Positions 1-50,590 of a stretch of DNA of 50,590 nt are shown piece after piece (position 1 is the first letter of the stretch; the number at the start of each line of letters is the position of its first letter). The notes under the pieces are model-generated. The model searched no databases. It had not been told where the DNA came from and saw only the letters and a list, made by a program, of their open reading frames with translations. Where the stretch lies: positions 1-50,590 of the forward strand of contig WGER01000025.1 of the NCBI GenBank assembly GCA_015492645.1, given 5' to 3'. This DNA comes from Nitrospirota bacterium (lineage in GTDB: Bacteria > Nitrospirota > Thermodesulfovibrionia > Thermodesulfovibrionales > JdFR-85). The position numbers were made by a program, and so were the translations under genes.

Positions 1-171
1 AAGTATGTTCGGTTCAAGCGGCCCACCAAACAGATGACTCAGCAGCACCACCGTCGCATAACTGCCAAAGTAGAACCCCGGCATTATCCCGAAGATCAGG
101 AATAGAATTCCCCCTACCACTGCTCCCATCTTCCTGCCCAATGAAAGTGCCCTTTTCCTTTCCTCTGTCAT
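1..171 (-). CDS. Small membrane protein, 3-prime end cut by window edge
   Basis: Open frame of 57 codons from an ATG at 171 running off the left edge. A strong ribosome binding site (AGGAGG) lies about 10 bases upstream. The N-terminus is basic (MTEERKRALS) and is followed by a hydrophobic stretch (residues 16-48), so at least one membrane segment is likely. Residues 22-57 align with residues 19-54 of the next gene upstream, sharing the pattern F-x3-G-x2-PG and ending in G-P-x-EP. The two look like tandem paralogues in one operon. No function is recognised. Confidence 0.6.
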   Translation of the reverse strand, partial: MTEERKRALSLGRKMGAVVGGILFLIFGIMPGFYFGSYATVVLLSHLFGGPLEPNIL

Positions 172-189
172 TGTCAGTACCTCCTTTCT

Positions 190-504
190 CTATGCCTTGA
201 TAGGATTGCCTGCCTTCTTGGGCCTTGCAATGGCATCCACCACCACCCCAAGCAACCATCCACACACAGCACCTGCCATCACAAACACCACTCCTGTTAC
301 AAGCACCCCTACAAGCATGCTCACCGCCAGTATCGCCCTGGAGACCACCGTCGGCTCTACAGGCAGGCCAAACAGGACACCTGTCACCTTCAAACCCAGT
401 ACACCTCCAATGAATGACCCTGGTAGCAGTCCGGACACCACAAACAAAGCAAGCCCTATCCCTGAACCAATGTAACTGAGCCTATTTGCCATCCCTGTCT
501 TCAT
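190..504 (-). CDS. Small polytopic membrane protein, paralogue of downstream gene
   Basis: 104 residues, mostly Gly, Val, Leu and Ala, with about three predicted membrane segments (roughly residues 14-33, 36-50 and 56-92) and a basic C-terminus (ARPKKAGNPIKA). The ATG at 504 has an AGGAGG site about six bases upstream. A second ATG at codon 5 is also possible. It lies 18 bases before the truncated paralogue at 1-171 and is probably cotranscribed with it. I do not recognise the family; the paired organisation suggests a small heteromeric membrane complex, which is inference. Confidence 0.6.
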   Translation of the reverse strand: MKTGMANRLSYIGSGIGLALFVVSGLLPGSFIGGVLGLKVTGVLFGLPVEPTVVSRAILAVSMLVGVLVTGVVFVMAGAVCGWLLGVVVDAIARPKKAGNPIKA

Positions 505-896
505 CTCCTACCTCCTTTCTTTTTTCTTGCCCTTCATAAAGCATAGACCATGCCAGTTTATAACTCATTGATATATAACAACCTTTTCAATCACCAACCC
601 TTGCAAGAGCACAAATCCCTTTGCAGTTTTGCAAAAAAGCCAGTGCTGTCCAAAAAACTCCGATAGTATACACAGGTGGTGTATCAAAGAACGGAAGTCA
701 GAAGTCTGAAGTCAGAGGTCAGAAAACTCCTGTGTCTCGATCGGACAGATATGGCAAAAAAGGGAAAGAGAAGGGTTTCAATGAAGGCTTCAGGAATAGT
801 TTATCAAGCATCTCAGTCTTTAACTCATCAGAGATTGCCTTGGATAGTCACCTTGTTTTAATATTTAATTCTAAAGTCTTGATTTAAGGAGGAGAG
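505..896. other. Intergenic region between divergent transcription units
   Basis: The stretch separates the minus-strand membrane proteins from the plus-strand galT operon and should hold promoters for both. I see no convincing gene in it; open frames here have no ribosome binding site or family resemblance. It holds the 7-base tandem repeat at 694-721 and a short inverted repeat around 667-685 (ATACAC, five bases, GTGTAT). The galT ribosome binding site (AAGGAGGAG) is at its right end. Confidence 0.5.
694..721. repeat. 7-base tandem repeat, four copies
   Basis: Four consecutive units read GAAGTCA, GAAGTCT, GAAGTCA and GAGGTCA. The array lies upstream of galT and outside any believable gene. 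Function unknown; it may be a slippage-prone tract. Confidence 0.7.
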
Positions 897-1895
897 ATGC
901 CGGAGTTGAGAAAGGACCCCATAGTGGGAAGGTGGGTAATAATCTCTGTAGAAAGAGGGAAACGGCCCTCTGACTTTGCCTCCCCCTCGCTCAAGAGGAG
1001 GGTATCAGGGTTCTGCCCCTTCTGTCCTGGAAACGAATACACCACCCCGCAGGAGATCTATGCAATAAGACATGATACCTCGCAACCGAATGGTCCCGGC
1101 TGGTCCCTCAGGGTGGTGCCGAACAAATTCCCGGCCCTGAAGATAGAGGGAGAACTCCAGAAGACCGCTGATGGTATCTTTGACAGAATGACAGGTATTG
1201 GAGCACATGAGGTGATCATTGAGAGCCCTGATCATCTCGCCTCACTCTCAAGGATGCAGAGAAAAGAGGTTGAAAATGTGTTATGGGCCTACTACTACAG
1301 ACTTACAGATCTGAAGAACGATCCGCGTCTGAAGTATGTGCTTATATTTAAGAACGAGGGTGAGGCTGCCGGTGCCTCCCTTGAACATACTCATAGCCAG
1401 TTAATCGCCCTCCCGATTGTTCCCAAACTGGTGAGGGAGGAGATAGAGGCATCGAGGAAATACTACGATATAAAGGAGAGGTGCATCTTCTGCGATATGA
1501 TTCTGCAGGAGAAAGAGGAGGGCCTGAGGGTGGTCCTTGAGAACGAACTGTACATAGCGATTGCACCTTTTGCCCCGAGGGCCCCCTTCGAGACATGGAT
1601 TCTCCCGAAGTCTCACCAGTCCTGCTTCTGTCCCCCTGATGGCTCCTTCAATCTACTGGCAGAGATTCTGCAGATGGTGTTGAAACAACTGGACAAACTC
1701 CTTGAGATCCCACCTTACAATTACATCGTTCATACCTCTCCCTTTGGTGAGGAGGAAAACGAATTCTATCACTGGCACATAGAAATCATGCCCAAACTCA
1801 CTAAGATTGCTGGATTTGAATGGGGCACCGGTTTCTATATCAACCCCACTCCACCTGAGGTGGCTGCAAGGTATATGAGAGAAGTTCAGATATGA
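897..1895 (+). CDS. galT: Galactose-1-phosphate uridylyltransferase (GalT family)
   Basis: 332 residues, the normal length for bacterial GalT. The enzyme transfers a UMP group between UDP-glucose and galactose-1-phosphate through a uridylyl-histidine intermediate. The zinc pair C40-x2-C43 is present, as is the catalytic HxH at H164-T-H166 in the context HTHSQ (HPHGQ in E. coli). A second CxxC is at 196-199, and the HWH motif is at 292-294. The ATG has a strong AAGGAGG site. It overlaps glgA by four bases, so a role in nucleotide-sugar supply for glycogen is likely. Substitution of Pro and Gly in the HPHGQ motif leaves open a related nucleotidyltransferase specificity, such as an ADP-sugar phosphorylase. 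Confidence 0.9.
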   Translation: MPELRKDPIVGRWVIISVERGKRPSDFASPSLKRRVSGFCPFCPGNEYTTPQEIYAIRHDTSQPNGPGWSLRVVPNKFPALKIEGELQKTADGIFDRMTGIGAHEVIIESPDHLASLSRMQRKEVENVLWAYYYRLTDLKNDPRLKYVLIFKNEGEAAGASLEHTHSQLIALPIVPKLVREEIEASRKYYDIKERCIFCDMILQEKEEGLRVVLENELYIAIAPFAPRAPFETWILPKSHQSCFCPPDGSFNLLAEILQMVLKQLDKLLEIPPYNYIVHTSPFGEEENEFYHWHIEIMPKLTKIAGFEWGTGFYINPTPPEVAARYMREVQI

Positions 1896-3322
1896 GAGTG
1901 ATAATTATCTCAGCAGAGGCTGTCCCCTTCTGCAAGGTGGGTGGTCTTGCCGATGTGGTGGGCAGTATCTTCACTGAACTGTTAAACCGTAAAGTTGATG
2001 CATATCTCCTTATTCCCTACTACAGCAGGATCATCCGGGAAGAGGTGGATGAGACAGGCCATTCCTTTGGAGTTACAATGGGGGGGAGGACCCTCACCTT
2101 TAATATACTGAATAGAGACAGGGTCTTCTTTCTCGCCTCAGAACCCCTCTTCGGCAGAGGAGGCATCTACGGAGAAGACGGAAGGTATTATGAAGACAAC
2201 CACATCCGTTTCGCCTTTTTCTGCAGGGCATCACTACAGTTCTTAAAGACAGAGGGGTTAAGACCTGATGTGTTACATCTACAGGACTGGCAGACCGCCC
2301 TGATCCCTCTGTATCTAAGGACCCTGTACAGGACTGATGAATTCTTCAGAGATACCGCAACTGTTCTCACAATCCATAATGCAGGGTATCAGGGCGTCTT
2401 TCCACCTTCGATAATGGATGATGTGGAGATCCCGAGAGAGTACTTCCATCCGGAAGGAGTGGAGTTTTACGGTAAGGTGAACTTTCTGAAGGCAGGTATC
2501 CTCTTCAGCGACATTATTACCACGGTGAGCAAGAGATACAGGGAGGAAATAACAACACCAGAATACGGGGCGGGGCTGGAGGGTGTTTTTCAGAAGAGGA
2601 GGGATCGGATCTATGGTGTGCTGAACGGTATTGACTATTCGGTGTGGTCCCCTGAAACAGACCCATTTATTCATGCCAACTACTCTGCAGAAGACCTCAG
2701 AGGGAAGGCCCTCTGTAAGAGGAGACTCCTTGAGGACCTGTCGTTATCTCCTGCAGGGGGACCACTTCTTGCGTTCATAGGACGGATCGAACCTCAGAAG
2801 GGGATAGACCTCCTTACAGAGGCTGCAGAGAGGCTGAAAGGGTATCCAGTCAACCTGATAGTGCTGGGCAGTGGTGAAAGGTATTTGGAAGAATCAATAG
2901 AAAGGGTTGTAGAGGGTGTGCCCAGGTTTTCCTTCCAGAGGGGTTTTGACAACTCCCTTGCCCATAGGTTGTACGCAGCCTCTGATATGGTCCTGATACC
3001 TTCAAGATACGAACCCTGCGGGCTGGTCCAGTTGATAGCACTGAGATATGGGACGATTCCCATTGCCAGGGCCACAGGGGGACTTGCCGATACCATTGTG
3101 GATTTTGACCCCTTCAAGAGAAAGGGCTATGGGATACTCTTCAGGGACTACAATCCAGACGCCTTCTTTGAAGCGATAAAGCGGGCATTTACCATTTACG
3201 TACAGAAGAGACTCTGGAAGACACTCGTTGTGGAGGCGATGAAACAGGACTTCTCATGGCAACAGTCTGTCTCCGAATACCTGAGACTCTACAGGATTGC
3301 AGGCCATGAACATAAGGGTTAA
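1892..3322 (+). CDS. glgA: Glycogen synthase, GT5 family
   Basis: 476 residues, typical of bacterial GlgA. It would elongate alpha-1,4-glucan from ADP-glucose in the cytoplasm. The N-terminal nucleotide-binding signature KVGGLADVVG is at residues 15-24. The C-terminal GT-B half has the donor-site motif YEPCGLVQ near residue 372 followed by TGGLADT. It starts inside the galT stop codon region (ATGA overlap) and ends inside the following kinase gene, so it is an internal member of the operon. No truncation or missing key residue is seen. Confidence 0.95.
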   Translation: MRVIIISAEAVPFCKVGGLADVVGSIFTELLNRKVDAYLLIPYYSRIIREEVDETGHSFGVTMGGRTLTFNILNRDRVFFLASEPLFGRGGIYGEDGRYYEDNHIRFAFFCRASLQFLKTEGLRPDVLHLQDWQTALIPLYLRTLYRTDEFFRDTATVLTIHNAGYQGVFPPSIMDDVEIPREYFHPEGVEFYGKVNFLKAGILFSDIITTVSKRYREEITTPEYGAGLEGVFQKRRDRIYGVLNGIDYSVWSPETDPFIHANYSAEDLRGKALCKRRLLEDLSLSPAGGPLLAFIGRIEPQKGIDLLTEAAERLKGYPVNLIVLGSGERYLEESIERVVEGVPRFSFQRGFDNSLAHRLYAASDMVLIPSRYEPCGLVQLIALRYGTIPIARATGGLADTIVDFDPFKRKGYGILFRDYNPDAFFEAIKRAFTIYVQKRLWKTLVVEAMKQDFSWQQSVSEYLRLYRIAGHEHKG

Positions 3323-6300
3323 ACTCTTTGTCCTCCTGATCATCTTTCTGTTTATTGCTGGTCTATTCAGCACAGGGAGCCTCCATATCTTTAACCGCCT
3401 TACCGAGACACTCCAGATACTGGAGACCGTCTCATTAATCCATATGAAGAATATAGAGTTAAAACAGGCGGTGGTGAACTACTCAAATGTGGTAAAGGAG
3501 TGGGCCTTTACAGGCGATAAGAAATATCTGAAGAGATATGACAGGGCCCTCGCAGAGGTCTATAAGACCTTCGGAGCACTGGAGGGCCTTGTTCCGGAGA
3601 AGGTCCTGACAGACACGGGCAGGCAGTTCAATGAACTGAAGGAGATAGCGGAATTGATACTCTCTTACTCCGAACCAAAGGGAGACCCGGATGTCTTCTT
3701 CCTTATAAGGGATTTTGATTCCCAGGAGGTTACCCTCCTGGCAGCAATAGAAAAACTCTCAGAGAATTCTATTCACAACCTGGAGATGGTCACAAAGGAG
3801 ACGGAATCTCTGAGGAACAGCCTGACCAGTTTCATGAGCATCCTGATAGGAATGACCCTCTTTGTGGCCCTTTTTCTGATACTCCTTATCACACGTTCAA
3901 TTGCCATACCCTTTAAGGATATCCTCCAGATGACAGATGCCCTGATCGCCGATCGGCCCTCAGATGTTGTTATCACCACCAGAGAGGATGAGTTCGGTGT
4001 CCTTGCAAGGAGGTTCTATGAGGTCTACAAAAAGTTGAAGACCTCTGAAGACAACCTGAAGAAGAGACTCCAGGAGACGGAGACCCTCTTTGAGATAAGC
4101 AGGATAGCAAGTACCACACTGGACCTGAAGACATCCCTTAACAGGATTATAGATATACTGAGCAGGCGACTTGATGCCACCTACATAGGCTTTTATCTTT
4201 ACAATGAGCACACCAGAAGATTCTATCTCTATGGTGCCAACCAGCCTGATGCCTTTGTGGAGAGCCTCAATGAAGAACATCCCCTGCTGAAAGGGATAAC
4301 CCGTTCAGAAGAGGAATGCAGGATGATAGACGTTGAGGAGACGACAGAGGAATTCCCTGCCCTTACAAGACCCTTCGGTTCCATAATACTGACCCCTGTA
4401 GTAAGAGAAGAGATGGAACAGAAGAGGTATGAGGGACTGCTGATACTGGCCACATCACCAGATAGGAGGTTCAGTGAGTCTCACAGACGGCTTGCCACCA
4501 TTGTGGCATACAATCTCGCAACTGTAATTACCAACTCCTCTCTCTATCAGGCAACCACCCGGCAGTTGAAGAAGATAAGCGTACTGTTTGAACTGTCAAG
4601 GGCCACCACCACTATGGTTGATCTCGACAGTCTACTCCAGAAGATCGCCCAGGACACAACAGAACTGCTCGGTGCCCAGGGATGTATAATCAGGCTAAAG
4701 GAAGATGACCAACTCATAATCAAGGCGACCTATGGACTCCCCCCAGGAGTTGAAGAGAAGATGGGCCTTAGGGTAGGTGAATCTATTGCAGGGATGGTAG
4801 CAAAGACGGGGAAACCGATCCTCCTTGAGGACATCTCACAGGCACCTGAGGACCTGCAGGTCCCTGCCCTGCAGGTAAAGTCTGTCATATGTGTTCCTAT
4901 ACTGACCAAGGATAGGGTGATAGGTACACTCGGTCTATATGACAAGAGAGACGACAAGGACAACATAATCTCCTTTAATTATGATGACCTTACAACCGCT
5001 GAAGGGATCGCCTATATCACCTCGCTGGCTATAGAGAGGGTCCGTCTCTTTGAGGAACACCTGAAGAAAGAGCAGGAGGCGATAGAGGCAAAAAAGAGGC
5101 TTGACCTCCTCTTTGAAACGGTGCAGAGCGGGATAATCTCACTTGACAGACACTACAGGGTCCTCTCATACAACAACTTTGTTAAGGAGATGTTCCATCT
5201 GCAGGAAGACATCCATGGCCGGAGTGCACTGGAGGTGTTTCATGAAAGGGGTGGATTCTGTCCTCACTGTGTGGCAAAACTCACCTTCGAGACAGGGGAT
5301 GTGAACATGATAACCCAGTCCAAGGGGGCAAACTTTGCAGAACTCACATCCTACCCTGTAAAGGATGAAACAGGACAGGTGAAAGAGGCGGTAGTGCTGA
5401 TCAGGGACATCACTGACAGGGTCCTCTATCAGGAGGAGATCCTTTCCCTTTATAAGGAGGTTGCCCAGACAAAGGACTACCTGGAGAGTCTGATAGAAAA
5501 CTCTGCTGATGCCATAGTCACAACCGATCTGAACGGGATAGTGAAGTCGTGGAACAAGGGCGCTGAGAGGATCTACGGCTTTACAGAAGAGGAGGTAATT
5601 GGCAAATTTATGCCCTTTATTCCCGATTTTCTGTATGAAAAGGAGTTGCAGTTCATTGAGAGAATAAAGAAAGGGGAGACGATCAAGGACATAGAGACAC
5701 TCAGGAAGAGGAAGGATGGCACCATTATAGAGGTGAGCCTCACCCTCTCCCCCATTAAGGATGCCTCAGGCGAGGTGATCGGCATAAGCGGGATCTCCAG
5801 AGACATCTCCGAGAAGAAGAGGGTTGAAAAGGAACTGCTCAGGAGGAATCAGGAACTGTCAAGGCTGTTTTTTATCAGTTCTGCCATGAGGAGTACCCTT
5901 GAACTGGATAGACTCCTCAGGATGATCCTGACGGCGGTTACCATGAGTGACGGTCTGGGGTTTAACAGGGCCCTGCTGTTTCTTATTGACGAGGAGAGGG
6001 GGATACTGAAGGGTCAGATGGGGGTGGGACCCGCCACTGCAGAGGAGGCCGGGCAGATATGGCACAGACTCTCCTTAGAGAGAAAGACCCTTCACGAAAT
6101 AATGGATGAGATAGAGAGAGGCCCTCTCAAAAAGGACTCCTTTATTGACAGACTCGCCACAGGTATCGAGATATCTCTGGATGACCACAACAGGGCAATG
6201 ATAAAGGCGATGAAGGAGAAGAGACCTATTATAGTAACCGAGGCAAAGACGAATCCGATTGCCGATCCTGAAATTATCCAGCAACTCGGCTCAGAGGAGT

Positions 6301-7490
6301 ATGCGATAGTACCGTTGATAGCCCGTGATAAGGTGATCGGGGTGATCTGGGTGGATAACTACTTCAACCGCAAACCGATTACTGAAGAAGACATAAAGTT
6401 CCTGACAGGTTTTTCAAACCACGTCGCCTCCGCCATAGAGAGCGCAAGGCTCTTTGAGAAGGTGAAACTGGCTGAGGCAGAACTCGAAAACATCTTTGAG
6501 TCCATCTCAGACCTGCTGTATATCACCTCAGAGGATTACACGATAAGGAATATAAACAGGGCGGTGAGTGAGGCGGTCGGGATGCCAAAGGATGCGATTA
6601 TAGGGAAGAAGTGCTACCAGATCTTCCATGGTATGGACAGGCCCTATGAGAAGTGTCCTCACCACAAGACGGTTGAGACAAAGAAGGCATATATAGAGGA
6701 GTTTGAGGACCCTTACAGGGGCGGGACCTTCCTCACCTCCACCTCTCCCCTCTTTGATGATACAGGCAGGTTTCTGGGTACAGTCCATATAGTAAGGGAC
6801 ATATCTGAGTTGAAGAAACTGAGAGAAAAACTTGCACAGGCAGAAAGGATGGCCGCCCTTGGTGAGGTGGCGGCAAAGGTTGCCCATGAGATAAGAAACC
6901 CCCTTGTATCCATAGGCGGATTTGCCAAACGGTTGGAGAAGAGACTCGACGGTCACCTTAAAGAGTATGCATCAATAATAAGGAGAGAGGTGAACAGGCT
7001 GGAGAACATCCTCAAGGAGATACTCAGTTTTGTGAAAGAGGCGAGGCTGAAGAAGGAACGAGTTGATATACATCGATTGTTAAATGATATAATTTCCCTG
7101 TACACTCCCCAGACGAAAAAGAAGGAGATTATTGTTGAGACCCGATTCGGGGAGCCCCTGTTTGCCGAGGCAGACCCGAACAGATTAAAAGAGGCGCTGA
7201 TCAATATATACAGCAATGCGGTTGAGGTCTTACAGAGGGGTGGAAGGATTATGATGAGCACGTACAGGAAGGACAACTGGGCCGTTATAGAGATACAGGA
7301 CACAGGTCCGGGCATTAAGGCATCTGATCTTCCCTATATCTTTGATCCCTTCTTCACAACCAAGATTGAAGGCACGGGTCTCGGACTTGCCATTACAAAC
7401 AGGATAGTGGAGGAACATGGTGGCAGGATAGATGTAGAAAGCAGTGAGGGAAAGGGGACGATCTTCAGGATCTATCTGCCTCTCACATAA
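3306..7490 (+). CDS. Large membrane sensor histidine kinase with three GAF and three PAS domains
   Basis: 1394 residues from ATG 3306; a TTG at 3297 is possible, but both starts lie inside glgA. Rough domain order: membrane segment 5-27, periplasmic helical region, membrane segment 175-198, HAMP 200-250, GAF 260-408, GAF 428-580, PAS 598-705, PAS 725-838, GAF 850-1050, PAS 1058-1168, HisKA with AHEIRNPL near 1193, then HATPase with DTGPG near 1331 and GTGLGL near 1356. The first and third PAS domains carry cysteines (FCPHC; a KCPHH segment), so redox or metal sensing is conceivable. The response regulator follows at once. It probably links an intracellular signal to an unknown target; its place behind glgA hints at carbon-storage control, but this is inference. 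Confidence 0.93.
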   Translation: MNIRVKLFVLLIIFLFIAGLFSTGSLHIFNRLTETLQILETVSLIHMKNIELKQAVVNYSNVVKEWAFTGDKKYLKRYDRALAEVYKTFGALEGLVPEKVLTDTGRQFNELKEIAELILSYSEPKGDPDVFFLIRDFDSQEVTLLAAIEKLSENSIHNLEMVTKETESLRNSLTSFMSILIGMTLFVALFLILLITRSIAIPFKDILQMTDALIADRPSDVVITTREDEFGVLARRFYEVYKKLKTSEDNLKKRLQETETLFEISRIASTTLDLKTSLNRIIDILSRRLDATYIGFYLYNEHTRRFYLYGANQPDAFVESLNEEHPLLKGITRSEEECRMIDVEETTEEFPALTRPFGSIILTPVVREEMEQKRYEGLLILATSPDRRFSESHRRLATIVAYNLATVITNSSLYQATTRQLKKISVLFELSRATTTMVDLDSLLQKIAQDTTELLGAQGCIIRLKEDDQLIIKATYGLPPGVEEKMGLRVGESIAGMVAKTGKPILLEDISQAPEDLQVPALQVKSVICVPILTKDRVIGTLGLYDKRDDKDNIISFNYDDLTTAEGIAYITSLAIERVRLFEEHLKKEQEAIEAKKRLDLLFETVQSGIISLDRHYRVLSYNNFVKEMFHLQEDIHGRSALEVFHERGGFCPHCVAKLTFETGDVNMITQSKGANFAELTSYPVKDETGQVKEAVVLIRDITDRVLYQEEILSLYKEVAQTKDYLESLIENSADAIVTTDLNGIVKSWNKGAERIYGFTEEEVIGKFMPFIPDFLYEKELQFIERIKKGETIKDIETLRKRKDGTIIEVSLTLSPIKDASGEVIGISGISRDISEKKRVEKELLRRNQELSRLFFISSAMRSTLELDRLLRMILTAVTMSDGLGFNRALLFLIDEERGILKGQMGVGPATAEEAGQIWHRLSLERKTLHEIMDEIERGPLKKDSFIDRLATGIEISLDDHNRAMIKAMKEKRPIIVTEAKTNPIADPEIIQQLGSEEYAIVPLIARDKVIGVIWVDNYFNRKPITEEDIKFLTGFSNHVASAIESARLFEKVKLAEAELENIFESISDLLYITSEDYTIRNINRAVSEAVGMPKDAIIGKKCYQIFHGMDRPYEKCPHHKTVETKKAYIEEFEDPYRGGTFLTSTSPLFDDTGRFLGTVHIVRDISELKKLREKLAQAERMAALGEVAAKVAHEIRNPLVSIGGFAKRLEKRLDGHLKEYASIIRREVNRLENILKEILSFVKEARLKKERVDIHRLLNDIISLYTPQTKKKEIIVETRFGEPLFAEADPNRLKEALINIYSNAVEVLQRGGRIMMSTYRKDNWAVIEIQDTGPGIKASDLPYIFDPFFTTKIEGTGLGLAITNRIVEEHGGRIDVESSEGKGTIFRIYLPLT

Positions 7491-7509
7491 AAAAGGAAAG
7501 GGGGTTAAT

Positions 7510-7860
7510 ATGAAGATACTCGTTGTGGATGATGATCCAGCAATAAGGCTCCTCTACAAGGAGGAACTCGAGGATGAGGGATACGAGGTGATAGTTGCAT
7601 CCTCAGGGGAAGAGGCACTCAAACTCTTTGAGGAGGAGAATCCTGATCTCGTCACCCTGGACATCCTGATGCCCGATATGGACGGGATACAGGTCCTCAG
7701 AAAGATGAAGGAGAAGAGGCCGAGGGTACCTGTAATCATGTCTACAGCCTATGACTACAGGGATGACTTTGCTGTATGGGCATCTGAGGCGTATGTGGTG
7801 AAGTCATCAGATACAACAGAGTTGAAGGAGACGATTAAACGGCTACTTAGTAAACAGTGA
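7510..7860 (+). CDS. Single-domain response regulator (CheY-like receiver)
   Basis: 116 residues and a receiver domain only: acidic triad in VVDDDPA, phosphoacceptor Asp in TLDILMPDMDG, the Thr of MSTAYDY, and a Lys in VVKSSD. There is no output domain, so it must act by protein contact or as a phosphorelay carrier. I chose ATG 7510 because it follows an AAAGGAAAGGGG site and starts the canonical MKILVVDDD. The frame extends upstream into the kinase gene, but that part is a shadow. It is the likely partner of the kinase just upstream. Confidence 0.93.
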   Translation: MKILVVDDDPAIRLLYKEELEDEGYEVIVASSGEEALKLFEEENPDLVTLDILMPDMDGIQVLRKMKEKRPRVPVIMSTAYDYRDDFAVWASEAYVVKSSDTTELKETIKRLLSKQ

Positions 7861-9062
7861 TGACCCTTGTGGCAGAGGTGCCTGTTTACGGCGGATACAC
7901 CCTCAGTAGAAACGGTGGTGTGGTATTCCTGAAGGGTGCCATTCCAGGTGAAACCGTTGAGGCAGAGATTATTCAGAAGAGAAAGGACTACTCGGTAGCA
8001 GTTGTAAAGAACATCCTCTCACCTTCCAAGGACAGAATAACACCAGCCTGTGAGGTCTATGGCCTCTGTGGAGGCTGCCACTATCAGCATATCTCCTATG
8101 AGACACAGGTGAAGATGAAAGAGGGCATCCTCCTCAATTGCCTGGAGAGGATTGGAAAGATAAGACACCCCATTGATGGCACCATCACGGGTATGCCATG
8201 GCATTACAGAAAGAGGGTGAGACTGAAGGTATCAAGGGATGGAAGGGTGGGGTTCTTCAAGCCCCTGTCTCATGAACTTGTGGAGTTCAAGGAGTGTCTG
8301 CTACTGGAACCCCAACTGAATGAATTCATCAGGAAGGTGAAGGAGAAGGGCCCTGTTACAGGGGTGAAGGAGATACAGATAGCCCACGGTGATATCACGG
8401 TTGTCTCCTTGAGGGGTTACCAGATAGACGATGAATTAATAGAGAGGATCGTGGAGGCGGGTGCCTCAGGGGTATGGGTAAATGGCAGGTGGATTTATGG
8501 AGAGGAAAGGATCTGTCTGCCCCTCCACGGGTATATCTACTTTATCAGTCCTGATTCCTTCTTCCAGGCAAACTGGGCATTAAACCTCAAACTCACCGGG
8601 ATGCTTGGAGAACTCATTTCTATTATCAAGCCCCAGAGGGTGCTTGACCTGTATGGTGGAGCAGGCAATATCTCTGTGGCTGTTTCTGGGATGGGTCCAG
8701 GTGAGGTGATTGTGGTTGAGAGCGACACCCTCGCATTCAGGGATGGCCTCTACAACCTCCAGATGAATGGCATCAGCAATGTCAGGTTCATAAACAGGGC
8801 GGTGGAATCACTGAGGAATCCTATCAAGGCAGAGGTGGTAGTGGTTGACCCGCCAAGACCGGGTCTCACAAAGAAGGCCCTTTCCTATCTGTTGAGGTGC
8901 AGCCCTCAGTGGATATTCTATCTTTCCTGTAACCCGTCCACCCTCGCAAGAGATATATCAAGGCTCTCAGATGATTATTCAATAGACAGCATCAGACTGA
9001 TAGACCTCTTTCCTCAGACCTACCATATTGAGGCACTGTGTATACTGAAAAGGAGAGGATAG
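7860..9062 (+). CDS. TrmA/RlmC/RlmD-type RNA uracil-5 methyltransferase
   Basis: 400 residues. It has an N-terminal TRAM-like domain, then a probable 4Fe-4S site (C64, C70, C73 and C146), a Rossmann methyltransferase domain with DLYGGAGNIS, the catalytic DPPRPGL loop, and the nucleophile Cys in SCNPSTLARD. The iron-sulfur cysteines are typical of the RlmD (RumA) branch acting on 23S rRNA uracil, but tRNA U54 methylation cannot be excluded. The start overlaps the response regulator stop (TGATG). A GTG three bases upstream is an alternative. No ribosome binding site is evident, so translation is probably coupled. Confidence 0.88.
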   Translation: MTLVAEVPVYGGYTLSRNGGVVFLKGAIPGETVEAEIIQKRKDYSVAVVKNILSPSKDRITPACEVYGLCGGCHYQHISYETQVKMKEGILLNCLERIGKIRHPIDGTITGMPWHYRKRVRLKVSRDGRVGFFKPLSHELVEFKECLLLEPQLNEFIRKVKEKGPVTGVKEIQIAHGDITVVSLRGYQIDDELIERIVEAGASGVWVNGRWIYGEERICLPLHGYIYFISPDSFFQANWALNLKLTGMLGELISIIKPQRVLDLYGGAGNISVAVSGMGPGEVIVVESDTLAFRDGLYNLQMNGISNVRFINRAVESLRNPIKAEVVVVDPPRPGLTKKALSYLLRCSPQWIFYLSCNPSTLARDISRLSDDYSIDSIRLIDLFPQTYHIEALCILKRRG

Positions 9063-9094
9063 GAGAGATAGTTATAGTGGAGGACAACCACTGT

Positions 9095-9511
9095 ATGAAG
9101 GCCCACAGGGACCTCTTCAGGATGTCAGAGGACTGTTACAGGAGACAGCCAAGGGACACCTACACAACTGTTAACACTTACTGTGAGTATGGTCCATACA
9201 GGGTTCACCTGGTAGGGACATGGACGTGGCTCCTCAGCCTCGCCTTTCTGAGGGACTCACCCCCTGACAACTTTGAGGTCCTCTATCTACTGAAACAACT
9301 GGGTGTAGAGGAGTCCCTGTTACAGGCATTCAGAGAGTCGCGGATAGAGGATATCTACTACACCCTCTACTATGGCAGGAGGCTTGATGTCCTGAGGAGG
9401 CTGTGCCACTATACCAGATGGAGGTTACAGGAGGCGATAAAGACGGGCACAAGGTTCGAGTGCCATATTGTCTCCTATGACAGACCCCAGATTATTGCCA
9501 GCAGCCTTTGA
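9095..9511 (+). CDS. Uncharacterised 138-residue protein
   Basis: Not recognised. I place the start at ATG 9095 because GTGGAGG lies about ten bases upstream and the residues before it look like an out-of-frame reading of the methyltransferase tail; a GTG at 9038 is the longest option. The protein is rich in Arg, Tyr and Cys, has no membrane segment, and is probably alpha-helical in its second half (EVLYLLKQLGVEESLL onward). It sits between an RNA methyltransferase and purN in a tight operon. Confidence 0.55.
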   Translation: MKAHRDLFRMSEDCYRRQPRDTYTTVNTYCEYGPYRVHLVGTWTWLLSLAFLRDSPPDNFEVLYLLKQLGVEESLLQAFRESRIEDIYYTLYYGRRLDVLRRLCHYTRWRLQEAIKTGTRFECHIVSYDRPQIIASSL

Positions 9512-9522
9512 AGATGCTGATG

Positions 9523-9537
9523 GCCCTCGTCGAGGGC
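9523..9537. other. Short perfect hairpin between unknown gene and purN
   Basis: GCCCTCG and CGAGGGC are exact inverted arms separated by one T. There is no T-tract afterwards, so it is not a normal intrinsic terminator. It may be an RNA-stability or attenuation element in the operon transcript. Confidence 0.35.
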
Positions 9538-9565
9538 AGAGGCAAAAACCCACAGGGAGGTTGAG

Positions 9566-10219
9566 ATGCTGAATTTAGGAGTGCTTGCATCTGGAAGGGG
9601 CTCTAATTTTCAGGCGATAATTGATGCGATCAATTCAGGGTATCTTAAGGCAGAGATAAAGGTCCTGATCACGGATAATCCGAATGCCTATGCCATTGAA
9701 AGGGCCCGCAGACACGGGATTGAGTACCTGATAATGCTTCCGAAGGACTACCCGTCAAAGGATGACTATTACAGGGCGATAGCAGAGGAACTTAAGAGGC
9801 GCGGGGTAGACCTTGTCATCCTTGCGGGATTCATGAGGGTGGTGAAGAGGCCCCTTATTGATGCCTATCCGATGAGGATCATGAATATACATCCTGCCCT
9901 GCTTCCCTCTTTCCCCGGACTCCACGGGCAGAAACAGGCAGTGGATTATGGTGTGAAGATATCGGGCTGTACTGTCCATTTTGTGGATGAGGGAGTGGAT
10001 ACAGGACCCATCATCATACAGGCAGCAGTCCCTGTATATGACGATGACACTGAAGAGAGCCTCTCTGAGAGGATACTACGGCAGGAGCACAGGATATTCC
10101 CCTATGCCATAAGACTCTTCGCTGAGGGCAGACTTTCAGTAGAAGGCAGGATAGTGAGAATAAAGGACCACCCAAAGGAAGAGAGTCACTTTACCAATCC
10201 TCCCGTAGAAGGGATATAG
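9566..10219 (+). CDS. purN: Phosphoribosylglycinamide formyltransferase (GART)
   Basis: 217 residues. It catalyses the third step of purine synthesis, transferring a formyl group from 10-formyl-tetrahydrofolate to glycinamide ribonucleotide. The N-terminus has the phosphate-binding ASGRGSNFQAI. The catalytic Asn and His are in MNIHPALLPSFPG, and the catalytic Asp in DEGVDTGPII. A GGGAGG site lies before the ATG. It is separated from the other purine genes here (purD, purH), which lie on the opposite strand just downstream. The C-terminal 20 residues extend slightly past the usual end. Confidence 0.95.
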   Translation: MLNLGVLASGRGSNFQAIIDAINSGYLKAEIKVLITDNPNAYAIERARRHGIEYLIMLPKDYPSKDDYYRAIAEELKRRGVDLVILAGFMRVVKRPLIDAYPMRIMNIHPALLPSFPGLHGQKQAVDYGVKISGCTVHFVDEGVDTGPIIIQAAVPVYDDDTEESLSERILRQEHRIFPYAIRLFAEGRLSVEGRIVRIKDHPKEESHFTNPPVEGI

Positions 10220-10713
10220 TGGGGAGGTCCCGGGTATTCAGGAGGACATCAGGAAGGGTCCTGAATGCCATTTTTAATATCATAGGGCAAAGGATCAACG
10301 GTGCAAGTTTCCTTGACCTTTATGCCGGGGTTGGAACTGTTGGTATCGAGGCACTCCATAGGGGCGCCTCAAGGGTTGTGTTTGTGGAGGACAACCGCCA
10401 GAGATGCATGAAGATAAGGGAGTGCCTCCGGAGACAGGGCCTTGAGGACAGAGGCAGGCTCTACTGTATGGATGTCTATCATTACCTGAAAAGGACGGAA
10501 GAGACCTTTGAGATAGTGTTTGCTGACCCGCCCTATGAATCTGAGGAACTCCGGAGGATCTCACCTTTTCTGCAGAGACTGATCAGCCAGGAGGGCCTCA
10601 TCATTATAGAACACTCCTCAAGGATGCCCATGACCTCTCCACCACCCGGGTTAGAACTCCTCAGGGACTATATATACGGTGACACCACACTGACCCTGTT
10701 CAGAAAGGTCTGA
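10219..10713 (+). CDS. rsmD: 16S rRNA (guanine-966-N2) methyltransferase, short N-terminus
   Basis: 164 residues with the RsmD signatures: RRTSGRVLNAIFNII near the start, SAM-binding LDLYAGVGTVGIEALHRGA, and the catalytic FADPPYE. The family usually has about 20 more residues before the RPTS-type motif, forming the first strands (RIIGGxxKG). These are absent from the GTG at 10219, which overlaps the purN stop by one base. Either the protein is naturally short or the start lies within purN. The stop codon TGA abuts the converging purD stop with no gap. Confidence 0.85.
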   Translation: MGRSRVFRRTSGRVLNAIFNIIGQRINGASFLDLYAGVGTVGIEALHRGASRVVFVEDNRQRCMKIRECLRRQGLEDRGRLYCMDVYHYLKRTEETFEIVFADPPYESEELRRISPFLQRLISQEGLIIIEHSSRMPMTSPPPGLELLRDYIYGDTTLTLFRKV

Positions 10714-12003
10714 TCACTGAATATCGGCCGCCTCTCTGTTGAGGGCCTTTATCCCGATATCTGATCTGTAGTGCATACCCTCAAAGCGTATCTTCTTTAC
10801 AGCCTCATATGCCCTCTCTCTGGCCTCCCTTATGTCTCTTCCAAGGGCTGTCACACCCAGCACCCTACCGCCTGATGTTACTATCCTTCCATCCCGGTAT
10901 TTTGTGCCTGCATGAAAGACAACCACGTCCTTCATCTCCTTTATCTCATCAAGCCCCTCTATCACCTTCCCCTTCTCATAACTGCCTGGATAACCACCTG
11001 AGGCTAACACAACACAGACTGATGCCTCCGGTCTCCACTGAAGTGCCACCCTGTCCAGCCTCTCCTCCACAATCGCCATGAGTGTCTCCAGGAGGTCTGA
11101 CTTCATCCTCATCAGTATCGGCTGTGTCTCCGGATCACCAAACCTGCAGTTAAACTCCAACACATAGGGTTCTGAGTCCTTTATCATCAGCCCTGCATAG
11201 AGCACGCCCCTGTACCTGAGCCCTTCCTTTCTCAGTCCCCTGATAACAGGCTTCATTATCCTCTCCATTATCTTTGTCTCCACCTCGGGTGTCACAACAG
11301 GTGCAGGGCTATAGGCCCCCATCCCCCCTGTGTTGGGCCCTTTATCGTTGTCATAGACCCTCTTGTGGTCCTGGGAACTAACCATGGGCAGTATCGTCTC
11401 TCCATCAGTAAAGACGAGATAGGATGCCTCCTCACCTGTGAGCGCCTCTTCTACAACCACCCTCTCTCCCGCATCACCGAACACCCTCTCCTTCATAATC
11501 CTCCGGAGGGCCTCTATCGCCTCATCCACCGTCTCTGCCACCACCACGCCCTTGCCAGCAGCCAGGCCATCCGCCTTCACCACTATGGGTGCCCCCTTCA
11601 TCTTTATATACTCCTCTGCATGGAGATAGGAAGTGAAGACCCTGTACTCGGCTGTGGGTATACCGTAACGCCTCATAAAGTCCTTCGCAAAGACCTTGCT
11701 CGCCTCGATCTGTGCTGCGGCCCTGGTGGGTCCCACAATCCTGAGCCCTTCCCTCTCAAAGTGGTCCACTATGCCATGGGCAAGGGGATCCTCTGGTCCC
11801 ACCACTGTAAGGTCTATCCACTCATATCTGGCAAGGTCTGACAGGGCCTTGAAGTTTTTTGGTGAGATGTCCACGCATTCTGCAATCTCAGCGATACCGG
11901 CATTCCCAGGACAGCAGTAGATCTTATCAACCCTCGGACTCTGGGAGAGTTTCCACACAATTGCGTGTTCCCTTCCTCCTGAGCCTATAACAAGGACCTT
12001 CAT
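10714..12003 (-). CDS. purD: Phosphoribosylamine-glycine ligase
   Basis: 429 residues, full length. It joins phosphoribosylamine and glycine using ATP (purine synthesis step 2). The N-terminus has the GSGGREHAIVWKL motif, an ATP-grasp core follows (VKADGLAAGKGV, then NTGGMGAYSPAP), and the metal-binding end reads EFNCRFGDPETQ. It is the last gene of a minus-strand group with the globin-PsiE gene and purH upstream. Its stop codon is directly back-to-back with that of rsmD. Confidence 0.96.
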   Translation of the reverse strand: MKVLVIGSGGREHAIVWKLSQSPRVDKIYCCPGNAGIAEIAECVDISPKNFKALSDLARYEWIDLTVVGPEDPLAHGIVDHFEREGLRIVGPTRAAAQIEASKVFAKDFMRRYGIPTAEYRVFTSYLHAEEYIKMKGAPIVVKADGLAAGKGVVVAETVDEAIEALRRIMKERVFGDAGERVVVEEALTGEEASYLVFTDGETILPMVSSQDHKRVYDNDKGPNTGGMGAYSPAPVVTPEVETKIMERIMKPVIRGLRKEGLRYRGVLYAGLMIKDSEPYVLEFNCRFGDPETQPILMRMKSDLLETLMAIVEERLDRVALQWRPEASVCVVLASGGYPGSYEKGKVIEGLDEIKEMKDVVVFHAGTKYRDGRIVTSGGRVLGVTALGRDIREARERAYEAVKKIRFEGMHYRSDIGIKALNREAADIQ

Positions 12004-12014
12004 TCTTTCCTCCT

Positions 12015-12908
12015 CTAACCTCTCTTTTCCTCTACTCTAACTACGAGCCAATAGACTATGCCGAGTACAAGGATGGTTGCTATCAGATAGTATGAGAATG
12101 CTATCTTCTCATGCTTTAAAGTGATAATCATCAGGTCTCTGATAAAGGCGACAAGGGCAACCCCTATGAACACACTTATGTTGAATTTTCCTCCTTTCAG
12201 ATGGGATATCTCCGTATTCATCAACTCTATCAGTACCCAGAGTATGAGGAGTGTTCCGAGGGCAGATATAACACCCTTTGCAAAGTGTTCGTGAAAGAGG
12301 GATATGACGTCATATATAAATAGACCGAGTACACCCAGGGTGATCACAATAAGGGCAAGTACAAGAACCAGGTTCATGGCACCTGTAAACCCCTCAGCAA
12401 ACCTCACAAGGGTGGTCTTCACCTTGTATGCGGTGGAGTACTGCATAATCTCTTCCTCCACATAGGCCCCTGTTATAACATCCAGATTGATGTCAAGTAT
12501 CTTGTTCAGGGATTCCTTTAACTGTGTCCTGTGGAGCCTGTCCTCAACTTCTTCCGAAAGTATATCCATTAATATTCCTCTCACGGTATTCATTGCCACA
12601 CTCACATAATGAGGACTGATCTTCAATGAGGAATGGACCTTACCCGCTCTCACAAGCCCCCAGTAGTAGTCCTTATCAAAGGGGCCCTTCAGGAGTCTTT
12701 CAAGCCAGTATTTGTGGATAAATGGTAGTTTTGGATGTGCCTCAATAATCTCGAGGGCCTGCGGATCCACGATCAATTTTATCCTCTCCTCCAGCCTCTC
12801 TATAATCTCGTCTATCCTGTATTTTAGAAGAGGATAGATAGACTTCACCCTCTCTTCATCCTGGGCTGTAAAATTGTAATTGTTCTTTATCCTCTCAAAG
12901 TAATCCAT
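12015..12908 (-). CDS. Protoglobin-type heme sensor fused to PsiE-like membrane domain
   Basis: 297 residues. Residues 1-155 resemble globin-coupled sensor or protoglobin domains. The segment LVRAGKVHSSLKISPHYV matches the family pattern around the proximal heme histidine, making H92 the candidate ligand. Residues 165-297 hold four hydrophobic segments (about 172-198, 212-231, 243-262 and 268-290) resembling PsiE, the phosphate-starvation-inducible membrane family of unknown function. A heme-gas sensor controlling a small membrane module is the natural reading. It lies one base after purH and 11 bases before purD, so it is cotranscribed with purine genes, which is odd. The globin assignment is by motif only. 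Confidence 0.75.
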   Translation of the reverse strand: MDYFERIKNNYNFTAQDEERVKSIYPLLKYRIDEIIERLEERIKLIVDPQALEIIEAHPKLPFIHKYWLERLLKGPFDKDYYWGLVRAGKVHSSLKISPHYVSVAMNTVRGILMDILSEEVEDRLHRTQLKESLNKILDINLDVITGAYVEEEIMQYSTAYKVKTTLVRFAEGFTGAMNLVLVLALIVITLGVLGLFIYDVISLFHEHFAKGVISALGTLLILWVLIELMNTEISHLKGGKFNISVFIGVALVAFIRDLMIITLKHEKIAFSYYLIATILVLGIVYWLVVRVEEKRG

Positions 12909-12909
12909 C

Positions 12910-13509
12910 TCAGGAAGAAAGCGTCCTTTCCAGATATTCTGTTATAACCGCATCGTACCTGGAAGTGGTCGCAAAGACCTTTTGTGCCAGTCTTGCCCTG
13001 GTCTTGTAACTCACCTCTCCTCCCAGGCTCACCATCTCTTCTCTTATAGAGTCATAATCAGAGGGGTCCACCACTACAACAACAGATGCGAAGTTTTTGG
13101 CTGCTGCCCTGAGCAGGGTCGGTCCCCCTATGTCTATATTCTCTATCGCCTCCTGAAAGGTCACCCCTTCCTTTGAGATGGTCTTCTCAAAGGGATAGAG
13201 ATTAACAACTACCATATCTATCGGTTCTATCCCATGGGTCTGGAGGGTCCTCATATGTTCTTCATTGTCTCTCAAGGCCAGCAGTCCTGCATGAATCTTG
13301 GGATGAAGGGTCTTCACCCGTCCATCCAGTATCTCGGGGAAACCGGTATACTCTGAGACCTCCTTTACCGGGATCCCGGCATCTCTGAGGGTCCTTGCTG
13401 TACCACCGGTTGAGAGGATCTCCACACCAAGGTCATGCAGTGTCTTTACAAAATCCACGAGTCCGGTCTTGTCAGAGACACTCACTATTGCCCTGTGAAT
13501 CTTTGCCAT
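12910..13509 (-). CDS. purH: IMP cyclohydrolase domain only (N-terminal half of PurH)
   Basis: 199 residues matching the MGS-like IMP cyclohydrolase half of Pur[11 protein letters not shown]-type start ([14 protein letters not shown]), [27 protein letters not shown] and [16 protein letters not shown]. Bifunctional PurH is about 510-530 residues; the C-terminal AICAR transformylase is absent. The frame ends cleanly (LERTLSS, stop) and a normal gene follows one base later, so this appears to be a stand-alone protein rather than a fresh truncation. The transformylase must be elsewhere or replaced by a PurP-type enzyme. Confidence 0.9.
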
Positions 13510-13584
13510 TTTGGCCTCCTTTGAGTCATGATTGAGAATTTTATCATCTTGCCTTTACTCAGGTAAAGGCTTTATGATTCTTAT

Positions 13585-14778
13585 ATGCCCCTGTTTGTAT
13601 ATGAGGCGGTGGACAGCAGAGGCAGGAGGATCACCTCCAGGAAGGAGGCCCCTGATATTAATACCCTCAAGGAGCACCTCAAGAAAGAGGGCTGGATACC
13701 GCTTGAGATAAGACCCTACACCCCTTCTGGGTTCGCCATCTTTAAAAGGATAACCACCAAGGATATCCTTGTCTTCACACAGGAACTGGCAGACCTGCTG
13801 GAGGCAGGTATGCCAGTGGATAGGGCAATACTTGTACTATCCCAGCATTCTGAGAAGGCCCAGATGAGGGATGTCCTTGCAGAGATATACAGGGATCTAC
13901 AGAGGGGTAGATCGCTATCAGAGGCGCTTTCCATACACAGGTGCTTCCCGAGGGTGTATATAAACATGATCAGATCGGCTGAGGCAGGCGGGATCCTTGA
14001 ACCCGTCCTGAGGAGGATAGCATCCTTCTTGGAGACCACCACCAGGTTCAAGGAGGATATGCTGTCTGCGTTGATCTATCCAGTACTTCTAACCGCCGTA
14101 GGTACAATGGCCATAGCGGTACTCATGGTATATGTTATCCCGAGATTTGCCACCATATTTGAAGAGATGGGACAGGCCCTGCCACTGCCGACACTTATAT
14201 TGCTCCAGATAAGCAGTCTTGTATCAAAACTATGGTGGATCGTTGTCCTCTTTGTAGTCCTGTCAGGATACGCCCTCGCCAGATATCTACGAAGACCTGA
14301 GGGTAAGAGACAGTGGGATATGCTATTGCTCAGGATGCCTGTATTGAGAAGGCTCCATACCCGCATCTACATCTCCCGTTTTTCAAGGACAATGGGGACG
14401 CTTCTGAAGAGTGGGGTCCCGGTGTTAAATGCGATCAGGATATCCAGAGAGGTTACCGGCAACGAGATAGTATCTGAAAGGCTCAAGACACTGGAGGAGG
14501 GCGTGAGAAAGGGTAGAGGGATAACAGGTCCCTTAAGAGAGTCAGGTGTATTTCCTGAACTCGTTATCCAGATGGTGGCTGTGGGAGAGGAGGCAGGCAG
14601 GGTGGAAGAGGCATTCCTCCATATAGCAGACCGCTATGACTCCGAGGTGAGGGCGATGATAAGAAGACTGATAGCCTTTCTCGAACCAGCCATTATACTG
14701 ATAATGGGTATATTTGTGGGGTTTGTTGTGATCTCCATGCTTCTTGCCATATTCAGCATCAATGAGATACCTATTTAG
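13585..14778 (+). CDS. Type II secretion or type IV pilus inner-membrane platform protein (GspF/PilC family)
   Basis: 397 residues with two GspF repeats (about 60-185 and 265-390), each with the FTQELADLLEAGMPVDRAI / FSRTMGTLLKSGVPVLNAI pattern, and three membrane segments near 165-190, 215-235 and 370-393. The protein anchors the assembly ATPase and drives pseudopilus or pilus assembly. No other secretion or pilus gene is nearby, so it is an orphan member. The ATG at 13585 starts the family N-terminus MPLFVYEAVDSRG but has no obvious ribosome binding site. Confidence 0.9.
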   Translation: MPLFVYEAVDSRGRRITSRKEAPDINTLKEHLKKEGWIPLEIRPYTPSGFAIFKRITTKDILVFTQELADLLEAGMPVDRAILVLSQHSEKAQMRDVLAEIYRDLQRGRSLSEALSIHRCFPRVYINMIRSAEAGGILEPVLRRIASFLETTTRFKEDMLSALIYPVLLTAVGTMAIAVLMVYVIPRFATIFEEMGQALPLPTLILLQISSLVSKLWWIVVLFVVLSGYALARYLRRPEGKRQWDMLLLRMPVLRRLHTRIYISRFSRTMGTLLKSGVPVLNAIRISREVTGNEIVSERLKTLEEGVRKGRGITGPLRESGVFPELVIQMVAVGEEAGRVEEAFLHIADRYDSEVRAMIRRLIAFLEPAIILIMGIFVGFVVISMLLAIFSINEIPI

Positions 14779-14944
14779 AGATAAGGCGGAGATAATAAGA
14801 AAGAGATACCTCTACACAGAACTCATATTGAAAGGCGAGATTACCTCTCCTCTGGAAACGGCAAGGAGACTTCTCGGGCCTGATAGGGCCTATCACCTGT
14901 ACGGGATATCAAAAAGGACAGGACAGAACAAAAAATCCAGGTAG
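14762..14944 (+). CDS. Possible small basic protein, 60 residues
   Basis: An open frame starting at an ATG 17 bases inside the gspF end. It encodes a very basic, soluble peptide (MRYLFRDKAEIIRKRYLY at the start, QNKKSR at the end). No family is recognised. The overlap is typical of operon partners, but the composition alone does not prove that it is coding. Confidence 0.35.
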   Translation: MRYLFRDKAEIIRKRYLYTELILKGEITSPLETARRLLGPDRAYHLYGISKRTGQNKKSR

Positions 14945-14982
14945 AGGCCGCTTTCAGGCAGATGCTCCCGGGCGGCCTCTGC
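14941..14982 (+). terminator. Inverted repeat after gspF, possible weak terminator
   Basis: AGAGGCCGC (14943-14951) and GCGGCCTCT (14972-14980) form a perfect 9-bp stem that extends by a G-U and a G-C pair, with a 20-base loop. Only a short T run (CTTTTA) follows. It overlaps the end of the small open frame and precedes argS. Confidence 0.45.
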
Positions 14983-15065
14983 ACCTTTTATGTTTATTGA
15001 CCAGAGTCAACCCCCAGTTTTTGGGATTTGCATCCCTCTGGTAGGGATATGATAAACTCAAAACA

Positions 15066-16694
15066 ATGGATGTAAGGGCAACTATTGAAGAGGCGCTAAG
15101 AGACCTTGGTATAGAGACCCCCTTTGTTGAGATTGAGCAGCCAAGGGTGGTAGAACATGGGGACCTTGCCACCCCTGTTGCGATGTCTGTTGCCAGGTCT
15201 CTCAGGAGACCACCAAGAGATATCGCAGAAGAGATAGCAGAGAGGCTATCATCAACCGGGCTATTTGAAAGGGTCGATGTTGCGGGCCCTGGCTTTATCA
15301 ATCTCTTTCTGAAAAGACAGTACCTCTGGAATGAACTCCTGAGACTCCTGAAGGACCCCGCCGGGTATCTGAGGAAGGATATAGGCAAGGGAGAGAGGGT
15401 CCAGGTCGAGTTTGTGAGTGCCAACCCTACAGGTCCGCTACATCTGGGGCACGGCAGGGGTGCTGCTGTTGGTGCAGCCCTGTCCGCTCTGCTGCAGAGG
15501 GGTGGATACTCAGTGGAAAGGGAATTCTATATTAACGATGCAGGCAGACAGGTCCAACTGCTTGGTGAGAGTTTGTTTGCGAGGTACTGTGAGGCCCTTG
15601 GCAGGGAATACCCCATTCCTGAGGAGGGATACAGAGGAGAGTATCTTGGAGATCTTGCCCGTTCATTGGTTGATGAGGTCTCTGACAGGTATCTGAACAG
15701 GCCCTTTCAGGAGGTCCAGGATTTCTTTGTAGAATACGCTGTGCAGAAGATGCTTGGCTGGATCAAGAGAGACCTTGAGGACTTTGGAGTCACCTTTGAC
15801 AGGTGGCAGTCTGAGAAGGCCCTGTATCAGGATGGTACTGTACAGAGGTGTCATGAGGAACTGAAGAAGAGGGGTTTTCTCTATGAGAAAGACGGTGCCC
15901 TCTGGTTCAGGTCCACACTGTTTGGCGACGACAAGGACCGTGTAGTAATAAAGAGCGACGGCACACCCACGTACTTTTCGTCTGATATCGCCTATCACTG
16001 GTACAAACTCCAGCGTGGATTCCACAGAATTATAAACATCTGGGGCGCAGACCATCATGGATATGTGCCAAGAATAAAGGCGGTTGTGAAGGCCCTGGGA
16101 CTGCCGGAGGAGAGGCTCCATATACTACTTGTGCAGATGGTTAATCTCTTGAAAGGTGGTAGACCCGTGCAGATGTCAAAGAGATACGGTGAGTTCGTGA
16201 CTCTCAGGGAGGTGATGGAAGAGGTGGGTGCAGATACCACAAAGTTCATATTCCTGACCCGCAGACATGACAGTCACCTTGATTTTGATATAGAAGTCGC
16301 AAAGGCATCCTCCTCAGAAAATCCTGTCTACTATGTCCAGTATGCCCATGCAAGGATAAACAGCATATTCAGGAAGGCTGACCAGAGACTGCTTGAGGAC
16401 CTTAAAGGTGCCGATCCTTCACTGCTTGAACAGGATGAGGAGATTGCTCTCCTGAAGAAGTTACTTCTCTATCCCCTCATCTTTGAAGGTGCTGTGAGGG
16501 CCCTTGAACCCCACAGGATCACCTTTTACCTGCAGGAACTTGCCAGTCTGTTTCACTACTTCTACACAAAACACCGTGTATTAACAGAGGACAGAGACAT
16601 CACCATGGCAAGACTCCTGCTATGTAAGGGGGTTCTCATTGTCCTCCGTGAGGGGTTTGGTATCCTGGGCATCACAGCACCAGAGAAGATGTAA
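15066..16694 (+). CDS. argS: Arginyl-tRNA synthetase
   Basis: 542 residues, class I. An N-terminal additional domain is followed by the catalytic core, with ANPTGPLHLGHGRGAAVG carrying the HIGH motif, then a KMSKS-like QMSKRYGEF, and a DALR anticodon-binding domain (YVQYAHARINSIFRKA onward). Length is normal for the family. It charges tRNA-Arg. The ATG at 15066 has no strong ribosome binding site; GGTAGGGA lies about 18 bases upstream. The next gene starts at the base after its stop, and lgt follows. Confidence 0.96.
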   Translation: MDVRATIEEALRDLGIETPFVEIEQPRVVEHGDLATPVAMSVARSLRRPPRDIAEEIAERLSSTGLFERVDVAGPGFINLFLKRQYLWNELLRLLKDPAGYLRKDIGKGERVQVEFVSANPTGPLHLGHGRGAAVGAALSALLQRGGYSVEREFYINDAGRQVQLLGESLFARYCEALGREYPIPEEGYRGEYLGDLARSLVDEVSDRYLNRPFQEVQDFFVEYAVQKMLGWIKRDLEDFGVTFDRWQSEKALYQDGTVQRCHEELKKRGFLYEKDGALWFRSTLFGDDKDRVVIKSDGTPTYFSSDIAYHWYKLQRGFHRIINIWGADHHGYVPRIKAVVKALGLPEERLHILLVQMVNLLKGGRPVQMSKRYGEFVTLREVMEEVGADTTKFIFLTRRHDSHLDFDIEVAKASSSENPVYYVQYAHARINSIFRKADQRLLEDLKGADPSLLEQDEEIALLKKLLLYPLIFEGAVRALEPHRITFYLQELASLFHYFYTKHRVLTEDRDITMARLLLCKGVLIVLREGFGILGITAPEKM

Positions 16695-17339
16695 GTGCTT
16701 GAGACCTCCAGAGATAAAGAGACAGAGATACTTCGACATGCAGAGCGTTTTCTGCAGGCCCTCACAGAGTACTGCCTTAAAGAATGCGGTGGCAAGTTGA
16801 GCCCCCTTGAGTTTCCCGTCTTTAAGAAGTTCCTGAACTATCGGATCAGGAGGGAGATAGAATTCAACCGTCTCTGCCTCATACACGCAGCGGTATTAAA
16901 TGAGACAGGCACCGAGATTACCGGTGGAGATCTCGAAGAACTCTATGAAGAGAGCAGACTCCTGGATGGAAGACTGATGAGAGATATAAGGTTTCTGCCC
17001 TTCAGGATAACAATGAATTATGATGAGATAAGACCTTTAAGGATGGAGAGGATAAGGAAACTCGTCAGTCTGTTTCAAAGACTGCTCAGTGTTGATTCTC
17101 CCTCTGACTATCCTGATATGGTTCGTAAGGCGATGAGCCGCGAGGAGTACCTCAACATCAATGACGAGATTGTGGAACTGTATGCAGAGGAGGCCTATAT
17201 CATCAATTCCTCCATTCACTCCTTTTTTAAAACGGACACCCGATCAATTGCTGAAAGGATGTACTGCTCTATGATAGATGTGGGCTTTACACTGAACAGA
17301 AAGGTGGCACAGGAGATCTATGGCACTCAAGTTTCCTGA
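16695..17339 (+). CDS. Uncharacterised helical protein between argS and lgt
   Basis: 214 residues from a GTG immediately after the argS stop. It is not recognised. The sequence looks all-helical and charged, with no membrane segment and no clear metal or nucleotide motif. Notable stretches are KFLNYRIRREIEFNRL and NDEIVELYAEEAYIIN. It overlaps lgt by 20 bases, so its expression is coupled to both neighbours. The lack of frame breaks and the tight packing argue that it is a real gene. Confidence 0.7.
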   Translation: MLETSRDKETEILRHAERFLQALTEYCLKECGGKLSPLEFPVFKKFLNYRIRREIEFNRLCLIHAAVLNETGTEITGGDLEELYEESRLLDGRLMRDIRFLPFRITMNYDEIRPLRMERIRKLVSLFQRLLSVDSPSDYPDMVRKAMSREEYLNINDEIVELYAEEAYIINSSIHSFFKTDTRSIAERMYCSMIDVGFTLNRKVAQEIYGTQVS

Positions 17340-18108
17340 TATCAGGCCATACATAATTAAGATAGGTCCGCTTGAGGTGAGGTGGTATGGGCTGATGTAC
17401 CTGATTGGATTTGTCTCATCTTATCTCCTTGTGAGGTATCAGGTGAGAAGGAGAGGCCTACCGGTGCAGAAGAAGACAGTGGATGATATTTACTTCTACC
17501 TCATACTCGGGCTTATTGCAGGGGCAAGGCTTGGTTATATCGTCTTCTATAACCTGAAACAGTATATAAAGGAACCCCTTGAGGTCTTTGCCATATGGCA
17601 TGGTGGTATGTCCTTTCACGGGGGGCTGATTGGGGCTATCCTGGCAGGTATATGGTTGACAAGGCGATATAAACTCGATTTCTGGCTCTTCTCTGACCTG
17701 ATAGTGGTAACCGCCCCCATAGGTCTCGGGCTTGGAAGAATTGGCAATTTTATTAATGGTGAACTCTACGGCAGACCAACCTCGCTACCGTGGGGTATGG
17801 TCTTTCCAGCAGGAGGACCTGTCCCGAGACACCCATCCCAGTTGTATGAGGCATTTTTTGAAGGTCCTGTGCTGTTTCTCATACTCTGGTATCTCAAAGA
17901 CAGGTCACGGTTCAGGGGACAGATGACGGCCCTCTTTCTGATCCTCTACGGAGTTTTCAGATTCTTTATTGAGTTTTTCAGAGAGCCTGATCCCCAGTTG
18001 GGCTTTGTCCTTGGCCCCCTCACCATGGGACAGATTCTCTGTACAGGTATGATAGTTGTGGGTGCACTCATATGGTGGTACAGGGCAAAGACCGGATCGC
18101 CTTTCTGA
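17320..18108 (+). CDS. lgt: Prolipoprotein diacylglyceryl transferase
   Basis: 262 residues, polytopic inner-membrane enzyme that adds diacylglycerol from phosphatidylglycerol to the lipobox cysteine of prolipoproteins. Family motifs are clear: IWHGGMSFHGGLIG, the Lgt signature GRIGNFINGELYGR, and HPSQLYEA. About seven membrane segments are present. CAGGAG lies just before the ATG, which is inside the preceding gene. It converges with the DsrE-like gene across a 27-base gap. Confidence 0.96.
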   Translation: MALKFPDIRPYIIKIGPLEVRWYGLMYLIGFVSSYLLVRYQVRRRGLPVQKKTVDDIYFYLILGLIAGARLGYIVFYNLKQYIKEPLEVFAIWHGGMSFHGGLIGAILAGIWLTRRYKLDFWLFSDLIVVTAPIGLGLGRIGNFINGELYGRPTSLPWGMVFPAGGPVPRHPSQLYEAFFEGPVLFLILWYLKDRSRFRGQMTALFLILYGVFRFFIEFFREPDPQLGFVLGPLTMGQILCTGMIVVGALIWWYRAKTGSPF

Positions 18109-18135
18109 TGGATACCGTTGTTATATTATTTAGGT

Positions 18136-18468
18136 CTAAAAGGTGAGCACCTCATAGCCATCTTTGATCATCTGGATAAGTTCTTTGCCCACTGGACCCA
18201 CTACCCCACCTGCCTGTTCTGCCTCCTTTAAGACCCCTGCTGCCTCTGCATTCATTTTACAGACATTCAACTCCAGGGAGGATCTTATCTCATTAATTAC
18301 ATCCCTGTAATCCTCTTCTTTAAAGAGATCCACTGCAAGGGCTGATATTATTAGCCTTACATCTTCAAACTCTCCACTGTCCTTTGCAATTTTTGCAAAC
18401 TTCAATCCCGTCATTACCTTTCTCTTTTCCTTTGGATCCGATAGGATAAGAACCACCAGTTTTGCCAT
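18136..18468 (-). CDS. DsrE-like sulfur-relay family protein
   Basis: 110 residues with the DsrE/DsrF-like layout: a hydrophobic first strand (KLVVLILSDP), then GLKFAKIAKDSGEFEDVRLI, and a C-terminal G-K-E-LIQMIKDGYEVLTF. Cys at about residue 72 (LNVCKMNAEAAG) sits where some relatives carry the persulfide cysteine. The AAAGGAGG site before the ATG is good. It is the last gene of the nickel redox block, so a role in sulfur or redox relay for that system is possible, though such proteins are common and often of unknown role. Confidence 0.65.
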   Translation of the reverse strand: MAKLVVLILSDPKEKRKVMTGLKFAKIAKDSGEFEDVRLIISALAVDLFKEEDYRDVINEIRSSLELNVCKMNAEAAGVLKEAEQAGGVVGPVGKELIQMIKDGYEVLTF

Positions 18469-18486
18469 TTTAAACCTCCTTTAAGA

Positions 18487-20658
18487 TTATTTCTTCACCA
18501 TTTCCTGCTCTACTTTTGCCTCATCGTATTGCCTGTCTTCTTCTTCGTCAAGTTTTAGTCCCATAGGTCTCCTGGTAAGGAACCTCTCTTTTGCCTCTTT
18601 TATATGGGTGGTCAGGACAATCCCACCAGTGGCACATACAGCGGCACATTTACCACAACTGACGCATTGATCCGGATATTTTAACCACGGCAGATAGATA
18701 CCCTCCTTTTCCGTTTTATACATCTTCAAACCATGAACAATGCAGGCATCAACACAATCAGAACAACCCTCACACTGCTCTGGTACAACCCATGGCAACA
18801 CCTCTTTACCGATTTTTACAGCCTCTACCGGACATACCAGAAAACAGATCTTACACTTGGTACATTGTTCCTTGTCAATAAAGAAACCCTCCGAGGTTTC
18901 TTTGACTGCATTAAATTCACACACTTTCTTACACAATCCGCAGAGTATACATTCTGATGCATCTATTCTGTAAACCCCTATCCCCTTGCAAACATTTGCC
19001 CTACAGAACTTGTCTTTGATGTGCTCTTCATACTCTTCCCTGAAGTACTTTAATGTGCTAAGCACAGGGTTTGGTGCTGTCTTGCCAAGCCCGCAAAGGG
19101 AACCTTCCTTTATATGGTGGGCAAGTCTTTCAAGTCTCTCTAAATCAGCCTCTTCACCCCTGCCAGATGTTATCTTCTCTAATATTTCTAACATGTGATA
19201 GGTACCAATTCTACAGGGTGGACATTTACCACAGGACTCTCTATGGGTAAAGGAGAGAAAAAACCTGGCAATGTCTACCATACAGTTATCTTCATCCATA
19301 ACCACCATACCTCCTGAACCCATCATCGAGCCTGCTTCAATAAGGGAGTCAAAATCGACAGGGAGATCAAGGTGTTCCTCAGACAGACAACCTCCTGAAG
19401 GGCCTCCTGTCTGCACCGCCTTAAATCTCCTGTTATTCAGTATTCCTCCACCAATGTCAAATATGATTTCCCTGAGGGTGATCCCCATGGGAACTTCAAT
19501 AAGCCCTGTGTTTTTGACCTTTCCTGTAAGGGCAAAGACCTTTGTGCCTGGGCTACCTTCTGTGCCTATACTCCTGTAATGCTCTGCACCGTAGAGAATT
19601 ATATATGGCACCTGGGCAAAGGTCTCTACATTGTTAATAACCGTGGGTTTACCCCAGAGCCCCTCTATTGCAGGATAGGGTGGTCTGGGTCTGGGGAATC
19701 CCCTGTAGCCTTCAATGGAACTCAACAGGGCAGTTTCTTCTCCGCATATAAACGCACCTGCTCCCTCACGAATATACACCCAGAAGTTTAGTCCTGTGCC
19801 AAGAATATCCTCACCTAATAGCCCCAGTTCTTCCGCCTGGGCAATCGCGGTCTTCAGATTTTTTACTGCCAGTGGATACTCGTGGCGCACATAAATGAAA
19901 CCATATTCTGCACCTACAGCATATCCACATATTATCATCCCCTCTATTACGCTCTGTGGGTCACCTTCCATGATTGATCTGTCCATGAATGCACCAGGGT
20001 CTCCCTCATCTCCATTGGCAACAACAAACTTTATGTCTGATTCTGTGTTTCTTGCGACTTCCCATTTGATACCGGTGGGAAAACCGGCACCTCCACGCCC
20101 TCTTAATCGAGAGGACTTTATCTCATCTATCACATCATCTGGAGACATGCCAGAGAGGACCTTTTCAAGGGCTACATATCCGTCTCTTTCTATGTAATGA
20201 TAAATATTACATGGGTCTATGGTGCCATTATTCCTCAAGACCACCCGCATCTGTTTTTGGTAGAAAGGTATCTCCTTCATCTGTTTGGCAGGTTCCATGG
20301 TAATTGTATGCCTGTATAAAAGCCTTCTGACAGGGGTCTCTTTAAGGCTCTTCTGTACAATCTCATTCACATGTGCAGGCTTCACCTTTTGGTAGAAATA
20401 TCCTTCTGGTTCTATCCTCATCACCGGGCCTTTTTGGCACAGTCCCTGACAGCCTGTTCTTATCACCTCGTACTCATCTGCGCTGGTCTGATATGCCTTT
20501 TCAAACAAATCTGCAATTTTCCTTGATCCCATGGCGCTACAGGCCGTACCACAACAGATGGCTATTTTCTTCTTTTTAGTAAGAGATGCCCTTTTTAGTT
20601 CCTCTCTCAGTCTTCTCAGTTCATTCAGATTGTTGATTCTCTCTCTGATCTGTACCAC
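18487..20658 (-). CDS. NADH-binding NuoF-like iron-sulfur flavoprotein fused to ferredoxin domains
   Basis: 723 residues. Order: thioredoxin-like 2Fe-2S domain (C36, C40, C70, C74); NuoF FMN/NADH core with GRGGAGFPTG at 187-196 and NGDEGDPGAFMDRS at 215-228; SLBB region; the NuoF 4Fe-4S site at C476, C479, C482 and C522; then four ferredoxin-type CxxCxxCxxxC motifs starting at C570, C599, C629 and C665. This is the arrangement of HydB/NfnB-like subunits that pass electrons between NAD(P)H and ferredoxin-like partners. GTG start with GGGAGG upstream. It directly follows the CODH-like gene, so it is probably that protein's electron outlet or source. The four ferredoxin motifs exceed the usual two. 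Confidence 0.9.
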   Translation of the reverse strand: MVQIRERINNLNELRRLREELKRASLTKKKKIAICCGTACSAMGSRKIADLFEKAYQTSADEYEVIRTGCQGLCQKGPVMRIEPEGYFYQKVKPAHVNEIVQKSLKETPVRRLLYRHTITMEPAKQMKEIPFYQKQMRVVLRNNGTIDPCNIYHYIERDGYVALEKVLSGMSPDDVIDEIKSSRLRGRGGAGFPTGIKWEVARNTESDIKFVVANGDEGDPGAFMDRSIMEGDPQSVIEGMIICGYAVGAEYGFIYVRHEYPLAVKNLKTAIAQAEELGLLGEDILGTGLNFWVYIREGAGAFICGEETALLSSIEGYRGFPRPRPPYPAIEGLWGKPTVINNVETFAQVPYIILYGAEHYRSIGTEGSPGTKVFALTGKVKNTGLIEVPMGITLREIIFDIGGGILNNRRFKAVQTGGPSGGCLSEEHLDLPVDFDSLIEAGSMMGSGGMVVMDEDNCMVDIARFFLSFTHRESCGKCPPCRIGTYHMLEILEKITSGRGEEADLERLERLAHHIKEGSLCGLGKTAPNPVLSTLKYFREEYEEHIKDKFCRANVCKGIGVYRIDASECILCGLCKKVCEFNAVKETSEGFFIDKEQCTKCKICFLVCPVEAVKIGKEVLPWVVPEQCEGCSDCVDACIVHGLKMYKTEKEGIYLPWLKYPDQCVSCGKCAAVCATGGIVLTTHIKEAKERFLTRRPMGLKLDEEEDRQYDEAKVEQEMVKK

Positions 20659-20676
20659 CTCATTACCTCCCTCTTT

Positions 20677-22518
20677 TTATCCCAGAATCTTTCTTGAGTC
20701 CTCTATATGTTCAAGGACATGGTCGAACATCCTTTCAATCTTTTCTTCAAAGACTATTGAGCCCTTAAATCTTTCATGTAATGTCTCTTTTAATATCTCG
20801 TTGACATCTTCTGAAGCCTTAACAGGAGATTTGCCTCCCATGATTACCGGTATCCCTGAAGCAGCAAAACCAAATGCCATTGTGATCTCTTTCTCTGTCA
20901 CCCACTCAGGTGACAACACAACTGCAGGAAGGCTACCGAGATCTCCCTGAGCATATTCACTGACCAATCTGGAGAGTATCATGAGAATCCTCGCATTCTC
21001 ATCACAACTTCCCATATGAAGCAGTGGAGGAACACCTGTTTCACTGAAGAGACGTTTCAACCCGGGGCCAGCCTCTTCCAGGGCGGATTCCATCACTCCT
21101 GTACAGGCAAAAGCAGACGATGCACAACCCGTACTCAGTATCAAGATATCTTCATTTATGAATTCTCTTGCAAGATATGTATGAAGTGCAGTGGCAAGTA
21201 GTCTGGGGTTGTCGCAACCTACGATACAGGCTATTCCCTTAATCTCTCCTTCTCTGAGAGCCATTGCCAGGTTTTTATAGAAGACTGAATTTCCAATCTT
21301 TTCAAGATAGTCCTCTGTGTATCCTGTCTGAAAGGTGAACCTGGCTGTAACCCGTTCTCCCATTCCTGTCCTGTTTGGAAAGTTCTCAATCGCCATCTCT
21401 AATATCCTTTTAGCGCAATCCACAGCCACTTCTGGTTCAAATAAGACTTTCTCAGTACCAGGATAGTGGGCCTTGGGAGATGTGGATATCACCTTTGTAT
21501 GAAAATTGTAGGATATATCTACAATACTGGGCATAATACATTGTGTATCAAGTACAACTGCATCAACTAAACCGGTTAGCAGACAGACCTCTTGGTTGGT
21601 CAATCCGCCTATGTGTGGAGTCCCGTGTTTCATGCAGAAGATGTTTGAAATATTTACGCCCTTTGCTCCCTTCGATTTTGCAAACTCAATAATATCAGGC
21701 ATAGAGGCTACATGTAATAAACTCCATAGCAGTACTGGATTATGTCCTGCCACCACAATATTAACCTCATCTTCTTTCAGAATTCCAAAACCTGCCTCAG
21801 ATGTGAAGTTAGATTGACCAAAAACAATGTCTGTTACAACAGCAGTGATCAATGAACCACCCCACAGGGCTGCCAAACTGACTCTTAATGCTGCATGTAC
21901 TATCCGATCGAGTTCATGCTCTACACCAAAAGAACACCGGTATACGGCCTCAGACAGTTCCCTCTCTATACCCTCTGGTAGAATGTGCCACTGTCTCCAT
22001 CTCTGGAGTGTCTCTTCTGGAACATGCATCAAGTACCAGGATTCTCCATGTTGTCTGCCAATCTCCGACAGTAATGCCTCTGCCACTGCAGTAGATGTAA
22101 CTTTTACATCATTTCTTTCAGGTCTGATGTTCAACTGTTCTGCAAGTTGGTATAGTTTATCAGTATCCTTTATAGTCATTAATCCCGTCTCTTCATTGGC
22201 CACCCTGTATAAGGTGGATGCCATTTCTCTTGCCTGAGTAATATAAACACCTGCGCCCATGGTGGCCATCCTGAGCAGGTTTCTAGCTGCTACTGTTGAC
22301 AATCTATCCCCGCAAACTCCCTTTTCTACCCTATCTTCACTACTCTGTGTGAATCTACATGGTCCCAGATGGCAGACGCTACAGCAGGCACCCGTAGCAC
22401 CGAGGGGGCATGGTTTTATCATCTGAGCCCGATCAAAGCATGTCTCCATCCAATAGGATCTACCCCAATTAATCAATATCTCTGCATACTTGTTACCACT
22501 TAGTTTAAGTTCATCCAT
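20677..22518 (-). CDS. Atypical CooS-type nickel CO dehydrogenase homologue lacking the proton-channel histidines
   Basis: 613 residues, slightly short for CooS. D- and B-cluster cysteines are present (C37 and C45; C46, C49, C54 and C69). All six C-cluster ligands align: H259, C295, C327, C435, C465 and C505, and the catalytic Lys is K543. The region that in CODH-II of Carboxydothermus has H93, H96, H99 and H102 reads Y92, Q95, E98 and S101 here, and the loop after C295 is about six residues shorter. It can probably hold the Ni-4Fe-5S cluster, but ordinary CO/CO2 turnover is doubtful. The ATG has CAGGAG upstream. LarB lies just upstream and the NuoF-like protein just downstream. The alignment was made from memory of the Carboxydothermus sequence. 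Confidence 0.85.
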   Translation of the reverse strand: MDELKLSGNKYAEILINWGRSYWMETCFDRAQMIKPCPLGATGACCSVCHLGPCRFTQSSEDRVEKGVCGDRLSTVAARNLLRMATMGAGVYITQAREMASTLYRVANEETGLMTIKDTDKLYQLAEQLNIRPERNDVKVTSTAVAEALLSEIGRQHGESWYLMHVPEETLQRWRQWHILPEGIERELSEAVYRCSFGVEHELDRIVHAALRVSLAALWGGSLITAVVTDIVFGQSNFTSEAGFGILKEDEVNIVVAGHNPVLLWSLLHVASMPDIIEFAKSKGAKGVNISNIFCMKHGTPHIGGLTNQEVCLLTGLVDAVVLDTQCIMPSIVDISYNFHTKVISTSPKAHYPGTEKVLFEPEVAVDCAKRILEMAIENFPNRTGMGERVTARFTFQTGYTEDYLEKIGNSVFYKNLAMALREGEIKGIACIVGCDNPRLLATALHTYLAREFINEDILILSTGCASSAFACTGVMESALEEAGPGLKRLFSETGVPPLLHMGSCDENARILMILSRLVSEYAQGDLGSLPAVVLSPEWVTEKEITMAFGFAASGIPVIMGGKSPVKASEDVNEILKETLHERFKGSIVFEEKIERMFDHVLEHIEDSRKILG

Positions 22519-22519
22519 G

Positions 22520-23275
22520 TTATCTCCTGTTAAGATTGTTTATTTTATGAGCCAGGTAACCTGCACCAAAACCATTATCGATATTGACTACTGAAACCCC
22601 GGGAACACATGTATTGAGCATTCCGAGCAAAGCAGCCAGGCCGCCAAGGCTTGCACCATAACCTATACTTGTTGGTACAGCAATAACTGGCACATCAACT
22701 ACTCCACCCACAATGCTGGGTAAAGCACCCTCCATACCAGCCACCACTATTAACACATTTGCGGATCTTATGAGGCCTATGTTGTTGAAAAGCCTGTGGA
22801 TCCCCGCTACCCCAACGTCGTACAATCGCTCCACCCTGTTGCCGAGGACCTCAGCAGTAACTGCTGCCTCCTCTGCTACCGGTATGTCAGACGTTCCCGC
22901 TGATATAACAAGAATCGGTCCTCCTCTTCTCTTCTTTCTTCTCTTCCTGATTACTATCATTCTTGCCTGGTCAAAGTATATAGCCTCTTTAAAATGTGTC
23001 TTTACCTGCTCAAAGACCTCCTTCTGGGTTCTGGTAACCATGATACAGTTGCCCGTCCTGTAAAGGGCACTAATTACTGAGATGATCTGTTCAGAAGTCT
23101 TTCCTTCACCAAATATTACTTCAGGGGCACCTCTTCTGATACTTCTATGATGGTCTACTTTTGCAAAGCCCAGATCTTCGTAGGGAAGTACCCTCAACCG
23201 TTCAACTAATGTATTTAAATCAATTTCTTCCTTCTGAAACTTTTTAAGGAGATCTCTCAGTATTAACTCATCCAT
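22520..23275 (-). CDS. larB: LarB, pyridinium-3,5-biscarboxylate mononucleotide synthase
   Basis: 251 residues, full length. The C-terminal half is PurE-like: VVAGMEGALPSIVGG followed by PVIAVPTSIGYGASLGG. LarB carboxylates and hydrolyses nicotinate adenine dinucleotide, the first step toward the nickel-pincer nucleotide. The N-terminal RRGAPEVIFGEGKT stretch is typical of LarB rather than PurE. It overlaps larE by eight bases and ends one base before cooS, so pincer synthesis is locked to the CODH-like gene. Confidence 0.92.
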   Translation of the reverse strand: MDELILRDLLKKFQKEEIDLNTLVERLRVLPYEDLGFAKVDHHRSIRRGAPEVIFGEGKTSEQIISVISALYRTGNCIMVTRTQKEVFEQVKTHFKEAIYFDQARMIVIRKRRKKRRGGPILVISAGTSDIPVAEEAAVTAEVLGNRVERLYDVGVAGIHRLFNNIGLIRSANVLIVVAGMEGALPSIVGGVVDVPVIAVPTSIGYGASLGGLAALLGMLNTCVPGVSVVNIDNGFGAGYLAHKINNLNRR

Positions 23276-24107
23276 CTTCCCTTAACACCTCATTCATTGA
23301 ACCTGTTCTATAACCCTTAAGATCCATTGTGACATATTGAAACCCTATACCCTTCAGGGTATCATGTATCAGGATCCGCAACTGCTGGTCAATAAAAAGT
23401 CTGGTCATTTCTTCGGGTATAAGTTCCAGCCTTGCAATTCCATTATGAGACCTGACCCTGAACTGTGTGAACCCCAAGGATTTCAGGAACTCCTCCGCCC
23501 TCTCAATCTTTTTCAGTTTCTCCTCTGTTATCCACTCACCATAGGGGATCCTTGACGACAGACAGGCAAAGGTGGGTTTATTCCATGTCTTGAGACCCAG
23601 TTCCCTGGACAGTTCTCTGATCTCCTGCTTTGTCAATCCGACCTCTGCCAGAGGGCTTCTAACACCAAGTTCCTGAGCGGCCTTCCTGCCAGGTCTGTAA
23701 TCATGGGTGTCATCATAATTGGATCCGTCCAGGATGTATTGAATGTTGTTGTCAATGGCTATGTCCCTTATTCTGGTAAAGAGTTCTCTCTTGCAAAGGT
23801 AACACCTGTCCGGTCTGTTCTCAGAAAAGCCTGAAACTTCAAGTTCATTGCATAGGATCACGACATGTCTTACACCGATGGATCTCGCAATCTCTAAGGC
23901 CTCTTTAAATTCAGCCTCTGGATATGTGGGAGACTTGGCAGTTACTGCTATCACTCTCTCTTCAAGGACCTCCCTTGCCACCCTCAATAGAAAGGTACTG
24001 TCTACCCCTCCAGAGAATGCAATACAGACACTTCCCATCTCTCTCAACAGGGCCTGCAGTTTCATAAACTTCTCATCTGTACTCAATCTCTCAACAGTCT
24101 TCTCCAT
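23268..24107 (-). CDS. larE: LarE, sulfur-inserting pincer-nucleotide synthase
   Basis: 279 residues. The N-terminal PP-loop SGGVDS (32-37) adenylates the carboxylate substrate. Three cysteines are placed to serve sulfur transfer: C102 and C105 (RCYLCK) and C182 (ACLSSRIPYG). C182 aligns with the sacrificial Cys of Lactobacillus LarE. Having three suggests the type that holds a 4Fe-4S cluster and acts catalytically, which is inference. It is downstream of the LarC-like gene and overlaps larB. Confidence 0.92.
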   Translation of the reverse strand: MEKTVERLSTDEKFMKLQALLREMGSVCIAFSGGVDSTFLLRVAREVLEERVIAVTAKSPTYPEAEFKEALEIARSIGVRHVVILCNELEVSGFSENRPDRCYLCKRELFTRIRDIAIDNNIQYILDGSNYDDTHDYRPGRKAAQELGVRSPLAEVGLTKQEIRELSRELGLKTWNKPTFACLSSRIPYGEWITEEKLKKIERAEEFLKSLGFTQFRVRSHNGIARLELIPEEMTRLFIDQQLRILIHDTLKGIGFQYVTMDLKGYRTGSMNEVLREDG

Positions 24108-24120
24108 TTTTGCCTCCTGA

Positions 24121-24627
24121 TTATATTTTGAGAGTAATTACATCAGTGGATACCTGGAAGGATTTTTCTATTTCATTCCTCAATTCATCAAGGGATTTAT
24201 AATCATCAGACATTTCATTAATAATCCTCTGGAGCATCACGAGAAAGTCATGTTCAACATCTACAGAGATCGGTTCCGATGGGTCCCCTATCACCTTGAA
24301 TCGACACTTGAAATTCCTGCTTTTCCCATTACATAGGACATTTATCGTCTTTTCCAGGAAACTCACCTCAAAAAAGACATGGGTGGTAGAAAGTCTGTGA
24401 TAACCTGAAACCTTAAGTTCTCTTACAAGAAAATCTGCTATATCCTGTTCATTCTTCTGATTAGTGTCTATTATAAGAATATTTCCTGGACGGTTCTTCT
24501 TCGTAATGGTGGGGATGAGTTGTACATTATATGCCCCGATCTCTATAAGTCTCTCCACCGCATATCCAAGGATTTCTCCAGTAACATTGTCTATCTGTGC
24601 AAAGATGAGAATACCTCTTTTTTCCAC
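24121..24627 (-). CDS. LarC C-terminal-domain protein (nickel insertion), stand-alone
   Basis: 168 residues. IDNVTGEILGYAVERL (12-27) followed by KKNRPGNIL matches the C-terminal domain of LarC (IDDMTGEILGY..., KKNRPG), which inserts nickel into the pincer nucleotide in a CTP-dependent reaction. The N-terminal LarC1 part with its metal-binding residues is missing here and is not encoded nearby. GTG start with AAGGAGG at good spacing. It sits just upstream of larE, completing a B-E-C set. It may be a minimal LarC or may work with a LarC1 elsewhere. Confidence 0.75.
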   Translation of the reverse strand: MEKRGILIFAQIDNVTGEILGYAVERLIEIGAYNVQLIPTITKKNRPGNILIIDTNQKNEQDIADFLVRELKVSGYHRLSTTHVFFEVSFLEKTINVLCNGKSRNFKCRFKVIGDPSEPISVDVEHDFLVMLQRIINEMSDDYKSLDELRNEIEKSFQVSTDVITLKI

Positions 24628-24671
24628 CTTACCTCCTTCTTTCTGCTAAAACTTAGCAGAAAATGTCATCT

Positions 24672-25100
24672 TCAGAGAAACTCCTCTGCTGAACTGTCGA
24701 AGACACAAACGCCACTGCTATTAAAGATCTCTCTTAAAGAAGAAGGTATCAAAGAGACAAACTCCTTCAATCCATCTGCAGTCAGGACTTCCTTCAGAGA
24801 TGCGAAGACCACCTTAATGGCCTTTTCCGCAGCAGCCCTGTAAGGATAGTTCCCAGCCCTTTGTAGTAAACCTATACAATCTTCACTGGAGGTGTTGTTC
24901 TCTTCTCTTCTAATCTCAGAGACTTGCCAGAGTGATTGTAATTCCTCTGGCAGAATTGAATTGACTCTATGGATATCTCTTTCTGAAAGAAAAACCTTTA
25001 TACAACCGAAGACCGTGAGGACGGTCTTTTTTGCACTCTCCAGATAACAGTAATCACCTAAAACCATTACCCTCTTTAAATACTCACCGGCATTCTGCAT
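24672..25100 (-). CDS. DUF2267-like two-repeat helical protein
   Basis: 142 residues made of two similar helical repeats: AKKTVLTVFGCIKVFLSERD...LPEELQSLW (about 24-58) and AEKAIKVVFASLKEVLTADG...IPSSLREIF (about 89-127). This is the pattern of DUF2267, a family of unknown function related to helical bundle proteins. Three of its cysteines lie in the first half. It lies between the 590-residue protein and the LarC-like gene and may be an adaptor or chaperone of that system. Function not known. Confidence 0.6.
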   Translation of the reverse strand: MQNAGEYLKRVMVLGDYCYLESAKKTVLTVFGCIKVFLSERDIHRVNSILPEELQSLWQVSEIRREENNTSSEDCIGLLQRAGNYPYRAAAEKAIKVVFASLKEVLTADGLKEFVSLIPSSLREIFNSSGVCVFDSSAEEFL

Positions 25101-25109
25101 ATCTATAGA

Positions 25110-26882
25110 TCAGAAATCGAGACCCTTCATAATATCTGAGGCCATTTGAGTGGCCTTTTTTAATGAAGGTGCTGGCATTGAAATAATAACATTTGCCACC
25201 TCTGCTGCCCTTTCTGCTGCCTCTTTGGGATCCATACCCATTGCTGCTGCAACACAGGCACAAACCACCACATCCATGGAACACGCGCCTGAATTAAGCA
25301 GTTCTGTGACAGCCATTCCTACAGAAGCGATGGCATCCATTGTCTCTTTATCACCCTTCAACAGTGCCTCAGGTGCTACCTTTGCAAGGAGATTCTCCCA
25401 TCTGTGAACCTTTCCGTCGATTTTAACCTCAACGTCAATATAAGCATCAAAGGCAAAATACTTCTGAGCAAACTTATGTTTTCTTCTACCGGCACCTGGC
25501 CGAACCTCTAAGAACCGGATATATTCTATATTTTTCCCGAGCATGGTGCTCATCTTTTTTGCAACTGCCTCTGCTATCGCATTTATATGGCGTGTTTGTA
25601 CATCTCTGAGCAGGTCCTCAAATGTCTTACCCTCTTTCATCTGTGTATAGGCATATATAGCCCTCCTGGTAATAGCATTCGTCATTGCCGGCTCTGTTGC
25701 TCTTATAATTGCATCTGTCAACGGGCCACGTTCCAAATACTCTGCACGGCGAGCCAGAATGTTAGTCGCCACAATTGCGTCTTCCTTCTGAAAGTAATCA
25801 TCCAAAGCCTTTTGTAATATAGATACTATCTCTTCCTCGGTTGCTCCTCTTCCATACAAATACAGTGCAAGTGAAGGTGCCGTAACCCAATGGTTCAGAG
25901 GAAGTAGTAGAGGCCCCCCTGCCCTGCCCACACCTAACGCAGCGCCTTCCTTGATTATTGAACATATCTCATTGAACATAATCATACCCACCACAGAAGG
26001 AGTTCCAGAGTCTTTTAATATTATAGCGAGATCCCCGATCACCTTTGCAGTCTTGAGTTCTTCATTCGTGCCCCTTATATGGATTACCTCTGGCATAGCG
26101 GCCTCTTGTACTGCTGCTTCAGCAACGACCTCTGGTGTGCGTGTTACCAAAAACTCGCCATATTCCTCTCCAACATATGCATCTGGATGTATTATCTCCA
26201 GTGTGGCAGCAGTTGCAAGCAATGCTGACATCCATCTGCAGGGTCGCATACCGGCTGATTCGTATGCCTTTAACATGGCCCTTGTGCCGATCCGAGCCAG
26301 TTTCTGACCCAATTTGGGAAAGAGATGGTCCTCACCTATTGCAGAATGCCCCACAAAGGGGCTACCACCGATACCCAAAGGCAGGAGAGTTGGATCGAAT
26401 GGTGCGAGATGTTCCTTCTCAAGGGCCTGATAGATTGCTAAAGTGGCCGCAAATCCGGATATCTTGTTGTTCAGTTTCTCTGTGGGGATTGATGAGACGC
26501 GACCTGAAGGAATCCCGGCGGCCATCCTTGCCACAGCCCCGAGTTTTCTGTTTGGGCAGGGGATCCCACATTGTACGTTCACGCCGGCCCAGTAAAGGAG
26601 GGTTGCCGTTGCCAGGGCAGCATTGGCTGGGTCTGCACCACATTCTATCAACCTCTTAACAGCCTTTCTGGCTATCTCATCAACATCTGTGAATGCCTCA
26701 TTACTGACTTCTAATTTCAGTTTTTTTCCTTTTTTGATCTCCTTAGCAATAATATTGGCAGCCGCCCATATGCCTAAATTAAAGACCCCCCATCCACCAA
26801 GCATTGCATCAAACTTTTCAGTGGTCAAAAAATCAGGTTTGGCAGTAACAGCCCTCAAGGTGGCTACAATCTCTTTTTCCAT
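25110..26882 (-). CDS. Unrecognised 590-residue protein in the nickel/pincer block
   Basis: I do not recognise this family. It is long, soluble-looking and well packed, with no frame breaks and a good ribosome binding site (AAGGAGTG). Striking conserved-looking stretches: NVQCGIPCPNRKLGAVARM (102-120), LGIGGSPFVGHSAIGEDHLF (169-188), AGMRPCRWMSA (210-220), VGRAGGPLLLPLNHW (318-332) and GACSMDVVVCAC (532-543). There are eight Cys and at least nine His that could bind metal or cofactor. It has no obvious LarA motifs. Its place directly upstream of larC2-larE-larB makes it a candidate new acceptor enzyme for the nickel-pincer nucleotide; this is hypothesis, not identification. Confidence 0.85.
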   Translation of the reverse strand: MEKEIVATLRAVTAKPDFLTTEKFDAMLGGWGVFNLGIWAAANIIAKEIKKGKKLKLEVSNEAFTDVDEIARKAVKRLIECGADPANAALATATLLYWAGVNVQCGIPCPNRKLGAVARMAAGIPSGRVSSIPTEKLNNKISGFAATLAIYQALEKEHLAPFDPTLLPLGIGGSPFVGHSAIGEDHLFPKLGQKLARIGTRAMLKAYESAGMRPCRWMSALLATAATLEIIHPDAYVGEEYGEFLVTRTPEVVAEAAVQEAAMPEVIHIRGTNEELKTAKVIGDLAIILKDSGTPSVVGMIMFNEICSIIKEGAALGVGRAGGPLLLPLNHWVTAPSLALYLYGRGATEEEIVSILQKALDDYFQKEDAIVATNILARRAEYLERGPLTDAIIRATEPAMTNAITRRAIYAYTQMKEGKTFEDLLRDVQTRHINAIAEAVAKKMSTMLGKNIEYIRFLEVRPGAGRRKHKFAQKYFAFDAYIDVEVKIDGKVHRWENLLAKVAPEALLKGDKETMDAIASVGMAVTELLNSGACSMDVVVCACVAAAMGMDPKEAAERAAEVANVIISMPAPSLKKATQMASDIMKGLDF

Positions 26883-26913
26883 AATCTACACTCCTTATAA
26901 TTATTTATTAATT

Positions 26914-27615
26914 TTACACCCAAAATTGTTCTTCTGGAGGTGCTGCAAAGTCCGCACCTATAAACTTTTGAGTCTTATAACAGTAAACACCGTATCTGCA
27001 GAACAGGAAGGCCCCTGTGAATACTATAACCGTTAAACGTAATAGTTGTGGCCAACTGGAAGAGTTCTTCAGAATCGAGATTACTGTAGCAGCCCCGATG
27101 GCAATCCCCAGCAGGTTCAGTATAAGAACCGAGTACTTTGTTACTTCCATTCTTGTCTCAGTGGTTATCTCTGACACCTTTGCGATCGTGAACCAGAAGA
27201 ACCATGTGGCAAAAAAAGCCGCCAATCCTATAAAGAGTATAGTGAGAGCAAAGGCGGTAGAGGGACCTTCACCGATAAAGAAATGTGTGAGAATACTTAA
27301 CCCAGCACACGCAACTGCGAGTGACCCAGATATCCTGACACCCTTGTAATGCCAGCCCATATTCTTTATGCCTTCCATGCATGCCTTCAGCAATATCAAG
27401 GCTCCAACATATGTAATAACAGGAGGGAAGGCAAGAGAAGGTGGAAAAACGTACGGTTCTCCCATCATTTTGTGAATATACTGTCCTGCCCAGTCCGGAA
27501 TCCATAGCCCCACAATTGCAGGGATCGCTCCAATCTCTAACCATTTGACCACCTTTGCCTTTGGCCAGCGAGGCTTAATTGTACCTGGTACAACCTTTTT
27601 CTTATATATAGCCAT
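26914..27615 (-). CDS. Polytopic membrane protein, about six segments
   Basis: 233 residues. Hydrophobic segments lie near 28-47, 64-83, 96-115, 121-143, 159-180 and 190-207. The N-terminus is very basic (MAIYKKKVVPGTIKPRWPKAK) and should stay cytoplasmic. A GGAGG site precedes the ATG. No transporter or respiratory family is recognised. It lies between the FMN-barrel proteins and the 590-residue protein, so it may be a membrane anchor or substrate porter of that system. Confidence 0.8.
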   Translation of the reverse strand: MAIYKKKVVPGTIKPRWPKAKVVKWLEIGAIPAIVGLWIPDWAGQYIHKMMGEPYVFPPSLAFPPVITYVGALILLKACMEGIKNMGWHYKGVRISGSLAVACAGLSILTHFFIGEGPSTAFALTILFIGLAAFFATWFFWFTIAKVSEITTETRMEVTKYSVLILNLLGIAIGAATVISILKNSSSWPQLLRLTVIVFTGAFLFCRYGVYCYKTQKFIGADFAAPPEEQFWV

Positions 27616-27634
27616 CGTTACCTCCTCTGTTATT

Positions 27635-28045
27635 TTACTTTGGAGGCCCTTGATCTCTCCATCTTGTGGACTCGAACTTCAGTATGCTCTCATAGGGTAA
27701 CACATCGAGCCTCAGACCTGCCTCAGGCCCTGGTTTGGTGCAATATATCTCGTTTACCTCAACAATTAGTGTATTCCCTTCAAGTCGGGCATTTCCTTTA
27801 AATTGATACGCTGCCCGAATGCTTCCCAACCCACCTGGTCCAAGTGCAACCCTTGGATTTTCTTCGATATTTTGTTTAATTTGTTGGACCTGTGCATCAG
27901 TGAGTTGAAATTTTACTATGTTATCTCCTTCCACTTTTGCCTTATCAACTACTATTACAGTGGGGAATCCCTTTTTTGTTGCTGTACCGATATGTGCTCC
28001 AAGACCCTCCAACCAGTTTCTCATTCTTGGTGTTAATTTTGCCAT
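27635..28045 (-). CDS. Small pyridoxamine-5-phosphate oxidase-like (FMN split-barrel) protein
   Basis: 136 residues. The N-terminal half reads like a PPOx-type flavin barrel (GAHIGTATKKGFPTVIVVDK, then ENPRVAL). The C-terminal half (FKGNARLEGNTLIVEV) continues the barrel. It may bind FMN or a related cofactor. An AGGAGG site precedes the ATG. It is a smaller relative of the two 159-residue proteins just upstream, but is not obviously a duplicate of them. Substrate unknown. Confidence 0.6.
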   Translation of the reverse strand: MAKLTPRMRNWLEGLGAHIGTATKKGFPTVIVVDKAKVEGDNIVKFQLTDAQVQQIKQNIEENPRVALGPGGLGSIRAAYQFKGNARLEGNTLIVEVNEIYCTKPGPEAGLRLDVLPYESILKFESTRWRDQGPPK

Positions 28046-28080
28046 GTTGACCTCCTTACCTCCCTTTTTGTTTTAGCATT

Positions 28081-28560
28081 CTAAAGAACCTTCTTGCCGG
28101 CCTCTTCTGGCTTATAACTATAACATTCTTCTACTTTCATTATTATGACTCCCCGCTGGACCAGTTTGGGTGGCTTGATATCAGGTGGCACCTCTGAGGG
28201 TGGTTCTTTCTCCGCCCAGTTACCCCATTCCTCAAGGACTTCCTTTGCTACAGCACCATGAAATTCATAATCTTCTGGCAGCCCTTCCTGCATTATTGTT
28301 GTAGGACCTCTGAATGCCCAGGTTCGTCCCTTGACAGGATGAGCAATTGTGATAACACCAATTGGATTCTCAAGAAGGTTCGCCCTCGTCTTTTGAGCAA
28401 ACATATCTGCAATCACGATATACTCATCTTTGAAAACACCCACAAACCTCTCGGCCACTGTATTGGGCTTTCCATCAGCACTGCATGTAGTCAAATGAAC
28501 AACAGCACCTCCACCTCCTATAACAGATAGTGCATCTTTCATTTCTTCTGTCAATTTCAT
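28081..28560 (-). CDS. FMN split-barrel protein, twin of the next gene upstream
   Basis: 159 residues from ATG 28560, chosen for its AAAGGAGGTGATG site; the frame continues upstream without a start signal. The PPOx-like core is clear: VVHLTTCSADGKPNTVAERF, YIVIADMFAQKTRANLLENP, GRTWAFRGP. It shares roughly 45 percent identity by eye with the 28586-29065 product and has the same length. It is probably a flavoprotein acting as a dimer or hetero-oligomer with its twin. Cys at about 26 replaces Ser in the twin. Confidence 0.8.
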   Translation of the reverse strand: MKLTEEMKDALSVIGGGGAVVHLTTCSADGKPNTVAERFVGVFKDEYIVIADMFAQKTRANLLENPIGVITIAHPVKGRTWAFRGPTTIMQEGLPEDYEFHGAVAKEVLEEWGNWAEKEPPSEVPPDIKPPKLVQRGVIIMKVEECYSYKPEEAGKKVL

Positions 28561-28585
28561 CTCATCACCTCCTTTCAAAGCAAAA

Positions 28586-29065
28586 TCAACTAATTCTCTT
28601 GCCAGATTCTTCCGGGCTATATGTGTAACACTCTGCAACTTTCAAGACTATTACGCCTCTCTGAGCAACTACAGTAGGTCTTATCTCTTCAGGTAGTTCA
28701 GAGACTGGTTCTATTTCATCCCAGTTGCCCCATCTTCTCAAGACCTCACCTGCTGTTACACCCTGAAAGTTGTAATTGTCAGGAAGTCCCCATTCAATAT
28801 GTCCACAGGGACCTCTCAATGCCCATGTCTTGCCTTCACTTGGATAGGCAATGGTTACAACACCAATCCTGTTCTCGTTCAGATTAATCTTCGTCTTTAT
28901 TGCAAAGAGGTCAGGTATGAGAATGAACTCATCCTGATAAACATCAGTGAACAGTGAGGGCATAAGGTTACACTTACCATCAACACTGCTTGTGGTTAAG
29001 TAAACAAACACATCCTGTGGATCTTTGATTTTAAGAGCATCAACTATTTCTTTTGGCAGTTTCAT
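28586..29065 (-). CDS. FMN split-barrel protein, first gene of the nickel redox operon
   Basis: 159 residues from ATG 29065 (AAGGAGG site). Split-barrel motifs: VFVYLTTSSVDGKCNLMPSL, FILIPDLFAIKTKINLNENR and GKTWALRGPCGH. Both twins end in a QRGVIxxKVxECYxYxPEExGK segment, a shared C-terminal signature. The promoter with a palindrome at 29087-29122 is just upstream. It is the likely first gene of the transcript running to the DsrE-like gene. Role unknown; F420, FMN or heme binding are all seen in this superfamily. Confidence 0.8.
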   Translation of the reverse strand: MKLPKEIVDALKIKDPQDVFVYLTTSSVDGKCNLMPSLFTDVYQDEFILIPDLFAIKTKINLNENRIGVVTIAYPSEGKTWALRGPCGHIEWGLPDNYNFQGVTAGEVLRRWGNWDEIEPVSELPEEIRPTVVAQRGVIVLKVAECYTYSPEESGKRIS

Positions 29066-29086
29066 TTCAATTCCTCCTTTCTTGAT

Positions 29087-29122
29087 GTTATCATAACATC
29101 GTATATCATGATATAACAAGTT
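29087..29122 (-). promoter_or_regulatory. Promoter and palindromic operator of the nickel redox operon
   Basis: On the minus strand TTGTTA (29119-29114) and TATGAT (29095-29090) form a -35/-10 pair with an 18-base spacer. A perfect 14-bp palindrome TATATCATGATATA (29102-29115) fills the spacer, and GTTATCATAAC (29087-29097) overlaps the -10. The 11-mer TATAACAAGTT at 29112-29122 recurs inverted upstream of the GntR gene, so this is the likely operator of that regulator. Confidence 0.65.
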
Positions 29123-29152
29123 TTTTTAAAATTTTTTATTTATTTTAAATAA

Positions 29153-29935
29153 TCAGGAATAATTGAAAACTCTCGTCTTAAATCTATAGAGATCCCCTCT
29201 CATAACAGAGGCGATCCAACCGCAGGGCTTGTCGTCTCTTCTGTATGCTATCATATCAACATAAAATGCGGCGCTACCTACAGCAACATTGAGGTATTTT
29301 GCCTCCTGGGGTCTGATCTTGGTGGCTTCGATTGAGACATCCACATATTCCCTACAGATATGACATTTTCCAGCAAGTACATCAAATAACTCTCCCATTT
29401 GGCTGAGGTCCTGTAGTTTCAGTTTTTTGATAAAACCCTCGTTACATTCATCAATTATCTTGCAATATTTACAAACAATGAATTTCTTTTCAAGAATATA
29501 GGGCTTGTTATCTGCAAGGAAGAGGCGTTTAATTACAAAGACCTTTTCGTTTACCGGAATCTGTAACTTTTCTGCTATCAACTGTGAAGCCTCAAGGACC
29601 TTAACGTTTAAAACCTTTACTTCAGGCTTCAGGCCCCTTTCTGCCATGTCCTCATAAAAGTCAGGTACTTTTATCATTATCTGGTCAATCTTTGGCTCTG
29701 CCACAAACGTGCCCTTTCCTCTGATGGTGTAAAGGAATCCTTCATCGATCAGTTCGCGAAGTGCTAGGCGGACAGTGGTTCTACTAATGTTATATCTCCT
29801 ACAGAGTTCTGCTTCTGAGGGTAGCATCTGGTGAGGTTTGTAATGGCCTTCCTTTATCCATCGATAAATTATGTCTTTTAACTGCCGGTATGCAGCAACA
29901 GGTGATTTTTTATTTATTGTACTGTCTGTTATCAT
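29153..29935 (-). CDS. GntR/HutC-family regulator with cysteine-rich UTRA domain
   Basis: 260 residues. The N-terminal winged helix (about 12-80) has LPSEAELCRRYNISRTTVRLALRELIDEG. The C-terminal UTRA ligand domain (about 95-255) contains C155-x2-C158, C164, C191-x2-C194 and C238, an arrangement fit for a metal ion or iron-sulfur cluster rather than the sugar or amino-acid ligands usual for HutC regulators. It lies upstream of, and on the same strand as, the nickel redox operon and shares an 11-base sequence with its promoter. It probably represses that operon and itself in response to redox state, metal or a small molecule. The ligand is unknown. Confidence 0.88.
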   Translation of the reverse strand: MITDSTINKKSPVAAYRQLKDIIYRWIKEGHYKPHQMLPSEAELCRRYNISRTTVRLALRELIDEGFLYTIRGKGTFVAEPKIDQIMIKVPDFYEDMAERGLKPEVKVLNVKVLEASQLIAEKLQIPVNEKVFVIKRLFLADNKPYILEKKFIVCKYCKIIDECNEGFIKKLKLQDLSQMGELFDVLAGKCHICREYVDVSIEATKIRPQEAKYLNVAVGSAAFYVDMIAYRRDDKPCGWIASVMRGDLYRFKTRVFNYS

Positions 29936-29942
29936 GACCGAA

Positions 29943-29955
29943 ATAACTTGTTATA
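29943..29955 (-). promoter_or_regulatory. Candidate GntR autoregulatory operator
   Basis: ATAACTTGTTAT (29943-29954) is an inverted repeat with 5-base arms, just upstream of the regulator ATG and overlapping the TATAAC of a possible -10. Its 11-mer (TATAACAAGTT on the minus strand) also occurs in the operon promoter at 29112-29122. Confidence 0.5.
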
Positions 29956-30170
29956 ATATGTCATTACAATTATAATCAAAAAGTTCCCTTTTGTCAACCC
30001 TGCATTGACTTCCCAGGCCGTTAGACTTTTTGGCAATACCAAGCGGCAGGGCTCCCATAGGAATCAGAGATAAAGATGTCCCTCTGAGGGAAGCCTCCAC
30101 TCTTATTTGCTGTATAATATTACTGAGCCGCCTTTGGCGGTAAAGAGACCTGATTTGTAGGGAGGATGAA

Positions 30171-30458
30171 ATGCCTTACTATGTAATCTTAAGCACCCTT
30201 ACAGACGAGGGCAGGAAGACGCTAAAAGAGAAACCGGAGAGGATTCTTGAGGTTAACAAGGAACTGGAGGGAATGGGTGTGAAAGTCCTGAAACAGTATG
30301 CAGTGCTCGGGCCTTATGATTTCGTAAATATCATAGAGGCACCAGACAATGAGACAGTCACAAGGATGTCAGTGGAGATTGGTTCAAGAGGGTCAGTGCA
30401 GTTGATGAGCATGCCTGCCCTTGAGGTAGAGGAACTGATTAATGCCCTGAAGAGGTGA
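30171..30458 (+). CDS. GYD-domain protein
   Basis: 95 residues with the GYD family layout: YYVILSTLTDEGRKTLKEKPERI, then LGPYDFVNIIEAPDNETVTRMS and a C-terminal MPALEVEEL. The Gly-Tyr-Asp signature appears as GPYD. These are small ferredoxin-fold stress-related proteins of unknown function. GGGAGG lies before the ATG. A TATAAT about 60 bases upstream could be its promoter, and the leader holds a small CCGCC-TTT-GGCGG hairpin near 30130. Its 3-prime end overlaps the converging metallo-beta-lactamase gene by 20 bases. Confidence 0.8.
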   Translation: MPYYVILSTLTDEGRKTLKEKPERILEVNKELEGMGVKVLKQYAVLGPYDFVNIIEAPDNETVTRMSVEIGSRGSVQLMSMPALEVEELINALKR

Positions 30459-31437
30459 TCCTGGCTGTGGCTGTCCTGAAGGTATCCATAACCTCCTTCA
30501 GGACCCTTTCAGGGCAGTCCCTGTATTTGGGTGAGACATGCAATGGCCTGATCTCTCTGACACAGGCCATTGCCCCTATCTCACCAGCAACCGAAGCGGT
30601 AAGATGTCTCCTCTCCAGGGCCCTCTGTCTGTCCTCCTCGACAAAGTAGGACTCGATATAAAGCACATCTGAGTTCCTGCAGAGGTCAACAATTCTCTGG
30701 ATATTTTCTTCAGTGGGTGCGGCATCCATCACATATCCGAGTTTCTGCCCCCTTGTTATACGGACAACCTCAAGTAGTTCTGAAACCCGATAAGAACCAC
30801 CAGATACCTCCACTACTGCCTCATACTCGCCCTGTCTGATAAGGGTCTTCAGATGGCTCAGCCATGGTCCCACCGGCAGTTCGAGCCTCCTCAGGGCCTC
30901 CTTATCTATATTGATATGGTAGGGTTCCTCGAGAACAAATCCGAGCACTGGCACACCATGGTCCAGGATCCTGCACCTCACCCTGAAGGAGTTTTCCTCA
31001 ACGATCACATCACCTGTCAGGGGGCCTTCATAAAGAGGGGTCTCCCTGAAGGACCTCCTGGCCGACAATTCTGTAACAGCAATCGAATCTCCTGCCACCT
31101 CCGCTACCTCAAGTGTCAGGGGATAACCCTCTATCAGATTCCAGGTATAACCCCTTAACTTCCCGAGTACCGCATCAGTTATTCCTTCAGGACCGTAGAC
31201 CTTCAGGGGCTTTTCCCTGCCAAGCAGTAACCTCAGTATCCTGTCAAAACCGATGAAATGGTCGATATGGGTATGTGTTACAAAGAGGTGAGTGAGTCTG
31301 TTTATCTTTCTGTGGTTCAGTCCTCCAAAGTCCCCTGCATCGAAAAGGAGGGCCCTTTTTTCATCTATAAACTGGACGTAAACGATGGGGTCGTCAAAGA
31401 TCCCGTTTACAGGAAAGTGTAGAAAGGTTGGTCTCAT
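30439..31437 (-). CDS. Metallo-beta-lactamase fold protein, RNase Z-like
   Basis: 332 residues. The zinc motif THTHIDH (54-60) is followed by GFDRILRLLLGREKPLKVYGPEGI, the RNase Z pattern. Later conserved parts are DHGVPVLGF and HLTASVAGEIGA. True RNase Z carries a flexible exosite arm, which I cannot clearly see, so the substrate may be other than pre-tRNA. Its first 44 bases overlap the bioB end, so translation is coupled to bioB. Confidence 0.82.
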   Translation of the reverse strand: MRPTFLHFPVNGIFDDPIVYVQFIDEKRALLFDAGDFGGLNHRKINRLTHLFVTHTHIDHFIGFDRILRLLLGREKPLKVYGPEGITDAVLGKLRGYTWNLIEGYPLTLEVAEVAGDSIAVTELSARRSFRETPLYEGPLTGDVIVEENSFRVRCRILDHGVPVLGFVLEEPYHINIDKEALRRLELPVGPWLSHLKTLIRQGEYEAVVEVSGGSYRVSELLEVVRITRGQKLGYVMDAAPTEENIQRIVDLCRNSDVLYIESYFVEEDRQRALERRHLTASVAGEIGAMACVREIRPLHVSPKYRDCPERVLKEVMDTFRTATARITSSGH

Positions 31438-32431
31438 ATGCTGAGGCAGACACCAGCCCGTAGGTCTTGATTATCTTCCAGTCCTCTTCTATCTCACAAC
31501 CCTTCTGGGTAAGGTAGTTTCCTATCAGAACTGCATCGGCACCGGCAAGAAACACCATCGAATTGAATACACCAAGGATCTGTCTCCTGCCACCACAGAC
31601 CCTGATCTCCCTGTCAGGCAGTACGAGCCTGAAGAGACTCACAATCCTGAGTGCCTCAAAGGGATGAAGGGGAGGCCTGTCCTGTAAGGGTGTCCCCTTG
31701 ATCGGGATGAGAAAGTTTATGGGCACAGAATCCACATCAAGGTCTCTCAGGGTAAAGGCCATCTCAACCCTATCCTCCCAGGTCTCTCCGAGACCAAAGA
31801 CTCCACCAGAGCAGGTGGAAAGCCCAACGGATTTTGCTGCCTTCACTGTACGAAGTTTATCCTCAAAGGTATGGGTGGAACAGACCCTTCTGAAGAAACT
31901 CCTGGATGATTCGAGGTTATGGTGATACCTGACCAGGCCGGCCTCTTTAAGAAAGGCCAGTTCATCTTCCTCCAATATCCCGAGGGTTGCACACGGCAGA
32001 AGGCCCATCTGCCTGATATCCCTTATTGCTTCTCCGATGATCTGCAACTCCCTTCTGCTCACCTTTCTACCACTTGTTACTATACAGAATCTCCTGGCAC
32101 CAGTGCTGAGGGCATCTTCTGCGTGTCTCAGGATCTCCTCTTTGCTGAGAAGGGGATAATAGGGGGCATCTGTCCTGTATCTGGATGACTGGGCACAGAA
32201 ACTACAATCCTCTGGGCATCCCCCTGACTTTGCGTTTACTATACTACAGAGATCAACACTTCGACCCCTGAAGGCCTCTCTCAGTGTGGTGGCTGCATGG
32301 AAAAGCAGATGCACAGGGGCTGTCCTCACAATAGAGAGGACATCCTCGGGAGTCAACATCCCCCCATCCAGGACAAATCTCAACTTTTCTTCAAGGGCCT
32401 CACTAATAGTATCTGATCTCAAAGTCCTCAA
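31394..32431 (-). CDS. bioB: Biotin synthase
   Basis: 345 residues, a radical SAM enzyme converting dethiobiotin to biotin. The radical SAM cysteines are C72, C76 and C79 (GGCPEDCSFCAQS), and C62 precedes them. Further BioB motifs: AKSGG, HNLESS, STCSGGVFGLGETWEDR and GGRRQILG. The start is a TTG at 32431, which overlaps acyP; another TTG three codons later is possible. No other biotin gene is in the window. Confidence 0.93.
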   Translation of the reverse strand: MRTLRSDTISEALEEKLRFVLDGGMLTPEDVLSIVRTAPVHLLFHAATTLREAFRGRSVDLCSIVNAKSGGCPEDCSFCAQSSRYRTDAPYYPLLSKEEILRHAEDALSTGARRFCIVTSGRKVSRRELQIIGEAIRDIRQMGLLPCATLGILEEDELAFLKEAGLVRYHHNLESSRSFFRRVCSTHTFEDKLRTVKAAKSVGLSTCSGGVFGLGETWEDRVEMAFTLRDLDVDSVPINFLIPIKGTPLQDRPPLHPFEALRIVSLFRLVLPDREIRVCGGRRQILGVFNSMVFLAGADAVLIGNYLTQKGCEIEEDWKIIKTYGLVSASAYETNLSTLSCKRDL

Positions 32432-32681
32432 ACTCTCCAGTAGGTTCTTCCCATTTCACATCGATATGACGGACCACCGCAGCAGGAGGCCCCTTATAAC
32501 ACTCCTTTATTGCCTCCTGGATATCCTGCTCCTCGCCTTCAAACACTGCTTCAACCCTGCCATCTGGCAGGTTTTTGACCCAGCCAGTAAGAGCAAACCT
32601 CCTTGCCACATCCCTTGTAAAGGCCCTGAAGAATACACCCTGTACGATCCCCTCAATATATAGGTGTGCCCTCTTTCTCAT
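32403..32681 (-). CDS. acyP: Acylphosphatase
   Basis: 92 residues, normal length. The active-site Arg19 (GVFFRAFTRD) and Asn37 (WVKNLPDGRVEAVFEG) are both present. It hydrolyses acyl phosphates in the cytoplasm. It is the first gene of a chain acyP-bioB-MBL in which each gene overlaps the next by about 29-44 bases. Confidence 0.93.
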   Translation of the reverse strand: MRKRAHLYIEGIVQGVFFRAFTRDVARRFALTGWVKNLPDGRVEAVFEGEEQDIQEAIKECYKGPPAAVVRHIDVKWEEPTGEFEDFEIRYY

Positions 32682-33077
32682 ACTGTTGATTCTACATCCG
32701 AAGCCACTGTATTTTCAAGTGCTCCCGAATTTACCGTTAGAAATACGATTAAAAGGTAGCGGGAGTTGCCTCAAAACAGTATTTGTGAGATAGATTTGTT
32801 AGGTGGTCAGTACCGGTTCGGACAGAGAAGGCGAGAGCAATAGGCGATGGGCAGTAGGCAGCACTACATGCCTTCTACAATCCTTTTTCACCCGATGGAT
32901 GAACCCTCTTACATTGGTCAGGACAGTGGAAGTGTAGGTCCATGGTATTGACCAAAAGCCTAACAGCACTTAGGGAAGCGCTCAATTTTTGAGGGAGTGG
33001 TTCCAAGAGGAATAGGCTGGTTGCAGTGGTTTGTATTGAGGGTTTAAAATTAATAAACCTTTCAAAAGGGAGGCTAT
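32682..33077. other. Intergenic region without a recognisable gene
   Basis: About 400 bases between acyP and the AIM24-like gene. I see no convincing reading frame. A short degenerate direct repetition (AGGCGATGGGCAGTAGGCAG) lies near 32840-32860. The stretch 32900-33060 reads like decayed coding sequence with several stops on the plus strand, but I cannot assign a parent family. A GGGAGG ribosome site for the next gene is at its end. Confidence 0.4.
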
Positions 33078-34052
33078 ATGAGAGAGGATGTCCTTCAGAG
33101 GTACAGGGCGTTTGCGAGAGACTACATGGCAGGCATACCAAGGACAGAACTATGTCGGCGATATGCAGTGAAAGAAGAAGAATTTGATGCCTTCGTGAGG
33201 TACCTCAAGAGGAAGGGGCTAATAACATCAGTCCAGTCAGGTTCATCAGAAGGGTTTGGCCGTTGTCATGATATCGATTTTGAGATCTACGGTGATGACA
33301 TGCAATTTGTAGAGGTGGAACTCGATCCTGGAGAGAGTGCTGTCTCTGAGGCCGGGGCAATGATGTATATGGACGAAGGGATTGAGATGGAAACAATCTT
33401 TGGTGATGGCACCGAAAGTGGTCTCTTTGGGAAACTTGTAGGTGCAGGCAAGAGACTCCTGACAGGGGAAAGCCTCTTTATGACGGTCTTTACAAACCGG
33501 TCCCATGAAAAGAGAAGGGTGGCCTTTGGAGCCCCGTTCCCAGGAAAGATTATACCAGTTCATCTTAAGGAGTATGGTGGAGAGATAATATGCCAGAAGG
33601 ATGCCTTTCTCTGTGGTGCGAAGGGTGTATCCATCGGAGTGGCCTTTCAGAAGAGGTTTGGTGTAGGCCTGTTTGGAGGTGAGGGGTTTATACTGGAAAG
33701 GATTGAAGGTGATGGCTACGTCTTTTTACATGTAGGAGGCTCAGTAGTAGAGAAACGCCTGGCAGAGGGCCAGTTTATAAGTGTGGACACGGGGTGTCTT
33801 GCTGCCATGAGTCCAACAGTGGACTTCAATATTGAATTTGTGAGGGGTATAAAGTCTGCCCTTTTTGGTGGTGAGGGACTGTTTTTTGCCACCCTCAGAG
33901 GCCCTGGCAGTGTATTTCTACAGTCTCTGCCCCTCAGTAGACTGGCAGACAGGATTGTGTCCTCGGCCACAAGGCTCGGTGGTAAACGTAAGGGTGAAGG
34001 AAGCATCCTTGGTGGCCTGGGTGATCTTTTAGATGGCGACAGTAGTTTTTGA
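33078..34052 (+). CDS. TIGR00266/AIM24-family protein with N-terminal helical extension
   Basis: 324 residues. The core from residue 66 (FEIYGDDMQFVEVELDPGES) to about 290 is the AIM24/TIGR00266 beta-rich fold, with EAGAMMYMD, GESLFMTVFTN, PGKIIPVHL and GGEGFILERIEGDG. The usual family start is the GDDMQ strand; here about 65 residues precede it (RYRAFARDYMAGIPRTELCRRYAVKEEEF...), resembling a small helix-turn-helix. The C-terminus is Gly-rich (GGLGDLLDG). Function unknown; the AIM24 fold is widespread. Confidence 0.88.
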   Translation: MREDVLQRYRAFARDYMAGIPRTELCRRYAVKEEEFDAFVRYLKRKGLITSVQSGSSEGFGRCHDIDFEIYGDDMQFVEVELDPGESAVSEAGAMMYMDEGIEMETIFGDGTESGLFGKLVGAGKRLLTGESLFMTVFTNRSHEKRRVAFGAPFPGKIIPVHLKEYGGEIICQKDAFLCGAKGVSIGVAFQKRFGVGLFGGEGFILERIEGDGYVFLHVGGSVVEKRLAEGQFISVDTGCLAAMSPTVDFNIEFVRGIKSALFGGEGLFFATLRGPGSVFLQSLPLSRLADRIVSSATRLGGKRKGEGSILGGLGDLLDGDSSF

Positions 34053-34070
34053 CGCACCTACGAGGTGTGA

Positions 34071-35276
34071 CTACAGGGTCCTCCGGAGCCCTGAGGGGCG
34101 CCAGGCCGGTGAGATCACACCAGAATGCAACAGATCTGTTACCGCACCAGCCCATGTGACCGTGAAGAGACCATGTCTGTGATTTATCTCATCAACGACC
34201 TGCATCAACCGCCTCCTCTTCTGCATCTCTGGCAGTAGCAGTGACTGTCCTGCCACTGGACTGAGGCCTGACAGGGCAACCCCCAGGAGTCTTACAGGTT
34301 CTTCAATTCTCGTCTCTCTGAATATCTCCAGGGCCTTCTCATAGATTAAATGGGTGTCATTTGTGCGGACACTGAAGGACCTCCTTCTGGTGAGGGTGAT
34401 AAAACTGGATGTCCTGACGGTGAGGGCCACAACGTTCCCTTCATAACCGTGTATTCTGGCCCTGGAGCCCACCATTTCAGAAAGCCTGAGCAGTACCTGT
34501 CTTATCTCTCTTTCATCTTCAATGTCCCTGGGCAGGGTGGTGCTGTGGCCTATACTCCTTGCAGATGTACGGATCCCCTCTGTGGGGTCAAGCCCCATCC
34601 CGAGGGCCTTCAGGTGTACTCCCATGAACCCAAAGTGGGCCTTAAGGAGTCCAAGAGGTGCCTGTCCCAGTTGGTAGGCTGTGTTTATACCCATAGCATT
34701 GAGTTTCCTGGCGAGGGCAGGCCCCACGCCCCAGAGTCTGCCCACAGGCAGTTCCTTCCATACAGAGGGGACATCTTCAGGGGTGAGCATTCTCAGGCCA
34801 TCAGGTTTGGACAGTTCTGCTGCCACCTTTGCCACCACCCTGTTAGGGCCTATCCCCACGGTGGCTGTGATGCCAAAGAGTTTCCCTATCTCCCCTTTGA
34901 TCTGTCTTGCCAGGGACTCAGGCCCTCCAAACAGGTGTGCAGACCCCGTAACGTCAAGGAACGCCTCATCCACAGAGTATATCTCCACGAGGGGTGTGTA
35001 TCTCAGGTACAATTCTTCAAGTTCCTGACTGGTGTGGGTGTACTTGGCATTGTCTCCCTTTACTATGATGAGTTGAGGGCATGTCTTGAGTGCCTCAGGA
35101 ACGGTCATCCCTGTCTTTACACCGCAGGCCCTCGCCTCGTATGATGCAGTGGTCACCACGGTCCTCTTCCCCTGGCCCACCACGGCAACGGGTTTTCCCC
35201 TGAGGGCAGGATTGCACTGCTGCTCCACAGAGGCGAAGAAGGCGTCCATATCTATGAGGAGTATGGTCCTGTCCAT
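34071..35276 (-). CDS. dinB: DNA polymerase IV, Y-family
   Basis: 401 residues from ATG 35276; a GTG one codon earlier is also in frame. Motifs: LIDMDAFFASVEQQCNPALRGKPVAV at the start, the catalytic YSVDEAFLDVT, and GIGPNRVVAKVAAELSKPDGL. The C-terminal little-finger domain is present. It is an error-prone translesion polymerase. It overlaps the end of the SNF2 gene, so both are made from one message; this links it to helicase-type remodelling or repair. Confidence 0.94.
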   Translation of the reverse strand: MDRTILLIDMDAFFASVEQQCNPALRGKPVAVVGQGKRTVVTTASYEARACGVKTGMTVPEALKTCPQLIIVKGDNAKYTHTSQELEELYLRYTPLVEIYSVDEAFLDVTGSAHLFGGPESLARQIKGEIGKLFGITATVGIGPNRVVAKVAAELSKPDGLRMLTPEDVPSVWKELPVGRLWGVGPALARKLNAMGINTAYQLGQAPLGLLKAHFGFMGVHLKALGMGLDPTEGIRTSARSIGHSTTLPRDIEDEREIRQVLLRLSEMVGSRARIHGYEGNVVALTVRTSSFITLTRRRSFSVRTNDTHLIYEKALEIFRETRIEEPVRLLGVALSGLSPVAGQSLLLPEMQKRRRLMQVVDEINHRHGLFTVTWAGAVTDLLHSGVISPAWRPSGLRRTL

Positions 35277-38200
35277 CACTTCTGTCTGAGGCTGAAGAGT
35301 TCCTCCAGTTCCCTGTCACTCAGTTCGGTTATCCACTGTTCTGCCTTGCTGACAGTGAGTTCTGCCAGTTCACGCTTCTGTTGAATCATCTCGTCTATCT
35401 TCTCTTCAAAGGTCCCCACTGTGATAAGCCTGTGCACCATCACATTCTGTTTCTGTCCTATTCTGTAGGTCCTGTCGGTTGCCTGGTCCTCTACTGCAGG
35501 GTTCCACCAGAGGTCATAATGGATCACATTGGTGGCACTGGTGAGGTTCAGTCCTGTGCCCCCCGCCTTGAGTGAGACGATCATGACCCTGTTGTGGTGT
35601 TCTCTCTGGAACCCGGTGACCAGGGAGTCCCTCTTTTTTCTCTGGAGACCTCCGTGGAAGAAGAGGACGGTCTCATTGAGTTCATCCTCTATCATCCTTT
35701 TCAGGAGGAGGCCCATTTGTCTGAACTGTGTGAAAATAAGTGCCTTTTCTCCCCGTGCAAGTATGTCTGACAGAATGGAGATGGTCTTTTCTGCCTTGCC
35801 TGAGAGGTTGCTCTGGGGAAGACCCCTGCCAGTGTAGTGCACGGGATGATTGCATATCTGCTTGAGGGCGGTAAGGAGTTTGAATATCAGCCCCTTACGG
35901 GACATACCCTCCGAGCCCTTGATCAGGGACATCGTCTCCTCAAGCACCTTCTGGTAGAGGGCTGCCTGCTCAGGGCTCAGGTGGCAGAACTCGTTGAGAA
36001 TCACCTTCTCTGGCAGATCAGAGATGATACTGCTGTCTGTCTTGAGCCTTCTCAGTATAAAGGGCCCTGTTGCCCTTCTCAGTTCCTCTATCCTTTCTCT
36101 GTCACGAAGCACCTCTATGGGCAGGGCATACCTCCTCCTGAACCATTCTGCACTGCCAAGGTATCCCCTGTTTATAAACTCAAATATGCTCCAGAGTTCT
36201 GACAGGCGGTTCTCAACAGGTGTGCCTGTCATGGCGATGCGACCCCATGCCTTCAGCGTCCTCAGGGCACGGCTCTGCAGGGATGCAGGGTTCTTTATGT
36301 TCTGTGCCTCATCTGCCACAACCACAGACCACTGCCTCTGGGTGAACTTGCTGAGGTCCCTCCTGAGCAGTCCGTAGGTGGTGATGATGAGGTCCTGTCC
36401 CCTCGTCCTGAACCGTCTCTCTGAGCCGTGATAGACATAGGTGGTGAGTTCAGGGGTGAACCTCTCTGCCTCCTTGCACCAGTTGTCCACCAGGGTTGTG
36501 GGACAGACCACAAGTGCGGGCTCCGACAGAGAGCCCTCCTCTTTCAGTTTCTGCAGGAGGGCAAGGACCTGGATGGTCTTTCCAAGGCCCATATCGTCTG
36601 CCAGACAACAGCCAAAGCCCCTCTTCAGGTTCGTGTATAACCACCTGTAGCCCCGTTGCTGATAGGGTCTGAGGGTCGCCCTGAGCCCCTGTGGTAGCGG
36701 GACCTCCTCTGCAGTGGCCATCTTTCTTATCAATTCCCTGAGGGCATCATCAGGAAGGACCTCCGTGTCATCCATCTTGCCTGACAGAACCGCATGGAGT
36801 CCTGCAGGACCTTCCATCTGTCTGGGCAGAGACTCCAGTCTCTTCATAATAGAGTTTGCTATCTCAGGGGTGAGCAGGACATACTGATCCTTAAACCTCA
36901 CCACCCCCTCTGCCTTTTTAAGGAGTTTTTTAAACTCCTCTAAACTCAGGTTCTCCTCACCAAGGGCCACCTCAGCAGAGAATTCCATCACCTCAGAGAT
37001 CGTCAAAAAGGTTTCACCTTGTGATGAGGTTGCCCTTACAACGACCCGGGGGGTGGAGAGTTTCTGGAGTTCTCTGGGCAGGGATACCTTCACACCCAAG
37101 AGGTTCAGAAGTTGTTCTGTCTCTGTGAGTATCTCTGCCATCCTCAGGGAGGTCACCTCTGCAGGCCTCTGCCCCCTTGAGTCCAGCACCGTTCTGAGTT
37201 CAGGGATGAGGTTTGTCAGGGTGACTATCTGCCTGATGGCCTCTGTTCGTACCTGCTCTGCCGGTAGAGAGAGGACCTCTTCCACTGCCTCCGTAAATGC
37301 ACTGCTCAGGGGCACCGCCTCTGAGATGGGGTCGTCCCTCCTGTGAAGGTCAACTGTGATGGAGAAGTTCCTCCTGCCTGAAGTCTCAATCCGGATGAGG
37401 GGGAGGATTGCTCTGTTCCTGATATGCAGGCCCTCCAGATAGTCGGCTATCGCCTTGCCTGTCCGTTCCTCCTCAAAGGATCTGGCCTGGTATGTATGGT
37501 CTCTGAAAAAGACCTCCACCACCTCTGAACCGGGGGCGATATCCCTGCAGAGCAGATGGACCATTGTGGTAAGTATGAGGGAGAATACCTCAGGAAAGCC
37601 GTCCCTCCGGATTATCCTGCCCTTTGGAGTATGGAAGACATGGCAGGGCATGGCTGCCCTCAGGCTCTCAAGCAGTCTCTTCACCTTCTCGTCATATACC
37701 AGAGGGACATATCTTACTGAGAAGGCATTCTGGTCATGGAAGACCACCTCAGGCACGAAGAGCCCCTGTCTGAGAAGCGCCCGGGCAGTCACCACCGAGG
37801 CGAGAAGGAACCACATCCCCTCATCCTCTATGACATCGAGGACCTTGGAGGGGAGCCTCATAAGGAAATTGAGGAGTTCAGGGATCGGGACAAAATAGAC
37901 GGGTCTCTTCTGGAACCTGAGCCTGCCGTCGTCAGGCACCGGCAGCCTTACAGAGGTCCTCCTTGCTGAGATCTCTTCGGGCAGGGGCCTTTCAGACAGG
38001 ATGTAACCTGAAGTCGGCTGTTCGCCACTGTCAAACCTGATGTATACCCTCCAGTCGGAGAGGTCCTGTTCGTCCTCTATGATCTGGAGGTTGTCGATGC
38101 CCCTTTCTACCCCTTTGTACAGGGTGAACAGATGCCCACGAAAGTCACCCGTTGGATAAAAGGATGCCTTCTCGGGCAGCAGGTGAATAAGGGCCTCTGT

Positions 38201-38854
38201 ATCTGCCTTCGGGAGGTCTGTATCAGGCAGTTGCTGGAGTTGTAGGGGGAAGGGTGAGTCTGCCTCCTTAGGGGGCACAAACAGGGCGGTCCTTTCCTCT
38301 CTCCTCTGGAGCGCCCTGTTGTCGGACACCCCAACCAGTCTGATGAGTTCTTCTGTGTCTATACCCCTCAGATTAAACAGGAGAAAGGGGTCCTTGTCAA
38401 TCTCGTTCGCAATAAGGTAGTACACTGCGGCAAGGTGCTTGCATGGATTGGCCCAGTCGGGACAGGAACATCGGGCATGGATCTCATCCCATGAGGAGGG
38501 AAAGATGTCTATCCCGTTGCTGGCAAGAAGGTCCTTTACATCCTCGGGTAACCGGCCCATGCTTATCGCTGCAATTACAGACGGGGACTCGGAGAGTATA
38601 TCCTTTATCTTTTCAGTCTCTTTACTGCTGAAGTGCCTGAGATTTATCTCCACCCTGTAAGGAGAGGGCCTGGTGCCCTGGACCCTCGCAGACACCACTC
38701 CCCCTTTTATCTCAATCTTTCTGACCCTTCCGTTTCTTGCATAACTCCTGCCACGGGGTAGTCTGTTGGTGTTATAGTCAATCCGTTCAAGGGCCTCCAC
38801 CCAGGCCCTTCCCCACCAGGTATTACCAAAGGGTGTTCTCCGTGCCATCGCCAT
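35276..38854 (-). CDS. SWIM zinc finger plus SNF2-family ATPase
   Basis: 1192 residues. Order: N-terminal TWWGRAWVEALE segment; SWIM zinc finger CSCPDWANPCKHLAAVYYL at about 128-146; a long middle region; SNF2 core with ADDMGLGKTIQ (about 752-762), ADEAQNIKN near 848, and helicase C-terminal motifs GGTGLNLTSATNVIHYDLWWNPAVEDQATDR. It is a double-stranded-DNA translocase of the bacterial SNF2 group. It is followed at once by dinB with an overlapping stop-start, which suggests a DNA-damage role. No frame break. Confidence 0.94.
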   Translation of the reverse strand: MAMARRTPFGNTWWGRAWVEALERIDYNTNRLPRGRSYARNGRVRKIEIKGGVVSARVQGTRPSPYRVEINLRHFSSKETEKIKDILSESPSVIAAISMGRLPEDVKDLLASNGIDIFPSSWDEIHARCSCPDWANPCKHLAAVYYLIANEIDKDPFLLFNLRGIDTEELIRLVGVSDNRALQRREERTALFVPPKEADSPFPLQLQQLPDTDLPKADTEALIHLLPEKASFYPTGDFRGHLFTLYKGVERGIDNLQIIEDEQDLSDWRVYIRFDSGEQPTSGYILSERPLPEEISARRTSVRLPVPDDGRLRFQKRPVYFVPIPELLNFLMRLPSKVLDVIEDEGMWFLLASVVTARALLRQGLFVPEVVFHDQNAFSVRYVPLVYDEKVKRLLESLRAAMPCHVFHTPKGRIIRRDGFPEVFSLILTTMVHLLCRDIAPGSEVVEVFFRDHTYQARSFEEERTGKAIADYLEGLHIRNRAILPLIRIETSGRRNFSITVDLHRRDDPISEAVPLSSAFTEAVEEVLSLPAEQVRTEAIRQIVTLTNLIPELRTVLDSRGQRPAEVTSLRMAEILTETEQLLNLLGVKVSLPRELQKLSTPRVVVRATSSQGETFLTISEVMEFSAEVALGEENLSLEEFKKLLKKAEGVVRFKDQYVLLTPEIANSIMKRLESLPRQMEGPAGLHAVLSGKMDDTEVLPDDALRELIRKMATAEEVPLPQGLRATLRPYQQRGYRWLYTNLKRGFGCCLADDMGLGKTIQVLALLQKLKEEGSLSEPALVVCPTTLVDNWCKEAERFTPELTTYVYHGSERRFRTRGQDLIITTYGLLRRDLSKFTQRQWSVVVADEAQNIKNPASLQSRALRTLKAWGRIAMTGTPVENRLSELWSIFEFINRGYLGSAEWFRRRYALPIEVLRDRERIEELRRATGPFILRRLKTDSSIISDLPEKVILNEFCHLSPEQAALYQKVLEETMSLIKGSEGMSRKGLIFKLLTALKQICNHPVHYTGRGLPQSNLSGKAEKTISILSDILARGEKALIFTQFRQMGLLLKRMIEDELNETVLFFHGGLQRKKRDSLVTGFQREHHNRVMIVSLKAGGTGLNLTSATNVIHYDLWWNPAVEDQATDRTYRIGQKQNVMVHRLITVGTFEEKIDEMIQQKRELAELTVSKAEQWITELSDRELEELFSLRQK

Positions 38855-38890
38855 CGGCCTCCATTATTATGGGTGATTAAACCACCGCCT

Positions 38891-39372
38891 TCATATGACA
38901 TCGGTCTGGCCGTTACAGACCGCCTTCAATTCCGCATACTTTATGCCAAACAATGTGTATGAGATTGTATAGATTACACTCCCCATTTTTCTCTCCCTGC
39001 CACCCTCTCCATAGCGTGATATAAACTCTTCCACTGCCACCCGTGTTGCTTCGACAAGGAATGTAAGGGTTCCTGCCGCCGGGTCAAGGACTGTGACCGT
39101 TGAATCTGCAAGTCCCTCTGGTTTCAGAAACCTTTCTTTGAGCAACCAATGAACCGAACGCACTATGTATGAGACCACTGGCTCTGGGGTGTAATATACA
39201 CCCCTGCCTCGGTCTTCTTCGGTAGCGTGGTTACATGAACTCCCTTTAACCCTTTATCTTTTGACCATCTGTCAATGAGCCATTTAAGGGCAGAGTAGAA
39301 ACTCTCCTCCCTTGCATCACCTCTGGAGGCGATCTCATGTAGCCTTTTTAGATAACCCTTCAGAATAGACAT
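38891..39372 (-). pseudogene. Remnant of a fused restriction-methylase (type IIG/ISP) gene
   Basis: Two adjoining frames hold pieces of one gene. The upper piece (39372-39163) begins like the nuclease end of such enzymes (YLKRLHEIASRGDAREESF ... LPKKTEAG), then jumps straight to GVYITP. The lower piece continues in another frame with VVSYIVRSVHWLL and the methylase motif LDPAAGTLTFLVEA. An internal deletion thus joins the nuclease start to the VYYTPEPVVSYIVRS methylase motif. A frameshift lies at the GGGG run 39186-39189, and the 3-prime end is lost after about 95 codons. It is clearly non-functional. Confidence 0.82.
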
Positions 39373-39483
39373 TCAGTTTTCCCCACAGCACTTTTTATAC
39401 TTCTTTCCACTTCCACAGGGGCAGGGGTCGTTGCGGCCGACCTTTTTCTTTCTGGTATTAAAGTCAAATACACCACCCCTCAT
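39373..39483 (-). CDS. Detached SEC-C zinc motif mini-protein
   Basis: 36 residues starting [14 protein letters not shown] and ending [21 protein letters not shown], the SEC-C metal motif (CxCx8CC), which binds zinc and is usually the C-terminus of SecA or UPF0149 proteins. Its ATG overlaps the stop of the UPF0149 gene (ATGA). In relatives this tail is part of that protein, so the two may be a split gene, a frameshift, or a frameshift-made fusion. Confidence 0.7.
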
Positions 39484-40124
39484 CTGCTTAGTTTTTCCTG
39501 CCACAGGTTGTTACCATAGCTCTGAAGTATCTCAACTGCAAAGGGAACATCAGAAATTTTTTCTGAGATGATAGCGGAGATTTCCTCTTCATTGTCATCT
39601 ATAGTTCTGGTTTCAACTAATATCTTTATAAACTCTCCAGGGTAGGCTACTGCTCCTATGGTAGTTACGCTAAGTGCAACGGTCCTTTCTATCTCGGAGA
39701 GGTCGTCAAGGTTTATTCCCTTTTTAAAGGCATCCATAAACCATATCTCCGGCCTGAGGGCAAGTGCTTCCATAAATCCGTAACACCACTGTTTAATTTC
39801 ATAAACCATTTCTTTGGAAGGTGGAAGTAAATTGAGGGGAAACTTGAGCGTACCTTTGTTTCTTGCCCTTTCATAGGTGTTATAGGCATCAAAGAGGGGC
39901 TCCATGACACCCCTTGCATGTTCTTCACTTTCAAACTCAGGGGTACCGTCGAAGACCACCGGTATCCACTCGATTGGCATAACCATGTCAGGGGTGATAA
40001 CAAGGCCATGAAGGAAGCCCTCAAGTTCTGTAAGGGTAAAGACATTTTCGTTTTTAAAACTTTCAATGGCAGCCTTCAGGCGGTTTCTCTTTGCTGGTGG
40101 TAAAACAGACTTTCCTGTCTTCAT
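39480..40124 (-). CDS. UPF0149 (YecA/YgfB-like) family protein lacking its tail
   Basis: 214 residues. The N-terminal part [25 protein letters not shown] and the middle [13 protein letters not shown] are the family helical signature. Family proteins of this kind normally end with SEC-C; here the frame stops at KLSR and the SEC-C part follows in another frame with a 4-base overlap. It overlaps the next gene upstream by four bases. Function of the family is unknown. Confidence 0.8.
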
Positions 40125-40363
40125 AGTTCCTCCTTACTATCTTCAGACCTCTGCCTAAAATAGGGAAGCAGGAGAGCATCTTCTGTCCATCTCGGTGGAT
40201 ACCGTTTTATTCTTTCCACTGCCCTCTGAAAAAGGAGTTCTCTCTTTTCAGGGTCTCGGGGTTTTTTTCTTGCCTGCTTTTCAATGTGTCTGCCTTGCAT
40301 TGCCATCTCAGCCCGTGCCTTTTGGGCAGCCTGTTTAAGTTGGTCATAATAATACATTGCCAT
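40121..40363 (-). CDS. Small basic helical protein, 80 residues
   Basis: Not recognised. Charged and helical: LKQAAQKARAEMAMQGRHIE then KKPRDPEKRELLFQRAVERIKRYPPRW. It lies one base after the nucleotidyltransferase-like gene and overlaps the UPF0149 gene by four bases, so it could be the partner of either. An antitoxin role is possible but not shown. Confidence 0.6.
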   Translation of the reverse strand: MAMYYYDQLKQAAQKARAEMAMQGRHIEKQARKKPRDPEKRELLFQRAVERIKRYPPRWTEDALLLPYFRQRSEDSKEEL

Positions 40364-40364
40364 A

Positions 40365-40922
40365 TTATTTCTCCTTCAGGACCTTCTCAAGGAGTTCCTG
40401 TAGTTGTTCCTTTTCTGCCCTTTCCCTGAGGTATTCAACATCAAGGGGATCACCTGTGCTTTCTTTTACCTTTCCCAGAACCTCTGCCCACATGAGGCTG
40501 TCCTCGTCATTCCACCACTTTGCTGCATTAAGTCGGTCTATTATCAGGTCTTCAATGGACAGAAGTCTTATCTTCAGGTCCTCATCAAGGATAACAGTAT
40601 TTGTCCTTGATGCTGCCTCAGGTCCCTCATCCAGTTCCGCTCCCAGCCAGTCAATGTAGATGTCCAGTTCTGGACTGAACCACAGCCGACCCTTTTTCTG
40701 AAAGTTCCATCCTTTAAGAACAGATTCAATGCAGTCTTTTGGGCCTTTAAGGTCAATGTCTCCTGTGGTATACCCGCCCTGTGTGTATATCTCAAGGGCC
40801 TCACCACCAACTATAATGGGCATCTCACCGCAGAGTTTCTCAACCTCTCTGCTAAGGATTGCCACAAAAAAGGCCCTTCGTTTTACAGGGTCCTCTATAC
40901 CTCTGAGGTCTTTGAGTTCCAT
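40365..40922 (-). CDS. Nucleotidyltransferase-fold protein (DUF6036/AbiEii-like)
   Basis: 185 residues. IIVGGEALEIYTQGGYTTGDIDL (around 36-58) is the minimal nucleotidyltransferase core, with GG and the D-x-D pair. Later, LSIEDLIIDRLNAAKWW resembles the helical part of AbiEii-type toxins and DUF6036 proteins. It may be the toxin of a pair with the small gene downstream, or a housekeeping relative. Not resolved by sequence alone. TATATT lies just before its ATG. Confidence 0.65.
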   Translation of the reverse strand: MELKDLRGIEDPVKRRAFFVAILSREVEKLCGEMPIIVGGEALEIYTQGGYTTGDIDLKGPKDCIESVLKGWNFQKKGRLWFSPELDIYIDWLGAELDEGPEAASRTNTVILDEDLKIRLLSIEDLIIDRLNAAKWWNDEDSLMWAEVLGKVKESTGDPLDVEYLRERAEKEQLQELLEKVLKEK

Positions 40923-40934
40923 CTCATAATATAC

Positions 40935-41192
40935 CTAAATCCCACCTTCTGTCTCTACTGCCCTGAGTTTCCATTGCTGGCCCTGAGGCTCGTAGGAGAG
41001 GTTGTAGAGGGTCTTTCCATCAGTGACAGAGAAGAGATACCACCGCCTGAGACCATCCCTCTGGACCCACTGGTATGTCACCTCCTTCACAGGGATAACC
41101 CTTTCATTCCACTTGAATTTCAGAGGTCTTACCCTGCCTTTATAAAAGGAGGCCACTACCGCCACAGGCTCATCTATCTCAACCACTTTCAA
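40935..41192 (-). CDS. Small beta-rich protein behind lexA (DUF6504-like)
   Basis: 85 residues; TTG start overlapping the lexA stop (TTGA). The layout PVAVVASFYKGRVRPLKF-KW, then VKEVTYQWVQRDGLRRW..., then LYNLSYEPQGQQWKL resembles DUF6504, a small family found beside SOS polymerases. It is cotranscribed with lexA, so it is probably SOS-controlled. The family match is weak. Confidence 0.55.
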   Translation of the reverse strand: MKVVEIDEPVAVVASFYKGRVRPLKFKWNERVIPVKEVTYQWVQRDGLRRWYLFSVTDGKTLYNLSYEPQGQQWKLRAVETEGGI

Positions 41193-41791
41193 AACCTCCT
41201 GAAGAGCCCCACGACCCTGCCTATTATCCTCACCTCTTCAGGCCTCAGCCTCAAGGACTCCATCGAAGGGTTTTCAGGCTTAAGGACCACCATCCCCTCC
41301 CTCCTATAGAACCTCTTCACCGTGGCCTCATCCCCGATCAGTGCAACCACAATGTCTCCCTCCTCGGCAGTACTCTGGGGCCTAACCAGCAGAATATCTC
41401 CTGGAAATATGCCTGCCTCTACCATGCTCATACCCTCCACCCTCAGTCCAAAGCCTTCCTCCAGCCTTATGAATCTCTGGTCTATGGTGATGTAATCCTC
41501 TATCTCCTCTGCTGCATATACAGGCTCTCCGGCCCTTATCCTGCCAAACACCGGTATTGATCCTGTAGGGGGCCCTTCAGCAGAGGTGAGTTCAATCCCT
41601 CTTGCGAGACCGGATGTCCTTTTGATGTAGCCCTTTCTCTGAAGGGCGTCCAGATGGGCCTTTGCAGCCATTGGACTCCTGAACCCAAAGGCCCTGGCCA
41701 CCTCCCTTACAGTGGGTGGATAGCCCTTCTCCCTCAGAAACTGCCTCAGGAACTCAAGCACCCTCTGTTGTGCCCTGGTAAGGCCTTCCAT
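41189..41791 (-). CDS. lexA: LexA SOS repressor
   Basis: 200 residues from ATG 41791, where the family N-terminus begins (MEGLTRAQQRVLEFLRQF); the longer frame upstream is not coding. Winged helix at 25-60 (YPPTVREVARAFGF). Self-cleavage site A87-G88, catalytic Ser122 (GMSMVEAG) and Lys159 (ATVKRF) are present. It represses SOS genes until RecA triggers cleavage. No ribosome binding site precedes the ATG; the -10 box sits six bases upstream, so the message is probably leaderless. It overlaps the downstream gene by four bases. Confidence 0.95.
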   Translation of the reverse strand: MEGLTRAQQRVLEFLRQFLREKGYPPTVREVARAFGFRSPMAAKAHLDALQRKGYIKRTSGLARGIELTSAEGPPTGSIPVFGRIRAGEPVYAAEEIEDYITIDQRFIRLEEGFGLRVEGMSMVEAGIFPGDILLVRPQSTAEEGDIVVALIGDEATVKRFYRREGMVVLKPENPSMESLRLRPEEVRIIGRVVGLFRRF

Positions 41792-41797
41792 ATGATT

Positions 41798-41826
41798 ATT
41801 ATACAAATGTATAGTATAAATTTCAA
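41798..41826 (-). promoter_or_regulatory. lexA promoter with palindromic operator
   Basis: Minus-strand TTGAAA (41826-41821), a 17-base spacer and TATAAT (41803-41798) form a near-ideal sigma-70 promoter. The palindrome TATACA-AA-TGTATA (41800-41813) covers the -10 box and is the probable LexA self-operator. Transcription would start at or next to the ATG at 41791. Confidence 0.75.
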
Positions 41827-41934
41827 GTTCACAGGTATTAGAAGAAGGCAACAACCTCAGACCAATCAATGGGCCGGCAGATGCGGGACAAACAGGACCA
41901 GTACCTGTGGTAAAATAGGATCACCTTCAGGTCT

Positions 41935-42702
41935 ATGCTGTATCTATTGAAACTGATAAAAGAGATAGTCCTGCCTCCCGGTGGACTGATTCTCCTGCTT
42001 CTGCTCTCTCTGCTCCTCATGTCAACCCGAAGAAAGAGGGCTGGAAGGGTCCTGGCGATTGGCTCTCTTGTCCTTTTCTATTTTCTCTCAACTGACTTTG
42101 GGGTGAACACCCTCATGTTACCCCTGGAAGGGAGATATCCTCCGATGAAACAGCCCCGGTTCAGGAGCCCCTATATAGTGGTCCTTACTGGAGGAGTTAC
42201 TGACCTCAGTCACATAGGCCTTGACGTCACAGTCTCTGACAGTTCCCTCAGAAGACTCGTTAAAGGTATTGAGATAATGAATGTCTCTGAGGATGCCATC
42301 CTGGTAATAGCAGGAGGAAGAGGTTCTGCTGGAGGACCAGGGATTCCAGAGGCGCTGGCCTTGCAGAGGACAGCAAAGGCCCTCGGTATATCTGAGAGGA
42401 GAACTATTCTTGAAATGGGGTCCAGAGATACCTGGGAAAATGTAATGAATCTGAAGCCTCTACTGAAAGATACATCCCGCCCCGTTGTTCTTGTAACTTC
42501 AGCCTTTCACATGCCAAGGGCGGTGTGGTGTTTTAGGAAACTGGGTATAGAGGTGATCCCTGCCCCTACTGACTACAGGACCAGCCCTCTAAGGATTTAC
42601 TCATTTGTCCCCTCAGCAAGGGCCTTGAGGGATTCCTCTGCCGCCATTGGCGAATACCTCTCCTTTGGATGGTACCTTCTGAGGGAGAAATTTTCTTTAT
42701 AG
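41935..42702 (+). CDS. YdcF/ElyC-like DUF218 membrane protein
   Basis: 255 residues. Two N-terminal membrane segments (about 14-29 and 37-54) are followed by a DUF218 domain with VVLTGGVTD, VIAGGRGS, SRDTWENV and VTSAFHMPRA. Such proteins include E. coli YdcF, SanA and ElyC, which affect cell-envelope and peptidoglycan integrity. It is divergent from lexA across 143 bases. Confidence 0.85.
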   Translation: MLYLLKLIKEIVLPPGGLILLLLLSLLLMSTRRKRAGRVLAIGSLVLFYFLSTDFGVNTLMLPLEGRYPPMKQPRFRSPYIVVLTGGVTDLSHIGLDVTVSDSSLRRLVKGIEIMNVSEDAILVIAGGRGSAGGPGIPEALALQRTAKALGISERRTILEMGSRDTWENVMNLKPLLKDTSRPVVLVTSAFHMPRAVWCFRKLGIEVIPAPTDYRTSPLRIYSFVPSARALRDSSAAIGEYLSFGWYLLREKFSL

Positions 42703-42741
42703 CGGCCCCACACCTTTACGAGGGTCTTTCCGTCCCCTGTC

Positions 42742-43374
42742 TTATATGCCGATTAATAGTTTTGAAAACATCCTTTCGTTCTTTATGAAAAATTCCTTAA
42801 CCTCTTCCCAACTGGTGTTGTTAAGTGAAATGGGCTGAGGTTGTTTCTCTGCCTCCTCAAAATAACATAATGACTTCATGATATGATAAAAGTTGATCGC
42901 ATTTTCAGAATATTTTTCCAAGAGGAGACCCTTTATCTTTTCCATTGGTATATATTTGAGGATTTCATAAATATCATAAAAATCCCTTTTGTCTCCCCTC
43001 TGAGATAGGGCTATTATCTTCATGCATGCTATATCTTCCACACTTGCTACTGGCAGCCCTTTAAAATATTTCAGAGGCATAACTAATTTATAGGGGTAGT
43101 AAAAAAAGGATGTCTTTATATCGTTAATGAATGAAATCACTGTATCCTCTCTCTGTTCAGAAATTCTACCTTCAATCGACAGAATTTTTTCCACTATCTG
43201 ATCCACATTCAGTCTTTTCTGTGAAAAGAGATCGATGTCGTTGCTTAGCCTGTGACCAAGATGGAGAGCAAGGGCGATCCCTCCAGCCAGATAAAAATCA
43301 CGAGAAATATCTTTATCTTCAGCGAGTCTTTCTATTAATAAAATAATTTCTCGACTAACTGCCTCTTCATGCAT
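42742..43374 (-). CDS. AbiEii-type nucleotidyltransferase toxin
   Basis: 210 residues. FYLAGGIALALHLGHRLSNDIDLFS holds the GG and D-x-D of the nucleotidyltransferase fold; PVASVEDIACMKIIALSQRGDKRDFYDI is the AbiEii signature. It likely modifies tRNA or another target and aborts phage growth. It overlaps the partner gene by 40 bases. Confidence 0.85.
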   Translation of the reverse strand: MHEEAVSREIILLIERLAEDKDISRDFYLAGGIALALHLGHRLSNDIDLFSQKRLNVDQIVEKILSIEGRISEQREDTVISFINDIKTSFFYYPYKLVMPLKYFKGLPVASVEDIACMKIIALSQRGDKRDFYDIYEILKYIPMEKIKGLLLEKYSENAINFYHIMKSLCYFEEAEKQPQPISLNNTSWEEVKEFFIKNERMFSKLLIGI

Positions 43375-43640
43375 CTTAAGGCCTCTTCTGGGATTCCGAA
43401 ATGAATTACCCAGTAACTTACGGTCTTTCTGTCTAAATTTCTGGAGGTTGTAATTACATTAATTATATCCTCTTTATCATAGGCCTTAATAATCTTCCTG
43501 ATATCTTCTGGAAATCCATAACGGAGTACCCTTTCAATTATAAAGAATTTATGTTCTATGACATCCACCTTTTCCACTTCTACATCCCAGAACAGGTGTT
43601 TCAGTTTTTTTAAGTCTATGTCTGGCCTGTCCTTCTTCAT
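43335..43640 (-). CDS. AbiEii partner/antitoxin (DUF6922-like)
   Basis: 101 residues from ATG 43640. The stretch KHLFWDVEVEKVDVIEHKFF and FIIERVLRYGFPEDIRKII matches the small protein usually encoded just before such toxins. The longer frame upstream has no support. A TATAAT with a TG just before it (43659-43664) lies 18 bases upstream. Confidence 0.7.
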   Translation of the reverse strand: MKKDRPDIDLKKLKHLFWDVEVEKVDVIEHKFFIIERVLRYGFPEDIRKIIKAYDKEDIINVITTSRNLDRKTVSYWVIHFGIPEEALRCMKRQLVEKLFY

Positions 43641-43658
43641 TTCTATCAATCCTGTCTT

Positions 43659-43664
43659 ATTATA
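43659..43664 (-). promoter_or_regulatory. Extended -10 box of the AbiEii module
   Basis: Minus-strand TGG-TATAAT, preceded by GAGG. The GGTGGTATAATAA context recurs upstream of the 82-residue-frame antitoxin at 47863. Confidence 0.55.
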
Positions 43665-43720
43665 CCACCTCAAGCCAAAACTCAAACTATATAATGCGTG
43701 AGCAAGAGAAGAATTTACCT

Positions 43721-43966
43721 TCAAAAAGGACTGTGGTCAAAAATCACCACATCTCCAGTAACAGGACTTCGGTAAATCAGTTTTCTCGCCTTCCCGTGCA
43801 GGGCATGGGCAATCTTAAGGTAAAGCCACACTGGCCCAGGCCCTGTGAGGACCACCTCGTTGCCTTCCCCTGCAATGGCAAGGGCTTTCTGGATATAACT
43901 GTCAAGTTCAGAAAGTTTTGCCGTGTCTTTGTAAAGTTCATCCACATATATCGTCCTTTCACTCAT
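43721..43966 (-). CDS. Csx3-like CRISPR accessory protein, candidate ring nuclease
   Basis: 81 residues from ATG 43966, overlapping the csx1 end by eight bases. VVLTGPGPVWLYLKIAHALHG followed by IYRSPVTGDVVIFDH matches Csx3 (Archaeoglobus VVISGRGPIWL...AHK ... VYDPRLGAVVV). Csx3 degrades cyclic oligoadenylate and so switches off type III CRISPR signalling. Pairing with Csx1 fits. The known catalytic residues could not be confirmed. Confidence 0.6.
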   Translation of the reverse strand: MSERTIYVDELYKDTAKLSELDSYIQKALAIAGEGNEVVLTGPGPVWLYLKIAHALHGKARKLIYRSPVTGDVVIFDHSPF

Positions 43967-45344
43967 CAAGTCCCTCCACAAGCCAGTTTTCAATGGTCTG
44001 AAAATCTCCTTCCCGGTATCTCACAAATATTGTGCCTTCTGCCTTTCTGCATTCTGTTACATTTCTCTCAAGCCCGGCATGGGCAAAGAAGTTTCTCTTT
44101 TGTGGTGGAGTAACCCTGGGGTCACCCTCTCTTAAACAACCTCCTAAGGGACTCCATTGTGGAGGTGGAGAAAGGTCTCTCTCTAATCTGTCAATCTCAT
44201 TGCCCAGCACTGTGTCGTTTAACATAAGGTTAAATGCTTTATAGACCTTTTTGAACCCTTTCCTGAGATTATTCAGTGCCACACCTTCTGGTGAACATCT
44301 AACAACTCCAGATTCTTTAAGTATCCTGATAATACCTGCATAAAACCCCAGGGCAAGAAGGGACTTTAAGAATACATCTTTATCAAGACCTGAAGAGGTC
44401 CTGTAACTGTTCTTCAGGGCATTCTCACCAGCAGTTATTAATTCTCTAAGGATTTCTTTAATCCTCTCTTCCCCATGATATCCTTTTTGATATACAAACA
44501 ATGGAATATTGTTCTTTATTGCCGAAAAGACCGTCACAAATGACTCTAAGGTCTCCTGAAGTCTTCTTTTTTTGTCCCTCCTGTCCTTTGAGGGATAGAT
44601 AGTCCTTGAAAGATTGAAATCTTTTATGTCTTCCCCTGTTAATGGTGACGAAAACAAAGCCTTTGCCTGAAGTCTTTCAAAATACACCCTATATGATGTG
44701 TCTACACCGGGAATTATAGGTTCCGAGATGGCAATGTTCATTTGTGGCCTATCCGTCTCCCAGAGATAAAGACCCAACCACACACAATAGAATCTCATTG
44801 CCTCTATCAAGGCGGACACATAGATATTATGGCCACTTGAAATGTCTATTATGTATTGTTCTGCTACAAAGCCATCAATAAATCTCCTGATTAGATGAAA
44901 CACTATACTTAAAAGGATGTCTGAATACCTTGCTTCAAGGGATATATTGCGTTTTAGTGTTTTATATGTCCCAAAAGAAGGAATGACCAAAAAATCGCTG
45001 GCATACTTTGTGTGTGGATGACAGTAAAAGAAATCATTTGGCGAGTTAAGATAATTATCAGGTTGTTCATTGACCCTTTTTAAAGCCTCAAAACAGTCCT
45101 GTTCGCATTGGCTTTTGAAGTTTTCATTCTGAAGAAGGAAAGGCTGAAAGGGCAAACTAACTGGATAAAGGAGAATTATCTCTGCTGTTTGGCCTTTTGA
45201 CAAAAAGTGTTCTTTTATTGCAACAGATGAAAGGTCTGAGGTGAATGTCCTGCCCTCAATAACAAAGGGAAGTTTGCTAAACATTCTGCTTTCAAGTCGC
45301 CCTATCTGGTAAATCACTATGTGGTTTTTAGTTATGCACTCCAT
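43959..45344 (-). CDS. csx1: Csx1-family CARF-HEPN ribonuclease
   Basis: 461 residues. The N-terminal half has the CARF pattern (IIDISSGHNIYVSALIEA near 165), which senses cyclic oligoadenylate made by Cas10. The C-terminal HEPN motif R417-NFFA-H422 (R-x4-H) is the RNase active site. It is the effector of a type III CRISPR system whose csm4 and csm5 are about 3 kb away. TATAAC lies upstream with an AAAGGCTG site. Confidence 0.85.
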   Translation of the reverse strand: MECITKNHIVIYQIGRLESRMFSKLPFVIEGRTFTSDLSSVAIKEHFLSKGQTAEIILLYPVSLPFQPFLLQNENFKSQCEQDCFEALKRVNEQPDNYLNSPNDFFYCHPHTKYASDFLVIPSFGTYKTLKRNISLEARYSDILLSIVFHLIRRFIDGFVAEQYIIDISSGHNIYVSALIEAMRFYCVWLGLYLWETDRPQMNIAISEPIIPGVDTSYRVYFERLQAKALFSSPLTGEDIKDFNLSRTIYPSKDRRDKKRRLQETLESFVTVFSAIKNNIPLFVYQKGYHGEERIKEILRELITAGENALKNSYRTSSGLDKDVFLKSLLALGFYAGIIRILKESGVVRCSPEGVALNNLRKGFKKVYKAFNLMLNDTVLGNEIDRLERDLSPPPQWSPLGGCLREGDPRVTPPQKRNFFAHAGLERNVTECRKAEGTIFVRYREGDFQTIENWLVEGLDE

Positions 45345-45368
45345 GTTCAGCCTTTCTGTGTTATAGTC

Positions 45369-45776
45369 TTATTTCTCAGAACATGACTTTAAAACTGCAT
45401 TCTTAAATTTCAGGATATCATTGATCTTATTTTTTACAACTACAATATTCTGCCAGTTTATCTTTAAATACTGATGAACCAACTCATTTCGGTGTTTAAC
45501 CAGCGGTGCCACCTTTAATGCAATCTCACCAACAAATTCATAGGTGGCGAGGATTGTATCCCTGTAGGTGGTGGGGATAGAGCGTCCCCTTGTCTTTAAA
45601 CATTCCTCTGCTATATCTACGATGCAGAGGATGATATCGTTGATACACTTGTCAAGTATATATCTGATGTCTCTGTCGGCAAAGTATCTATCTCTGTCTA
45701 TACCTTCAACTTTTTTAAGAAAATATTCAATGGTCTCATTAAGAAAATCAGCAAGCCTTTTCAGCCTCTCATCCAT
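45369..45776 (-). CDS. hepT: HepT ribonuclease toxin
   Basis: 135 residues, all-helical HEPN. Active motif R96-NELV-H101-Q-Y103 (R-x4-H-x-Y). It overlaps the MntA gene by eight bases, in the usual antitoxin-then-toxin order for this strand. HepT is inactivated by AMPylation by MntA. Confidence 0.88.
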   Translation of the reverse strand: MDERLKRLADFLNETIEYFLKKVEGIDRDRYFADRDIRYILDKCINDIILCIVDIAEECLKTRGRSIPTTYRDTILATYEFVGEIALKVAPLVKHRNELVHQYLKINWQNIVVVKNKINDILKFKNAVLKSCSEK

Positions 45777-46167
45777 TGGTGCCTCTTCTGAACCTTATGC
45801 TTTCTGCTTCATGCAGGGCCCTGTCTGCCACCTGATAATAGACCTCTCTGTCTGGCTCCACAAGATGGACACCTTTGAGTGCCTCCTGGACCACAAAGGG
45901 AGACTCCTCCTCATCATCAAGCCTGAGTATGTTAATGTCCCTTTCTGTAGAAAGGAGTATCCTGTCTATGACTTCTATCTCCTTTTCCTGCGACAGGGGA
46001 TTCAAATAAATCGCAAGGTCAATGTCTGACCTTGGGTGCTCTTTCCCCTTAGCAAAAGAGCCAAAAAGCACAGCCATTCTGATATAGCCTTCCTCTTTCA
46101 ATTGTCGTAGAACTTCAACCAGGGGCATAAGTTCTTCTGGCACTCCTGTCCCGCCTCTGCTTGGCAT
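45769..46167 (-). CDS. mntA: MntA nucleotidyltransferase antitoxin
   Basis: 132 residues. FGSFAKGKEHPRSDIDLAI gives G36-S37 and D48/D50 of the minimal nucleotidyltransferase fold. It would add AMP to the tyrosine of HepT. The ATG is five bases after a TATAAT, with no ribosome binding site, so the message looks leaderless. Confidence 0.87.
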   Translation of the reverse strand: MPSRGGTGVPEELMPLVEVLRQLKEEGYIRMAVLFGSFAKGKEHPRSDIDLAIYLNPLSQEKEIEVIDRILLSTERDINILRLDDEEESPFVVQEALKGVHLVEPDREVYYQVADRALHEAESIRFRRGTNG

Positions 46168-46172
46168 AGTTT

Positions 46173-46178
46173 ATTATA
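46173..46178 (-). promoter_or_regulatory. -10 box of the MntA/HepT module, leaderless arrangement
   Basis: Minus-strand TATAAT, five bases upstream of the ATG at 46167. Context GTTGTATAATAAA. Confidence 0.5.
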
Positions 46179-46201
46179 CAACTTTGGCCCCCACCAGAAG
46201 A

Positions 46202-46426
46202 TTATTTAAGAGTATTAAACTCCTCGTAAGTTATACCAGCGTCTTTTAGTATCTTTCGGAGAGTTCCCTTTGCTACATCTCGTCCTTTATGAACTGGAAC
46301 GGTAGTCCATCTTCCATCAGGATGATAAAATACAGCATGGCTACCGCTCTGACGAATCTTTCTAAACCCCAGTTTTTCAAGAACTTTTATGACCTCTTCA
46401 GGCTTTGCAGGGCTTAATTTAGACAC
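46202..46426 (-). CDS. hicA: HicA mRNA-interferase toxin
   Basis: 74 residues. SPAKPEEVIKVLEKLGF and RQSGSHAVFYHPDG, with catalytic His30, then VPVHKGRDVAKGTLRKILKDAG. It overlaps hicB by eight bases. The order is hicB before hicA. Confidence 0.92.
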   Translation of the reverse strand: MSKLSPAKPEEVIKVLEKLGFRKIRQSGSHAVFYHPDGRWTTVPVHKGRDVAKGTLRKILKDAGITYEEFNTLK

Positions 46427-46640
46427 TTACCTCAACCTCTTCAACAACTACTTCAATGGGAATCTCCTCGCCAAGGGATTGACGGGCCTCAATGTGGAGA
46501 CGGATTGCGTCTTTTACATTTTCAAGCGCCTCCTCCAGAGTGGCCCCCTGAGAATAACACCCTCTCAGTGAAGGGCACTCTGCTATATACATTCCATCTT
46601 CATCCCGCTCTACGATTATCCTGAACTTATACTTCCTCAT
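46419..46640 (-). CDS. hicB: HicB antitoxin
   Basis: 73 residues. FRIIVERDEDGMYIAECPSLRGCYSQG then EEALENVKDAI is the classical HicB partial RNase H fold. No DNA-binding tail is evident. The ATG has GGAGGTG and a TGG-TATAAT (46661-46666) upstream. Confidence 0.92.
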   Translation of the reverse strand: MRKYKFRIIVERDEDGMYIAECPSLRGCYSQGATLEEALENVKDAIRLHIEARQSLGEEIPIEVVVEEVEVSV

Positions 46641-46660
46641 AAATCACCTCCACTCTAAAC

Positions 46661-46666
46661 ATTATA
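46661..46666 (-). promoter_or_regulatory. Extended -10 box of hicBA
   Basis: Minus-strand TGG-TATAAT, about 20 bases before the hicB ATG; unlike its neighbours this module has a leader with a ribosome binding site. Confidence 0.5.
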
Positions 46667-46754
46667 CCATCATAAAGTTACCCGCATCTTTCTTTCTGAT
46701 GCCATATTCACCACAACCCTCTATGAGGAGAAACAGAGTTTAAAATTTATAAGA

Positions 46755-46856
46755 CTAATTCAGCCTGTCTGGCAGCAGAGGATAGTTTGTTGAAGAGGTT
46801 TCATCAGGCAATGCCCATGCAAGGGCAACCGAGGCATCAAGAACAACTTCAGTCAA
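46755..46856 (-). pseudogene. Truncated VapC (PIN toxin) remnant
   Basis: 33 codons from a TTG that overlaps the stop of the upstream Phd gene. EVVLDASVALAWALPDE is the N-terminus of a PIN toxin with its first catalytic Asp. The frame then runs into unrelated residues and stops, losing the rest of the domain (a normal VapC is about 130 residues). Confidence 0.8.
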
Positions 46857-47101
46857 TATCTTCTACCCTCTTTGATGAGGTCTTTAACTTTTACAGTGCC
46901 CTTAACCCTGCTTCTGATTTCCCGAAACCTTTCAAGGCAGTTTTTCAAATCACTCTCTTCAAAACGCTCAGGGGGAACAAGTCGTGCAACCTCCTTGCCT
47001 CTTCGTAAGATCCTGAAACTTCTGCCCTGTTCCGTTTCTCTGAGAAGTTCAGAGAGTTTTGTCTTTGCCTCAAAGGCACCTATCTTATCCCCTTTAATCA
47101 T
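46853..47101 (-). CDS. Phd-type antitoxin with ruined partner
   Basis: 82 residues. GAFEAKTKLSELLRETEQGRSFRILRRGKEVARL is the Phd/YefM N-terminal fold. The partner toxin is only a 33-codon remnant. The ATG lies six bases after TATAAT with no ribosome binding site. Confidence 0.85.
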   Translation of the reverse strand: MIKGDKIGAFEAKTKLSELLRETEQGRSFRILRRGKEVARLVPPERFEESDLKNCLERFREIRSRVKGTVKVKDLIKEGRRY

Positions 47102-47107
47102 GTTTTT

Positions 47108-47142
47108 ATTATATCAAATTAAACCAGTTTATTAAACCAGTT
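47108..47142 (-). promoter_or_regulatory. Phd promoter with tandem operator
   Basis: Minus-strand TGA-TATAAT (47113-47108). The 11-mer TTAAACCAGTT occurs perfectly at 47119-47129 and 47132-47142, a 13-base period, suggesting Phd autoregulation. Confidence 0.6.
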
Positions 47143-47167
47143 CTAATCAAACTTTTCTTTTCACTTT

Positions 47168-47199
47168 ACAACCTCCGCCCCGCCCGGATGAGGGGTTAT
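47168..47199 (-). repeat. Csm5-tail-like repeat, copy C
   Basis: Similar to copies at 48587-48623 and 47868-47903 (ACAACCTCCGCC... then GGTTAT). Weakest of the three. It overlaps the nucleotidyltransferase stop. Confidence 0.5.
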
Positions 47200-47675
47200 C
47201 CCTTTGTCTTTTGCTTTTTAGACTTTTTCAATAAAAACTTCAGGTCGCGTAAATCCCTGTCTCTAACAGTCTTTTTCATTTTTATCAACATTTCTAAACC
47301 ACAGACTGGAATTTTAACATTATCTATCTCAAAAACCACATAACTATCCATAACATCTTTAAATGATATTTCATTGCCCATCCTGGCGATTATGTCTATA
47401 TAAAAATCATTGGGTGTTCCATATCTTACAACTGCATACTCTTTTATGTCCCTATGAGTTATTTCTTCAATTGAAGGGTCATTATAAAGTTCCTTAAGGG
47501 CAGTTTTTAATCTTTTGAGGTTTTCATCTGAGTCCTCTATAAAAAAATCAATATCCTCAGTTGTTCTTGGCAATCCGTGAATTATAACTGCAAAACCACC
47601 TACTACAACATACTTCACTTTATGCCTGTTAAAGGTATCACAAATCCGGATGAATTCTTTATCCAGTTCTTGCAC
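47196..47675 (-). CDS. Nucleotidyltransferase toxin-like protein
   Basis: 159 residues. VVVGGFAVIIHGLPRTTEDIDFFIE gives GG and D41/D43 of the minimal nucleotidyltransferase fold, as in AbiEii-like and DUF6036 proteins. The C-terminus is Lys-rich. It overlaps its partner by 17 bases and is the likely toxin of that module. Confidence 0.78.
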   Translation of the reverse strand: MQELDKEFIRICDTFNRHKVKYVVVGGFAVIIHGLPRTTEDIDFFIEDSDENLKRLKTALKELYNDPSIEEITHRDIKEYAVVRYGTPNDFYIDIIARMGNEISFKDVMDSYVVFEIDNVKIPVCGLEMLIKMKKTVRDRDLRDLKFLLKKSKKQKTKG

Positions 47676-47856
47676 GGTCTCTTTCAGCCTCTTCTATGGT
47701 CCTGTATTTGGTGATTCCTCTTTTTACAGGAAATCTTTTTCTAAGTCTCATCACACGAAATAATCTAAAAACCCTCTTAACCCAGGCCTCGTCAGGATTC
47801 ATATTCCATAAATCTTCCTCTGCTTCCTGAAAGGTCCTGTATTTTTTTACAGGCAT
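47659..47856 (-). CDS. Small partner/antitoxin with internal repeat
   Basis: 65 residues from ATG 47856. It contains the repeat YRTFQEAEEDL and YRTIEEAERDR, with a basic segment between. The longer frame upstream reads through promoter sequence and is rejected. It is probably the antitoxin of the following nucleotidyltransferase. The TATAAT at 47863-47868 is six bases from the ATG. Confidence 0.65.
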   Translation of the reverse strand: MPVKKYRTFQEAEEDLWNMNPDEAWVKRVFRLFRVMRLRKRFPVKRGITKYRTIEEAERDRARTG

Positions 47857-47862
47857 GATTTT

Positions 47863-47868
47863 ATTATA
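47863..47868 (-). promoter_or_regulatory. Extended -10 box, leaderless arrangement
   Basis: Minus-strand TGG-TATAAT ending six bases before the ATG at 47856; no good -35, so the TG extension probably matters. No ribosome site. Confidence 0.55.
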
Positions 47869-47903
47869 CCACCTCCACCACCGCCCAGGTGAGTGGATTA
47901 ATT
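47868..47903 (-). repeat. Csm5-tail-like repeat, copy B
   Basis: On the minus strand it reads INPLTWAVVEVV then stop, against the csm5 end IPLGWTVVEVVE. About 32 of 37 bases match copy A. It begins within the PIN-toxin stop and ends in the next promoter. Confidence 0.7.
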
Positions 47904-48284
47904 CCATAAAGCCCTGTCGTATCTTCTCCGTATAAATCGGTCTTTTGTAATCAGAGGGGCCTCTGCAAGCATTGCATGGGCAACAATAAGACGGTCAAAG
48001 GGGTCACGAGTCCATGAAACTTCCAGAGCCTTGAAACACACATCAATAAAGTCCATATCGCAGACAGTCAATCCAATAGCCTCAGCAAGTTCCTTAATTA
48101 CAGGCTCTGCTGGAACATTTGTCCTTCCAGTCTCATAGAGGTATTGAAGTTCCATTACTACAATTGGAGATATTCTTACTTCGCTTTTTTCTATTGCAAT
48201 GCGGGCCTTCTTGCCTATCTTATCTATAAGACCTGCATACAAAAAAACAACAACATGCGTGTCAAGATAAACTATGGTTTCCAT
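47898..48284 (-). CDS. VapC-like PIN-domain ribonuclease toxin
   Basis: 128 residues. Acidic residues of the PIN fold: D8 (VYLDTH), E45 (VMELQYL), D94/D97 (TRDPFDRLIVAHA) and D115. It cuts RNA unless bound by the antitoxin. It overlaps that gene by 13 bases. The stop lies in repeat copy B. Confidence 0.9.
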   Translation of the reverse strand: METIVYLDTHVVVFLYAGLIDKIGKKARIAIEKSEVRISPIVVMELQYLYETGRTNVPAEPVIKELAEAIGLTVCDMDFIDVCFKALEVSWTRDPFDRLIVAHAMLAEAPLITKDRFIRRRYDRALWN

Positions 48285-48496
48285 TCCTTTGACCAGTCCA
48301 TATGGACGATTGAATCAGGCTCTACCCTCAGGTAATCAGGATGTGGTTTAAGACGACTGAGTTTATCTGGAGGTTCCCCTGGCACAATCTTCAGCCGCCT
48401 TCCCTTGTGCACCACTTCAACAGGGACACCGCTTTTTGCCACCTGCTCAAGTATCTTATATAGATTTGCCCTTAACTTTGTTGCACTCAGTGGCAT
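48272..48496 (-). CDS. Phd/YefM-like antitoxin
   Basis: 74 residues from ATG 48496; an ATG two codons earlier exists but is only two bases from AGGAG, while this one is eight. LSATKLRANLYKILEQVAKSG and VEVVHKGRRLKIVP match the family. TATAAT at 48523-48528. Confidence 0.85.
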   Translation of the reverse strand: MPLSATKLRANLYKILEQVAKSGVPVEVVHKGRRLKIVPGEPPDKLSRLKPHPDYLRVEPDSIVHMDWSKEWKP

Positions 48497-48579
48497 AACC
48501 ATCGCTCCTTTCTTTATTTCTAATTATAATACAATCCGGACGGAATTAGCCAAAAATACGCACGCATGCACTCCCTCTC

Positions 48580-49734
48580 TCATTCCACAACCTCCACCAC
48601 CGTCCAGCCGAGGGGGATTAATTGGTCGGTATTTTTTGGTCTTGGCTCGTCTGAAGCAAGATAAATTGTTGTGGCATGGTCAAGATATTCATTAAAATTG
48701 CCTTTGTTAACTTTAATCAATCTATTGCCTTCTATAGTTACAGATTCGGCCCCTGAATGTCTGCCAATCCTTATAAGAAAGGCATCTTTTTTGAACCTCT
48801 CTTTAAAAAGGCTGTTTGCCTGTATTGCACCTCTGTGTTTCAGTCCGAGATTATTTATTACCTTAACTTCCTCGTTAATTCTTCTGGCAAAAAAGCCATG
48901 TACTTTACGCAACAATTCTTCAAGTTCAAAGGTGTGCCTTACTCCTCTGCTGTTTATTGGTTTAAAGAGGGTTATAGTGCCTTCAAAGACGGAGCCTTCT
49001 TTGATTGTTTCAAGTATCTGATATGGACCTGAGGCCCTTCCTCCATCCTTTTTTCTGTTTATGGCGTAAATAATCCTTGTTGAAACCTCATTAACTGAGT
49101 TCAGGTCAGACACCTTAAGCAGACTAAATGGATCTGTAGAGAAACTGCCTTTCAGTAAGGTTCTCTCTAACTCTAATGCTATATTGTGGTCTTTAGTTTT
49201 AAGTTTATTATAAATAACCTTTTTGTTTTTAGCGTTCAGTCCTCTGCTTTCCCAGTAGTTTTTAATTTCATTTTCCTTTGCAAGTGATGAAATATATCCG
49301 GTTCTCAAGGCCCCTTTTAACGAAGACCCCGGGATAACAGGGCTTTGAGTATAGGGATTATAGGCAGTTCTATAAATGGCAAACTGGTTTATCTTATTTT
49401 TAAGATTGCGGTCTTTTATTGAAAGACCAAGAATTTCGTGGAAGTGCTTAATAAAACCTTCGGTTACCTCAATTTCTCTTCCATCAATATCATGTTTGTT
49501 TATGAATTGATATAACTTTAAGATTGAAGCAACTGTGCCTTCTGAACATATTTCATAAAGCCTTTTTCTCTCTTCTTCTGGGAGCCTTTTAATAAATTCA
49601 ACAGGATCAAAGATGATTAATTTCTTGCTCTGCCGGTTTACTCTGAATGTTGTTGGATCGTAGACATCGTCACAACCTATGTTAACCGGTGTAAGTATGT
49701 GAAGCCTTATTCTTGCTGTGCCTATTTCAGTCAC
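48580..49734 (-). CDS. csm5: Type III-A CRISPR RAMP protein Csm5
   Basis: 384 residues. LHILTPVNIGCDDVYDP at the start and SPVIPGSSLKGALRTGYI near 132 are Csm5 RAMP signatures, and the C-terminus is LIPLGWTVVEVVE. Csm5 caps the crRNA 3-prime end of the Csm complex and helps crRNA maturation. It overlaps csm4 by eight bases. Confidence 0.92.
   Translation of the reverse strand: MTEIGTARIRLHILTPVNIGCDDVYDPTTFRVNRQSKKLIIFDPVEFIKRLPEEERKRLYEICSEGTVASILKLYQFINKHDIDGREIEVTEGFIKHFHEILGLSIKDRNLKNKINQFAIYRTAYNPYTQSPVIPGSSLKGALRTGYISSLAKENEIKNYWESRGLNAKNKKVIYNKLKTKDHNIALELERTLLKGSFSTDPFSLLKVSDLNSVNEVSTRIIYAINRKKDGGRASGPYQILETIKEGSVFEGTITLFKPINSRGVRHTFELEELLRKVHGFFARRINEEVKVINNLGLKHRGAIQANSLFKERFKKDAFLIRIGRHSGAESVTIEGNRLIKVNKGNFNEYLDHATTIYLASDEPRPKNTDQLIPLGWTVVEVVE
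48587..48623 (-). repeat. Csm5 3-prime end, copy A of tail repeat
   Basis: The intact source or reference copy, coding IPLGWTVVEVVE of csm5. Similar sequences lie at 47868-47903 and 47168-47199. Confidence 0.7.
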
Positions 49735-50590
49735 TTTTGTCCTCCAGTAACACAGGAATGTAGGGGGTATACCCCTGATGGATGCTTTGTTCTAACACAA
49801 TTGAGACTCCCTTTAATGCCTTTCCAGTGTAAGGCTTTTTGAGGACTTCTCTGTTTTTAAGTACAAGCACAGCCCCTTCATCAAGCATTATTATGGGATT
49901 CTTGAAAGGGTTACGGGTCTTAGCCAGTATATCACCGTGTTTTCCATAACGCACAAAGGGTATGTAGTAGGATTCAACAAAGTCTTTTGGCTCAATCACT
50001 GCTGGAGAAAGGGTATATATAGCATCAGGTTCTTTAGCACCAATGCTGTAAATATCAAGAGGAAAATACTCAATAACATCAAACTTCCCAAGCCCAGCAG
50101 ATGCGTCTCTGCCGAATCCTGTCTGGCCGATTCTTTTAAGCACTTTTTCAGTGGGTGTTAAGTATTCTTCTATGGTACAAACTACTACTCCAGTATAAAG
50201 GTCAGGATGATAACAGTAATTATATACACTATAGGGAGCAAACCCCTCACTTGAGGTGGTCAGAGTTGTCCTCTGGATTGAATTATGTACATATGTAAAC
50301 TCCCTTATCACACCTTCGCTTTCAAGACCAAGTAGTAACTCAAAGACCTCTTTATCTGTATAATACCTTGCCTTTTTTAAAGAACCGGAAGTGCCTTCAA
50401 GGACCATCCACCTCTTTTTCTTGAACTTCTTGCGTTCTTTGAGGTAAGTGTGAACTTCTTTTATATGTTCTGAGAATATTACTTCATGTGGCAGAGAAGA
50501 TGATCTGAAGAGTAGAGTGTATTTATCGTTTTGCTTAATTATTGGAAATCCGGATGAAACCACACAAAAAGGGTCAGAATGGTATTCAGA
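49727..50590 (-). CDS. csm4: Type III-A CRISPR RAMP protein Csm4, N-terminus beyond window
   Basis: 287 codons visible; the frame stays open to the right edge (residues SDPFCVVSSGFP precede the apparent GTG at 50563), so the true start is outside. The Gly-rich RIGQTGFGRDASAGLGKFDV near the middle is the Csm4 signature. Csm4 binds the crRNA 5-prime tag and contacts Cas10. The remaining csm genes should lie to the right. Confidence 0.88.
   Translation of the reverse strand, partial: SEYHSDPFCVVSSGFPIIKQNDKYTLLFRSSSLPHEVIFSEHIKEVHTYLKERKKFKKKRWMVLEGTSGSLKKARYYTDKEVFELLLGLESEGVIREFTYVHNSIQRTTLTTSSEGFAPYSVYNYCYHPDLYTGVVVCTIEEYLTPTEKVLKRIGQTGFGRDASAGLGKFDVIEYFPLDIYSIGAKEPDAIYTLSPAVIEPKDFVESYYIPFVRYGKHGDILAKTRNPFKNPIIMLDEGAVLVLKNREVLKKPYTGKALKGVSIVLEQSIHQGYTPYIPVLLEDKSD

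Follow-up and report, generated by a model that had tools for sequence, protein, structure and literature searches.

A candidate non-LarA nickel-pincer enzyme and its LarC2-only partner in Nitrospirota and other phyla

Which protein uses the nickel-pincer nucleotide (NPN) in a genome that encodes its biosynthetic proteins and no LarA? NPN was discovered in lactate racemase and, in the passages of the examined literature that were available, all characterised users belong to the LarA family. A non-LarA user has been expected and not identified; those passages infer it from genomes, notably of cyanobacteria, that carry larB, larC and larE without larA, and they name no candidate. Our literature search, which left subscription journals and preprints largely out of scope, found no publication naming a non-LarA NPN enzyme. 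The locus considered here lies in a stretch of 50,590 nucleotides from a Nitrospirota bacterium (contig WGER01000025.1, hereafter the window), where a 590-residue protein of an unnamed family, P590, is encoded beside lar genes. It had been put forward in the original prediction as the best local candidate for a new pincer enzyme, and our analysis supports it as the best candidate, without amounting to proof. We consider it probable that P590 is a non-LarA nickel-pincer enzyme and that a protein consisting of the LarC2 part alone (LarC2-only) is its partner, where cofactor binding, the roles of individual residues and of LarC2, and the hydride chemistry are inferred. The use of the pincer pathway by P590 is itself deduced from gene neighbourhood, with no binding, metal or activity data. 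The pair offers a concrete and conserved candidate for the unidentified second NPN user, in phyla other than cyanobacteria, and makes the question testable.

In the window, P590 belongs to an operon-like run on a single strand, from a GntR regulator gene (29935) to a NuoF-like gene (18487), in the order GntR, three PNPOx-like proteins, a hydrophobic 233-aa protein, P590, DUF2267, LarC2-only, LarE, LarB, CODH/prismane-family protein and NuoF-like protein (Table 1). The neighbours that had been called LarB and LarE are both above the curated cut-offs (NF033503 and TIGR00268, respectively). The neighbour that had been called LarC fails as a complete LarC, having only the LarC2 part (NF052512, 54.6 bits; PF01969 positions 246-358 of 375), and the full-length LarC of this genome is found on another contig (G000:C56:29179-30309). 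Compared to its counterparts at other P590 loci, the CODH-family protein of the window has only ~49% identity, and it is less conserved than P590.

Table 1 Features of the P590 locus in the window. Column Remarks gives matching families, scores and conservation.
Feature	Position	Strand	Remarks
GntR/UTRA transcriptional regulator, likely operon regulator	29153..29935	(-)	PF00392, PF07702; conserved
PNPOx-like protein	28586..29119	(-)	paralogue of 28081..28638 protein (~53% identical)
PNPOx-like protein	28081..28638	(-)	PF01243; conserved neighbour
PNPOx-like (flavin split-barrel) protein, third of trio	27635..28045	(-)	weak PF01243; conserved neighbour
233-aa hydrophobic, probably membrane protein	26914..27615	(-)	no family; hydrophobicity judged by eye; conserved neighbour in Nitrospirota only
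P590	25110..26882	(-)	590 aa, unnamed family; candidate nickel-pincer-nucleotide enzyme
DUF2267 protein	24672..25100	(-)	PF10025; conserved neighbour in Nitrospirota, Bacillota and the Actinomycetota locus
LarC2-only protein	24121..24627	(-)	NF052512, PF01969; paralogue of LarC C-terminal domain; constant partner of P590
LarE, sulfur insertase of pincer cofactor	23268..24107	(-)	TIGR00268, 337.7 bits
LarB, first enzyme of pincer cofactor synthesis, cluster-specific copy	22520..23275	(-)	NF033503, 298.7 bits
Ni-CO-dehydrogenase/prismane-family catalytic subunit, divergent	20677..22518	(-)	PF03063; TIGR01702, 418.9 bits, below cut-off of 478; Nitrospirota loci only
NuoF-like flavin/iron-sulfur electron-transfer protein	18487..20658	(-)	PF01512, PF10589; neighbour in Nitrospirota loci

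The P590 reading frame starts with ATG and has an AAGGAG ribosome-binding site directly upstream. Comparison to four relatives resulted in pN of about 0.10 and pS of about 0.8 (saturated), while the close pair L007 and L011 has dN of 0.011 and dS of 0.37. These ratios establish P590 as a genuine gene on which purifying selection acts strongly. Its description as unrecognised has held: profile search found no Pfam family, NCBIfam gave only a chance-level match, and sequence search of the PDB found nothing with P590 as a single sequence or as a profile. Placement in any family of Pfam, NCBIfam, PHROGs or the PDB was rejected because the only matches were at chance level, namely Ssp4 (0.031), phrog_6208 (0.001, across 55 residues) and a designed helical repeat. 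A clear match to a cofactor-free family would have refuted the original prediction, and there was none in these four collections. AlphaFold models were made of P590 from the window and of L021, which is 54% identical to it and the most divergent sequence in the alignment used for the profile comparison. Both models have pTM of 0.84 and mean pLDDT of 78-79, and both consist mostly of helical elements in identical order. Foldseek comparison to the PDB returned no match at E <= 0.001 for either. As far as these tools, moderate-confidence models and a library restricted to the PDB allow, the predicted fold seems unlike LarA and unlike any solved structure.

The same conclusion with respect to LarA was reached by sequence profiles. 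The PF09861 (Lar_N) model, which detects LarA in both control genomes used and in 29 genomes of Nitrospirota, has no match in P590 or anywhere in the window's genome. Alignment of P590 to LarA by hhalign has a probability of 0.3% and an E-value of 0.18; as a control, the LarA profile recovers LarA structures at 1e-117. P590 as a LarA homologue is hence rejected on profile-profile comparison and fold search, the kind of check that had been proposed for it, and lies outside the LarA superfamily (PF09861), having neither Lar_N homology nor profile or fold similarity. What P590 does share with that superfamily of NPN-dependent 2-hydroxyacid racemases and epimerases is its company of LarC, LarE and LarB, with equal slot and order on rhizobial plasmids, and invariant histidines and lysines that might serve nickel ligation, acid/base catalysis and tethering. 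It differs in lacking any sequence relation, in being a mostly alpha-helical protein of 590 aa without a LarA match in Foldseek, and in keeping a separate LarC2-only partner, which the LarA operons examined do not have.

LarA had been called absent on local grounds, and this is true for the whole genome, rated 100% complete, in which LarA was not found. Neither was it found in 12 of the 15 other bearers of P590; the remaining three have it, which weakens the case for P590. To argue from the absence of LarA that P590 must be the user is nevertheless insufficient, and such absence is weak evidence by itself because Nitrospirota genomes generally have LarB and no LarA: LarB is above cut-off in 325 of 396 genomes (82%), compared to 29 for LarA and 10 for P590. 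Since most genomes with LarB have neither LarA nor P590, it appears that most Nitrospirota use the pincer pathway for some other purpose.

More informative is the gene company that P590 keeps across lineages. Homologues were found in 27 genomes or plasmids of Nitrospirota, Nitrospinota, Bacillota, Actinomycetota and Rhizobiaceae. Those with 54-89% identity are from Nitrospirota, Nitrospinota, Bacillota (Desulfovirgula) and Actinomycetota, and those with 37-40% identity comprise a second paralogue in two Nitrospirota genomes and copies on plasmids of Rhizobium tropici CIAT 899, R. sp. CCGE531, CCGE532 and CB3090, and Ciceribacter thiooxidans. The distribution is rare and patchy (10/396 in Nitrospirota, 5/24 in Nitrospinota, 2/299 in the Bacillota draw and 1/246 in the Actinomycetota draw). 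Contigs of 24 of the 27 bearers reach far enough downstream for the pairing to be counted, and in 23 of these loci, across five phyla, a LarC2-only gene lies downstream of P590 on the same strand at a spacing of 3 to ~1170 bp. The exception is L016, with no LarC2 beside P590 in the available stretch. With two PF01969 matches in the 2.43 Mb of the window's genome, such adjacency would be expected by chance in approximately 1 in 2000 per genome. Loci obtained after the pairing had been proposed agree with it: G690 (Bacillota) has LarC2, LarB and LarC, and G731 (Nitrospinota) has LarC2; G730 is cut by a contig end. One of the 10 Nitrospirota bearers, G328, has a truncated P590 and a LarC2 reading in two frames (L067, G328:C45, 7772-9682), a decaying pair that is still adjacent.

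P590 is also genomically linked to LarB, LarE and LarC, at least one of which is close to it in the Bacillota, Actinomycetota and rhizobial loci and in most of those from Nitrospirota. The P590-LarC2 pair of L012 and of Nitrospinota has no lar genes nearby, and LarB is elsewhere in the genome. We searched for LarB in 19 genomes, consisting of 18 P590 bearers and G001, a control of the same genus without P590. LarB is above cut-off in 17 of the 18 bearers, and the remaining one (G403) has a LarB fragment at a contig end. The occurrence of P590 in many genomes lacking larB or larE would have counted against the original prediction; no bearer without LarB was found among the 18.

The LarC2-only protein retains the GE..G and KK.RPG motifs of LarC2. 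Its closest known counterparts are the LarC2 domain of LarC (structures 6BWO, 6BWQ and 6BWR) and MK0293 (3C19), 6BWO and 3C19 being its relatives in the PDB. Unlike LarC, it stands alone and lacks the TTTxGxR motif. It is no shortened replacement of LarC, since both occur together: a full LarC coexists with it in the window's genome and in the rhizobial and Bacillota loci. By inference, its probable role is to load P590 with the cofactor or, as a subunit, to hold the cofactor.

The strongest single argument for P590 as an NPN enzyme is the rhizobial operon, in which P590, LarC2-only, LarC, LarE, LarB and a HoxN/HupN/NixA nickel transporter are encoded without LarA. On plasmid pRlX3 of R. ruizarguesonis the corresponding order is LarA-LarC-LarE-LarB, and therefore P590 and LarC2 take the place of LarA before the same biosynthetic cassette. 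LarB of the rhizobial operon is 37% identical to LarB of the window and 53-54% identical to LarB on other rhizobial plasmids; judged by such identities, the lar genes of this operon look local. As they appear to be of local type, P590 and LarC2 were probably joined to lar genes at least twice. The LarB sequences encoded in the Nitrospirota clusters group separately from the resident LarB of these genomes, and several bearers have a cluster LarB alongside a resident one of another lineage. The window's genome has both, and its congener G001 has only the resident copy and no P590. LarB of the Bacillota and Actinomycetota clusters falls in the Nitrospirota cluster clade (support 99/96), with a few other sequences inside and other phyla thinly sampled. 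In R. tropici CIAT 899 and CCGE531, LarE is annotated as two hypothetical proteins (L115:18607-19413 and L130:15544-16350). With LarE annotated in two pieces there but intact in CCGE532, these two strains may have an impaired operon. The occurrence of the operon in culturable Rhizobium makes a direct test by co-expression and mass spectrometry possible.

Conserved residues were taken from an alignment of twelve P590 sequences with identities of 37-86%. H179, H232, H331, K113, K136, K140 and K290 are invariant. The protein had been described as bearing cysteines and histidines; three of its nine histidines are invariant and none of its eight cysteines is. Since 86 positions are invariant overall, the histidine and lysine set is not unusual by itself and, as a pattern in aligned sequences, is suggestive only. 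In LarA, by comparison, the thioamide link is made through a lysine, nickel is bound by a histidine, and one or two histidines are catalytic (PMC12611868). In the two AlphaFold models, K136 and K140, as well as E239, G242, G323, P324 and P328, which are also conserved, are in or at low-confidence segments, and the three invariant histidines are within ~7 residues of such segments. Conserved loops that are poorly predicted are as expected for an active site missing its ligand, an inference for which distances between residues were not measured.

A working scheme can be put together from these elements. LarB, LarE and full LarC would make NPN, and the LarC2-only protein would either load or hold it in P590 or be a subunit of the enzyme. 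The cofactor would probably be tethered to an invariant lysine, with K136 and K140 of the P-T-x-K-x-x-N-K loop as the best candidates; one of the three invariant histidines may complete the coordination of nickel and the other two may act as acid/base. A hydride could then pass from some small organic substrate to NPN and back again, giving a redox-neutral isomerisation, that is, LarA-like chemistry on an unrelated fold. We regard isomerisation as the most likely net reaction and a net redox step as less likely. A more ambitious proposal, that P590 is the first of a new class of nickel-pincer enzymes, novel in fold, having a holoenzyme of two parts of which one derives from LarC2, and catalysing something other than 2-hydroxyacid racemisation, is tentative, and we lean slightly against asserting it in full. 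Compared across lineages, the neighbours of P590 give no common hint of the substrate. P590 is immediately next to a URO-D family gene in the Nitrospinota loci and in L012 of Nitrospirota (L012, L016, L127, L128), a hint towards one-carbon or corrinoid metabolism. On the rhizobial plasmids, MalY/PatB and amino-acid ABC transporter genes are near P590; on CB3090 they are more than 12 kb away and on the opposite strand.

The net redox step deserves consideration as a variant that overlaps with our main reading, in which P590 would act as a dehydrogenase or reductase drawing on its flavin, iron-sulfur or CODH neighbours. Most Nitrospirota loci with enough downstream sequence have CODH/prismane-family and NuoF-like genes downstream and PNPOx-like genes upstream, but all of these are absent near P590 in Nitrospinota, L012 and Rhizobiaceae and hence are not core, so that we judge this variant unlikely without setting it aside. 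The same loci bear on whether P590 is unrelated to NPN altogether, either assisting the nickel CODH next to it, as partner or in its maturation, or being a bystander in an island of nickel genes. In the window ~2.6 kb separate P590 and the CODH-family gene, and CODH and LarC both concern nickel; however, P590 and LarC2 persist without a nearby CODH in L012, Nitrospinota, Bacillota, the Actinomycetota locus and Rhizobiaceae, and the operon of the latter has only lar and nickel-uptake genes. A CODH partner is disfavoured by these loci, and we find an explanation without NPN very hard to credit.

It is also conceivable that P590 and LarC2-only handle the cofactor rather than catalyse, as a carrier, modifier, repair or insertion system for another enzyme, either the PNPOx-like neighbours or an unlinked protein. 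LarC2 is a domain of a nickel-inserting protein, so the pair could belong to maturation, and the loci of Nitrospirota and Bacillota and that of Actinomycetota all have PNPOx-like neighbours. Nonetheless, the pair occurs without PNPOx genes in Nitrospinota and L012, and the Rhizobium operons contain no other unassigned enzyme besides P590, LarC2, LarC, LarE, LarB and the nickel transporter. Moreover, LarA in published expression systems needs no such factor beyond LarB, LarC and LarE (PMC11796402). A purely cofactor-handling role therefore seems improbable to us, and we retain P590 as the putative catalyst.

Several further observations concern relatives of these genes outside the main loci. 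The second P590 paralogue of Nitrospirota (~39% identical; L065:7601-9385 and L066:7715-9502) adjoins a TCP-1/cpn60-family chaperonin gene. In L066 it has neither LarC2 nor lar genes nearby, which weighs against the main reading, and in L065 URO-D and NMT1-type ABC transporter genes are alongside. On plasmids of Pseudosulfitobacter and Sulfitobacter (L135, L136), LarE and LarB form a pair flanked by TRAP-transporter and sugar-acid genes, and no LarA or LarC is annotated within 7 kb of it. In the window's genome, the neighbours of the resident LarB (G000:C29:92196-92804; 6080-6832 in L094, which is G000:C29:86000-99000) are hypD and hypF, genes for the maturation of NiFe hydrogenase, and a gene for a multihaem cytochrome c. 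The congener G001 (L095) has a similar arrangement around its resident LarB, judging by the sizes of the open reading frames.
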